64,000 bases of DNA, from the NCBI GenBank assembly GCA_025345505.1, contig JANVCC010000261.1, positions 2,127,486-2,191,485 on the forward strand. Reading direction: 5' to 3'. A program made the position numbers and the translations under genes. This document shows positions 1-64,000 of this stretch, one piece after another (the stretch's first letter is position 1; each line of letters starts with the position of its first letter). This DNA is from Todiramphus chloris collaris (lineage: Eukaryota > Chordata > Aves > Coraciiformes > Alcedinidae). The notes beneath the pieces were generated by a model. It was not told the origin of the DNA, made no database searches, and saw nothing but the letters and a program-made list of their open reading frames with translations.

Positions 1-150
1 TACCTGAGTATGCCCAGTAACCACAGGAAAACAGCACAGAAAAAGTGTTGTAGAAGCCAAAAAGTAATAAAGGGCCCAATGAAAACCAGTGAACTTGCCT
101 CTATTGACATCAGTCTGTGGCCTGATTTAGCTGATGTGTATTGTGCTTAC

Positions 151-283
151 CTGGAAGAACAGGCTGACCCTGCTGTAAAACAGGAATCTCCATAGATGTT
201 GCCCCATCGGCCTGGTCCCAGGCCAGCCATCGATGCGCAGGGAAAAAAAACTGCTCCCCTGAGAAAAGGTTCAGCAACTGCAC
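151..283 (-). CDS. PLAT/LH2 domain exon C (C-terminal part)
   Basis: This 133-nt exon has acceptor ggtgctgtttag and donor ccag|gtaagc. It encodes 44 codons plus one base. The peptide begins VQLLNLFSGEQFFFPAHRWL, followed by AWDQADGATSMEIPVLQQG. This matches the end of LOXHD1-type PLAT units (v.L..l.tGe.y.Fp..RWLa.deDDg...rElpv). Exons A, B and C total 384 nt (128 codons), and the unit starts and ends in phase 1, so it is a symmetrical module that could be repeated. Because the exon ends on a donor, the transcript must continue past the left edge of the window. The longer ORF over this region (147-344) is in a different frame and is not the real reading. Confidence 0.88.
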
Positions 284-2750
284 CTAAACAGCACCAAGAA
301 TTGCAATTTGAGTGGCTGATCTCAGCCCGGATAGAACAGAACATAAAATGTGTGGGATGCTGTTAAAATCTGTGTAGGTAGAGCTCTGTGGCACGATCAC
401 AAAACCATGGCTTTGGGGCATGCCTGCTCCCCAGATCCAGCTGACCCGAGTCTGACTTTCTTTTTCTTTTTTTTTTTCAGCCAAGTTTGAAAGTGCAGGG
501 CAGAGTAACTCAGGTGCAGCTGGCATATCCACATGGGCTGGCACTAGGTGGCATGACTTACCAAACACGGAACTTCTCACTTGGAAGCTTGGCAATGCTT
601 CTGGTTCTATTCCTTTAACTTATTTTCTTAACAGAACAGGAAATAAAGGAACAGGTTTTGATTCTTCAGCACTGCTTGTGACCTAAATAAACTGTGAAAG
701 TGCTAGCCCCAGCACCAGCCCGCCCCACACAGTTTTCTTCTGTGCCCAACTTTCTGCATTTTACAGCAGTAAAAGGACCATATGCACATGAACTGAAGAA
801 GGGAAGGAGCTCTAGTTATTTTGTACTTCAAAGTACTCCTCAGTAAGCACCTCAGAGGCTGCTGTATATTAGAATAGTCCCTAATTATGCTAATTTATAC
901 TAGTAGCTACACTTGATTTTGGACCAGCAGAAAGAAGCAAAACCACTTTACCTGTAATTTCACTCCTGCTCTGTGCTTTGCAGAATCTTATCTCCTTAAT
1001 TAGAATATTGAACAAATTTGGAAACACCGAACAAATTCAGAAACACTGGAAACACTTTTATCACTTCTACTGCTTGAATAGTAAACTTTAAAGAAAGAGA
1101 TTTATCTTGTCTGAAAAATCTGGCACATCTTGGACTGTCAGCTTTACTGAGGGATCTTGGAAAGGGTGTTAGAGAAGCAGCACCCTATGGTCATTGGCAG
1201 GCCTGATGCCATCTCAGTGCTGAGACAGCCACAGAAACCACGGGGTGCTGATGGAGGACTAGCATGCCTAACTACCAGAAAAGCTCTGCAGCTGTAGAGC
1301 ACTCTCTTCATTTCAGATCTTCCATTAAAAAAATGCAGATTTCCCAAAGAACAATGATGTTAAGTGTCTGACCAGAAGGTTGCTTCTCTTCTGTGAAGCC
1401 TACAAATTAGTGGCTGTGCTCCTTTGTCTCCATGCAACACAAAACACTTGGGTACTTGTAGAGTGTGTTTGGTTGAATGTATTTCTCTTCTTTAACTTTG
1501 TGCCCAAAGTTGCAAAGAGGGAATGAGTCAACCCTGGCTGATGAATCACTGCCTAAGAGCTGTGCTTGATTGACTGAGATTTGGTAAGGAACAAAAAAGT
1601 ACAATTTCTAAGCCAAGACTCAGTGAGAATCCTTCTTTTAAAATGTTACTCTTGATTTCATTAAATATATCCTGCCTAGGAAGTGTGAAGGGGAATAATA
1701 ACTGCTCATTTTCTCTTTCCCTTTTTTGTCAGACTTCTTTAATATCTCAATTTAAATGGGTGTGTCTTCTACAAAGCAGGCAGTGCAGCCTCCCTTCATG
1801 GAGGATGATGTACAACAAACATTCAAAGGTCCATTTGTTGAGTCAGACTTTATGATAATCAAAACTTCTAATACCAAGATTAAGCAGACAAATGAACCTT
1901 TTCTATAAGAGAAAATCCACTGTTCTCTTCTAGCTTCTCAACTCAGATACACTTCAGAAATTTCTGGCAACCTGTCCCTCTGTCTCACAGAACAAAGCTG
2001 AGGTATTTCCTACCTTTTCACTGCTTACACACACATTTATGAGAAAAAAAAAATAGCGAGGAACAGAAGAAAAAAAAAGTACCTTAAGTGATATTCTGAC
2101 TCGTACATTCCCCAGAGCAGCACTAATGTTAAGGATAAAAGCCAGACCCTTTCATTCCCAGACCAAAAAACCTGTAACAACTGAAGCCTGAAACGGAACT
2201 AGCTGATTCCCTTTGCTTTATCATCTCTGCTTTACCCAAATCAAGATCTTTCTAAAATAAGTAGGGAAAAAAACCTGTTACTGTTCTTTACTCCTCAGAG
2301 ACACAGAACTAGAAACATATGCAATGTAGCTCTGGTATTGTGCATAAGGACCCAGAGTCAGCCCCAGATTTGAGGAGGACTTGGCATTGAACTTCAGTTC
2401 AGTGACTTTCTGAGTTTCAACAAACTCTAGACACTCCGTGGCATACCAAGACTGGAGAAGACTCAGACCACAGCAGCCACCTTAAGCAGTCTTTCTTGTT
2501 GCCCAGCCACACATTTTTAAAGACACAATGTACAGCTCCCACTAAACTGCAACCAACCAAGACATACCATCATAAGCTGCCTTTAATTCCACACAAAACC
2601 ACTCCTTCATAAATAATCTCTAAAATGAAGCTGCAAGCACTTGGTGAGGTTAATATACTTATCCTAGGGATTTCTTTCTGACTCATACTTTGACTCCACT
2701 GTCATGGTGACTGCTTTTAGAAAGATAAAATTCTTTCTCCCTGTTTTTAC
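284..2750 (-). other. Intron of the PLAT gene (B to C)
   Basis: This intron of about 2.5 kb is AT-rich. I found no additional exon with PLAT motifs; exons B and C already join seamlessly within the domain, so none is needed. Plus-strand ORFs such as 1643-1855 have no recognisable content. Confidence 0.75.
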
Positions 2751-2837
2751 CTCTTCACAGTGCCAGGCAGGGGAGTTTCCAGTGTTCGTGTGTCCTATGC
2801 GTATTTTGTAGAGATGTCCTATGTTTCCAGTATTAAT
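2751..2837 (-). CDS. PLAT/LH2 domain exon B (middle)
   Basis: This 87-nt exon of 29 codons starts and ends on whole codons. The acceptor is gtttcttttacag and the donor is gag|gtaaaa. The peptide begins INTGNIGHLYKIRIGHTN and ends SPAWHCEE. This is the central PLAT signature, usually written as lG.LyKirIGHDNtG...sWfc.eV. One departure is Thr where the family generally has Asp in GHDN, a site often linked to metal or loop structure. The exon continues exon A (ending DIFT) and is completed by exon C (starting VQLLNL). It is too short to appear as an ORF and was found by searching for the motif. Confidence 0.9.
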
Positions 2838-4846
2838 CTGTAAAAGAAACTACTGATGAAACACAGAACATTTGTTAAAAGGAAGACATGCAACAGAAAG
2901 TCGTTTAGTAACTGTCAGATGACACTTTTGTTTATAGAAATTAAATATTCTGCTATTTAAACAAGTGTTTCCAAAATACCTTTGCTTTGGATAATCATTA
3001 GAAGCTTGGCTCTTTTAAAGGGTAGCTCTTCAAAAACCTGTTGGCCTGCCAATCCCACTTAAATGGCTTCAGGATGCTACTGCAGCATTGTTCCCCACTG
3101 AATACTGGGCTCAGTGAGAGATGAAGACAGACTGTGTGACTAAAAAGCAACAGAATCTTGATCTTTAAACCTGTCTCAGTTTAGCACCTATACCACTGAC
3201 CTGCTACAAAACTGTTTCTGTCTCCCAAGCACCTCCCACATACCTCTGAGTTTCTCCCTACCCCTCCAGCAGGGTATGCCTTACAAGTTTGGAACCAATT
3301 CTGTTCAGCTTTGATGTTTATTTTCACAAATAATTTTAAGTAAATCAACTTAAAACACTGTACTTGAAAGATTAGTTTCTAGGCAGGCTGGATGAGTGTG
3401 TCCAGTACAGATAACAGGCTGCTGAGGGAATAACTTTGCATGAAGGTCATTCAAACAACTAGTTATGAACTTAAGTGTAGGAATATAAAGCTTATCTTCA
3501 AGGAACTGGAGACACACCATAAGTGTCTTCCCTTCTTGCTATATAATTTTTTTTCTTATTATGTAGGCTGGACTTGCCATCCTTCTGTTGTTTTCTGTAG
3601 AATTCATTTTCATGTTTTCATTTACAGTGTAGAGGTGGGTGTGAACCGAGTTCTCTGTATCATGAACTTCCCTGAACCCAATGTTAGAAACAATAGAGAG
3701 ACAGAGCAGAGCAGACAGACCAAAGTTAACTGAGATCGATCAGACAGCACAAGCAGAAAGGATTTTTTCTTTCTACATATTTCAGAGTACACTCCTTAAT
3801 TATATTAATTGCTATGGTTCCTCACCTAAGAGAGGAATCCTACATCCCAAACCAGGAACTGCCTCCAGATTTTGCATTTAAAAATTATTGGAGATGAAAT
3901 TAATTACAATAATAGGAGCAGGAAACAGAATCAAGACCATCTGATTGTAAAGAGGTTATCTTTATCCATCAGGTACTTGGTTACTGAATGTATCTACTTC
4001 TTCTAATCTTACAACTGTGGGGTTTTTTACATCACAGATGGAGAATGAGATACTCTCAGAGGTGCTGGATTCCTCTGAGAAACTCCATCGGGCTGAAGAG
4101 GGCTAAGAACTGCATTTCCTACATCCCAAACAGCTACAATGCTATTGTAGGAAAGGTGAGCTCTTCATCAGTGCTCCCATTATATACCTTTTCTCAGAAG
4201 GGGACTTGCTGTGCTGGGTACTAACAAGCACCTGTTTGTTACACAGATCTATAGCTTGCATCTGCTAGAGACACCCACTGACAACCCCATAGAGATGGTC
4301 AAGCTAGGCAGCTTTTGATGTTATGATATTTTGATATTACGACCTATTCTGGCTCACTTAAATCACTGTGCCACAAGACTGCTGGGGGAGAAATTTGTTT
4401 GTTTATCTGGGAGCAGAAGCAGCTTCAGACAGACAGACTTTATTACAGGTATAAAAATTGCCATTATTTAAATAAAGCAGTAAGTATTCAACAAAGCTAA
4501 AAATTTACTCCGCATCCTACTTCTTCATTTCCTCATTTCATTTTTAATACTGTAGCCCCATTCCATGTTCAAAACCTAAACAGGTATCTGTTGTTCTATA
4601 TTTTTTTGGGCACAACGTAAATTAACCAGTAGTTCTTAGACAAGAAATATGTTGGATCAAATCAGCTTTGGATAGGTGAGTGGGAAAGGATACTAAATTT
4701 AGTTTTACATGTAAGTCCTGTTTCTTGTTTCCAGATATACGTGCCATACAAAAAACTGACTGTCTTTTAATCACATAGATTTTGAAATGTCAGGCAATCT
4801 GGCAGGATATAAGATGAGGGCAACGTGATGAATATAGACTACTTAC
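2838..4846 (-). other. Intron of the PLAT gene (A to B)
   Basis: This intron of about 2.0 kb lies between phase-0 junctions. It is AT-rich, with no repeat family I can name. Plus-strand ORFs at 3440-3733 and 3988-4224 lack domain features and are considered chance. Confidence 0.75.
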
Positions 4847-5010
4847 TGTGAAGATGTCTTCATTGCCTCTCTGAAATAATTTTCCTTCCTCTCCATCCAG
4901 AAAAAAAGGCCCTGAACTGCTGTGATCCCCATAGAATGTAATATAAACCTTTGAGGTTGTTCCTGCAGATGGCACATCACTGGTGAGGACTGACACCTTC
5001 CATTTCCTAA
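4847..5010 (-). CDS. PLAT/LH2 domain exon A (N-terminal half)
   Basis: This 164-nt exon is bounded by acceptor tatcttttggtag and donor aca|gtaagt. After two bases completing a split codon it encodes 54 residues starting RKWKVSVLTSDVPSAG, then TSKVYITFYGD, and ending QRGNEDIFT. This is the first half of a PLAT (lipoxygenase homology, LH2) domain: the opening beta strand with its GAGT-like turn, the vYItlfG strand, and the RG.eDiFt strand typical of LOXHD1-type repeats. The donor is phase 0, matching the next exon at 2751-2837. The exon is 3.0 kb beyond the RP1 stop on the same strand. It can be spliced in frame from RP1 exon 3 (a+tt gives Ile) or from the signal-peptide-like exon at 5952-6048 (g+tt gives Val). 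PLAT domains usually bind lipids or membrane proteins. Confidence 0.9.
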
Positions 5011-5951
5011 CTACCAAAAGATAAAAAGACTCACTGAATTACTTAAACTCTGGATTCTTAAGCAAAATATGCACTTCAGTAATCAAAATTCTAAATAATA
5101 TGAGTGAAAGAATACAGAAATAGGTATTTTACAAAATTGCATCAGGCAAATATGGAATTTGCTACATTGGGCAAGGAAAAGTCAAGAAATGTCAGGGTGC
5201 ATTCACATCTTTCACTTTGCATCTGCCATAGGACTAAATCAAATTTACAGGGACATAGAACACTTCTCAAACACAGTTTTGAAATACTGTATTAAACCAT
5301 ATTAAGCGTGGCTTTCAGTTTACTTTGGATACATCACCTCTTCCCAGTGCAGTGCTGCATAAAGACAGGATGCAGGCTTGCAGCAAGCTCGCTCTGGAAT
5401 TACAAACTCATCATTTCAAGCACTAGGATCTCTCAAAGCAAATCAGCTCTGCTGAAAGAGACATCCTCAAGAGAGGATCTGTGTCTCTGCAAAGGTGTGA
5501 TGGGCCGTGCAGCTCTAACAGCTTGTCTGGAATCCACTGAAGGATTACCAACTTATTCTCACACTGTGCTGTTGGCATTAGACCCTGAAATATCAGTACT
5601 CCTTCCAGACTTACATTTGATAATTATCAAGACCAAGTATATGGATTTAGAGTTTGGGTTTTGGAGTTTGAATATCAGTGGTGTGGAATTCAAGGGAAAT
5701 GGTATCACTGAGACATGGCTCATAACAGAAAGAAATATTGAGAAAACACCCTCACTCCCAATGTTTCTAATTAGCTGACAGCCATCTCAAACTTTACACA
5801 TTTAAGCACCTCCTGAGCTTGCTAAGATCTTTTTGGACCCCTGCTTAATATCACTGTCTCTTAAAAGAGAACCTTCCTTCAAAGTACCTCAGCAGTAATA
5901 AAGGGCCCTACTGACTACAGAAGCCCCCCATCATCTAATGACACATTTTAC

Positions 5952-6048
5952 CTGTATTAGTGACTTTGCCCTCCAGCACAGTATCTGTGATCTCATCTGC
6001 TCTGGCTAAACCACTGAGAAATAACACAGCAATGATGAGTGAGCTCAT
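5952..6048 (-). CDS. Candidate signal-peptide first exon for a secreted PLAT protein
   Basis: Read on the minus strand, the ATG at 6048-6046 opens 32 codons beginning MSSLIIAVLFLSGLARA, followed by DEITDTVLEGKVTNT. It then meets a good donor (acag|gtaaaa) at 5951-5950 with one base left over (phase 1). The hydrophobic core of about nine residues and the Ala-Arg-Ala before an acidic mature start look like a secretory signal peptide, although the n-region lacks a Lys or Arg. An in-frame TAA lies 16 codons upstream, so the ATG is the natural start; its Kozak context is weak (T at -3). The next exon downstream, 4847-5010, needs exactly one base from its predecessor, so the two join in frame (g+tt gives Val). 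I do not recognise the leader. It could be chance, and no promoter was identified. Confidence 0.45.
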
Positions 6049-7958
6049 CAAGACACAATGAATTTTGTGTTTACTGACTCCTTGAGATACTTAAAATAGA
6101 TCTGTCTGTCTTAAACTCCAGGCAATAAATTACCCTGTAGTTCTGTTGTGAGGTTCAGCAAAACCACTTTTAGTTGGAGTGGCATTGAATATTTTCAGTG
6201 CTAGCCATGGGCATTTTCTTAAAGGAGTCACTGAACATTAACTTTCCAAATGTAGGTTTTATTTCTGTATTGACATGGCCAAAGGATGAAAAAAACCACT
6301 GATACTCTTCACCTGGAGCAGTTCTAAAACACACAAAGGAGGACGCCAAAAAACATGGAGATGGAGGGAAGAAACAAGGCCAGCATCAGAAATAACACAC
6401 AGCTATTTGGTGTGAAATACATTAGACAATATACTATTCCTTCAGGGTTGTAATGTTAGTTTATTACATAAATTACACTGCTTCAAACATCAGAAATGTA
6501 TCCATTATTTAGGGGGAAATATACCTGTCATTGGACTCCAAAAAAAAAAAGAAAAGAAAAGACTGTTTCTAGGTTTCCTGCCTGTACTGTAAATCCCTTT
6601 TGCTTCAGATCCAACTTCTACTTCCCGTCCACGTGCCTTCTGTCCCACGAGGAGACAGTCAAAGTCTCTAAGCCAAAAGGGATTTGTGTTGGTCTTTAAT
6701 TAGGCGCCCAGTCTGGATAACCAAAGGATCATCATCCAGGGCTTATCGCAGCATGTACATGCCACTTAGTTTAGACACGGTCTCCACAAAATGGCCAAAT
6801 TCTCATTCTCTAACTGAAAAATAACACTTCCCTTCTTCAGGTAGTATCTCTCACTTCATCCACAGCAAAGCAAGGTACTGTGCAGTGTTAGGGTTTCAAA
6901 TCTAACCAAGAATCTGAAATACTCTGACTAATCACCATATACATTCAATATTTTGCAATTTTACATTTCAAATCTTTTCCTGAGAATTGTAAACCATGTA
7001 AGTGCTTACTATGCACACATAATATTAAAAAAAATGCTGTAAACAGGTATCCAAATTCTAATTAGAGATTTAAAGGTCCTGGAACATATTACTTATACTT
7101 TGGAATCTCACAGTACAACATATTTACAAAAACAAACAAAGGAAAAAAAGACACAGACCACATTTAAAGTACAGAGGTTGAAGAACACACAACTTAAACT
7201 TGTAGTGTATGTAGAACAATTTTAAGAGGAAGCAGAGCTGCCGTAGAAGGGAATATGGCAAGGACAGTCAGGAAGTCCATTGACACACAGTCTCACTTCC
7301 CAGTTCCTGCAGGATCCCAGCGGCTCCTCTTCTAGTATCCTCTGGTAAAAGAGGCAAACTTCATTTGGAGTCTGGATGATCCCACGTACAGGCTAGAAGA
7401 TCTCTTTACTCACATAAATATTCTAACGTTGGCCTTCAAAAACTCAAATAGGATCTTGATAATATTAATCTATATAAAATTAACATGACTTCTGCCTCCT
7501 ACTTTTCGTTGTACTACAGTGAATAGCATTTCCTACTTTTTCATCTCCAATTAAACCTATCAGTTGATTTTGCTCTGGAAAAAGCACTTCTACTGAAAGA
7601 CAATTCTCAAACCCTTTCTTAAATATCATAACTACAGGAATCTTATCTTAGAACTTGGGCAGGTATTTCAGAATTTCAGTTCTCTGTTCTAACGAGCAGT
7701 AGTTGTTTCTCTACAAATAAGATGCTTGGTATATAACAGAATATCTCTGAACAGAAAACAGATAACACTTCAGGGAACAATTGTTTTTTAACCAAGAAAT
7801 CACTGTCTTAGAAGCACAGCTTTTCTTCCTATATTGGTTCCCATAAAAATCTAAAGTAATTCTCTGTATTTCATCTAGTATATACAACTGTGATTTATAT
7901 TTATCTAGGTCTGGGCTGTATTCACATTGGGAGTTTTATGGGGTGTGGCATTCAGCAG

Positions 7959-7964
7959 TTTATT
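7959..7964 (-). terminator. Possible RP1 polyadenylation signal (AATAAA)
   Basis: Read on the minus strand, AATAAA lies about 67 nt after the RP1 stop codon. Another AATAAA is at 6460-6465, about 1.57 kb after the stop. Mammalian RP1 3' UTRs are longer than 70 nt, so the proximal signal may not be the main one. The stretch 6100-8030 is otherwise AT-rich and is probably 3' UTR plus spacer; no recognisable protein is encoded there. Confidence 0.35.
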
Positions 7965-8030
7965 TTGTGATTTTTTTTTTTTATCTAGAGATGTTTTCAC
8001 TAAGCTACTGCTATAGAGATTCCAAGATCT

Positions 8031-11000
8031 CTACTTCAAGTCATCTTTGCTGTTTTCATTGTCTGTTCTACTGAAGCAAACTTCATCTTCATCTTCTTCA
8101 GTAGGAAAGGCATTTTCATTTTTCAGATTGTCAGAGGCATGACGTTCGGTGTTATTTAAAGAAGTGTCACACTTCAGAAATGTTTCAGAATGACAGGTTT
8201 CTGCTGGATCTGCCAACATGGGAGGAAATTTTTCTCCAACAATAAAAATTAGACTTGTTCTTAGGGTTTGGCATATTTTTGGGTTTCTGTTGGGTAGCTC
8301 GCTACTTGTGCCTACCACAAGACCGCTGGGTGTGTGTTGGGATACAGTATTTTGACAGTTGCTGACTTCCTCAGGTTTTACATTCATATCCTCTATAACA
8401 TGTAACTTCCCTAAACTGCTTGGGTCTTTCAGAGATGAAGATGCAAGTATGCCAAAGTTGCTAATAAAATCTAAAGTGTTATTAGCATAAAACCTATTAA
8501 AAATATTATTGGCAATCTTGTTGATACAGTTATTCTTCAGAGTCACACGATTATTTTTGTCTGTTATCAAATCTTCACCCGACCATTGTAAATATTCATG
8601 CTTTTTGGGCAACAAACACGGAGCCAGCTGGTTCTCAATATCAGATGCTTTTTGGTAAGCACATCCTCTCTGTTTCTCGTTAATTGGCGTTACTGTCACC
8701 ATCAGTATTGGACAATGTTGGCCACATATAGCATGGAGTTTATCCAGAGAATCTTCCTCCCGAAGAGCACTTCTGTTAGCATTACTATCATCAGTCGGCT
8801 GAGACTGTACGGGTTCATCATTTAAAGGCTGTTCCAGTGGGTGCACCTTGTTATCATGCAATCTAAATTCTACAGATGTAAAGGTTGGAAAATTGGTATC
8901 AGCCTGTGTGGAAGTAGAACCTACCATGACTGATGGTTTGGTCTTTTCTTTATTTACTGCAGGAAGGGAAGTGCTCTTACCATTGCAGCTACGTTTGCTT
9001 TTTGTACTGAGGTCATCCCGAAAGGGGTCTGAATCACTGTTATGAGGTATATTGAAGTAGTTGCAGAAATTTTCAGAGGGTTTAGCCATGTCTTCAAGTT
9101 CTGAAGAAGAGATTTCGTTAAGGACAGGATACTGATTCAGATTGCCAAAGTGTGAGTATGGGACATCATCACTGTTAGTATCAAGGACTGTGTCTGTTGA
9201 CGTTGTATCCAAATTACCATACATTCCAACCTGTTCAGGTGGTGATCGTCTTATCAGATGATTTTCTTTGAGAAGCCATTTGCCTTTATCTATCAATATT
9301 CCTTCATCTTCTTTAGGTCTTACACTAGGTTGACAATGTTGCACTGGAGATTCCCCTGAATGGTCATCAGTATAACACGTCTCTTTTCTGCTATGAGTAG
9401 ATTGTGGTGTTGGTAAAGAATTGTTTTCTCCTCTCGATATAGTGTCTCCTTTGGTTATGTTTACTGGAAATTCTTGCAAAGAATGGGACAATTTCTCTGC
9501 AGAACAAGACCTAGATTCTTTAGAAAAGTGGAATTCTTCGGTGTCCTTTTGAAGTGCTTTAGGCAAATAGGGAAATCCTTTGTTAAAGTCAGGCTTAAAT
9601 GAAGCTTCATTCTTGCCATAAAGGCGTTCAATAGTTCTTCTTACATAGCCGGTATTATAATGTTTTTCAAGTAGTGCTTCGTCACCGCTTCCATTGGTCA
9701 AATCACTGGATGCTCTAAGGTTATCATCACTGTCTTCAGAATCTGGCCTGTAATCTGACCAGTCTGAAGTAGCAGGACTTTTTAAGCATTTTTTTAGTTG
9801 AGGAGGGTCTGCACACATTTTCTTGTCTAGTTCTGCTACTTGCAATTTCTGTTCTCCTTCACTCATATCACATTCTGTACCTTGCTTTGATTCGTAACAA
9901 AATGATAATGGAGAGATTGTAGATAACCTCTCAGACGTTTCCTCACAAATTTCAGTATCTTCCTTGTCTTCCTGTAGAGAATAATCCTCATTATTATATT
10001 CTACAGAGGTTTCAGCAGCTAGTTTAGGTTGGTTATTTGAGTTTTCATCATTACCTGACAACTTTGGATCAACTTTCTCATCTTCACTTTTATCAGTAGC
10101 AACATGTACAATACATTTTTCACCTTCTACCTCAGATGTATCCTGATCTAAACCACAATTTTTATCATTAGAAGTTACACTATGAACTGTTGAGTTAGGT
10201 TCTACTGAAGTTTCTGACTCTTCATAAGTGAATGATGTATCAGTGTCTTTATCTTGATATTTTTCACATAGGCTATCAGGCATTTCTTCATTTCTTTCAG
10301 GTGTCTCTATAGCTGATGCAAGGCTACAGGTATTTGAATTAGTATTGGCATATTGACCATCTAGCTGTGTTTTGGAAGCACTCAAGTCAAAAGTCTCTGC
10401 TTCTCCACAAAGATATTTCTGTGTATCAAAACAGCTTTCTAATTCACCAATTGATTTTAGAGCTTCTTCAGAATTTACACTGTCCTTTGGAATACAAGGC
10501 TCAACTGATTTTTCATTTTCATGCAAATGTATACCATTATGAATTTCAGATATGGGTATATTCTCATGGCATTGTATGGAGTCCTGCCTTTTGAGTTCCC
10601 TCCCAAAGTGTAGTAAGTTATTTTCTGTTGGTTGTTGAAAATGTGAGAAAACAGTCTTCAGTTCATCAGCTTTTTCCGTGACCGTAGTTTGTTTCAGCAA
10701 TTGTAACTGTGTAAATATCTCAGAACAGCTACAGGTAGTTTTCTGCATATCATCTTTGATTGTCCCAATCAAACTCTCTCTCAGATTCAGTACAAGCAGC
10801 CAAGCTAGGAGGACATTGGAGGAAGAACCAAAAGTTGAAGGAGAAATTTCTGAAAATCTGCAAGCTTTTCCTATACATCCACTGTGTTCTTTCTGGAGAC
10901 CAAGCAAGGTTGACTGTAGCTCATGAAGCAACAAGCTAGACACACAGTTATTCTGAAGATCAATTCCCATTTTCTCATTAATGATTGTGCAATCAACTTG

Positions 11001-13561
11001 AACAGCAACTTCAGATTTTTTGCTCTGATATAGGTTGGTATCTTGAATGTCAGCTTCTGACATCTTTTTATCTTTGTCATGTGTTTCACGAAACACATGC
11101 AGTTTACCATCATGATGAAATTCTGACTTCAGAGAATACTTGGCTGCTTCTACTACAGTTGTATTAGCATGAATCAAAGAGTCAGCTTGGTTTTCACCTG
11201 ATTCCTTGGCTGATTCTTCTAAAGTTCCCAATTCACAAATAGGCTTTAATGTTTTTTTGGTTAGATTATGTTCAATCAGATGTTTTTCTTCAGTCACATG
11301 CACTTCATTTGTGATAAATCTTGTTTCTTTATCTACAGAAACATCACTATTTTCTCCAGGAAAATGACAGTCACTGCTATTCTCTACATTACCTTCCTTT
11401 TTTTTTATCGGAGGTAAGACAGAATTTGGTAATAAATTTTTCAGCCAACTTTGGACGTAGTTTTCAAGTGAATGCTCAACAAGAGGTTGAAAATCCTCCT
11501 GGTTTAGAGCCTCTAGTGTAATGGCTCTCTCTGACACATTTAACTTACTCTCACCTTTACTTGGATTTTTCTTCATCCCCTTTTGCTTTTTCTGTTTCTT
11601 TGATGATAAATTTTCCAAAGTATTATTTTCCTTTTCTCCAAAGTTAAGGTTCTTTGGCACTTCTGACAATAGCTTTGAAACCACTGATGAGTTCAGAGTC
11701 TGTTCGTAAGAATCAGTTGTGAGATGTGAACCTTCTTTCACAGTACCCACTGTATCCAGACTGTGTTGAGATTCGTTGTTTGAATCAACTGTCATTACAC
11801 CATCATGACTCTTGGAAGATGAAACAATACTTTCTTTTTTGCCTGACTTCAATTTTACCTTGGCTAACTTTTTGTTGTTACTTCTTGGTTTTTTATTAGA
11901 TGATATTCCATTTTGTTCCCCAGAATCCTGGTGATAGAACTCATCTTCAGGACATACAATTTTCTCTGAATTAACAAACTCCTTGTTTCTTACAAAATAT
12001 TCTGTTCCTTTCTTCTGAGGCATTTCAGAATAATTATCCACAGCCTCTGTTGTAGAAACCTGTGTGATATCCATTCCCTCACCTTTAATTATGTCCTTGT
12101 CTTTTTGATTTTCATATGTACCTTGCTTTGGAAAGTTAGATGATTTTCTCTTCTTCTTCTTCTTGGTGACAGAAGATGCAGATTGGCTGTCATCAGTGAG
12201 ATGTGGTGGCGTCACAGATTCAGACTCAACACTGATTTGATTCTCACTTTCAGTAACAGCAGGAAAGAATCCAGTTGTTGGACTAATTTTCTCAGTAGGA
12301 GTTTTACTACGTGAATGTACCATCATCTTTGTCTGGCTATGTCCTGAACAGGCTGAATGCACTGAATCTTGAGAAATAGGTAATAAATCATCAGCTTTGC
12401 ATTTTGTTTCTTCTTTTGATTGGCATAATTCTGAATATCTAATAAAAGAACTCAGTGATCTTTTTATTTGTTTAATATCACATGACTCCTGAATGTGGTC
12501 TGCTGACACTGGCCGAGCTTCCTGGTAAGTTTTTGATGATGGTTTGAAACCACTGATGTTAGCTTTGTAGGTTGATACTAAACTATTATATGTACCTTGT
12601 TCCACAACCGATTTCTCTAATATATTCGGTACCAATTCATCCTCGTCAGGCACTTCTAATGTCTTCCTATTTGTGGTTTCTATTAAATCACTACTTCTGC
12701 GGCTTACTTTAACAAGCATTTCTTCTTTTATATTCTCTGAAGAAAGCTTTAATAAATCATTGCCACTCACCTCACTAAACTTTGGATTAATGACACTCGA
12801 TTTTTTTCTGCTTGAATGAGCTACCATGCAATACTCAGATTTATTTTCTCCATTCTCTACTTCCTCACTGTAGGAAAACTGTCCTATTGTCTTCTCCTGA
12901 ACCTCTTTCTCAGATACCAAGGTGACACTTTCAACTACTGCTTTCTTTTGTCTAACACGCCTTGGCCCAGGGGTGGGAGGCCTATAAAAGCGAGGCCTAG
13001 TATTATCCTCAGGTTCACTGCTTACATCCTGATCTGCAGAATTATTCTTCTTACAATCATTACAATCAGCAGTTTTTAAATCAGACTCCGATTCTTTGTC
13101 TGACCCTTCTGCGTCGAATTGCTGTAATGAGTCTCCCTCTTCTTTATTGCAGCTCTTCAAAAACGGAGCATCTTTTGCTTTTATACATTCTGCCACGTTT
13201 CCATTGGATAAGCAATCTTCTGCACGCACTGCAGAATTGCAAATGATGGCATTTTGGTCATCAGAAAGGCCAGCACGACTTACAGTGGTTGTCCATTTAA
13301 TTGTCTCTTCCTCTTTAATTTTTAATTTAACTTTCATTTCCACTGTGATGCTGCCATCTTGATTAAGGTGAACAGATTTCACAATGTCATCTTCGTACTG
13401 TGCCACGGATAAGCCTTCACCGGTAACTGACTGATTTCCTCCTATACCATTATGACTGTCAGGAACATAGGAAGAATCTGAGTTGTTATCATTGCTGGAC
13501 CCTTTGTCAGAAGAAACTGAGAATATCTGAGATCTTGAGCTAGAGCCCATTTCAGCTCTCG
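8031..13561 (-). CDS. RP1: RP1 exon 4: giant terminal exon of oxygen-regulated protein 1
   Basis: This last coding exon (5531 nt) encodes residues 272-2113, ending at a TAG at 8033-8031. The acceptor tattggtag sits just before 13561; the ORF can be read a few codons further upstream from a TTG, but that stretch is intron. The region is hydrophilic and Ser/Glu/Asn-rich, as expected for RP1. Blocks I recognise from mammalian RP1 are SSSRSQI at the exon start, RPPTPGPRRVRQKK (about 465-478), a KKKKKRK basic run, LLLAWLLVLNL (about 1187), SDWSDYRPDSE (about 1535), LIDKGKWLLKENHL (about 1695) and LDKLHAICGQHCPIL (about 1885). The protein is 2113 residues against about 2156 in human. The exon is intact. 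In humans, truncations in this exon cause dominant retinitis pigmentosa, so an uninterrupted frame suggests a functional gene. Confidence 0.97.
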
Positions 13562-16335
13562 CTACCAATAATTATATTGAAAGAACCCAAATTCGTTCAG
13601 TAGGTGGAAAGTAGAGCAGACAAATATCATGCATAAGGATCCAGATGGTGAGACAGCAGACAGGCAGCAAAGGAGGAGAAAAGAAGGAGAAAAATTAGTA
13701 CAAAAGAAGCTAATGAAGTGTGCTTGTTTTACAGGAGTATTAGAAAGTAAAGGAAAAAAAAACATGGTTAATCTTGGTGTTCATTTTAAGGAGTTGAGAG
13801 AAACATAACCAACTAATATAGAATTGAACATTTAACTACTGTTCCACTTATTTTCATTTTGCAACAGGTTCTTTCTAATGCCAGATCTATAGTCTCAATT
13901 GAAGGTACAAAGTCTAAAATAGTACTAAATGTTCTCATTTTATACTTAGTTGGAAGCCGAAGTTGCCTTGAATTTGCAGGCCCTCACTTGGTTGGGCTTC
14001 AACCTATAAACTTTACTTTTTCTTCATGTCTTAGTGACCAATAATATACCATTTCCTATTAGTTCTTACAGTTAGTGCTAAAATGTGTCAGTCAAGGTGA
14101 ATATGTACCTCCCTGGGCTTAGTCCAACAACCTACAGAATGAGTAACTACAGTGAGTAGTGTCCATGACATGTGAATAAAGGGTTCAGACCCAATCCCCT
14201 GGACTGATCTTCTATAAACAAGTAAACATTGAAACACTTGATCTTCTTATAAAATCTGAATTTAAATCATGACATTCTGAGACACATTTTATGCCTCAGT
14301 ACTGTAGACAATGGCTCAAAACTCAGTAAAACTTCCAGACTTCAATGAATTTTGGTTATGGCTCAAGATGTGTTTGCATACACATTAAACATTCCCAAGA
14401 TGTGTTTTGATTACTGTGTAATAACTTGGTTTTTAAAAAACAGAAATAATTATATCTCATCACTCTCTGGCAGTTGTCACTGAAGGGGTGAGAGATAAAA
14501 TAACATGAGATTAAAAATAAAGTTTTGCTGTCTTCCAAGAAGTTCTGCATGCGTGAGGGACGCGGTGCGTGTGCACCCACACAGAGACAGCCACAGCTGC
14601 TACTGGTACCCAAATACATCGGGGCTACCACTGAACAGAAAGGTGTCACTCACAGAAAGGTAGTGTTACACGTGTAATATTAACTCATCTGCATTGCTTG
14701 AAATTAAGGTTGGGTTTTTTCGATCAAGTGAGTCCCAAATGGTCTCATATCAAGACTTTCACAGTTCACATGTTACTGTTATAGATCCGTCTCTGTAATT
14801 CCAGGCAGGGTGCCTTGCAAGTTTTCCAGGCATATGCTTTACCGTGAACTGAATCAGAAATAAAAGTTTGTGCTAACTCCTCTAACACAGACCAGATCTT
14901 ATGCTTCCCAAAGCAAAAATCTCACCTTCTCTGTCTCAGGCAAGGGAATTGGAATAAAGTGTCTGAAATTTGATTTTTCTGGTTCTTACATCATCAGTGA
15001 TGTCTCCTACACAGGATACTTCCGAATTTCTCAGGTTAAAGAGAAAAAGGGCATTGCTTTTTGTCTCTCTGTAATTGCTGTTAACCATAGATTAGAAGAG
15101 GGAGCTTATCAGATTCTCAGCTACTCACATTTTCTACCATTGCAAGGCTCAACCTCTGGCTCGAAGCAAAATTTGGGTAAGATTTTTTGTTTCTTCAAAA
15201 CTTTCATTCTCAAAGTGTTCCTATTTGTTCTCTCTCGACTCATTAGTTATGCTCTGCAAACAGCTCTCAAGCTGTGCAAATCAAAGAACATTAGGGTTGA
15301 GAAAAAACTAAAATGAATAGTTTGGTGGGGACATAAACTGTAAGGGATGTGAAAGAAACTCTTTCAGGAAATGGAAGCCAAGTGTCTCATGTATCAATGT
15401 GCTCCATGAACACAGCCAAGATTACCATGGAAAGTCTTAGTACAGAAACAATGACAGTGTTCCCTGGGCTCTTCCAGTACAGCATGCAGCTGTATTAAGA
15501 GTGCAAGGGACCTCTGGAAGTCTCTCCCTAGACAGAGCCTCTTCCCTACAGGATGCTGTAATTCCCACAAGACCTAAAGCTCTGCAGCATTTTGTTCCCC
15601 TCAGCCTTAGGCTATTCAGCCAGCCTGGCTCCTCTCCAACAGCTCCTCTTGTTCTTCATCATCCACTGGCCACTTCACATTGTTACTGACCTTGTCAGTG
15701 GCACAACTCCAAAGGAAAAGTAAATATTTGTGTATCTTTTCCTTAAGCAAAACCCATATATTATAGCCACGATATAGGAAAGGATGACACTTTGTTTAGA
15801 CAAAAGTAGCTTCAAAAACATGATGAATTTGTGAGTGGATGAGAGCTATGTTTTTCCTGCTTATATGAAGCATAGGACACGGGGAAAAGTGAAAGTCATG
15901 ACAACAAGAAGTCAAACCTCCACTTGCTAAGTTCTGAAAAATGCAAAAAAGTTTTGCTCAAGAGAATCAGTGAAGAGCCCAAAGTAGCCTGTGGTTTCTC
16001 TTTTACCACTGCCATTATTAACTGTGACACCAAAAAATGGTGCTTTAATGCACTTAATTGTCATTGTTACTATTTATAATTTGCATCCATGTTCTAAATA
16101 AGTCTGTTTCAAAGAAAACATGCATACTAGCTGAGTGCTTAGCAGAAACTTACATTTTGAAAAGAACATTAACACTTTGATCTTTCTTATGCTTACAGAG
16201 GAGTAAGAGGAGATATAAACAGTTTCAACTGGCCTTTTTGAATATCCTTGATCCTGGTAAGATTGTCATGGTTTACGTCTTATGCTGAGAGAGATAAACC
16301 AATTAATAAAATACAAATTAATTCAAAGAACTTAC
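13562..16335 (-). other. RP1: RP1 intron between exons 3 and 4
   Basis: This 2774-bp intron has donor gtaagt and acceptor ttggtag. I see no further exon with a recognisable DCX or PLAT motif in it. A 148-codon plus-strand ORF at 14870-15316 has no recognisable domain and runs antisense to the gene. A weak, degenerate CR1-like resemblance near 15590-15660 is too short to call. Confidence 0.9.
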
Positions 16336-16507
16336 TATTTTCACTTTCTGACTTGGCATTTGCTTTTGGGTATACACGATTTGCAATTCCAAGCAATTTA
16401 GCAGGCCGTGAATACCCAAGAGAATCATAATTGCTTGGTTTAAAAGGCTCTCTCCCCGCTGCGACTACAGCTCCAGAGCACAATATCAGGGCCTGAAGAT
16501 TAGGAAC
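16336..16507 (-). CDS. RP1: RP1 coding exon 3: end of second doublecortin domain
   Basis: This 172-nt exon encodes residues 214-270 plus one base of codon 271. It completes the second DCX domain ([23 protein letters not shown]) and adds the short linker that includes [14 protein letters not shown]. The acceptor is tcttccttccag after a long pyrimidine tract, and the donor is aata|gtaagt at 16335-16334. Exon 2 ends in phase 0, so this exon starts on a whole codon and ends in phase 1. The split codon is a + cg from exon 4, giving Thr271. From memory the human exon 3 is also 172 nt (its donor variants are named at c.787+1). The phase-1 exit matters because the downstream PLAT exon at 4847-5010 accepts the same phase. 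Confidence 0.95.
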
Positions 16508-17468
16508 CTGGAAGGAAGAAAAAAAAAAGAAAAATAACATTAAACTCTCTGCCTTAGTAACCACAAAAAATAATGTAAGAGATTTATCACTTTCATGCTT
16601 TAATATCTTCACTTCTTAGTCTCTACATTCGTTTGCAGCAGGCTATTAAATATGTATCACAGCACAGAATTAATTTTTCAATTCCTACAAGGCTATGCCT
16701 ATCTCTGTCAGGGTATGTCTTGTTATAGAAATATATTAGAAAAAGACTTCCAAGAAGCAACCTGGATCTAGATCAAAATGCTCCTATCATTTAAGTGTTT
16801 ACGTATGTAATTGTATTTCATCGTTGCACAGTGACTGTTCATAGCCATGAAATAAGATGATGCATTTGGAGGTAGGTAAAAATATGAACACTTACTTGAA
16901 GGAAGAAAGGGGAAATTCAGAAAATCAGGAATATTAGTGCTACATTACCTAGGTTAAGAGGTACATAACACCTGGTCCAAGGTTTGAAAACTGTAATAGA
17001 CAACCAGGTGTCATAGCTCCACGTCATTAATGGCAAACCACTATGTATTTATACAGTGATAAAGTATAGGTGGCTATTAGATGCTACTTACTGTTTTGGT
17101 TTTTTTTTTTTAATATTAAAAAATCACAGATAAACAGCGTTAAGAATAAAGGAAATTTCTGTGTAAATGGAAAAAAATATGAGAACATGCCCAAAAGAGG
17201 CCTGAGTAAGACAAAGAAAAGCTTTTTCATGATGACTTAAAATGTCCTCACTTGCTTCTCTCTGACCACAAGATTCCAGTGTACTTCCTCCAACCTTGTA
17301 GCCTTTATGAAGGGAAATAGGTATAGAAAGGAAACAGCTGAAATTCAGCATGCCAGATCTAACACCAGACCAAGGTCCCAAGCTTATAACTGATAAAGTC
17401 ACCCTTTAAATTAAAAATGATACAGAAGCAATCATAGAAAACCTGTCCGTACTCATCCTCATTCTCAC
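16508..17468 (-). other. RP1: RP1 intron between exons 2 and 3
   Basis: This 961-bp GT-AG intron has donor gtgaga and acceptor ttccttccag. It is AT-rich with poly-T and poly-A stretches, including a pyrimidine run just before the acceptor. Minus-strand ORFs within it, such as 17124-17402, show no domain and are treated as chance. Confidence 0.93.
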
Positions 17469-18107
17469 CTTCCTGCCATCAGTGGTATACAGCTTCACGA
17501 CTGGATATTGCATTAACTCACTCATGTAATCCAGAAAGGCCTCAAAAGTCTGTGTGTTTTTCTTCCCCAGAACTATGGTGCGCCTGAGTCTTACATCCCC
17601 ATTTTTGAAAACAAGCATCTTTTTGGGAGTTGTTATTTTGATGTCTCGATGGCCGTATCCGTCTTCGTTCTCCCTCGCTAATTGCACAGCTCGACGGCGA
17701 GCGCTGATGGGCCTGCTGATCTGCCAGGGCAGAGGCTTTTTGCTAGCCTGTTCCAGGTTGATGGGCTTCATTTTCCTCTGATGGGAGCAAATATAAGACT
17801 TTCCATCTTCAAGATCCTCCAGATTAGTAATGCTGTGTCTCCCTTTCGGCGTACTAATATTCCTTACTCCAAAAGGTAAGGGGACTCTTTTGGACAAACT
17901 GTCCAGCAAGGCATCAAATGTTTTGTAAGACCGGCTATTAACAACCATTTTGATCCCATTAAACTGGGGGTCTCCACTTTTGTAGAAACAGATCCGTTTT
18001 GCCACAACGGGTTCAGTAACGTTGAGATGGCGCGTCGATACGCTCTGTTCGCTCTCCGAGGAGTTTGCCTGATTCACCGAGTAACTCGTTGAAGGTGTTT
18101 CGCTCAT
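17469..18107 (-). CDS. RP1: RP1 coding exon 2: start codon and doublecortin domains
   Basis: This is the first coding exon of RP1, a microtubule-associated protein of the photoreceptor outer-segment axoneme. It encodes residues 1-213. The first DCX domain is at about 36-118 (KRICFYKSGDPQF, then PLPFGVRNISTPKGRHSI). The second starts near 162 (KKMLVFKNGD) and runs to LYTTDGRK at the exon end, continuing into exon 3. The start ATG is at 18107-18105, and MSETPSTSYS resembles the mammalian RP1 N-terminus. A pyrimidine-rich acceptor (ttttccttccag) places the exon border at 18119, leaving 12 nt of 5' UTR, so at least one non-coding exon lies upstream. The donor is aag|gtgaga after residue 213, phase 0. 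The tandem DCX pair could also suggest RP1L1 or DCDC2, but the N-terminus and the long last exon fit RP1. Confidence 0.97.
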
Positions 18108-18119
18108 TTTGACAGCAAT

Positions 18120-21100
18120 CTGGAAGGAAAAGGAGGCGGATGTAATCCTTTTCTTATGACTAGTAATAATACAGTCTTCACTTTGAAAGGTGCAGAAAGA
18201 GAATTAAGAAACCAACAGCAGCAAGTTGTGCCAAAAATCATTGGATTTAAATGGATACAAGCTGTTATCTCTAAATTCCACAAAGACTCCGGTACTGTCA
18301 GATTAAGTTAGCATAGCTCTACTTGCAAACATTCCCCAAACTCTCCAATGTCATTTCAAATCTCTTATCGTTTTGGTACAAGAGACCTTTCCTTAAAATA
18401 AGGTACTCTGTCACGCCAGAATGATAACTGGGTGTTTTCTTTCTTAAGGATGAAGCTAATTGACAACACTTCATATTTCAGATAGTAGAAAAATCCTGAT
18501 TAGGAGGGAGCAATTTGGGCCTAGGCCTGAGCCATATTCAGTCCAAAATTACAAAACTGAAAGATACTTCTATTTATTCTGATCTCATACACTAGTTTTA
18601 TACAAGGGCAAATCCATGGGAGTCAGAAAATAGGCTCATAATTTACCACACTGTAAACTATACCAGAAGAGGCCCCAAATCACAGTTTAGAGTTAAGTTG
18701 CATCACAAATTGACAGATCATTTGCTTTTCTATTAGTTTTATATTTCATGATACGCAAACCACTACAATATTTGCATTTATACTGAAGGAAAAACCAATG
18801 ATCAAATAAGACTTCAGTAAAAGTCTTTAAATGCTTTCTAAAGACGCAAAAATTTGAGGTGTTCTTCAGTAAAAGTACCCTTTAAATTGAAACATTTAAA
18901 CACCAGTCTTTGAAACAACAGACTTCTGACAGCTCTTATCTATAGTCCTCATGCTTGAAAACACTCTCACTACAATCTTTCCACGTGAACCCAATCTACA
19001 TACAGATACTGTAATGACAACCCTTTAAAAGAATACACTCTGCTTTAATGATTGGCTTGCTTTGGCTGGGACACAGGCTAGAAATGGCTGGTCACTTAAT
19101 CAGCCTCAAGGAAAGAGTTTATTAATAGAGTTTTACTGAAAAGCTGTTTAGCACTCTCAGGAAATATATTCCACATCAAAATAACATACATTAAATTCTT
19201 TGACAATGTCACCTTGATGTAGCTGCCGCAATGACTAATGGAACAATCTTCTGTCTACTACATATTTTTCTTAATGAAGGTATGGAAAGCAATATTTTTA
19301 CTATTTTACTATTACATCAGTTCTGAAACCTAAGAAAATGTTGCTATTTTTCAAGACAGAAAGGTTCAAATAAAGTGAGATTTGACAAGTTTTTATCTTA
19401 CTGTGTTTTCAGAGTTTTTGCAGTGCTACACTGTTTTCAGCTTGGGTGTTTTGCTTTCACTAAGAGTTAATAACTTTTTTAAATGTTAGTTATTTGGAAT
19501 AATTATCAGAGCACAGGGAGAAATATCTCATTTTACTACATTATTTATCCTATAAATTGAGCTCAGACATGAAGTGCTACAACCAAAAAATATCCAAACA
19601 GCGCTGCACTACAACAATGGACCCAGAGATCGATTCAGGTAATCACAATTCCATTTAAAAGTTTTTAAAAAGTAAAAATAAAAATAAATCCTCTGTAAGT
19701 ATTTAATTAAGAACATGCAGGAAGAAAGTTTCAAGCTTGGCTGCAGCAACTTATACAACCCAGTCCATGATGGCTGGTGAAATGGCCTACTTTCTGTGGT
19801 GTGGAGAAGCTCCACTTCAACTGACATCGCCAAGAGCTTTAGTTGCTCATCTTTGTTGACACATCTATTCATTAGCTGTCTAAATTTTCTTTACACTTCT
19901 AAACTGAAGGGTTGACAGGTGAGGTAAGACTAGGGACACAACTTGAACCAGCCATTTTACGCTTCATGTGTCATTCTGTTTCTACTGATACTCCTAGAGG
20001 AAATCCATAAGGGCATTTTTATTGCTCCCTGCAAGAACTTTCCCACCCTCTTTGCAGAGCCAATGTTCCACTCCAAACAAAGCAGCAATGACAGTAGTAA
20101 AGTTCTTCAGGGAATTGAATGTCATGTTACCCCCTTTAACTGGCCAAGACCTGAGCTCGCCGAGTCCAGCCCAGGATGTCTGGGGAAGGGGAGAAAACTG
20201 TTAAGTCATCATCAATAATGGCCAGAGACAGAAATGGGCAGAGCTCCTTAGCTACTGTGTACTGCAACTTCTCACACTTTATGTAGAGAATGGAATTTCA
20301 TCTAACCGTGTGATTATTGACTCTTACAACAGATAAAATAGGTGCATTTTCTCATGAGACTGCTGATAACAGTTGCTTCTGAATTAGCCTCTCAGTTGTT
20401 CTGCATATTTGTACTTGTGTAAAATATCTAGATAAGTAAGCATCAACATTTGGAAGAGAAATAGGATATATTTTACATAAAGATAAGTTTACAATGACTC
20501 TTGACACCATGGAAGTAGCGAAATCCAAAACAAACAAAGCAAGAACACACATAAAAAAGACAATTTTCGTTACAAACATGCAATGATTTGAATTCACAAA
20601 AGTAACTATGAAAAAGTAGTTATCTTTAGCAAAACATAAAATGAATGATAAAACAGATAGGTTTGGCTGAGGACTGATAGTTGCGTAGCACACCGTGTAT
20701 GAAAGAACTGATGGTTACACAGCATGTATGAATACTTTCCAGTACCAGTTTTAATAGTGGAAATTGGTTATGCATCTTTCAGATAGTAACTTCTACAAAA
20801 TGCTGATTATTCATTTGGTGAAGTGTTTGCTGTTTGTAAGATGCAAATATAACCTATTTCATACTACAGGTGAAAACACTGCAACAGCTTCATTTCATCT
20901 TAAACATAGTATTGATTTTCATGCTTAGATGATCTTATTCTGAAATTAAGAAACAGCCAATACTGCATGATACAGAATGTCTACTAAGATATTTGGGCAA
21001 TTACAATGTTTAGAATTTTATTATTATTCTATGCAAGAACATCAAACAGAATTCAGCATTAAATCCCTTTGTCCACATTCTCATACACAAAACCATTCAA

Positions 21101-23381
21101 AATTGACGTATAAAGCTGCTAAATTTTATAAAGACACTATATTCTAAATATATAAGAATATGCCTAATGCCATATTACTGGGAAATATCACATATAATTC
21201 AATCATACTCACCCACAGTCACAACCTATGCAAATGAAAGAGGAGTTAGCTTGTTCTCAGAGATTTGTAAATTGGACGAGTGATTGTCTATGCCATATGA
21301 AATGAAGATCCTTAGACTTATTCCAAGTGCACTCGGCTAGGAAAAACATCGTAATCCATGTGCTTAATCTCAGCTAATGTTGATCAGCAGACCAGGTTCA
21401 CCTCAGGTAGCCACTGTTCAGAGCAGAGTATCTAACGTCTCATTCAGCACATCCTCTTATATTATTTTTAAATTCTATTTACTTTTTAAATATTTCATTT
21501 ACATAATTTTCTGTTTACTTAGATTTCTGGAGGGAGTCACAGAAGCACATAAAATAAAAATGTGGGTGGGGAACAGAGGTCATCTGATGTATCTTCTAAT
21601 TGGAGAGGTATCCTCCAAACTAAATTCTTTACTGATATAAATGTTAAATAGCTTAAAATGGAGCTTCTGCCACTCACCTTCTGAGACTATTAACTATCTC
21701 CTGGCATTAATTGTTGCTTTTTTCCCAGTCATTTTGTCAGGGTGATCCTCTTCACGCTAAAGATTCTCCCATATTTTCTCTATTCAGACGTCACAATGAA
21801 AATAATTGCACAGTTTCTTTCACAACACTCAATACAACATGACAGTTTGAAGTAGTTTTGTCCTCCATGAGGTATTCTTTATTTCAACATGTTGGAAAAA
21901 GGGCAATGCAATGATTATGAAAGTGTGTGATTATAGCCTATGAAGAGACAGGATTACATCTAACTGTAGCTTAATTATACCACGTATACGAATGTGGGAT
22001 TTTTTTTCCTTTTCTAGTGGAAATACCATGTCCCTGGATGGTAACTGTTCCACCTAATTGTAACCAGATGGATAATCTGATTTGGAGCTTCTTTGCTTAA
22101 TCAGGATTACAGCAAGCTCTCAAATCTAGCGGTGTAGAACAGCAACAAAAACACCGCTCAGTAGCCACTACCACGGCACGCCGTAAGGAGTTTGTAACTA
22201 TCTGCCTTACTACAGAGCTCAATGTTTGTAGTAGTTTGAAAACACCGCTTCAGTTCCACTTTCGTAAGATGCACAAGCATAAACATTAAATAATAATCTT
22301 GCACGGATATTTTTGGCGTAAACATCACTTTCTTGAGTATTACATTCATATAAATATTGAGGTCTTTATTTTAGCTAATGTATTGCTTATATTCCAGTCA
22401 GTATGCTGTCATTTACACTTGCTCAGAAGATGAAGAAGGCCAAACTCCGGGTCATTCTGATGTCTTATAACTTAACCACTTATGCAGGAATTTTTATAGA
22501 ATTGGTTTTGTTTCAAGTGCAGGATTTTAAATATCACTGCTACGCTCATTAGCTTTCCACTGCATGCAAAGCAACTTTTGATAGCCAGTCCACCAGCAGC
22601 TTCCAAGTACCACTAGAACTTGAGACCCAAGAGATAATACTTTGGAGACCTGGTGAAGATGATAAAAAAGTGTCACCACTTCACAGTGTGAACGCCCCTT
22701 AATTCTCCAAGAATTCAAAATGCTTATAGAGGTTCTATCTAGACATACGTAACTTAAAACCTCCACTATGTTCCTTCTTGTACTACAAACACTTCATATA
22801 TTCTGAAAAGATAAAATCATGTTTAATTCAGACTTAAGATAACGAGGCACAAAAAATTATCACAGTCCTACAGCAATCAACACAAACCCACTTTTCCTCC
22901 ATTCACCTGGGTAGCTTGACTGACATCCATAGAACTACTAAAATGAAGAGATAATATTTGTAGAACAGTTGTCCTTTTTTTATACAAACTATTTGTAAAG
23001 AAAAATTGGGGAATATAAAATTAGTCCAGAAAATTTTAAGAGGCAAAATCAGGCCACATGAGAAAAAGTATCAACGATTAAAATTGCAATTGCAAGAAGG
23101 ATTACAATTTTCTGGGTTGCTGTCATTCTCACTTTTAAATTACGTGCCTCGATCTCCAGAACATCTCCAGTCCTCAGTTTCAATACTAAATATTACATTT
23201 AACCTACACTTAATATCCTTCTTGGTCCTAATTTTTGAAAGGGTTATTGACTGCTGAAATTCTGACCATATCACTGAGAGAACATCATTAACTTCAGTTC
23301 TTGACTTGTATTAAAAAGAAAAGAGGAAAGCTCACATTTGGCTCTTTGTGAATGCAGTGACAGGGAAGTACAAAGGAAAGC
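18120..23381. other. 5' flank or intron 1 of RP1, no gene seen
   Basis: This AT-rich stretch lies immediately upstream of RP1 exon 2. It must begin with intron 1, because an acceptor abuts 18119, and it may contain the non-coding exon 1 and promoter. Without a transcript I cannot place them. TAATCC at 18143-18148 and GATTAGGA at 18498-18505 resemble photoreceptor CRX/OTX sites, but such short motifs are common. ORFs here (for example 19609-19872 and 20352-20693) are low-complexity or hydrophobic chance readings. Confidence 0.6.
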
Positions 23382-23565
23382 AGAATCATAAAATAGTTTG
23401 GATTGGAAGAGACTTTAAAGATCATCTGGTTCCAACTCCCCTGCCATGGACAGGGACACCTCCCACTAGAGCAGGTTGCTCAGAACCCCATCCAACCTGG
23501 ACTTGAACACATCTACTCTAATGATTGAGGGCATCAGTAGCAGTTTCTCTTTCGATTCCAGAGGG
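23382..23565 (-). repeat. CR1 LINE fragment, 3' end
   Basis: Read on the plus strand this is the reverse complement of a CR1 3' end: it starts agaatcataaaatag, then ttggaagagactttaaagatcatc, then cccactagagcaggttgctcag and ccatccaacctggacttgaac. The element is on the minus strand, 5'-truncated as usual. The inner boundary is approximate because similarity fades beyond about 23565. Confidence 0.9.
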
Positions 23566-26030
23566 TGTCCTCTAGAAAGACTGCAGCACAGAGATGGCCA
23601 GTTGAAGGTCCAGTGCCTCCAGTTAGCCTGCAATACCATTCTACACAGCAAAAGGCCTAAGTCAAGCACCCTAAGCAAACACCTGGCCTGCAGTCCCTGA
23701 GCAGATTCAAAGCTCAAGTGGAAGATTTTCAAGTCAAGAGAAAGTTTCTAACTGACCCTGAAATTCTTTATATCGGCCGAGAAGAGTACAGCATCAAAAT
23801 AATTGTAAAAAAATATTTTTATCATTACTCTTTCTGATTTTTATTAATTACTCTTATTCTATGGACTTTGTTTCAGTAACTGAACTGATTAATTGCTATA
23901 AGCACCTAAATATAACCCAAGACTTTCCACCTCATTCTGCAGGTCTTCAATGTTTCTCAAGATCAGCATCATATCCAGGAAACCAATACCCAAGAAAGAA
24001 AAATGATGTTAGCAATGACATTATTATGTTTGCTGATATATTCTCATTTCCTTAGCAGATAACCGGCATCCCAGGTTGAGAAACATAACAGCCTTTTCTG
24101 CAGCATTATCCCGAGCCGGAGCAGGGTCAGAACCCTGTGTGATGTGGCCCTCCCAGCCTGGCAATCCTATGGCCCTTCAATGACACCCTTTGTTTCAGTG
24201 GGAGCCACATGGAACAGCAGTTAACACGAGTATTTTTATCATTCAAGCGTGAGTCAGTTAGTTAAAATGGGCAGTTAAACTATTACTGTTGACCTCACAC
24301 CCCAAGAAAATGTTGATAATATGCATTATATATCCAGGTCCCTTCAATCCCTTATACATCTGCTTTTTTTTTTTTTAACTGGACTGCTCAGTAAGGTATG
24401 GAACTAGGAAACAGCTATCAAGCTGAAAAGGAAATTATCACATTAGAAGCAGGGGCCTGGGTCAAGTTCCCTTCAGCGTGCCCAGCCTGCTTACATCCTT
24501 TCCAGTAAAGCCTTCCAAAAACTCTGCCACTATTAATATGTTACTACTGATAAGATTTTGAGCCACTGCATTACAACAGCATTTTACCATTCGATACACA
24601 TGAACTTCTTATCAAGTTAATCCCCACAGACTTTTATTCATCAAATTCTCCAACACAGATTTGATAACCAACAGCTGGGGATGTGGAATGAAGAGGGGGA
24701 AAAAAAAAACAACGAAAATCAACAAACACCAGGAAAAAGTACACCTCTGGGGACAAAACCAAAACCAAACCAGAGCCCTGCTTTTAAGAAAGCTCCACCT
24801 GAGTGTTTAGATGGACGGCAACACTCCTCTTTGAGCTGTTCTGGGTTTTGACCATCGCTAAATTTAGCTCAAATCTCAACACCTTTTTGTGGTCAGAAGA
24901 TAGCTTCCTACGGGAAATTTCTGGCCTGGAAGAAGTACAAATTGACCTATCATCTTTAAGTGGGTTAGAATTTCATTCTGCAACACACAGCTTGTCTCAG
25001 AGCTAAATGCATAATCATTCTCAGCTTAGCTTTCCTCGTTTTCTTGCCTCAGGTGTATTTACCATCTGCACTCACCCTCTGTTCTGCAAGATACACCCAC
25101 TGAAGGGAAGGATCAGACGTATTTGGCGTGTTTTCTGAGTATGGGCATGAGAAAAAGAAGCCATCCTAGATTATAATTCGCTTTGTCTGTGTTCTATCTA
25201 CAGAATTCACTGTAGACTGGTATGTGAAAGCTTACAGTGCATCTTGAATTCTTTAAACTGGAGGAAGTGACTAGAAATTTTTCCCTATCCCTAGTTTTCT
25301 TCTAAATTTCAAAACTTTCTTTTCTCCCTTGAATATTTGCTTCCATGACCCCCCTCCCAGACCTTTAACCAAATTAATAACACAGCAACCCCTACTGACT
25401 TCAATACACAATGATTCATAAAAACCAGTTTTGTTACAACTAACTACAGATCAAATTGGTGCTGGCAGTTTAAAGACTGACTCCTTCCTGCACCGGTTAG
25501 AAAACTGCTACACGGACCTTAATGTTTTACTGAAAAATTCACTCATTAATACAGATGGGGTTGTCACATCTCCTTTTCTCATACACCTTTAACTTCCTTG
25601 TACTACTCACTGATCGGTTAATTGGTAACTACAGCTCTTTGCATTTCCCAAAGAGCAGGGTCAAAGAAAAGCACCAAGCAGGCAGCACCTGACTTCCCAG
25701 GACAAGCTGTTGACAATTTATCCTGAAATTTAACCCCGTGTGCCTCAGTTTGTCTACGTGAAACTCTGTGTGATGACCTTGCCAACTTTTCTGTTTCATA
25801 GAGACATTGTGAAGCATAAGCTAAAGAAACCTCATGAAGTTCCAGCAGCGTGACCATGAGGGACAGATCTTTTGGGTCCTCCTGGAGTACAACATAAAAT
25901 CCCACAAAACTGGGGTCTGGTATCATTTTCCTGATGGAATCCAGAGGCTAGTTTTTGACAGCGAGCTCGTAAATTGAGGCCAAGAAGGGAAAAGGACAAA
26001 GCTCAGACATATTACACACCTTTGCACGGA
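23566..26030. other. Intergenic, no gene seen
   Basis: Mostly unique AT-rich sequence. The segment 23566-23730 may be a decayed inner part of the adjacent CR1. A pyrimidine tract at about 24363-24378 and an A-rich tract at about 24700-24715 are present. ORFs at 25618-25926 and 24803-25006 have no recognised domain. Confidence 0.6.
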
Positions 26031-26350
26031 CCTTCAGCTAGAGTTGTCCGGCCCTCGAGTTCCAGAGCCCCGGAGCCGCTGATCTTGCCGAGATCTGTCG
26101 GTGCCCCTAACAGCGCTCAGAGCACAGCCTCGCTGCTCGGCCCGTGCCCAGCCGCTGCAGCTCAGACAGGGCTAAGCTGCTTAATGTCTTGGCTTTGGTG
26201 CAACACACAGCTCGCCCCTGCTCTGCCCATCGTGCCTGAAGAAACCTGGCCATCCCCTCAGAGCCCGGCCAGCAGGCTGCTGCTGCCCCCCATCCCTCCG
26301 GCTGCCAGGGACAGAGCTCTCCTACCCCTCCCGAGGGCCAGCTCACTACC
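26030..26350. other. GC-rich patch, possible weak CpG island
   Basis: This is a local rise in GC with scattered CpG (for example ccctcgagttccagagcc and cggagccgctgatc) in an AT-rich neighbourhood. A 158-codon plus-strand ORF (25974-26450) crosses it, but its Pro/Ala/Ser-rich content is what GC-rich DNA gives in any frame. It could be a distal promoter, an exon of an unidentified transcript or an unclassified repeat. Confidence 0.35.
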
Positions 26351-29300
26351 TGATTTACAGCAAGGATTTCAGACCATGTCTCTTAGCTTACAAGACAGGA
26401 AACTAGCTCTACACTGGTCCTATTCTCGGTTTTGTGTAAGAATAGACTGATCTGCAGAAACAACATCTTAATTCTGCTACGGGCTTCAGCGCTACAACTG
26501 CCCCGTGGCAAGACACTCCTAACTTTAAACCCGAGTTCAGATACAGCCATGGAAGTTACATCAAATGTGGACCCTGATCTGAAGGCCCTGCCTCTGCCCA
26601 GGATTTGGGAGTCAGGATAACTAACTCAAGCCTGAGAATGCCTGGAGGAAACAAGCCAACCATCTCCAGTGTCATATTGTGCCCGAATGCCCAGTATGAG
26701 TCCAGCTTGCTCGGCTGACAACTGTGCTTGGGAGCGGATCTGAGAAAGCCCAAGTACTATCAAATTATCTTTAGCTGTCACACTTGCAGTACTAGATGAA
26801 AAAATGGAGCTGAATGGATGCTCCCAAAAATCAAGCCAGGATTTCCACACTAAGTTTTAAACCTAAAGACAGTGGCCACTGCTATTCCTGTAGCCCTCCA
26901 GGATACTTGTTTTCTTCCCTTCCCTATTTATTCTCCCTTCCGCTTATATGCAAAGTTTTAAGTACATATTTCTGCATATGCATGTTTATATCTAAGTCGG
27001 TGTAGATATGTCTATATAGATGTACAGAGACACTGAGATCTTCAGTTACTTTTATATCATTCGGATTAGATTGTCATTTTTCCAGTGGCTGGAGTGTATA
27101 TTTCTATACATTGTACATTTCTATGTACTGTTGTATATTTCTGTTGTTGATTCCCTTTAATTTGATTTTATTTTGGAAGTACATTCCTCTAAACTCCCTC
27201 AGGTGCAGGGCAAGTATTTTACCAAGCAACTGACTTTATACATTTATTGAATTTTGGGCCAATGCCAATCAGATACATTTATTTTAATTTAAATTTTTTT
27301 TTTCCCTATGAAGGTCTCCAGTCTGTATTTCTGCATTGTAGATTTGGCATAGTGCCAGTTTCTAATCTCAAATAGTACTAAAAAGTGACACTAAATGGAT
27401 AGAGAAGATTTTTTTTTTTTTTATATTGAGTATATGTCCAAAAAAAAGAAAGGCAATATCTACCTCCTTCAAAAATAATCAAACCATACTCAGTGGTGTC
27501 ACCAAATTTCCATCTACCAATCTTTTCCTCCGAGTCCTCAGATGTTGTCAACATTGATTTTTCTACACACAGTAATATTAAAGTGATACATAAGGAAAAT
27601 GGTACTGGTTCATTTTAATTAATCTTTCAATAGTAAGATGACTTATTTTTATTTAATCAAAATATTTTGGCATTGATGCTCCTCATTTTTAATCAAGTTT
27701 TTAATCAAGTTATGAATAAATTACCAAAAGCAATAACTATATTTGTAAGTAGGAAGTCCATGAGTTAAATACATGACCACGGGGAACGGTAAAAAGGATC
27801 GATGGCATCTTCAAGCACTTCTATAAGAAAATAAGATTACTGTAAATCTTCATTATGTGAAGCACTGAAATTAGACTAAAGTATTAATTTATTTTTTTAA
27901 ATAAAGGAAAGCATACATTGGCAAAGCTATAGAATAAATAACCCACTAATATATCTTTTTTTGCCTCAGGTTCCTTTAGCCAAATCATTCACTTTGTGCC
28001 GGATACAGATACAATCCAGCACATATAATTTGTAATGTAAAGAATCTGTTCGTTTCCCCACTTGATCAGGGTGATCCCCAGAGTGATCCTTGTGGTCATT
28101 CTCCAGGGAAGTAGCATCAGAAAGACAAGAAAGAGCAGATGAGTTCACTTAGAAGACAACATACCACCTTCCCCTAAAAACTAAGGAGAGGTCAGTGATG
28201 GAAAGGCAGGGCTCTCAATGCAGTTTCAGACTGCTTCTGCCTCTGCTGCGCCATTACAGCAGAAAGCTGATGCATTTTCAAGCTTCCTTCCCTTCTACTA
28301 TTACCCCTCACTTGAGACAAACAACAAACTCCTCTTTAATCCCATCAGCTGTTAGTTTTTGAAACTTCCCCTTTATAAATTGTCAGAGTTGAAATCACAG
28401 AAAATTCATAAGTAAAAATCTGCAATTAATTTTTAACCAGGTGAAGAATTATTGTTTGCATAATTAAGTGTTTACATTTGTACTCTTAATTTTCAATTTT
28501 GAAAAGATAGCCTCTTCCTGCTTTTGCACATTTTACTCGTCTCACTTCAGCTCTGCAGCCAACCACCCATGCTCCTCTTCCCTCTTGCCTAATACAGCAT
28601 GAGCAAACCCAGGAATTTTACCCAAATGTGTTCATACTCTTTCTGCTTTACTTGCCAGATGAGGAAGACAGCCACGCTGCGAGATGCCATACCAAGCATC
28701 TCGCTTCTGCTTGGTTGTGAAATGCCTGGGGACTGCGACTGCATCTGGGAAGGAGGCACGCTCAGATGCTCCGCTGCCCTTCGGGGTACAGCTGCATGGT
28801 ACTGGGCTGTTCTCCGAAAGGCATTCATGCTCTTCTCTCCACTACACTGAATACTGAGCAGTATTTTCAACTGATTTTCTATTTTTATTTTTATATAAAG
28901 ATATATTTATGTATCTTTTCTATTAAAAGTGACAAATTTTAATAGGCTAATTTTTTATGTTATTATCCCTTAACTCCTTCCTGACATTAATTAAAGAGAA
29001 AATGCTCAGATTTTCAGACCACAGCAAAGGGAAGCTGTGTTCTTATATAGATCTAAAATTATCTCAAGGGATGCTAAATTGGAGAGATATTCAGATGCAC
29101 ACCTTGGAACCCCGTGACAATGATGACATACTTTCTTTGGCAGTATAGTACAATCCCATATGGCCTATAAATCAATACCGGCCCTGCTTCCATAGGACTC
29201 TAAAGGCACTTTTACATAGTAACACTTCCGAGAGCAGCAGTCAGCTCCCTCTTTTTGCAGGCACGGCTATCTGTCTTCTTCAGAGACACAGAAGACAGCA

Positions 29301-32179
29301 CAAGACCTTAGAGAATGAAAAAAATAACGCAGAAATACAAAACGCCTTCCAGAGCAACCCCTGGTTGGAATCACAATCCTCATGGCTTTCACTTTGAACA
29401 AGTAAAGAAAAAAGCAACTTGCATGGAATGATTTGAATACTACTGCAGTGAAGCAGCACTTGCAAAACCAGCCCTGATCAGGTCACCAGCCAAGGTGAAC
29501 CCACGGCAAATCTCTCAGGAGCCGTGACAGAGCAATAGACCCACCGCACAGAGCAAGTGGGCAGGCACAGAGGCTCTGCTGCTCCATCTCTTGCAGATAA
29601 GCAATCCTTGGGACTTCAAATAAGTCACAGGGAACAGCCGGCGGAAAGAGGGATGTCGGGTAGATCTCCTCTCGTGTTTTTCTGAGCCGACTGCCACAGG
29701 GAAACACTCTGATGCTCTGATGTCTGTTTACTTACAAGAGACTGATCTGAGAAGAAGTGACACACTATAATCTGGTCATGCAAACTGTCTCTAAGCAATT
29801 AGAGTGTCTTATTGGTTTAATGCTATTTTAGGCTTATTTTTTTCTTTTTTGGAATTAGCCTTGCTCCTTGAAAAACACAGGATGTGTTATGCCACGTCGT
29901 GCATCCACACGATGCAGCCCTATCAGAGGATACTGCAGTCACAGCATCATTTCTCTAAGATACATAACTTCAAACTGAACTGAGTTACTCTTTCTCCTTT
30001 TTGAGCTACAGAGAAAAATTGTAATAGACTTTGTTTAGAATGTTTTCTGGATACTAAGCCTTGACTTTTATCTCCCTTCAGAAACACTGTAGGGAATAGG
30101 GGTGAAAAGTAGTTTCCATGTGGCCCCATTTCAGGGCTGAAAAGCAAATTTTCATTGAGACCTTTCTTTTTTATTGCCATTGCTCAAATCACAAGTTCTC
30201 ACAGACTGTTCTCGAAGCAAAAAATTAAATTGAGAGACAATTTCTAACATACCTGGATTTGTTTATACTTCAATAAACAAATTTGTTTGCAACTGGAAAT
30301 AAAAGCTCCCTATCAGGATGTAACTTAAAATATCTGCAGAGGCAAGAAGATAAGATGAGAGAGTGCTAATTGACAGCAATAGGGTTGTACTCTACAAAAG
30401 CAGCCGATTCAAAATAGGCTGCTTTTTATTTATGAGAACCATTTCTACCAGTGTGGTAAACTAAGGTGCTAAATGAGAACGGTACCCGAGCCCCCTCCAT
30501 GCACACATGGGCATCCTGGCATAAAAAAGTACAAAGAGAAGATCATTCCTTCAAGTTAGAAGCAGAAAGCATTATTCCTGAGACTGATGCACCTTTTAGT
30601 CACGTTATGATCATTCCTTACAGGACAATGCAGATAATTTTTAGATTTAGATCCAGCCAATTTTGAACTGTTCTCAGGGGAGCCTCGTGATGGAGGCCTC
30701 GCTTTCTCAGGGTGACCAAATTGTTGTGACTGCAGCTCAGCTTCAAATCCCTTCTCACACAGAATTTTTTCTCTGGTGCCTTTCCAGACATTACCTGCAT
30801 ACTGGGTTTAAAATAACTCGCAGACATTCTCCCACATTTTCACAATCTGCTGCATCATAAACCAGTTATTTTAATTTATTAAAAAAAAAAGAAATATATA
30901 AATACATACACAGATGAATCAAGAGAAAGATGTAGTATATACATTAAAGAGACGTATATCCGCTGAAAAGCAAACACGTATTGATTTGCACCAAATATCC
31001 TAACAATAACTAAATCTAGATCATATTACAACACCACAAAGCTTACATTAAAGAAAGGAAGATGCCATAAATATACTATCAATTTAGCAAATTAAATACG
31101 TGCCTAAGTCCTTCCTTATTCAGAAGGACAATTACATATAGGTTCAGCATAAATGTCTGCACAAATACAGATCTGCACACTACATGCAGCTGTCAGAAAT
31201 ACCTGTAGTGATGGTATATTTGCATGCTAGCCAGATCCCAGGGTTTATTTCTCTTACTTAGCACATGCTCTCTGAAAATCAAGGGTCTGCAAGGTCAGCA
31301 TGTTTTTGGGTCAATATTTATAAATTTTGAAGATAAGCGAGACATTTCAAATGTGTCTTTGGAAGAAAAAAGGGAGAAATTTCTTTTCCCCATTTTTCAA
31401 ATAAAATGACAGTTTAATTGTAAAACTTTCTTAGTCTTCTTTCATTAGTGCCATCTGGCCCTTAATTCCTATTATTCTGCTTGAAGTTTTACCATTGTTG
31501 TTTACCTTTCCCCAGTGCAGTTGTACATTTGCTTTGTTTTAAGTACATCAGAGCTTTGTTAAACTGCTTCATTTTGATTTCTTTTACTATCTTCAGTAAT
31601 TCAGTTTCATTCCGGACTGCATGTACTCCAAATCATATACCTTAGCAAATAAGGTGTATCACAATGTAAGATTTGTTTTAGTGACCACTAAGTGAGAACA
31701 GAAGTATAAATCTCAAAGTTGGAGAATGGTATCATGATGACTAATAATTGATCTTCTGCTCTCAAAAAACATGTTTAATAGTTAATAATGAAAGCTATTC
31801 TTTTAAAGGGACCAAATTGTTTATGTATGTATATACACTCGGAATAAATAAATAAGTGTTGTTAGATAATGGAAGGGCTTTTCTATGTTGCTACGTTCAA
31901 AGACTTGTTACTTCCACACTAGCCTTGGACTACACTGTCTCTTACAGTGCACAGCAAAGGTATATTCCCTGATTTAGTGTTCAAAGCAGGGGTGCAGACA
32001 GACAAGCTAATGTATTGGGTGTTGGTGTGAAGGTTTTGGTAACAGGGAGTAGAGGAAGGAGCGGGAGGAGGCTGAGGCTGATTCCAGCACCAACAAACCT
32101 GCCCTGTGTGGCACGGCTGCAGTAACAGATTTCAGAAAGGGCAAAGATGCTGGAAAGGCAGGAGGGGAAGGCTTCACTG
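26351..32179. other. Intergenic, no gene seen
   Basis: AT-rich unique sequence with T-runs (for example about 27290-27305 and 27410-27425) and a short direct repeat of ttttaatcaag near 27690-27705. Stretches such as 27560-27730 have the low-GC look of conserved non-coding DNA, but conservation cannot be judged from one sequence. ORFs around 28589-28870 and 29483-29707 overlap each other in several frames and show no domain. Confidence 0.55.
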
Positions 32180-32524
32180 GAAATCATAGGATGGTTTGGG
32201 TTGGAAGGGGCCTTAAAGATCATCTCATTCCAAGACCCTGACATGGGCAGGGACACCTCCCACTAGAGCAGGTTACTCAAAGCCCCATCCAACCTGGGGT
32301 TGAACACATCCAGTGATAGGGCATCCACAGCTTCTGTGTGCAACTGTTCCAGTGTCTCACCACCCTCTAAGTGAAGAATTTCCTTCCTATTTTCAATCTA
32401 AATGTATCCTCTTCATTTCAAGCCCTTACCCCTCATCGTATCACTACAGGACTTTTTACAAAGTCCCTCCCCAGCCTTCTTGGAGGGTCCCTTGAGATAC
32501 TGGTAGGCTGCAATAAAGTCTCCA
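32180..32524 (-). repeat. CR1 LINE fragment, 3' end
   Basis: The plus strand reads aaatcataggatggtttggg, then ttggaaggggccttaaagatcatc, then cacctcccactagagcaggtt, ccatccaacctggggttgaa and later the ttcatttcaagccctta and tactggtaggctgcaataaagtctcc blocks. This is the reverse complement of a CR1 3' region including its terminal repeat. It is longer and less diverged than the copy at 23.4 kb. Confidence 0.93.
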
Positions 32525-32770
32525 AAAAAAAGAAAAATAACCTCTGAAATCTCAAAATCCTTGCATGATGGGAAAAAAGCCACGTTTACAACTGAACAGG
32601 ACAATCAGCATTATGATCACATCTTAAAAACTAAATGCTGTTTTCCATAACCTCTATGAGAAGAATACAGAACTTGAGTCCCCGTGAGTCTGCCACACAC
32701 CAGTCAACAGCTTGGCCTTACTGTCCTAATGCCCAAGGACTTGCAGCAAATTGCACCGTCCAGTGATACT

Positions 32771-32827
32771 ACAACCATGCCACCCAGTTACAACCATGCC
32801 ACCCAGTTACAACCATGCCACCCAGTT
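32771..32827. repeat. Perfect tandem repeat, 3 copies of 19 bp
   Basis: The unit acaaccatgccacccagtt occurs three times back to back without mismatch (32771-32789, 32790-32808, 32809-32827). It lies inside a 157-codon plus-strand ORF (32751-33224) that I do not consider a gene. Identity between copies implies a recent expansion, so copy number may vary between individuals. Confidence 0.95.
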
Positions 32828-34944
32828 AATGTCTACAAGCAGTTCAATACTACTGAAGCATGAAAAACTAAGATGCGACTTTAGAATTCAAGTAAGCCAA
32901 CAAATATTACTCAGTATTAAAAGTACTTTTATGAAATTCTTACTTATGAAATTCTTCCTGTGCATAGCTGAAAGACAAATTAGTATTTTTTTATGCTGGC
33001 AAACAGTAGTGTCTCTTATGCAAACAAAATACATGTCAAATCACTGCTTCGCTCTTTTCTTCTTCACAATGTCAGTAATTAGCCAAAATATCTCAACTAA
33101 AAGACAACTTTTTCTGTTTAAAGAAAATCAAGTTTACATTCACATGAAGTCTCTGCATAGCAAATATGTACCCATCCAAGAATCAAATTTAGCCACTACA
33201 TCAACAGATGTCTCAAAACATTGAGAACATGTGCAGTAAGAACAATAAATTCTACTCAGATCAGAATCCTAGTGTGAGGTTTAAGGACAAATACAGAGGA
33301 AAAAACAACCCTTTGTACCAAACTTTATGATGTAGTAGTAACATTTTATTTCCTGGGCTTTTGTCATGTTGTTAGAATACTAAAGTAGAAACTCCTGTGG
33401 CATAATTAATTATTCATAAAAATAAAGGGTTATATCAAAACAAGCTGCTTCAGAGAGAAATAACACCTAAGAGATCTGTGATGTGAAGGAGCAACCCCAT
33501 CCATTCTAGGAAGACAAAGCTGAAGTGAACTCATTTCAGCAAAAAAATGCTGATGGCAAAACCTGTAGAAGAAAAATAGCCCAAGCCCATTTGGTTTCTC
33601 CTCCAATCTTCTGCTGCCTCTTCATAAAAAGGAGAGATTTGAGTAAACTTAATTATGCCAGTGGTTAATTTGGCCCAGTGCTTCCAAGAGTCTGCTGTTA
33701 ACATCTAAAAATGAGACTGACTTGTTGAAACATGGAGTTTGGGGTATTTCTGGGATACATCCTTTGCAAAATACTCTAAGTTGTGTGATGCTCAGGAACA
33801 TTTTCTATCTCAGCCTCCAGCTCTGGCAAAACCACACCTCAGAACACAAACCCGTTAAGTCTCATTTCCCAGCCATTCGCCATTCTATACTTGCTTGCAT
33901 TTTTAATATCAGACTGACAGGACAGCTGTAAAGGGGAACTTGCAAGATGTTCTATAAAATCACTCGTATCACTTCATCATGCAAGATATTTATAACTATG
34001 ACAAAATTTACTCCCGTGCTAGCACTGACTAATATTGTCCCCACCCTTATGCCCTTTGCAGTGCCTCGGTTCAGTTTGCCTTTGGTGCCAGAGCCTTATC
34101 TAGGAAACGAACCCATCAATTTCCAGAGAAAAACTGGAAAAAGATTAGCTCTCTCCCTGCTGAGATAAATCACTTCCCAGTGCATTCAGTCGCAGACTTC
34201 AACATTTTTCATATGGTTTCCACTCTGACTCAATCTGTAAAGGAACGTTGGCTTCAGGAGAATTAATACTTGTGTGACACAAGCCTAGAACAGCAGCTTA
34301 ATTTTCGGAAGTGATTGGTACCGTTATTCTTTAACTACATGTAAATGCAAGCAACTATTTACTTATTTCACATGAATGAGCACAGTGGGTTTTGAGACAG
34401 GCAAAAAGGGAAGGCAAAAAAAAAAAAAACCATCACTTTTTGTATGTGTGCAGATTAAGGTGACAGTTAAACTTTAGAGGATGGCTTCAGAAACTCATAT
34501 TGTAAAGCTAAAGATATCTATGGCTCTACAAATTAATATCATAGCACACCCACAGATCCTTCTGGAAATGTTCCAGTTCTCTAGCACCCAAGGTCCTGGT
34601 GCAGACCCCTTCTCAACTATGACAAATGCTTTGCCAATTCTTTCATTTTAGAGGCAGTTATGTTACTCCAAAGCAGATGAAAAAGGAGGTTAGAGGATAC
34701 AGTGAAATGCGCTGAATTATACGTATGGAATAAAGACTGTTGTCATCTTTTACAATACAGAAGCAAGCACCAGTTAGTCCTTGAATACACAAACTAAACA
34801 GTCTGTCCATCAGACATTAATTTATGTGTTACAAATGCCTCAAGACGTACAAGAAAGCAGATACTAGTGTCCCTTCAGATCATTATAAACAGACTGTTAA
34901 GACATAGCTTGTAAGGGTTTTGGCTTGGAATCAAGGAGCAGCTG
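32828..34944. other. Intergenic, no gene seen
   Basis: AT-rich sequence between two CR1 copies, with a 13-base A-run near 34418-34430. ORFs at 33722-33931 and 33947-34168 have no recognisable content. Confidence 0.55.
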
Positions 34945-35378
34945 ATGTGTGAAAGCGCCTCTGGAGATCACCCTGTCCAACCCACTGCCCAGAGCAGGTT
35001 GCTTGGAACTACATCCAGACAGCTTTTGGGTATTTCCAAGGATGGGACACCACAATCTCCGAGTTACCCTTGCCAGTGGTTCACCACCCTCACAGTAAAA
35101 AAGGTTTTCCTTACATTCCAGTGGAATTTCCTGTATTTCAAGTTGTGGCCATTACCTCACTAGATACCACTGAGAAGACTCTGGCTCCACCTTCTTTGCT
35201 CCCCTCCCATCAGCTATTTTTACACACTGACAACACCCCCCTGACATTTCTCTTATCAAAGCTAAACAACCCCAGCTCTCTCAGCCCCTCTTTGCATGTC
35301 AGATGCTCCAATCCCTTAATCATCTTAGTGACCCTTTGCTGGACTCCCTCCAGGACACCCAAGTCTCTCGTACTGGCA
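34945..35378 (-). repeat. CR1 LINE fragment lacking its 3' terminus
   Basis: The plus strand carries the reverse complement of CR1: ggagatcaccctgtccaaccc, agagcaggttgct, ggttcaccaccctcacagtaaa, cagtggaatttcctgtattt, accactgagaagactctggc, agctctctcagcccctctttgc and gaccctttgctggactccctcc. The usual gaatcat 3' end is missing. This is a different and probably older subfamily from the copies at 23.4 and 32.2 kb. ORFs at 34945-35163 and 35070-35417 are readings of this repeat. Confidence 0.9.
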
Positions 35379-38300
35379 ATTATTTTTTCTTTTACATTTT
35401 TCCCCTTCTGCTTTTAGATTTGTAGATACCTATTTTGCATACAAACTATCTACTACAGCAGAGTAAACTTTGCTCACAGGGTTCTGACACTCTTAGGGTA
35501 CAAAAGAGTTCTTGGCAAGCCAACTGGTACAATTTTATTGAAGAGAGCACCTGGAAGGGAAAAAATACTGCAGTAATCCCACCAGCACAGAAGGGAGCTC
35601 TGCTTTAAGGCATTCACTTGTTAATCCACATCCAGGTAACAGTCTAGAGGTAAAAATCACATTTTCACATGTCCTTTTCTGGTGCAAATAGGTCAGGGTG
35701 AAACTATCAGGGCCATAAACACCCAAGCCACAAGAGCTGCCTTAGGAACGGTAAGAGGAGAGATTCTTCCTCTCCGCTGCCACTGGAGTTACCTATTGAC
35801 AACATCTTTAATGAGCCTGACACTGGACAGTGGATTTGAACACAAGCACTTTTAACATGGACCTTGGCATATAGGAGGAAGAGACTTGTTTAATGACTAG
35901 TCCTTTTCCAGAAGCCCAAGTAATCTTTTCTAAAATGTTTTTTAATCCATAATCACACAACATGTACAACTGATGGCAGAGTCTGTTTAGAGTTTGATTG
36001 CCTGGGGTTTAGGCACATGCAATTATCAATTAAAAGCATCAGATATCTAACACTTACTCACAGTCTTTAACCCAGCAACAAATGATAGCCTTTGTCATGA
36101 GATATGAGTTTGTGTAACAGCTTTGGAAATTAAAGATCACAGAGCTCACCGAGAGCAGCAGCAAACCCATGACCACAAAAGCTGTGTCTGAATCTGAATA
36201 AAATGCTTATTTTTCCTGTAGTCTTGTGGCGAGTTTGCTGCCATTATTAAACAGTGTGCGGGCAACTCTCGCAGCAATTTGATTCTCATTTCTCACTGAA
36301 ATAACTGCAGTGCCAGCCTGTAACAGCTGAGGCCTGAGCAGCTTGCACAGCAAAGCTAATGAACATTCAAATCCTGGTTCTGTTAGTTTTGGAAAGCAAG
36401 GAGCATGCATCATCTAAGCTGCTATGTGTCACGCTGCTTCAAGAAAACCCGATGACTGCCTTATCTGCACACGGGTAAACCATCTGGCTTGGTGGGCACC
36501 CTCCCATGTTACCAAATGGTCCTGGTATGGCCAACAGTTTAATGTCACAACCTAAACTGTAAAATTATATCTTGGTTTGTCTAAATTTCATGTGTTAGCA
36601 GATAAAAAACTTGTGTCTACCTAAAAGCGGATCTGGAAATACACTTTGCATTTCTCATTCAGCAAGGGAAGGATGTAATAAATCCAATGTTCTGGGATTT
36701 TTACAGAAGTGCAACATTAACAGTCATTTTAAACGCAAAAAAAAAAAAAAATTACACAGACAAACCCTTTACATTAAGTTTTAACCCAGTTATTATAAAA
36801 ACTTGAATTTGCTGTGGCTGAGTTAGATAGTCAAGACTGATCAAAAGCCCTTACATTTCCTTCAGCCCAAAATTTAACTGTTTTGTAACTGTTTGTCCAT
36901 TATATCAAAGGTATGAAACTGCACTTGTCACGACAGTGAATGTACGTTCTCCAGAACTGCAATAATTAGATTTTCCTGTGTGACATTTTGGTTTCCTCCT
37001 CCCAAAGGCAGAAGTATGCACAAAACAGGCTCTTCCTTTATTCCAAAAGAAATATCTAGATTTCTGTTCTAACCACATATAAGCCGATTAAGCAAGTTCT
37101 TAAACCAGAAAGGTGAAGTTAAGTCAGAGAAAATAACACAGCTAGTAAACATTATACTACATGGAGCAGTGCTCTAAAAGTACACTCTCTTAATGCAAAA
37201 ATTATAGAATGCTTTTATCTAAAAGTTTACAACGCACTAGAGAATCCCCTGTTTGGGGGACTCTGAAAGGCTGATAAAACTATTCTTCAAAAAAATAATT
37301 GCAACTTAAGCTGATCAGAATGAGAAAAAACATTTCATTTCTGAAGCTTTGTCTTCTCTTTAGTTCTTGCTTCAACCTTTTCTTCCACTAAATTTTGAGA
37401 TTTAAAATAAATTTAGGTACCTAATTTGAACAGGGAAGTATATTGCTTGGAAAAAAATCCCTCAGCACCTTTCTGCAGAGACCCAAGCCCAAAATATATT
37501 TTAGAATGAAGTGCAAATATGAAGCTGAACATATTACACTGGCTCTTCTACAACAACAAAACACGAGTTCTGTTCTGAATTTGTCAAAACGTACTCTATG
37601 AATCTGCAGACCTAGATCATTATGTAACAACAGGACATGGCTGACTGGAGAGACTAACAAAAGATGCACAGTAGATACTCGTTTGGAACGGGACAAAAGC
37701 ATCCTCACATCGAGAAGAACGCTGCTTTGTGCGAGAGAGCTGTCAAAGGAACAAAAAGACAAACTCAAAGCTGAACTATTTTTAAGATGAGTGGGCCTGC
37801 ATATTCAAACAGCTAGGAAAAGTACAACAGTTTTACTGCTTGGCAAATGTAAATCGTTGGAGGGGTAATTCTGTATCACACACTTACTGTTTTCCGCTGC
37901 AGGTGGTAGGCACAGAAATCAGGGGTAAAAAAATCTTTTCTTACATTGTTGCATTGGGTTTGGTCGTCAGTTAGACTGTTTCCTATTAATTTTTGCACTC
38001 CTGGTAACTATTGTTATTGATCACAGAAGATACCCAAGACATATTTGTGGCATTTAAAAAGATAAGGCCCAACAATCTACTAAAGAAATCTATCACGAAG
38101 AACAATGATGTCATGAAACACAGCAGACTGTGCTCGGGCAAAGGGACAGGAGGCACGTACAGAACAGAAATTATGTGGAAAGTGCTGCTTTCATGGACTG
38201 TTACTCTGAAAGGCTGCTGCTAATGTGTTATGTTTCAAAGAGTTCACCCGAACAATCTGCGGTAGAAGGTCTCTCTCAGACACCTCTGCCTTGACATATA

Positions 38301-39929
38301 GTCCTCAGAAAAACCTTCAGCAGCAGAGACACTGAGTATGTGGCTAGAATAAAACAATCCTGATGGGTCATCTGTCAGCAACAAAACTGGGGGGGTGGAG
38401 GAAAGAGAAGGCATGTTAAGCCAGTGTGACGAAATGCCATAGCCGAGTTGGATCTTCACAGCTACAATATCCATTGTGTGTGTGCTACCATCCTACACCA
38501 GGATGGTAAAAGCAAAGTGAAGAAAACAAAGTAATTATAATCTTTTAACTTATCAGCTCTGGGGCTAAGCCAGACCAAATATAGGCTTAGATAAATCTCT
38601 GACTATATCCGGCAGCAGTTTAAGGAAGAAAGGCATAAACATAAAGTCCATCTAGAAATCCTTTCTTCAGCCCACCAAGCTTGCCAAATTCCACAACTGA
38701 GTGGCATCCTGAGTCTGAGGTTGCTTATAGACCATAAGTTCAGCAGCTACTGATTAATATATTCTCCATTAACTTTTCCCTATTCCTTCCTTCATCTGTT
38801 TATACTGTTGAGCATCCACGACAGCTTACTGCAAAGATTTCCACAACTTCTGATTTTGGGGGAAAAAACAACCTTTTCCTTTCACCTTTACTGCCTGACA
38901 ACTATATTAACCTAGTTAAGAGAAATCATTCCTGATTGACTTATTTTTGTTTGATTTGACTTTTCTCTCTCATTCATATTGGGCATCCCTTTACCTCTAC
39001 TAAACCAGCAGAACACAGTCAAAGTTAAGTTGAACACAGGTCACAGACTACTTACTGTTCTCCAGTACAACGAAGAATGGATACAGTCAGTTTCTTGGTA
39101 AATATGTTCTATTTTACCACTTGCTTTTCAACAATCAGAATGTACCTCTTCCATTTCTCCTCAAGTTTTGCCCATTTTGGATTGAGTTCTCTTTGAACGG
39201 CCCACACAAAACATGTATGTTGGAAAGAAAATGAAATTCTCCAACTACTCATTTGGAGTATTTCATGAGGAAAACAAGAAAAGAGAGACCAATCTTACAG
39301 CTCTTATCTGATCTATTTTTAGTCTTACATCAATGGCTACAACACAATTGGTTCCTTACACAACAAATACCTTCTCGGTGCTATTTCATCACTCAGGTAA
39401 AAATCTCATGGGTTGCAATTTGTGTCACTGAATAGTGCACTACTATGATTTGACAAGCCATTCCCCGGTGATCTTTATCACATTTCAGAAGACAAAATGC
39501 AACCAGAAGCACCAATTGTATCCCTATGTTTGGTTTACAGTTTCTAAGGTTACTATTTATTTTGCGTGTCCTACTGACACAAGTGATACCAAGGCAGTAG
39601 AATGCACACAAAGAAACAGAAAGCGAGCATTGCCATGGCACGAACAGCAAACACCTTGAACATTCACTTCAAGGAGGGGCTCATTAAGACATTTTTAAAA
39701 GGCTTGTAACTGTAAAAAATTGATTCACCTGCTTTTTGATGTGTAAATAAGATTATTTACAACACAGGAAATAACAACAAAAGTTGAGTGTGTGTTTTGG
39801 TACCAGAAGGTTGGTTAAGATAACTTCAGGATACAGACATGTGGGAATGACAGCTATGTCCTAGGATTAGCAATCATCCCTAGGTACAACCAACAGAAGT
39901 AGAACATATTTTCCTCTGAAGCATATCAG
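35379..39929. other. Intergenic, no gene seen
   Basis: Unique AT-rich sequence with an A-run at about 36737-36751 and a G-run near 38391-38397. ORFs at 37421-37768 (minus) and 38244-38474 (minus) show no domain or family resemblance. Confidence 0.55.
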
Positions 39930-40374
39930 TAAGAGAGCAACAAAGCTGATGAGGGGTCTGGAGAAGAATTCTAATGAGGAGCAATTAAGGGAGCTGGGCT
40001 TGTTCAGTCTGAAGAAAAGAAGGCTGAGGGGAGACCTTCTCACTCTCTACAGCTCCCTGGAGGGATGTTGTAGAGAGGTGGGTGTTGGTCTCTTCTCAAG
40101 TTAGAACAGACAGGTCAAGAGGAAGAGGCATCAAGTTGTACCAGGGGAGGTTTAGGTTGAACACGAGGAAAAACTTCTCTACCAAAAGGGTTATCAAAGA
40201 CTCGACCAGGCTGCCCAGGAAGTTGGTCAAATCACCATCCCTGGATGTATTTAAAAGCCAGCTGGGTGTGGTGCTTGAGGACATGGTGTAGTAGTGGCCC
40301 CGGTAGAATTAGATAAGAGGTGGACTTGATGATCTTAAAGGTCTTTTCCAACCATAGCGACTCTGTGATTCCGT
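39930..40374 (+). repeat. CR1 LINE fragment, intact 3' end
   Basis: Sense-strand CR1: gagcaacaaagctgatgagg, ggagctgggcttgttcagtc, agaaggctgaggggagacctt, ctctacagctccctggaggg, caggctgcccaggaagttgg and the 3' end ggtcttttccaaccatagcg with ctgtgattccgt. The 5' side is truncated as is usual for CR1. ORFs on both strands here belong to the repeat. Confidence 0.95.
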
Positions 40375-43300
40375 AAAGAGTTAGAGCCACTTCACTACCA
40401 CAGCTGCTGTCCCAAGTTAGGTGTCTGGGAACCTCATGGAAGAATTCCATATCTCCAGGTTGTGGGTTTTTTTGTTGGTTTTGTCTTTAAAGGCAAACAC
40501 AAACTTGCTGTGTTTATACGCTCAGCTTTGAGACGTGAGCTCCAAATATGTGTGTGCAGTGCATACTTGGAACAAAATCAAAAAGAATGCACTGCTGAGT
40601 TCAATAAGGCAGCTACAAAATCCCAGGATCCTCTAAAAAATCCCAGCTCCTCCAAATCCCAGGAAAATACATCCACTACTGCCTGTCCTAGACTGATTCT
40701 TGGTTTTTTCTGTTGCATTTTGTCTTACTTGACACAAATAGTTTATCTGGTAAAACAATAACAAATCTCAAGTCAAGTCTCTGTCACTCAAAACAATATA
40801 AAAAGTTAAGATCATTTGTGTATTGGTTTCCATTTTTACCAGCTCCAAAAGAAAGTTCAGTGATCATGTCATCCCAACATGATCTTTTGTCTTTGGTCTC
40901 TGGTAACTGGGATAACAAAACCCAGGTACTCAGAACGAAGAACATTTCCCCCCCCAGTACTTTGTAGGCTTTTATACAAGAACTTATTGCAACAATTTAG
41001 CCATATTAAAACCCACAGAATTGATTTCTTTACACAAGAGCAATTCCTTCCATCAAACACATCTTTCATCTTAGGAAACCACTGTATGTATTAGCCAGAA
41101 GTTAATACCTTATTGATTTAAGGTAAAGTGACTTCATGGACTGTAAAACGAAAAGAGAGAAGTTGCCTGAAGAGGTTCCACATCCCCAATTAGATGATCT
41201 CCTAGTCTCTCCTTTGCAACCTGAACCCTTATGGTTGTCTGGCTTTATGTTTCTAACCCATGTCACAGACTGAAAAAATAGGATCCAGGGGGTATGGCAG
41301 ATAAAAAGCTTTTATCCCTTCATCACACATTGCCTCTCCACATTTAGACTGTGGGTGCCGGGAGAGAAACCAACAAGTTGTTCACAGAGTGCCTAGCATG
41401 GTAAGGCCCTGATTGCATTGCACAGTGTTTGCTGTACACAAACTGCACACAACTGCAGCTGTAAGTTAGTGTTTATAGTCTTTGTAACTTTATGGTTTTC
41501 CTGGATAGGGGAGAATGGTGCATCAGGATGTGCCGTGTGAAAGCTGGAAGCAGTTGGTGAAGCAGGAATTGTGTAGTTTAAATAACAATACGAGCAAATT
41601 CCAATGAAAAGAATGTAACTACTGCTGCCCAGTACAGAACACCTCAAGACCACCACTGGAAATCAGTAGTAAAGGCCAGATAATGCAGCATGCTGATCAT
41701 AATGTCTGAATTAAGAAGCTTCTAAAGCAAATATCTGGCATCTGAAGACCTTTGAGGTTTTTCCTCCAGTAATCACGCAGAGCCATAGGCTGTGTATTTT
41801 GCCACTCCTATTCCCAGAGGAGCTGCATAGCCACAGGTACAATCTCCCAGAATTAGAGCTTAAGACACAGAGGGAGCATTTTGCTACATATCTTCCAGCC
41901 AGGGTTTTATTTTCTAGAGAGAAAGAAAAGGCTTTGGTGTCTGTTTTTCTCCAATGCTGCAAGCAAGATTTTTAAGAGGTATCTGGCCACTTAACACCCT
42001 AGCTTTGTTCTCATGGATTTTGGATAGAATGCTCTTAATATATTTTGCTAGGCTGGAAAAATCCATGAACTTGAATTTATAACACTATAAATATAAAACA
42101 GCACTGACAGGTAACTACCACTGCTTTGTAACGTGCATTCTGCAGGAGGCAACAGCACTGTGTGGCAGGAAAAAAAAAGAAAGAGGATAAAATGGGCAGT
42201 TACTGTGCTCAGGCTCACTGATGACTCTCTGAGTACAAGATTTTCATTAACCCAGTAAAATACAGTAGAAAATTTACAAGACAGGCCACAGAAGTCAGGC
42301 AATGGTTTTGTTTTGTCTATATCCCAACGTGGTTTATAAAGTTTCTGAAAACTAAATCATATTTTCTGCAAATTAATTTAATTTTGTTTAAGCTGTATAA
42401 GTGGTGAAATTGCTAATGACTCTGAAAAAAGCTTTCAGAAGGGCAAAGTATTCCATCTTGATTAAAAACACGAAAGAAGAGTAGGTAGGACTGTAATTGA
42501 CAGTTAGAGGAAAATATGAAATGGTTCTCTCTCATCTTTGTTTTTATTTTATGCTCTAACAGAATATGCTGCTCCAAAACATGGTCTATAACTTTGACAT
42601 ATTTTAATCTGATCTATCATGAAGGTATATTCGTAATCACTAACACATGTTTTTCTCAAATGTAGACACCTAAGGTTAAGCATCTAAAAAAAAAAATAAG
42701 TCTCTTTTTAAAAAAGAGGCTGTCACTGAAGTCAAAGAAAGTTGCAAGACCTCTGATCCTGTGGAGATGGAACTAACCAGTAAGAAAAGCAGAGGGGAGG
42801 TTATGTGATTAACTTTCCTAGCCAAATCTAAAAGCATTGGTACTCATCTTTCTGAAGGCTGACAGAGGAAACATCAGGTAGAACAATTAATACCCTAACA
42901 AGTTTAACATTTGTCAAAATGTTACAAATATTTTGGCCCAAACTCTTACAAAAAAAATAAATCCCACAAATATAATATGCTGCAGGGTAATCAGGATAGA
43001 AATTCATCCCAATATGTTACTACTCTATAGAAAGAATGATCAGGGAAAAAGCAAAAGAGGTATTACCTGACCCTCTAGAAAACAACCTGATAGCCACCAA
43101 GGTCTTTGACATGCTGTAATATGCAAGAGAAAAATCACAGTCCCATAGCCAATATTTAAGTGGTGGATCCTGCTTCTTCCCACTCGTATGTGTTCCAGCT
43201 ACAGTGTGTCCCAAACGCTGTTTGCCCCAGCCAAAGGCAAATGTTGCTGTTAGTTTAGTATCATCTTCTGTAGTACCTATAGCAACAGCAAACAGATTAT

Positions 43301-44844
43301 TGAACACTTAAGCAACAAGTTGATCACTCCCTTATCATAGTTTCATCTGATAATCTTTGAGTGCTGTGTAAACGACTGACATTCTGTAACATGAGTCTTC
43401 TGCACTGTGAACTTTCCCTTGTACAAACATTTTCTTTCACAATACAGCTCAACACTGTGGAAAAATATTTGATCTGAGCTTTTGAAAACATAGTTTATTA
43501 TAGGTCTTATTCTGCACCTCCAATACTCACATAACAGCTTACAGGTGTCAAAGAACTTGGCGCCTCTCAGAATCTGGCCTTTCTTATTAATGAGGTAGAT
43601 CAATTACACTAGCAAAGACAGCATGCTAAGCATGGCACAAACATTAGTGAACAAACTGTTACAGCATTGCCATGAGAAGCTGTATGAGATGGATGAAATG
43701 CAGGAGGGGCAGAGATTAATGCACCAAAGAGGCAAAGTATTTGAGCGTACAGTGATGGAGAGAAATGTCATATTCCCCTGACCACTGTGGTAGATGCTCA
43801 AGCTAAATATCAGGTAAAGGTCTTTGGTGTTTCAAGAATATATGACTTGAGGAAGGTTCAGGAACTGTGGAAATCCAAGAGCAGATTTCGGAGAGCTGAA
43901 CAGCACCAGCTGCACTGGTGGTGTAGCTGTGAAACGTGTGCTGGACAGTTTGTACAAAGAGCCCTGGAGCAAACAGAAGCGTTTTTAAGCAGTGACACCC
44001 GGAGGCAGAAGAGAACTTTTCATCTCCTGTGGCATCAAGGCACATCCATCTATCTTCTGCCTTTCACACCAGCTATAACAATACCCTAAATGCAAAAATC
44101 CCTTAATAGGTTTAGAGTCCTGTAATGAAACAGTCCTTCCAAGCACTCAGAGCTACAGTGTCTAGAGTTAAGGCTGGGCTGGGCACAGGATAAACGACAG
44201 ATGCTCTCTATTAACCCCTCTCCCTTTCCAAAGGGGAAGAGAAAGAGAATATGGGAGACACACACATGAATGGGAAAAGAAAACTAAAACAGCTTCAAAG
44301 AAGATAATAACAGAATGAAATATATACACATACATGCAAGACCAATATTGAACCCAACCTCATGGTAGGAATTCCATCACAGAGATTCTCACACCCCTAC
44401 TAGGCTTCAGCTCTCAAGCACTTCTCATTTAGCAACCGATGAAGCAAGGCATCCCCTTGGTACTCTGCACACTAGTAAATACCATATGAAGTCATACCTG
44501 CTTGCAGGAGTGAATTTTAAAGTGATGGAGGATAATAAAATCAGGGGCACTTTTAACACCTTTCAAACTCTCCTGCAGTCAGGGTGCAAGTCTCACGGTG
44601 GCTCTTTTCCTCCAGAAGAAACACAGGGTTTTGTTTTTTTTTTACCAGAAACACAGTGAGCTGCTCTGTGTTTTTCCGTAATCCAAAATTGCCAGATGGC
44701 TTTGAAGCTGATTTCTAAATCAAATTCTTTCCATGTCTTTTTAACAACGTCTGTCCTGAAAACTACAACAGCACGAAACTCAAAACATATGAAGAATCAA
44801 GTATTGCCAAGTCATTCAGTGTTAGGGCTTTGATGCCACTAAGA
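40375..44844. other. Intergenic, no gene seen
   Basis: AT-rich unique sequence. A C-run lies near 40949-40956 and several A-runs occur (about 42171-42179, 42687-42696). ORFs at 40462-40761, 43020-43307 and 43787-44089 were inspected and none matches a family I know. Confidence 0.5.
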
Positions 44845-45118
44845 GGGCTCAGTGGCCCAGACCAGCTTCACCCAGGACCCACACCCTGCCCAGGTCCCAG
44901 GATTCCATCTCAGCCCCTGCCCCAGTGACAGGGCAGTGGGGCCAATCCCCACCCCTTCCTCGAGGAAGTGCCCCATCTCTGGGGTTGGGGCTGCCCCAGT
45001 GCCCCCGGCTGCCCAGCTCCTGGCCAGGCTGGTGGGACAGGGCCATCCTGGGGACAAGCCATGCCTCCAAACATCCCAGCCTCAGAGAGCCACCAGCCCC
45101 TGCCACACCCTGGCATTC
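44845..45118. other. GC-rich patch of unknown origin
   Basis: About 270 bp with markedly higher GC than its flanks, dominated by CCC/GGG triplets (for example ccaatccccaccccttcctc and ggggctgccccagtgccccc) and with few CpGs. It is open in several frames on both strands, the mark of composition rather than coding. It may be an unclassified repeat or a GC-biased conversion relic. Confidence 0.4.
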
Positions 45119-48100
45119 ATAAGCAATTAAACAGACCACCTCTTCAACCTACTGAGATAGCCACAGCACTACTTATCTACTTAAAAAAACCTCTATCAAT
45201 GAATGGCATAATAGTCTCACAGTTGTGCCATTCCCATAAAAGCCACCACTGCAGCGCACAAGCACAGCAACGTTATTGCCTGTCAGATGTTGTCTCTCAA
45301 ATATCTGTCACTGCATTTCCAATGTCAGAAAGATGAAAGCAGAGTAGCACAAGAAGGAAGGTCCTTTGATTACAATGATAGTTCATCTTCACATGTATTC
45401 TGTTAAATCGTACAGTTGTTTTCTGTTTATTTAAAAAGTTTTCTGGCTCACTCTGCTGCGTAGGCAGCTACACAAGACAGACTGTTTCTACAGCCCTGTA
45501 AAAGTACACCACCAAAAATAAACGTGTTAATTATGCTCTGAAGGTGCTGCTACACCACAATGAAAGTATAAAGAGCAGAAAAATTAAGACAGGCCCATAA
45601 GGCACAGGCTTCTAGAATGGTGAGAGAAATCTGCTTCTAAAAGAGGATTACACCCAAATCAAAAATATTTAGATTCATGATTTCAAGTTGCATAAAACCA
45701 GACATGTTTTATATCACTTTGGAATGTTTCATTGTCACTAAAAAGTTATGTGCAGATTTATAAAGATTTTTAAATCATTATTAGCATCACCCCTGGAATA
45801 CACTGAATTTCTATGCTCTAAGTAATAAAGATCCTACGTACCACCTTTTTTTCAGTTCTGGGATCAATAAGGTGCCATATTAAACTTGCAAGTTGCAGGT
45901 ACATATCCAGTGGCACAACTAATATAAGTGAGACATTGAAACAATGAATCCCAAATGTTCCTTTTCTCTCTTTTATTGAGGATATATTCATGATATAAAG
46001 CAGCAGAGTACACTGGAGTAGTTGAAGAACAGCTAAGAGAGATGGTAGAACACAGACTTCAAACAAACTTGTTTCCAAACACTCTGCTGCTCCCTAAATT
46101 AGGACTTTTTAATCCTTCCACCTCCATTTTTTGAACAGGTGCAATAGTCCAGAAGACACCAAGCTCTGTCAGGGTACTTGACTTGGTGCCAGAGTGGAAC
46201 TTGGTGCATAAAACACTGCAAAATTCCTTACAGCTCTGTTGCCATCACCCTTCCCTCCAGCCAATGGCTGGAGTACGGAGCAGGCGCAGAGAAACATCTG
46301 ACTTCATCTTCCAAGGAGGAAGACATGGCTGTATTACCACTGGTTTATGGGAGGGTCTCCCTGGTGTCAGAAGAAGTGCTGCTTCTTCATAAATCACTCT
46401 GCTTCAGAGGAAATATGTAGTTGGACAAGAATGCCATTGGAATACTTTCTTCTTCCTCTTCAGCCAAAAATCTATATCAGAGATAGCAGTCGTGCATCCT
46501 TTGAGCTTTGTGCTGAGACAAGTAAAGGAAAAAAAATAGGTTCCCACTCTAGAATCCCAGTAAGTGATTCCCATGAGTCTGGCACAAGACAAGGCTTATT
46601 ATTCTTAAGAAAGGGCAGAGGTAGGATCCCAGCTCACTGCCACCAAAGAGAAAAACACTTATCTGAAACAAAGATCATCTTCCATAGCTGTAGATTAGTC
46701 CACAAAACTTCCACAAGCAAGCACCACAAAGGCTTTGGGTTTTGGTCTGTATGGTGTTTTCCACCTCACAGAACAGTTGAGCTGTGATAAAGTTTGATAG
46801 AGTAACTAAGAGTTTCCCGTTATTAGAAGACAAAAAGCATGCCTATCACTTCAGGACAGTGGTAGCACTCTTCTGTCTGTGTACAACTGTGTTGTACATG
46901 ACACCATTTCCCACAGCATTCTCCTGGAGAAACTGGCTGCTTGTGGCCTGGATGGGGTCCTGTCTGGGTCAGATATCTCTAGACACATTCTAGAGCATTC
47001 CTGAGACAAGCAGCACATCACGACAGGCTGGGTAATAATCACTCCGAAGCAGTATCTCGCCTACTCAGTTGCACAGTGAGTCCCTCAGCCTTTTCTGCTT
47101 GCCCTAGACAGAGATATTTCTAATGTTTTAATGTATTTTTCATGATTAAAAATACTACCGTCCCACCAAACTTCAAGTTTTTGTAAATCTCCCAAAGCCA
47201 GTGCCTTCCCTGAACTCCAGGGGAGGTATTTTCTCCAGCTGTGATGATGGTACCAACACAGAAGAAAACCCAGCAGACCTCACACAGCTATTTATAGTGC
47301 TGGGTTTACCCCCGTGGCATCTCCCAGGTTCAGCCACTGAATTTAGGGTTTAAATTTTGCCAGTGTAGAGATTGCCTTTCTTTTCCCTCCACCATTGTAT
47401 TTCCTTCACTAACAAACTCGCTGCGAACAGCCCATTAACGAAACACTTGAATAGCAGGGCTTTTTAATAACATCTGCTGGCCACGATGGCTTGAACCTCC
47501 CGGATTCTTTCGGAAGTGTTTGTACAGAGAGGGGCTGCTGAGCTGTACGTCCTGCAGCAAGTCTTCCACCTGCTGGAGAAATGCAACACTGAGCTTCCTT
47601 CGCAGGAAACAGATGCAGCAAATATCTGAGAGCTACACAATGACCAAAAAAAAAAACCCCACTACCACCAAGGTTCCCTTGTTCTTGTCTAAGTGCACTA
47701 AGTAAATAAATAAAGGTGAAAATGAAGCCATCTGATTAAAAGGATACAAAGAGGTCAAGCATTTGTTGCCAAGGTAGACCTGAGCCCTGTTCTACTTTCT
47801 CAGTATTCCTCTGTTAATAAACTGTTCCTACAAGGTCTCTTGATTTGTGTTTTTACCAAGGACCTGCATTACTTGAAAGGAAATACTACAGGTCTTCTGC
47901 CTTTTGGGCTGTTTTGGATTGCTAACTGTCCTAATAAAGCAAGCAGAGGCATTTCCCCGTTTGTTGTCTTTGCCTAGCTCAATTGGTGGCTCAATCAGGT
48001 ATTCTATGATCCCAAACCAACTGAGCAATTGCCAGATCCTCATGTCCCGGAGCAGACTCAGCGTGGATACCAGGCTAAGCACTGAGGGAAGCTGTTCCCC

Positions 48101-49079
48101 TGCTGCTCCCAGGGAGAGGAGATGGGCTGTTCTCCTGTGACTGGGGGGGATACTCCACATTTCTCAACCTGTATCTCAAGAAAGCATTAAAAAGCCTTTC
48201 AGCAGCGCACAGGTCTGTACCAAACTACAGGGTGTTTTCTACTGACTTGAAGAAGCAGAAACATGATCTTTAGTAAAGGTCCATTAGTTCTTTCAAAGCT
48301 GAACTACCGTTTTTTATTATGCAGGTTCCTTTGGGACTCCCAGAAGCACTTTTCCCTGAGGTGTTGCCTCAGCTTTGAAAAAATCAAGGATGCAAACGGG
48401 GGGAGGGTGGAGGAGGGCTGCAGGAATCCCCTGGTGTTATCCACCCTCCTCTAAAATCTATACATCATCACTAAAATCTATACCTATAGATAAAAATACA
48501 TACCTATATATACACACCTAAAATCTATATATGTCAAGAGGGAGGAAGGTTGTGAAAACGTAACCGAAGGTAGGAAAGGATGGACTACAAAATTCATGTG
48601 GAGTGCTCAGAAATCTGAAATGGGATTAGCAGGCATCACCAGTAAGGAGAGCTGGGCCACAATATGGGCTTCGTAGTTTCTAGATCTTGATAACAGAAGT
48701 TTGGGAATTTTTGGCACAGAAAAATCATACTCATTACACTGCCCTTAACAATACCAAATGTCAAGAATGCTCAGTGTTATGAAATTTATCTTTGTAGCAA
48801 AGGCCAGGCTGGCTCTGCAATTCCCACCCAAAAGCAGCAGGCCATGCTTACGAGCAGGACCCTGCTCGGCAGCGGACTAACGTAGCCCCAGAGTACCTGG
48901 ACATAAGCTGTGTTTTTAATGGGATTCCATAGGATCAGTTCTTATCTCCTCTAACTTAACACTTCTAGAAGAAAATAAAGTCATTACAGGAGATGTGAAG
49001 GCAAGGGAAAAGGCAAATAACAGAAAGGGTAGAGTTCACTGATACAGAGCCATCAAGAATCACATGGTAAGGTGGACAC
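45119..49079. other. Intergenic, no gene seen
   Basis: Contains a hydrophobic minus-strand ORF (45818-46078) and a 146-codon plus-strand ORF (46347-46787), neither recognised. A short imperfect array with three copies of ctaaaatctata (48451-48462, 48471-48482, 48518-48529) lies in AT-rich DNA at 48450-48535. Confidence 0.5.
48451..48531. repeat. Interrupted 12-bp AT-rich repeat
   Basis: Three copies of ctaaaatctata separated by tacctata-like spacers. It looks like a decayed minisatellite or an AT-rich low-complexity tract. Confidence 0.6.
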
Positions 49080-49640
49080 AAGCAATCCGAATGCATTTTA
49101 AGATAAGCAAATGTAAAGTCATGCATAGGAACAAAGAGAATGACTTCTGCTCTGGTAATCAGAAATGCTGAAAAGGATCATCAAGAGAACATCGATTAAA
49201 AAGAGAATTCTGTGCCCAGAGGGGCTACTGTGATTCTGGGATGTTTAAAAAGAGGAATATGAAGCAGGAGCAGAAAATAAGAGAACAGAAGTTCCGTTAA
49301 CTCTGTGTTTGGCAGTGCTGCATCTATTTTTAGAAAAGCATAACTCATTTCCAAGTCAATACGTTAAAAACAACATTGATCACCTACTATGATATCAAAG
49401 TACAGGAATGATTCAGAGGTTTGATGGTGCAAGACTCCAGAGGCTCAATCTTCTCAGCTTAACAGAGAAAAGTCGAAGCCATGATTTGATCACATTCTTT
49501 AAGTACCCAGATGGGGAACACTGGCACTACAGGATTTTTCTGGCTAGCAGCAAAGATACAGCAAGACCCAGTGGCTGGAAGTTGAACCCAAATATTCAGA
49601 AGAGATAGAATATAAATATTAATAATGACAGTACTTAACC
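49080..49640 (+). repeat. Ancient CR1/L3-like LINE fragment
   Basis: Degenerate but colinear with the 3' half of old amniote CR1/L3 elements. The order is agcaaatgtaaagtcatgca, a gggatgtttaaaaagaggaa block, then ctctgtgtttggcagtgctg, then gaggctcaatcttctcagct, ttaagtacccagatggggaac, agcaaagatacagcaagacc and ccagtggctggaagttgaac. A short disrupted segment lies near 49335-49400. It is far more diverged than the other CR1 copies in the window. The 66-codon ORF at 49408-49608 is part of it. Confidence 0.75.
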
Positions 49641-50647
49641 TGTTAGTAAAACCACTCCTCCCCCCCCAATATTGAAGAGAAAATATTGAAAACTGTAAGT
49701 TTATTCTGACTATTGAATCCATATAAAAAACTGGTGCATTTACATAAAGCATTAATAGGTTGTATCATGTATTATTCAGTTATGGATTAGTATAATTTTC
49801 ACTACAGGGCACAGTTTTAAATTTATGACTAACAGTATCAGACTATTCCATTCCATTATCAGATAAAGTTGGCCAATTTTATTAAAATAGTCAAAAGACA
49901 ATAATACTTGGAAAAATAAATGGATTCAAGATGAAAATGCCTAGATAAGGTGTCTGTCAAGGTACAGTCTAATTCTTGACCAAAGACTGGTACCAACGTT
50001 GGATGGCTGATTGTTAGGTTTCCAAAACAAGCCATCCTCAACCATAGACAAGATCTGGAAAAAAAATATTTCCAAAAGATACCTTTAACAAAGGAAGTGA
50101 AAAAAGTCCTTAGACTAAAACTTAAATGCAGGTTTTTCTGTACAACTCATAGAAAAAAAACCAAACATTTTGGGAAGATAATGAGTAACGTAAGCAGATA
50201 GACATCCTACTTGACACACCTCAGGTAGCTAAAACTCTCAATATTTCACTTACAGAAAGAAAATGAAATATCTGCAATATTTTCACATCTCTTAATGTAT
50301 CAACCTGTGTACACTGAATGCACTAAAACGCTATTTACTGGCAATGGTTTGCATCACTTTGTAAATTCTAAATTAAAGCCGAAAAAACAAAAAGGTTAAA
50401 ATTAAAATATCATTCCTGTCCTCAAAGATCAATTGTTTGGCCTTTTTTAAACTTCCTGTTTTGCTATATAGGAACTCTTCTTTATCACACTCGATTCACG
50501 GAACATGCTACTATTGTTTTGCTTTGCTTTACTCCCCATCAGCAAAAAAACTACTGCACCTGAACAAGACACTAAACCCCTTTTCCATGCATGTTTTCTC
50601 ACAGAATAAACTGACATCAGTAGATTGTTTGCTTTTAACCCTGACAT

Positions 50648-50661
50648 CCCCCCCCCCCCCC
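50648..50661. repeat. Poly-C run of 14
   Basis: Fourteen consecutive cytosines in AT-rich DNA. Sequencing length error is likely here. Confidence 0.95.
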
Positions 50662-53600
50662 AAGCCTATTTTTGAAACAAATTTTATTTTCGGATGTCCT
50701 GACTCTGATACTAAATTGGAAACCCTGGTGTGAATTTTATAGAACACTATTTCCTTTTATAGAGGATGTTCACAGCTAATCTGTCATCTACAGGGCAGGC
50801 AGAGGCCAGAAGCTGGGAAACCAAGACAGGTGGCCTAGCAGAAGCCTGAAATCTGAACTTTTTTGGCATTTTGTGCTAAATTCAATTGCAGGGAATCTGA
50901 GTATTTTGTCAGTGTACCCTCTTTTATTAACACTATAAAAAGAAAACAGCTCTGTAACAGAATAGGCAAACGCTGCTCAGAAACACTTTCCTGCATAACA
51001 GTTCTTCCTCCCAGACAAAGATGGGCCACAAATTCCCTGTTTCCCACAGGTCTTTTCCCAAGAAGTTATGCCAGCAGATGAAGAACCCAAATTTGTTCAG
51101 GCTTCCCACCCACAGCCCTGCAAACACCCACTTCTTCTTCTGTTTTCAACATGCGTTTAAAAACATCTTCACATTAAGTCAGCAAGTGATGCCATTCCTC
51201 CCTCATTCTAATATTAATGTAATTGAATGGCATTATTGTTCAATTAAGTATTACTTTTTAATTAAGAATTTGTTAACTATTACTTTTGTACTTTGCCAGC
51301 TGACCTGATGTACCTGCAGAGCGTGGCAGCATCGTCACCAAAACACCCATAAATAGAAGGTCTTTGACTCCTCCCTTTCCATAGCACATCAGCTGTCTCC
51401 AGGAGATGGGAACTACCACACTCCTTATATCCTGGTAGGAAAGAGTCATTCTGAAAATGAGGCATAGTTTGTCCTTGTGCAGACAAGAGGGCTCGGAGAA
51501 ACGGGACCTAAGTATGTAGGAGCAACCTTGAGTCAAGAGCAGCCTAAATGTACCAGCTCAGGGAGTGAAGTTCAGCTTTGGCACAGTAGCTCCAAGGGGA
51601 CTAAGGTAACCCTGAGCCACTTCATTCAGACACTAATGGGGAACAGGGTTTCTACTGAGCCCTGCAACATGTAATGTAGGTATCGGCCAAACTATGCAGT
51701 AGAAACCTTCTCTTGATCCCAACTGTAACAAAAAAAGGTGTGAAGCATCAGTTAATTAGTAAAATTAAAAGATTAAAAGAATTAAAACCAAGTCCTACTT
51801 CGCACTTAAAATGAAGTATGAGCTACTCAGCTCAACACTTGGGAGCCTGCTGCACCCACCACCTCAAACACCAGTTGGGTAAAGAGCATGGGGCTTCCCC
51901 ACAACCCATCAGGACAGCATGGAACACACAAATATGCTCCAGCAGCACATTTGCTCCTTCTCCTTCACGTCAGCCTTCCATGAAAGTGAAAGCCCTTCAT
52001 TCAGGTGACAGATTTGACTCGAAGGCATCGTAAGTCTTCACAGAAAAAAAATCCCTCCCAAAGGCAGTGCTTTACAGACAAGCATCAGGCTTTACCTTGC
52101 TTAACAACTATCCTGAACTCAAATCTAAAGGGAGAAATGCTGCTAAAGATACAACCTGGAGTAAACTTACTGAAAATCTTCCCATTTTGGACACAGTAAT
52201 ACTGGTTTCGGCTGTTTATCATCTTAAAGGCAAACACCAGTCTAGTATTTGGGGAAGTGCCTTGTAAAACACAGAAAGAAAGTATAAATGTCTGTGTTAA
52301 TGTGTATGTCTGCAAATGGGGTGAAAGTATCTGTGTCAGTAAAAATAATTGCCACTACACAAAATAACTGTTCATCCGCATTACGGTGTTTTCATTTATT
52401 ATCTCCAATTTATAAACCATTTTTTACTAAAAGGGTACACACTGCAGACCAAGCACAGAAAAATGAGATAGTATGTACACTTTGAGGAAATTCCTGGCTT
52501 TCTGTTCCTTGTGATTTCTTTACCTTCCCAGACACGTAAGATAAACACAGCTCGACTGACTTCAGCATTTTATGGTTTACAGCCCACAGTCCCAAAAGCT
52601 GCAGGGACAGAGAAAAGATTCCAAGAATGAAACAAAAGAAAAAAACCAAACCAAACAAATATTGTTTTCCCTCCTGCATTTTCTACGCTCTCCCACCTAT
52701 GAGCAGTTTCTCGCAGGAGTATCTTTTATTCATAGAATGATTACATTATTTAACTTTTCATCTTGGACTTCCGCTAATAACGCCAAATGAAATGCGTGTA
52801 TCTATCTAAAAAAAAAAGCTGCAGCCTTCTGAAAAATGTCTTTTCAGCTTTCAACACTAAGTTCACTTCTGCTTTTAACTCGGGAGGTTTTTGCATACAA
52901 GAATAGGAGCCTGTCAGAGACAGAAGATAAACTTTGTGAACTTCAGAACCATGATACTTGATTCATAAATGCTGAACTAACAGGCTTTCTATCTGTCCTT
53001 CCTCCCAGTGGCCCTATACTCATTTTCTCCACAAACTTCCTCATCTCTTCTTTAAGGTAAAAGTAACAGTTCTACTAATTAAAAGGTTCTGCAGTGATTC
53101 CAGATTTCCTATTTGGGGGCATCCTATTTTATACACATTAGCTTGAAACATGTTTTTAAACTAGTTAAATATAATTTGACAGCAGTTATGCCCTTATTTT
53201 GGCTTCGCATGTCCTTTGTTAATTAGACGACTCCCCTAATACAATCTCACCAAGTCTTTGTGAGCCCCTAAGCTATCATCAACTCCACAAGTTTCTTAAT
53301 TTACACCTGCTGAGATAGGATCAGCAGACTCGGGTTTGTTTAAATGAAAATTTCTGTTTGCATTACAGACCCAAGGTGCCTGCCCACGGGCGTAGGCATC
53401 GGGATAAACAGCCACCATAGGTGGCCACTCTCCAAACCAGAAACCTTGCAGAAAGTCGACTGGACCGAGAAAAAAAACCCAACTGAAGGCAGAATACATT
53501 CCCAGAGCAGCATTTGCATTCGCTGTATTTCAAACGATACAAACCTAATTTTGTTAAACTCAGTGTTATTCTCCCATAATCGTTATAAAGCTAAGGAATT

Positions 53601-53889
53601 GGAATGACGTGTGTGTGCCTATGTTAGAAAGGTTGTACATACACCAAAGCTTTCAAAACTGACCAGCAGTTAGTCTAATTTGTACTAATTTAGTGCCTTA
53701 ATTTCAAGAAACCAAGTGCTCATTTTTGAGAAAAATCAGAATATAATTCCCATATATATATAGCATAATTGCAGCTAAGAGTATTTTTAAATTAATAGGG
53801 ACTTTATCTTCAAGGCTCTTTATTAATAAACTTTAACTTGAAGATTAGTTTTCAGTGAGTCTTTCTAGAAGGATGAATCAAGAAGTCCG

Positions 53890-53927
53890 TAAATAAATAA
53901 TAATAATTAATAATAATAAAATAATTT
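53890..53927. repeat. AAT/AATA microsatellite
   Basis: Impure aaataaataataataattaa-type repeat of about 38 bp. Confidence 0.9.
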
Positions 53928-53951
53928 CCAGAAAATATCTTAATGCTTATT

Positions 53952-54021
53952 AAAAAAAAAAAAAGACAAACAAAAAACCCAAAGAAACAACAACAAACAA
54001 AACCCACAAAACACAAAAAAA
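53952..54021. repeat. A-rich low-complexity tract
   Basis: A run of 13 A followed by caaacaa/aaaccc-type A-rich sequence of about 70 bp. It could be the decayed poly(A) tail of a retroposed sequence, but no body or target-site duplication is evident. Confidence 0.7.
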
Positions 54022-55026
54022 CTTTGTTTTGAAAATGATAGGAGTCAAGCGTTATGAAGTTAGGTTTCTGGAACGGATCTGAATATGGATCAAGTGTTAT
54101 GGTTCTGAAGTTCTTACGTTCCTAAATAAAGAAATTTACATTAAGTAAAACTCGACACATCACCACCTTCTCTGCAAATGCATTTATGATAAAAATAACT
54201 ACATCAATCTGATCTGAAATGTTTGGATTACCCTTAAAACAACGTGCTCCTGACTTACCTTGCCTGCAGACTTAAATATTCCACTGTGACTGGCTACGTC
54301 AGACACTTGATTATATTGTTGGGTTTTCTAACATCAATCAACTCCCATGTTTGATTTAGAGATTTGCTCCCTACCACAATGTATTTAAGTAAAGTTGGCA
54401 ACTAGGAGCATAACATGATAACCTGACCATGTGAAAGGTTCAAATCAACAATTACACAGCTTTCAGTTGTGAAAACAACCAGTAACTCTTGAGGCAAGCC
54501 AATAACATTTTCTTCTATTTTCTCACCAATTAAATGAGATCCTCTTTCCTCGTCTGAGGTGGATGTAGGTTATCAAGTGTGTGTGCTTTTAGGATTAGCC
54601 ATGTTCATGGCAATACAATTACCCTGAGGAACTTGGAAGAGTTTGCACAGTCCAAGTCCAGCTTTTCCATGTTCCAATTTGTCATGTCACAAAATACTAC
54701 ACAGCCACTTGTTTTCCAGTGACTGCTGGCTGAACAGTCACCTGCATAATTATGATTCATGGCTAGAAAGTATCAGACAAGGTCAGTGTTACTGGCTCTA
54801 ATATACACTAAATTGAATGACTTACTGCAAGTCATCTCCATTTCTCAATCTATTCACTAGGCAGGAATATGGAAAAATTCAGCTACATGGGGATGGAGTA
54901 GAGAAGAACATTCACAATAGGCAGGCTTTATCAGAAGTGGAAAAAAAGTTCTAGGACCATCATTTTTTCCCCACAATTCATTTATTACTTATCTTTCTAA
55001 AGTGGTCCTGTAACCAGAAGAAATAG

Positions 55027-55377
55027 TGTGGCCAGCAGGACTAGAGAAGTGATCATCCTCCTGTACTTGACACTGGTGAGGTCACACCTCAAACACTGGG
55101 TTCAGTTTTGGGCCCCTCACTCCAAGAAGGGCATCGAGGAGCTGGAGCATGCCCAGAGAACAGCAATGAAGCTGGTGGAGGGTCTAGGGCACAAGTCTGG
55201 GGAGAAGCAGCTGAGGACCTGGGGTTGTTCAGCCTGGAGAAAAGGAGGCTGAGGGGAGTCACTCTTGACAACTCCCTGAAAGGAGGTTCTAGTGAGGTGG
55301 GTGTTGGTCTCTTCTCCCAAGTGAGAAGTGACAGGACAAGGGGAAGTGGCCTCAGGTTATGCCGGGGGGGGTTCATA
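55027..55377 (+). repeat. CR1 LINE fragment truncated at both ends
   Basis: Sense CR1 with long recognisable blocks: gtggccagcaggactagaga, actggtgaggtcacacctca, cagttttgggcccctcactc, gaagctggtggagggtctag, ggttgttcagcctggagaaa, acaactccctgaaaggaggtt and gtgggtgttggtctcttctc. It starts further 5' in the element than the copy at 39.9 kb but stops at ggggggttcatattg without the CR1 3' end, suggesting a later deletion or rearrangement. ORFs at 55028-55476 on both strands are readings of this element. Confidence 0.95.
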
Positions 55378-58300
55378 TTGTGTTTCATTACACAGCATCT
55401 GGTGTGGGGCTGTTATGCAATTGTCCTCTACCCCAAGGCAGAGGATAACCTTAAACCAATTAATCACACAATATGAGCAAAAGAAAATCCAAGCCAATTT
55501 TGTTCTGACAATTTCCCACTTGCTATATAAGATCATATGTAAATTCAGGGTCTGATTTTTGCTTCAGGAAAAACAAAAATTCACTTTACATTTGCAGAAA
55601 CATCCATGCAGTAGATGACCACATGCTACAGAGATTGGCAAGTTTGGGTACGTTCTAAGGACAAGGTGTGACCCTGAATGCATGAGTCTTCTCATTCATG
55701 AAAATATTAATATAAAAATAGCAATAAAAATGAAAATATTATTATAAAATGGAGTCATATGGAAGACATTGCAGAAAGATGCCAGCAATTCAGCAGCATG
55801 CAGCTCTCCCTGTGAAATACTATGTGAACTAATAAACTAATTTCCATAAAATTACACATCACACTCCAAAAACAGCACTTTCTCTACCACTGTCAAGGGT
55901 AGGTGCCTGCTCCTCTACAGACGCTCTCAAGAAGGGGAAGAGTGAGGTTACTGAAGGTTGAAATGCAGACAGTGCCTGAGGGGATTGAGTACCTGGGATT
56001 AATTTAGAGGAGGAAGTGAAAAGGGAGGTGATGGAGTCATTTGCCCCAGGGCTGGGTGAGGAGCCAAGAGACAGGCACCAGTGATGTTTAGGTGTTGCAC
56101 ATAGTTCCAGTCTTTTCCTGCACAGTCTGTTGCTGACCCTTCCCTCCCTGCTGGGATCCAACTCAAGAAATGAGAGCAAAGCTCTACAGCCCAACCCCAT
56201 TTACACATTTTGAGAACTTCACGCTGTTTTGTTGATAGGAAAAGTATCAAAACACTCGTCATGACCAGCTCTGAAATAGTTTGTTCACACTGACCAGATT
56301 TTGTATTGTGAAAGCAATTGCTTACACCTAGTACAATTCCCTTTGCATTGAAAACACTACTGAAGTGGGTTTTACTGGTATTTTCTATTGGAGGGAAATA
56401 AATCACTTTTGCCTTCTGGCCAAGAACAGCTGATCACCATCCTTTCATTTGGATTCAGAGACACAACCCTCACTCTCTACTTGCAAATCATGTTTTCAAA
56501 CCTCCACCCCCACCTCTCTCTTATCTCTTTCTTCAAGTGGTGTGCAAACATGGACACAGCATTCTCTTGAGGTGAGTAGCTACTTCATGTACTAACTCTT
56601 GGGCATCCCACATGTTCTTCATGCTTTCCAAGATGACCTCTGGTTTTTTTCACAGCCAGCTTTGTTGACCCAGATCATTAGGAATGTGATGGGAAGAGGA
56701 AAGCAAGGTAATGTATTTTATTTTACACTGCAGGGGTCTAAGAATGTAAGTGCAGTTATGTCTCAGATGAGGACCAGCAACTCCCCAGCAAAGAACAGCA
56801 AGTGCTCAAACTGTTGTCTGAATCATTCATAACCCGCAGCATCCTGTTAGACAACTGGCTTGGTTCACATGACACTGGTACCTGAAGATTCTCCTCCCTC
56901 TCTTTTTTTTAACAGCATCCATCAAGTCAGTTATTCTTTTCTTTATACTTGAGCACTTATTAATTATGTTTTCTTCATTGAATTTCTTCTTGTTGATGTC
57001 TGGATATTTCTTCAGTTACCAGGATAATTTTAACTCCTAGTTTAATCATTTATAGTGCTTGCAACCCTTCCCAGATGGATAAAATCCAGAAATTGCTAAG
57101 TAGTCTATATTCATCTGACATTAAAAACACAAAATAAAGGAATGGACCTGTATAAGGATTCCATCTAAAGTATCTTTTCAATTTATAAGTGAAGACACCA
57201 ATAACTATTATTAACTGACATAATCTGTATCACATGTCCTCATTTAAGAGAATAACAAAAAAAAAAATCAACATTCTACTATCAAGCTGCACCTACTGCT
57301 TCTCCCTAACACACTCAACCACTTCAACATAGGAAATCATGTTGAATTGACAACATTTGCTCTTGAAAAAAAATCTGTTTTCTTTTAGTTTCTTTATCCT
57401 CTCACTACTTGTAACGTTAATTGTTTAATTTGCTATCTTTCTGGTTATCAAAGTTAGGCAAAATGATTTGCAAGCCACCAGATCAGGCTTTTCTTAAGAA
57501 AAATACTATGTTTGTCCTTTTCTATTCTAGGGGATCTTCCTCAGGACTGTGAAACAGAATGATATTGTTACTCTAAATTACCTCTGATTTTTAGATTTTC
57601 CACCAGCTCTAACATGTTTGGTTTCAGATAAACTGGAGATTGCATAACTATCACTCAAAATTTTTACTACACCTAGCAGTATAAAACTACTGGTTCAAAG
57701 GCCTAATACAGACAAAAGCTAATTACCTTCCCACTTGAATAATTTCTCCTCTCAGTTCTTGACTACTGTTATTTTTTCCATTAGCTGTCCTTCCTCAGTG
57801 CTTTGTATTGAAGATGCTATAAATACCAGTGCAATGCTGCAGAGGATGGTCTCCTTGCTCTTAGTGCAAGAGGAGGGAAAACTTGTTTGACAAATGAGCT
57901 TTCCAAGCTGTGACACTCAGTTAAAACTGACACTGTTTGCCTTCCTGTTATCAAGGATAACAGAAGTAAACTTCGGAAATCAGTTGGTTTCTCTTGCTTC
58001 AAAGTAAATCATGAGAACTCATGGAGGTTACAGATATTGGAAAATATCTGTAATTCCTGGATATTACTGGAGTTCTAATTTAGGAAATATTAAGAGTCAA
58101 GTTAACGTGGTTTGTTTATACGGGACGTCACAACACTGTTATTGTTATTCATCACTTGGCACAAAGGGAAGCTTGGAGTATTTCCAGACAACCTACAAAC
58201 TGGAGTAATTTCGTGTAACAGTTGAGACGGCTGAAGAGGTAACATCAGAAATAGGGGTTTTATCTAACTCAGACACGAAGATTGACTCCCCAGGTGTCAA

Positions 58301-61300
58301 GAACACTTCAGGTCTATGATAAATGCAGCTCCAGAAGGAGCTACTTATGCTGCATGAACCATCAGACACTCCAGCCAAGTCCTGCTCTCACCCAAGGTGC
58401 ACAACAACAGCAGTCTTCAACAGGTTCCCTGTGTTACTGTCTTGTATACCCCTAGGGCTTCAAGCGGTGTCAGACCCTCAAGTTTAGGCAAGTATAGCAT
58501 TCTGTATCTTTGGGTCACAAAATCCACTGATGAAGAATAAACTGAAAACCTTGGGAGAATATTTCTCAGGCTGCAGACAGGAACACAGCACACAAGAACA
58601 ATTATTAACATCTCCAGAGCTCAGGGATACGCCATGGCCTCATCCCTGATGTAAATTCTCAAAGTTAAAGGCAACCTTACTGTCACTCTGCTACAAAACA
58701 TTGAAAAACTCCCTCCCCTGGGAGATGTTCAGTTAACCTGCCCCTAGCAGAGGTAAAGATTCTCCAAATTGTAAAAATAAAATGGATGTCAACATTCTTG
58801 ATTAGGCCAAAAGTCTGAAAATTATCTGAAAAAGATTAGCACATACCACAATATACATTTGCCTATAAAGACACTTTAAGGTTCTCTCTATGACAAATAC
58901 AATTTTACATGTGATAGATCACATAGTCCTTTGTCTTTTCTTTCACATATCTCACCTGAATAAAATAATAATTAAAAAAAATTTATCACATCAACAGAAA
59001 AAGATCTGGTAAGTTAAAAAGTTTCTCTAGCTTCATGAAAATTTATTGACTGATCATCAACAGCATGTTTCAGACTTTGACTCAGGGAGGAGTGTCATTA
59101 ATGGCAGCACCACTGTCACCGAGATGAGTAATAAACTAGTTATGGTAGTTGAAAACCAGAATAAAAGGAAGGTTGCTTGTCACTACCACCAGCAACCTGC
59201 AAAGTGTTCCAGAGGTATTGAGAAGCGAGTAATGCAGGAAACAGCAAAGGAATTAAATCTTTCCCTGAGGAAGTGGAGAGTACTTCACTGTCAGGCTGCA
59301 GAGGTGGGAAACACTGCAGAAGGAACCCGAGGAATTTCTAATATTTCACTTAAAGGAAAATTCTCATGTTAGATGCACTGCCAGCCAGCAGCAGATCACA
59401 ACCAAAGGAGCCAAAAGGTAGCCAATACTTCTATGCGAAATAAATTCTTAGCACTAGCATTCTAGTGTTGTTTAAAGTGAAAAGCTACAATATTTCATAA
59501 ATCCAAACTCAAGTCAAATAAGCAAACAGGTTCTGGAGTTTGATTTGTGCAGGGACTTCTGCAACGCCCAAGCCATGTACATGCAGCAAGGTACAGGAGG
59601 GCCACGTGGGAACAATGAAATGAAAACTCTTGCCCAAGGATGTGTCTTGTAGGCAGGGATTGTTACACAAACAGAGGAAACAGCACAGTTATGTCAAGGT
59701 TGTCGGGCAACAGGACAAGCCTGGACATGCCATGTTGTGCTGCTGCAGGAGGTGGCTTCCCTACAGCAGTGAGCCCATGTAGACCGAGCCATTAACAAGA
59801 TTTATGTTTTGGCAACAATAAGTAGACGTTCTGGATTATTTTGCATGTACCCAGTCAGTCCAAAAAGGTCAGCCTGACTGGAAGAAGCTTTAAGGTTTTT
59901 AAGAAACCAAGGCTATTCACGCCCAATTTACTCCTCAAAAGTTTCAGTTGTCTGTCAGATCAGATTTTTCAAGGTCTACTAAACCCATAAGATTAATTAT
60001 GAATACAAGCAATCCGCTCTCTGCTTCTAAATATGGACTACATGCAACACACCACTATCTTTTTCCTTAACAGAAATTAAGATTATGCTACTACAAATTG
60101 TTATCAAGTGTTATTTAACCTCTCTCGGCTCTAGTGGTCATGACCCCAGCAAGACCAGCCCTGAAGGCCAGCAGCATGGCTGCGCACATCCACCCAGCTA
60201 CATTCTCAGGGTGAACCTTATTGAGGGAAAGCAGTTATTTGGACTCCGTGGTGCATATTTTACTTTTGTTATCAAAAAAACCCCCATGATAGATGAGTTG
60301 TGAACTCTGCTCGATGTTTAAGATAAGCAAACTATGAAGCCAAATTAGATACAGCAATTTTTGCTCTAGGAAGAGGTAAAAGGTGCTGCAGTGGTGTTAT
60401 ATTGGTGGTACAACTACAGGGAACTGCTGCACAGACCCACAGAAGATCTTCTCCAGCCACTTCAGTTGACAGCAACAAAACAGCTTTGCTGGTTTTGAGA
60501 TCTCCCCGGGGATCTGTATATGAGTAGGTGTAAACCAGCAGCTTTTACACCGAGACACTGCCCCAAGCTACTCAGGCACAGCAGAACAGACCTCTCTTCT
60601 GCCTCAGATTTGCATGTGGGTTTCTCATTCTGCTTTCGAAGAACATTTGCAGTGAAATAACATAGGAAATTACAGCTGAGAATAGAAGCAATAGGACTTG
60701 TATCTTGACAAAGTCTAGCAAGCTTTCCTCTACAGACTTAACCTGTCATTCCAAATCACTGGTGAATTAAGTCCATTCTTCTTAAAGCCAGCCCAGGACA
60801 CTGGGATTCGAGGTTTTATATCAATTTTAGTATTAGTACATTTTCAGACATCATATCCAACTCAAAGGTGTGAAAAACTGATTCATCTTGCATTCATCTG
60901 ATGCCAAATCTGCCTCGCCTTGCTCATGGAAACCACTCACTGTTGATTTTCTGTGGGCCAAATTATCATACATTAACAGCTTGAAAGAATATACATGTAA
61001 TCGTGCACATATACGTGGTCTAGCTCACAGTAACTCACAGAAGCAATGCTTTTCATTCAAATCATCAAAACATAAAACAAAATCAAGACTACATAACCTG
61101 ACCACACCTTTGCTGTTCTCCAGTAAATAGCATTAATCTCTGCATCTGGGACCAGAATTTGTATTGCATCGATCAGTGCAAGCCCATGAATTCACAAATA
61201 TTGGTTTGCCTTCCCAGTTAATTGGAACACAACCTTTAGCCACAAAAACATATTCGAATATTCTTTATCTTTGTTCAACAGGGGACAATTTTTTGTTTTA

Positions 61301-62719
61301 AACAGGATGTGTGCAGGATAAATTTTGTTTCTAAGTGGCAATAACAAGAAGCTTTAAAGTAAATCAGACACCATAAAGTAATTCCACAATGCCTTGGAAA
61401 GAACCCAAGACTTGCTGGTACCTAAATATATTCTCTGTGGGTACGTGGAGCGGACACCCTCAATGTGAACAATAACAATATTCCCCTGATAACTCCATGG
61501 AATAGTCTATGAAATGACTTTTCTCCCTGATAAGGAAAAGGATGGAAATTGATTTTGTCGAAACTGTTGCTTAGTAAAAATACAGAGGATGCTAAAAACC
61601 TTACTTTAAAGAAGTAAAATTGCAGTAAAATTTTATTTTAATAAAGAACTTTCTAAGACCTTACCTTCAGCATTTTTCAGTGTCAGGTACATCACTGTAC
61701 AACTATGATACATAAGCTATTTAATAAGAGAGATCCATAACAAAAGAGCCTCAGCAGCTCAAACTTCTTTACTCATTTCTATTTCACTACAGTTGAAATC
61801 ACTTTCACCCACACTTAGCCTGTATCTGGGGCTAAGCTACAGCAGCTCCTCTATCATGCAATGACTCCTCCCCAGCAGAAAGGGGGATCAGGAAAAGGAG
61901 AGCAGACCCATGGGTTGAAATGAAAACATATTAAATGAAACATCAAAACTAATACCAATATATAAAGTCATACTCAGCACAGGGGTCACCATAAACAGGA
62001 AAGCAGTCCTCAGGAGCAAGGTGACAAATGACCCCCTTTGAAAGGCAACCTTTGAAAGAAGGAGGGAGAGAAGAAGTGATGTTTTTATCGTGAGTGTGAT
62101 GTTTATGGGATGGGACACACCTATAGCTAACTCAGGGCAGCTGCCCTGGCTTCTGCCCCTCCCAGCTTAAGCTCCAGGTTGACTGGGAACTGCTTGCTAA
62201 CGGCCTGCAGACCATGGCTGGCTGTGATCTGTCCCAGCAAAACCAGGGCAAGTCCCGTAACAAGTGGTGTGAAATACTCTGAGAACAGCAACTTGTAACT
62301 GTGAAATTCCTGCAGACTGCATCAAGTTGCAGTGGTTTAGAATTAATATCTCAAATGGCGTGCGTTAATATGTTCTGTATTTTTCATGGTGCCCTTCATT
62401 TTGAGATTCTTTTCACTAAAAGACTCATGAGATCGTGCTTAGCGTTTCAGTTTTATCTCTAGCAGGTGACACACACCATAGTCTTTGGGTGTTTCAGTTT
62501 TCTCAAAAGTTTGAAACTTATGTCACTAACATTGTGAGAGCTGTGGCGCTTTCAAATTGTAAATATACATATAAATTCTGTTTATGCTTTAATTAAATCT
62601 AAGGTGGACACCTTAGAACTACATTTAATCTCAAAAAATAAGAGTGTGCTACAATGTACTTGGGGTCTTCCATGGCCAGGACTCCCAGTGAGAAATTCCA
62701 TGTCTCTACACAATCATGT
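55378..62719. other. Intergenic, no gene seen
   Basis: AT-rich sequence without a recognised exon. The longest ORFs are 55859-56200 and 55999-56406 (minus, overlapping frames), 59046-59372 (plus, 108 codons, hydrophilic) and 61888-62118 (minus). None shows a known motif or is flanked by convincing splice sites joining to another exon. Confidence 0.5.
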
Positions 62720-62739
62720 ACCCATTTAATTAAATGGGT
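62720..62739. repeat. Perfect 20-bp palindrome
   Basis: acccatttaattaaatgggt equals its own reverse complement. The core TTAATTAA is a typical homeodomain-dimer type sequence. It may be a dimeric protein-binding site or chance. Confidence 0.9.
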
Positions 62740-64000
62740 TTTAATCATTAGGGTAAGATGAGGTGCTTATTCATAATTTACCTGACAAGAAGTATAAATT
62801 AGCTATTATTTAGGATTATGCTGCCATAGTTAAATTGGTTTTGCTCCACTAACTATTCTAGGCTTCTCCACTTTATTCTGCAATCTGTAACCCAGAATTT
62901 AAAATCTATATATCAAATTACATTCATGTAGTAATTATTCCACATACAGCCATAAATATATTGGTTGCCAAAATTCTTAATATATTTCCCTTGTCTGAAA
63001 ATCCATATTCATTTAAGGGAGACTAAGATTTTTCAATAAGTAAATCAATAGTTTTAAGAACATCTGCAAAGGGAACAAAAGCACTGCCACTGGATTAATA
63101 TGGAAACTAATGAATGTGGCCTTTGTAGAACAGTTCTAAAGAACAAAATAAAGTAATAAAATCTAATAAAAATATTATATATATATGGTTAAAATATTTA
63201 AGAGCATCCACACCCCAATTTCCAGTTTACCATACAGGTGGCCTTGTGTGTAGGGTGACCATGTATCACGACAGCGGAACGCACAGACCTTTAAGAGGTC
63301 TGGAAATGTGCTCTGGTAAGCTGGGACAGACAGGACCACCAGAGATGGACATGTATAACACTTACCAACCCATAAACTCCAGAAGCTGCAGGAAAGCAAC
63401 AGTGAATCAGAGGGAGAAATCATCCTTTGATCTGTGCAGCCCGTCTTTGACAGCAGTGTCACAGCAGCTGCTGTGCAGACAAGTCCCAGCCACCCAAAAA
63501 GGAGCCAGGCAGCCACCCAAACCAGCTCGGTACCCAGAGCACCCAAGGGAAGCTGTTCACTGCTCCACACATAACTGAGAAAGTGCTCAAGGTAGCCTGA
63601 GAATACAGGACAAATTAGATTATCCCTACGTGGGATTTCTTGAGAAATATTTGTCTTCTGCTTAAACCAATACAGGAGTTATTTTATGTTCCCATTCCTG
63701 AATCAGTGCCCACCTCTATGTAAAAAGTCCAAATGCCTGAGTACTGCACTCAGATGATGTTGAATGTAGTACAGATGTAATCTCAGACTTTCACTCAAGA
63801 ACATGAAGTCAGTTTTCTATAGCTTCAGTGACACACTTGGACCACAAATTTTTCATCCCAGACAGATGGCTCTAGCACAGCACAGAAATTTCAGCTAAAC
63901 CCAGTCAGAGATTTCCAAAAATAAGGCTAGAAAAAATACATTCTTTCAACCGTATTTAATCAATCCTAGGACCCTTTTGCGGCACAGTTTTAGTATTTAG
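62740..64000. other. Intergenic, no gene seen
   Basis: AT-rich DNA with a short (AT)n tract at about 63176-63187. Two overlapping antisense ORFs at 63175-63570 and 63246-63578 have no recognised domain. No SOX17-like HMG box is present in this or any other part of the window. Confidence 0.5.

What the first reader, a model, noticed from the sequence alone, without database searches (positions are those of the whole stretch)
151..5010. A complete PLAT/LH2 domain encoded by three cryptic exons just downstream of RP1
Exons 4847-5010, 2751-2837 and 151-283 (minus strand) have canonical splice sites, matching phases (1-0, 0-0, 0-1) and join into a 128-codon PLAT unit with the LYKIRIGH and HRWLA hallmarks. 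Classical RP1 gene models stop at exon 4, so these exons belong either to an extended RP1 transcript or to a separate neighbouring gene. I have a recollection that extended RP1 transcripts are annotated in mammals, but I cannot verify their domain content here.
Basis: partly seen in the sequence, partly recalled or inferred. Interest (0 to 1): 0.85.

Follow-up and report, generated by a model that had tools for sequence, protein, structure and literature searches.

The report
Hidden PLAT-domain tail of RP1
In this bird-like genome the blindness gene RP1 appears to continue for about 147 kb beyond its classical end into exons for a string of 17 PLAT domains, so the same microtubule-binding head could be given a second, very different tail, although no RNA was available to prove the splicing.

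Summary
The three minus-strand exons have GT-AG sites, the stated phases, and join into a PLAT domain (Pfam PF01477, 74.4 bits, E=1.6e-20, cut-off 23). They are not an isolated unit: the genome continues the array off the window's left edge. A homology-guided model gives 46 PLAT exons in 17 units over 147 kb, all on the RP1 strand, with no internal stop, ending in a TGA exon 9.4 kb before an XK-related exon. RP1 exon 3 exits in phase 1 and the first PLAT exon enters in phase 1. Skipping exon 4 therefore gives one open frame of 2,450 aa: two doublecortin domains plus 17 PLAT units. Best reading: exon 4 is an alternative last exon, and RP1 has two mutually exclusive tails. The units form eight A-B doublets plus a terminal one. 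Intron places are shared with a LOXHD1-like array, so the two look related. Thirteen of 17 units pass Pfam's cut-off; four do not. No RNA or second species was available. Nine open-access paper searches listed none linking RP1 to PLAT, but I recall (unverified) that mouse and human databases annotate RP1 over more than 300 kb. So: probably known as annotation, little studied.

The parts
17469..18107 (-). RP1 exon 2 from the ATG at 18107 (donor phase 0), tandem doublecortin domains
   Evidence: donor score 6.6; Pfam DCX on exons 2+3: 124.5 bits, two stretches
16336..16507 (-). RP1 exon 3, 172 nt, phase 0 in, phase 1 out
   Evidence: search conditioned on phase 1 exit; no such condition, same best pair, 15.3; the human boundary at c.787 (also phase 1) appears in PMC11878163 as variant c.787+1G>A (passages)
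8031..13561 (-). RP1 exon 4, classical last exon (1,842 codons then stop), proposed alternative last exon; acceptor is weak
   Evidence: acceptor score -2.8; the acceptor at 13561 was picked by phase 1 and by recall of the human sequence
7959..7964 (-). AATAAA polyadenylation-like signal starting 69 nt after the first base of the exon 4 stop codon
4847..5010 (-). PLAT unit 1, exon a (phase 1-0)
2751..2837 (-). PLAT unit 1, exon b (phase 0-0)
151..283 (-). PLAT unit 1, exon c (phase 0-1); the array continues off the window as units 2-17, from C146:2122538 down to the TGA ending at C146:1985889

Best explanation
The three exons encode the first of 17 PLAT domains in a long 3' extension of RP1. 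RP1 exon 4 behaves as an alternative last exon. When the splicing machinery takes exon 4 and cleaves at its AATAAA, the classical protein is made: two DCX domains plus a 1,842-residue tail. When exon 4 is skipped, exon 3 joins the first PLAT exon in frame, and the product is two DCX domains plus 17 PLAT units (2,450 aa). Inferred function: the DCX head binds axonemal microtubules, while the PLAT array binds lipids or membrane proteins along its length, so the long form would tether the axoneme to the surrounding membrane in a ciliated sensory cell. Shown here: the exons, open frame, phases, domain order and resemblance to the LOXHD1-like array. Inferred: the splice choice, expression and tethering.
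For: The array is on the RP1 strand, directly downstream, its first acceptor 3,023 bases after the exon 4 stop. In the model the 47 introns are GT-AG and the frame runs 2,450 aa from RP1's ATG to one TGA. Exon 3 exits in phase 1 and unit 1 enters in phase 1; units 1 to 16 all begin in phase 1, unit 17's first exon is fused to the end of unit 16. Pfam PLAT is over the cut-off for 13 of 17 units, 2 are below it and 2 give no PLAT hit. All 17 score 28.3 to 131.0 bits leave-one-out, against at most 8.0 in their shuffles (500 made per unit, 329 to 443 of them scored). Codon-position GC of the PLAT exons is 0.53/0.37/0.40 against 0.38 for the locus. Exon 4 has a weak acceptor and its own polyadenylation-like signal. 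PLAT repeats are described as lipid and protein binding (PMC8051682, passages).
Against: No RNA: neither the 16336-to-5010 junction nor any PLAT junction was observed. A phase match alone has a 1 in 3 chance. The model was homology-guided, with splice sites chosen to keep the phase; some are weak (unit 10a acceptor -3.9, unit 16b acceptor -5.4, unit 15a donor -2.0). Units 9 and 11 are too diverged for Pfam. Units 9, 11, 15 and 16 were completed partly by eye; the automatic scores of 15 and 16, 1.0 and 6.8, were no better than background (where they are named U14 and U15), so their leave-one-out scores are partly circular. Exon 4 also holds three donor-like sites over score 6, two of them in phase 1, so a long form that keeps part of exon 4 is not excluded. 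No second species was available for a dN/dS test.
Confidence: 0.8

Rival explanations
1. The PLAT array is a separate LOXHD1-like gene with its own promoter and first exon, lying head-to-tail behind RP1.
For: LOXHD1 is known as a stand-alone PLAT-array gene, and a LOXHD1-like array lies on C678 of this genome with no DCX match on that contig. The link to RP1 rests on phase and position, not RNA. One ATG-to-donor candidate exon of the right phase exists at 5615-5723 (donor 4.1).
Against: No in-frame ATG before the first PLAT exon. The first unit starts at once with the domain and in the phase of RP1 exon 3. No CpG island between RP1 exon 4 and the array, which is weak because none was found at RP1's own start either. 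I recall, unchecked, mammalian RP1 gene models long enough to include it.
Confidence: 0.14
2. The array is a decaying relic: once coding, now a pseudogene.
For: A-type units 9, 11, 13 and 15 and B-type units 10 and 16 lie on long branches. Some splice sites are weak.
Against: No stop or frameshift in the 2,179 PLAT codons of the model, though exons were picked to be open. Codon-position composition is coding-like. 13 of 17 units still pass Pfam's PLAT cut-off.
Confidence: 0.03
3. Chance open frames assembled into a PLAT by flexible exon picking.
For: The exons were first joined by eye, and the modelling is homology-guided.
Against: 117.7 bits leave-one-out for unit 1 against at most 3.2 in shuffles. 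Fourteen non-array stretches of this region gave automatic scores of -13.4 to 12.7, against 29.7 to 176.3 for 15 of 17 units and 1.0 and 6.8 for the other two; the profile was built from up to nine of these units, so their scores are flattered.
Confidence: 0.005

Closest known systems
LOXHD1 (15 PLAT repeats, hair-cell stereocilia; DFNB77)
   Same: Tandem PLAT array. Best-scoring splice sites fall at the same places and phases in L003, L005 and L007: phase 1 at domain start, phase 0 after FERGQ or DIFK, phase 0 after WFCEK. Best-matching other contig in this genome (unit 2 exon 59% identical over 51 aa).
   Different: No DCX match on contig C678; 15 repeats by PMC8051682; the four domains of it tested did not group with RP1's A-type units. 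That C678 is LOXHD1 is my inference from the PLAT cluster.
Classical RP1 (oxygen-regulated protein 1; two DCX domains plus exon 4 tail)
   Same: Same first coding exons and DCX head.
   Different: The canonical human transcript has four exons and 2,156 aa (PMC11878163, passages). The form proposed here drops exon 4 and adds 17 PLAT units.
RP1L1 (paralogue; taken to be C7:1120656-1121132 here)
   Same: Tandem DCX head (103.2 bits).
   Different: No clear PLAT signal in C7:1075000-1114999 behind it: best 5.6 bits against 58.9 in 40 kb of the RP1 array, whose units trained the profile. About 5.7 kb next to the exon was not fetched.
PLAT domains of polycystin-1 and lipoxygenases (solved structures)
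   Same: The profile of the 17 units finds them first: 6a70_B polycystin-1 E=1.4e-19, 3v98_A 5-lipoxygenase E=3.4e-16.
   Different: A single PLAT stretch per chain in that search, in a polycystin or an enzyme, not an array.

Membership tests
PLAT/LH2 domain (PF01477) | Match over Pfam's curated cut-off | tested here: met
   Unit 1: 74.4 bits, cut-off 23. Of 17 units, 13 over the cut-off (1-8, 10, 12-14, 17); units 15 (17.4) and 16 (19.9) under it; units 9 and 11 no PLAT hit.
PLAT/LH2 domain (PF01477) | Beta-sandwich fold | not tested
   Sequence match to solved PLAT domains only.
PLAT/LH2 domain (PF01477) | Lipid or protein binding | not testable with these tools
   General statement in PMC8051682 (passages).
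RP1 gene | Tandem DCX domains at the N-terminus | tested here: met
   Two DCX stretches, 124.5 bits.
RP1 gene | PLAT exons spliced in frame to RP1 exon 3 | tested here: inconclusive
   Phases match and the frame is open, but no RNA evidence exists here.
LOXHD1 | The LOXHD1 locus itself | tested here: not met
   The LOXHD1-like array lies on contig C678; this one lies on C146 between RP1 exon 4 and an XK-related exon.
LOXHD1-like PLAT array | Tandem PLAT units with shared intron positions | tested here: met
   Three of five LOXHD1-like loci examined (L003, L005, L007) show the phase-1 start and phase-0 internal donors at matching places. L002 holds its PLAT in one open stretch, and in L006 the best acceptor is phase 1 but inside the domain. 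Sites are predicted, not observed.

The most novel reading that the evidence does not exclude
RP1 is a dual-output gene. An alternative last exon decides whether the microtubule-binding DCX head carries the classical exon 4 tail or a 17-PLAT membrane-binding tail built from eight A-B doublets and related to the LOXHD1 array. The long form would be an axoneme-to-membrane tether, and it would be lost in exon 2-3 mutations but spared by exon 4 truncations, which would help explain RP1 genotype-phenotype differences.
Probability: 0.4. Interest if true: 0.75.

Novelty: new member of a known kind. Interest (0 to 1): 0.5.

Why it matters
RP1 is a retinitis pigmentosa gene whose canonical transcript is described as four exons (PMC11878163, passages). 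If the PLAT exons are expressed, then (1) variants in them are missed by tests limited to the canonical transcript, (2) exon 2-3 variants and exon 4 truncations hit different sets of proteins, which bears on why some RP1 variants are dominant and others recessive, and (3) the deafness gene LOXHD1 and the blindness gene RP1 would share an ancestral PLAT array, a link between hair-bundle and photoreceptor architecture. All three can be tested with RNA and variant data.

Tried and rejected
Looked for further PLAT units with the spliced-alignment program on the minus strand: in the exon 4 to unit 1 gap, three stretches upstream of the RP1 ATG, five gaps within the array, one stretch beyond its end and two control stretches (-13.4 to 12.7), and later across RP1 exons 2 to 4 (9.7 and 8.6). 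None stood out. Looked for a PLAT tail behind RP1L1: none by profile; three gapped scores there were 26.8, 15.6 and 12.1 (with a profile that includes the weak units). The 26.8 is close to my weakest automatically accepted unit (unit 11, 29.7, called U10A), a warning about unit 11 taken alone, although its leave-one-out score is 28.3 against at most 5.9 in shuffles. Looked for an independent first exon between exon 4 and unit 1: one candidate. One search also lists a 160-codon stop-to-stop frame there on the plus strand (5296-5778), not pursued. NCBIfam: no hit; it is a prokaryote library. The last lines of the script failed after the tree and group identities had printed, so identities per unit are not available. 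Nine paper searches listed no paper that, by title and abstract start, joins RP1 with PLAT. Not all hits were listed: one search showed 20 of 82, 15 of 27, 1 of 2. One search's one hit is an Arabidopsis paper, one search had none, one search listed a dog-breed variant paper, and one search listed an owl genome paper (PMC7566403) that holds both LOXHD1 and RP1, seen in the listing only. PMC10111803 on retinal transcript units does not name RP1 (passages).
Full report
OBSERVATION. The three exons are where the finding puts them. All have AG acceptors and GT donors; lengths are 164, 87 and 133 nt; phases are 1-0, 0-0 and 0-1; the joined frame is open and holds LYKIRIGH and HRWLA. Pfam gives PLAT at 74.4 bits, E=1.6e-20, cut-off 23, over profile positions 2-107 of 117.

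SURROUNDINGS. An exon-by-exon PLAT search listed 23 matches: four on C146, all on the minus strand, from 2132484 down to 1991904; eleven on C678, which I take to be LOXHD1; eight elsewhere. I fetched the 200 kb below the window. An iterated profile, into which only minus-strand segments were taken, found 36 candidate segments with E under 5 in the 264 kb: 35 on the minus strand, one of these upstream of RP1 at E=1.1, and one on the plus strand at E=4.3.

GENE MODEL. A small spliced-alignment program fitted the units one at a time, and the exons were then chained. The result is 46 PLAT exons in 17 units. With RP1 exons 2 and 3 it makes 48 exons and 47 GT-AG introns, and an open frame of 2,450 aa ending in TGA at C146:1985889. 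From unit 1 to the stop is 146,607 bases; from RP1's ATG, 159,704. The model was homology-guided: sites were chosen to keep phase, some are weak, and units 9, 11, 15 and 16 were completed partly by eye. (Searches use an older numbering, in which U10A is unit 11 and U11-U16 are units 12-17.) Controls: fourteen non-array stretches of the region scored -13.4 to 12.7; fifteen of 17 units scored 29.7 to 176.3 and two, units 15 and 16, only 1.0 and 6.8. Up to nine of the units had helped to build that profile. Each unit against a profile of the other 16 scores 28.3 to 131.0 bits, while its shuffles (500 made, 329 to 443 scored) reach at most 8.0; with A-type units only, 32.6 to 112.1 against at most 11.9. 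Pfam passes 13 of 17 units: 1-8, 10, 12-14 and 17. Units 15 and 16 fall short, and units 9 and 11 give no PLAT hit.

LINK TO RP1. RP1 exon 2 (ATG at 18107) ends in phase 0 at 17469. Exon 3 is 16507-16336, 172 nt, and leaves in phase 1. The first search for it demanded that phase; a repeat without the demand gave the same best pair. In human the same boundary is c.787, also phase 1, seen in the variant name c.787+1G>A (PMC11878163, passages). Unit 1 enters in phase 1, as do units 2 to 16; unit 17's first exon is fused with the end of unit 16. So exon 3 can join unit 1 in frame by skipping exon 4. Exon 4 enters through a weak acceptor (-2.8), runs 1,842 codons to its stop, and has AATAAA 69 nt on. 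With a threshold of 400 bases, GC over 0.55 and CpG ratio over 0.6, the only CpG islands in the 264 kb are at 47.9-50.9 kb of the joined sequence, beyond the last unit. An XK-related exon (91.5 bits) starts within them at C146:1976449, 9.4 kb after the TGA and on the same strand. Since RP1's own start has no island in the stretch held, the lack of one before the array says little. The order RP1 then an XK-related gene on one strand fits the RP1-XKR4 order I recall from mammals.

INNER STRUCTURE. Odd units 1-15 (A) and even units 2-16 (B) form two groups in a tree of 22 domains: A is parted from B, the LOXHD1-like domains, unit 17 and one domain from C42 (polycystin-like, my guess) at 100/99, and B is held together at 94/92; the labels need 2 changes, a number that 0 of 200 shuffles reached. 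The array is thus eight A-B doublets plus unit 17. The tree is weak in detail: 1 of 19 inner branches has full support and 9 are drawn open; the four LOXHD1-like domains do not form one group. Units 9, 10, 11, 13, 15 and 16 are on long branches, so their exact places are unsure. Unit 17 has a mean identity of 41.0% to the LOXHD1-like domains, against group means of 31.2% for B and 22.9% for A, and the highest Pfam score (85.9). Three of five LOXHD1-like loci share the phase-1 start and phase-0 internal donors at the same places. RP1L1, RP1's paralogue, shows no clear PLAT in the 40 kb examined behind it.

HOW IT LIKELY WORKS. Choosing exon 4 or skipping it would give two RP1 proteins with one DCX head. 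The DCX head is known as microtubule-binding (established knowledge; a paper so titled is in the reference list seen). PLAT repeats bind lipids and proteins, and LOXHD1 staining forms a ring around the actin core of stereocilia (PMC8051682, passages). So the long RP1 would lie between axonemal microtubules and membrane. This step is inference.

WHAT IS KNOWN. Nine searches of the open-access library listed no paper joining RP1 and PLAT; three of the nine listings were cut short. Passages of four papers were seen; none was read whole. Most subscription papers and all gene databases were out of reach. I recall, without a check, that GENCODE mouse Rp1 and human RP1 span about 410 and 360 kb, which would leave room for such exons. 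For that reason I call this a new member of a known kind, whose domain layout and LOXHD1 link seem little studied.

LIMITS. No RNA, no second species and no fold model. Everything about expression and function is prediction.

Noticed in passing
L009-L023 (C146:1985889-2127485): The PLAT array is eight alternating A-B doublets plus a terminal LOXHD1-like unit. A-type units 9, 11, 13 and 15 have diverged far; 9 and 11 are invisible to Pfam.
   Followed up: yes
window 13561: RP1 exon 4 has a weak acceptor (score -2.8) compared with exon 3 (12.9), as an alternative last exon might.
   Followed up: partly
L023-L024, C146:1975386-1978385: CpG islands with an XK-related (XKR4-like) exon on the same strand, 9.4 kb beyond the PLAT stop; 400 bases between the islands are an assembly gap.
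   Followed up: partly
L032 (C7:1120656-1121132) and L037-L040: RP1L1-like tandem DCX exon with no clear PLAT array in the 40 kb examined behind it, so the PLAT tail may be specific to RP1 among the pair.
   Followed up: partly
L041 (C678:883400-884700): A LOXHD1-like PLAT unit carries a lysine/glutamate-rich insertion inside the domain.
   Followed up: no
window 11555 and 12083: Two phase-1 donor-like sites (6.6 and 7.6) inside RP1 exon 4 that could give a third form with part of exon 4 plus PLATs.
   Followed up: no
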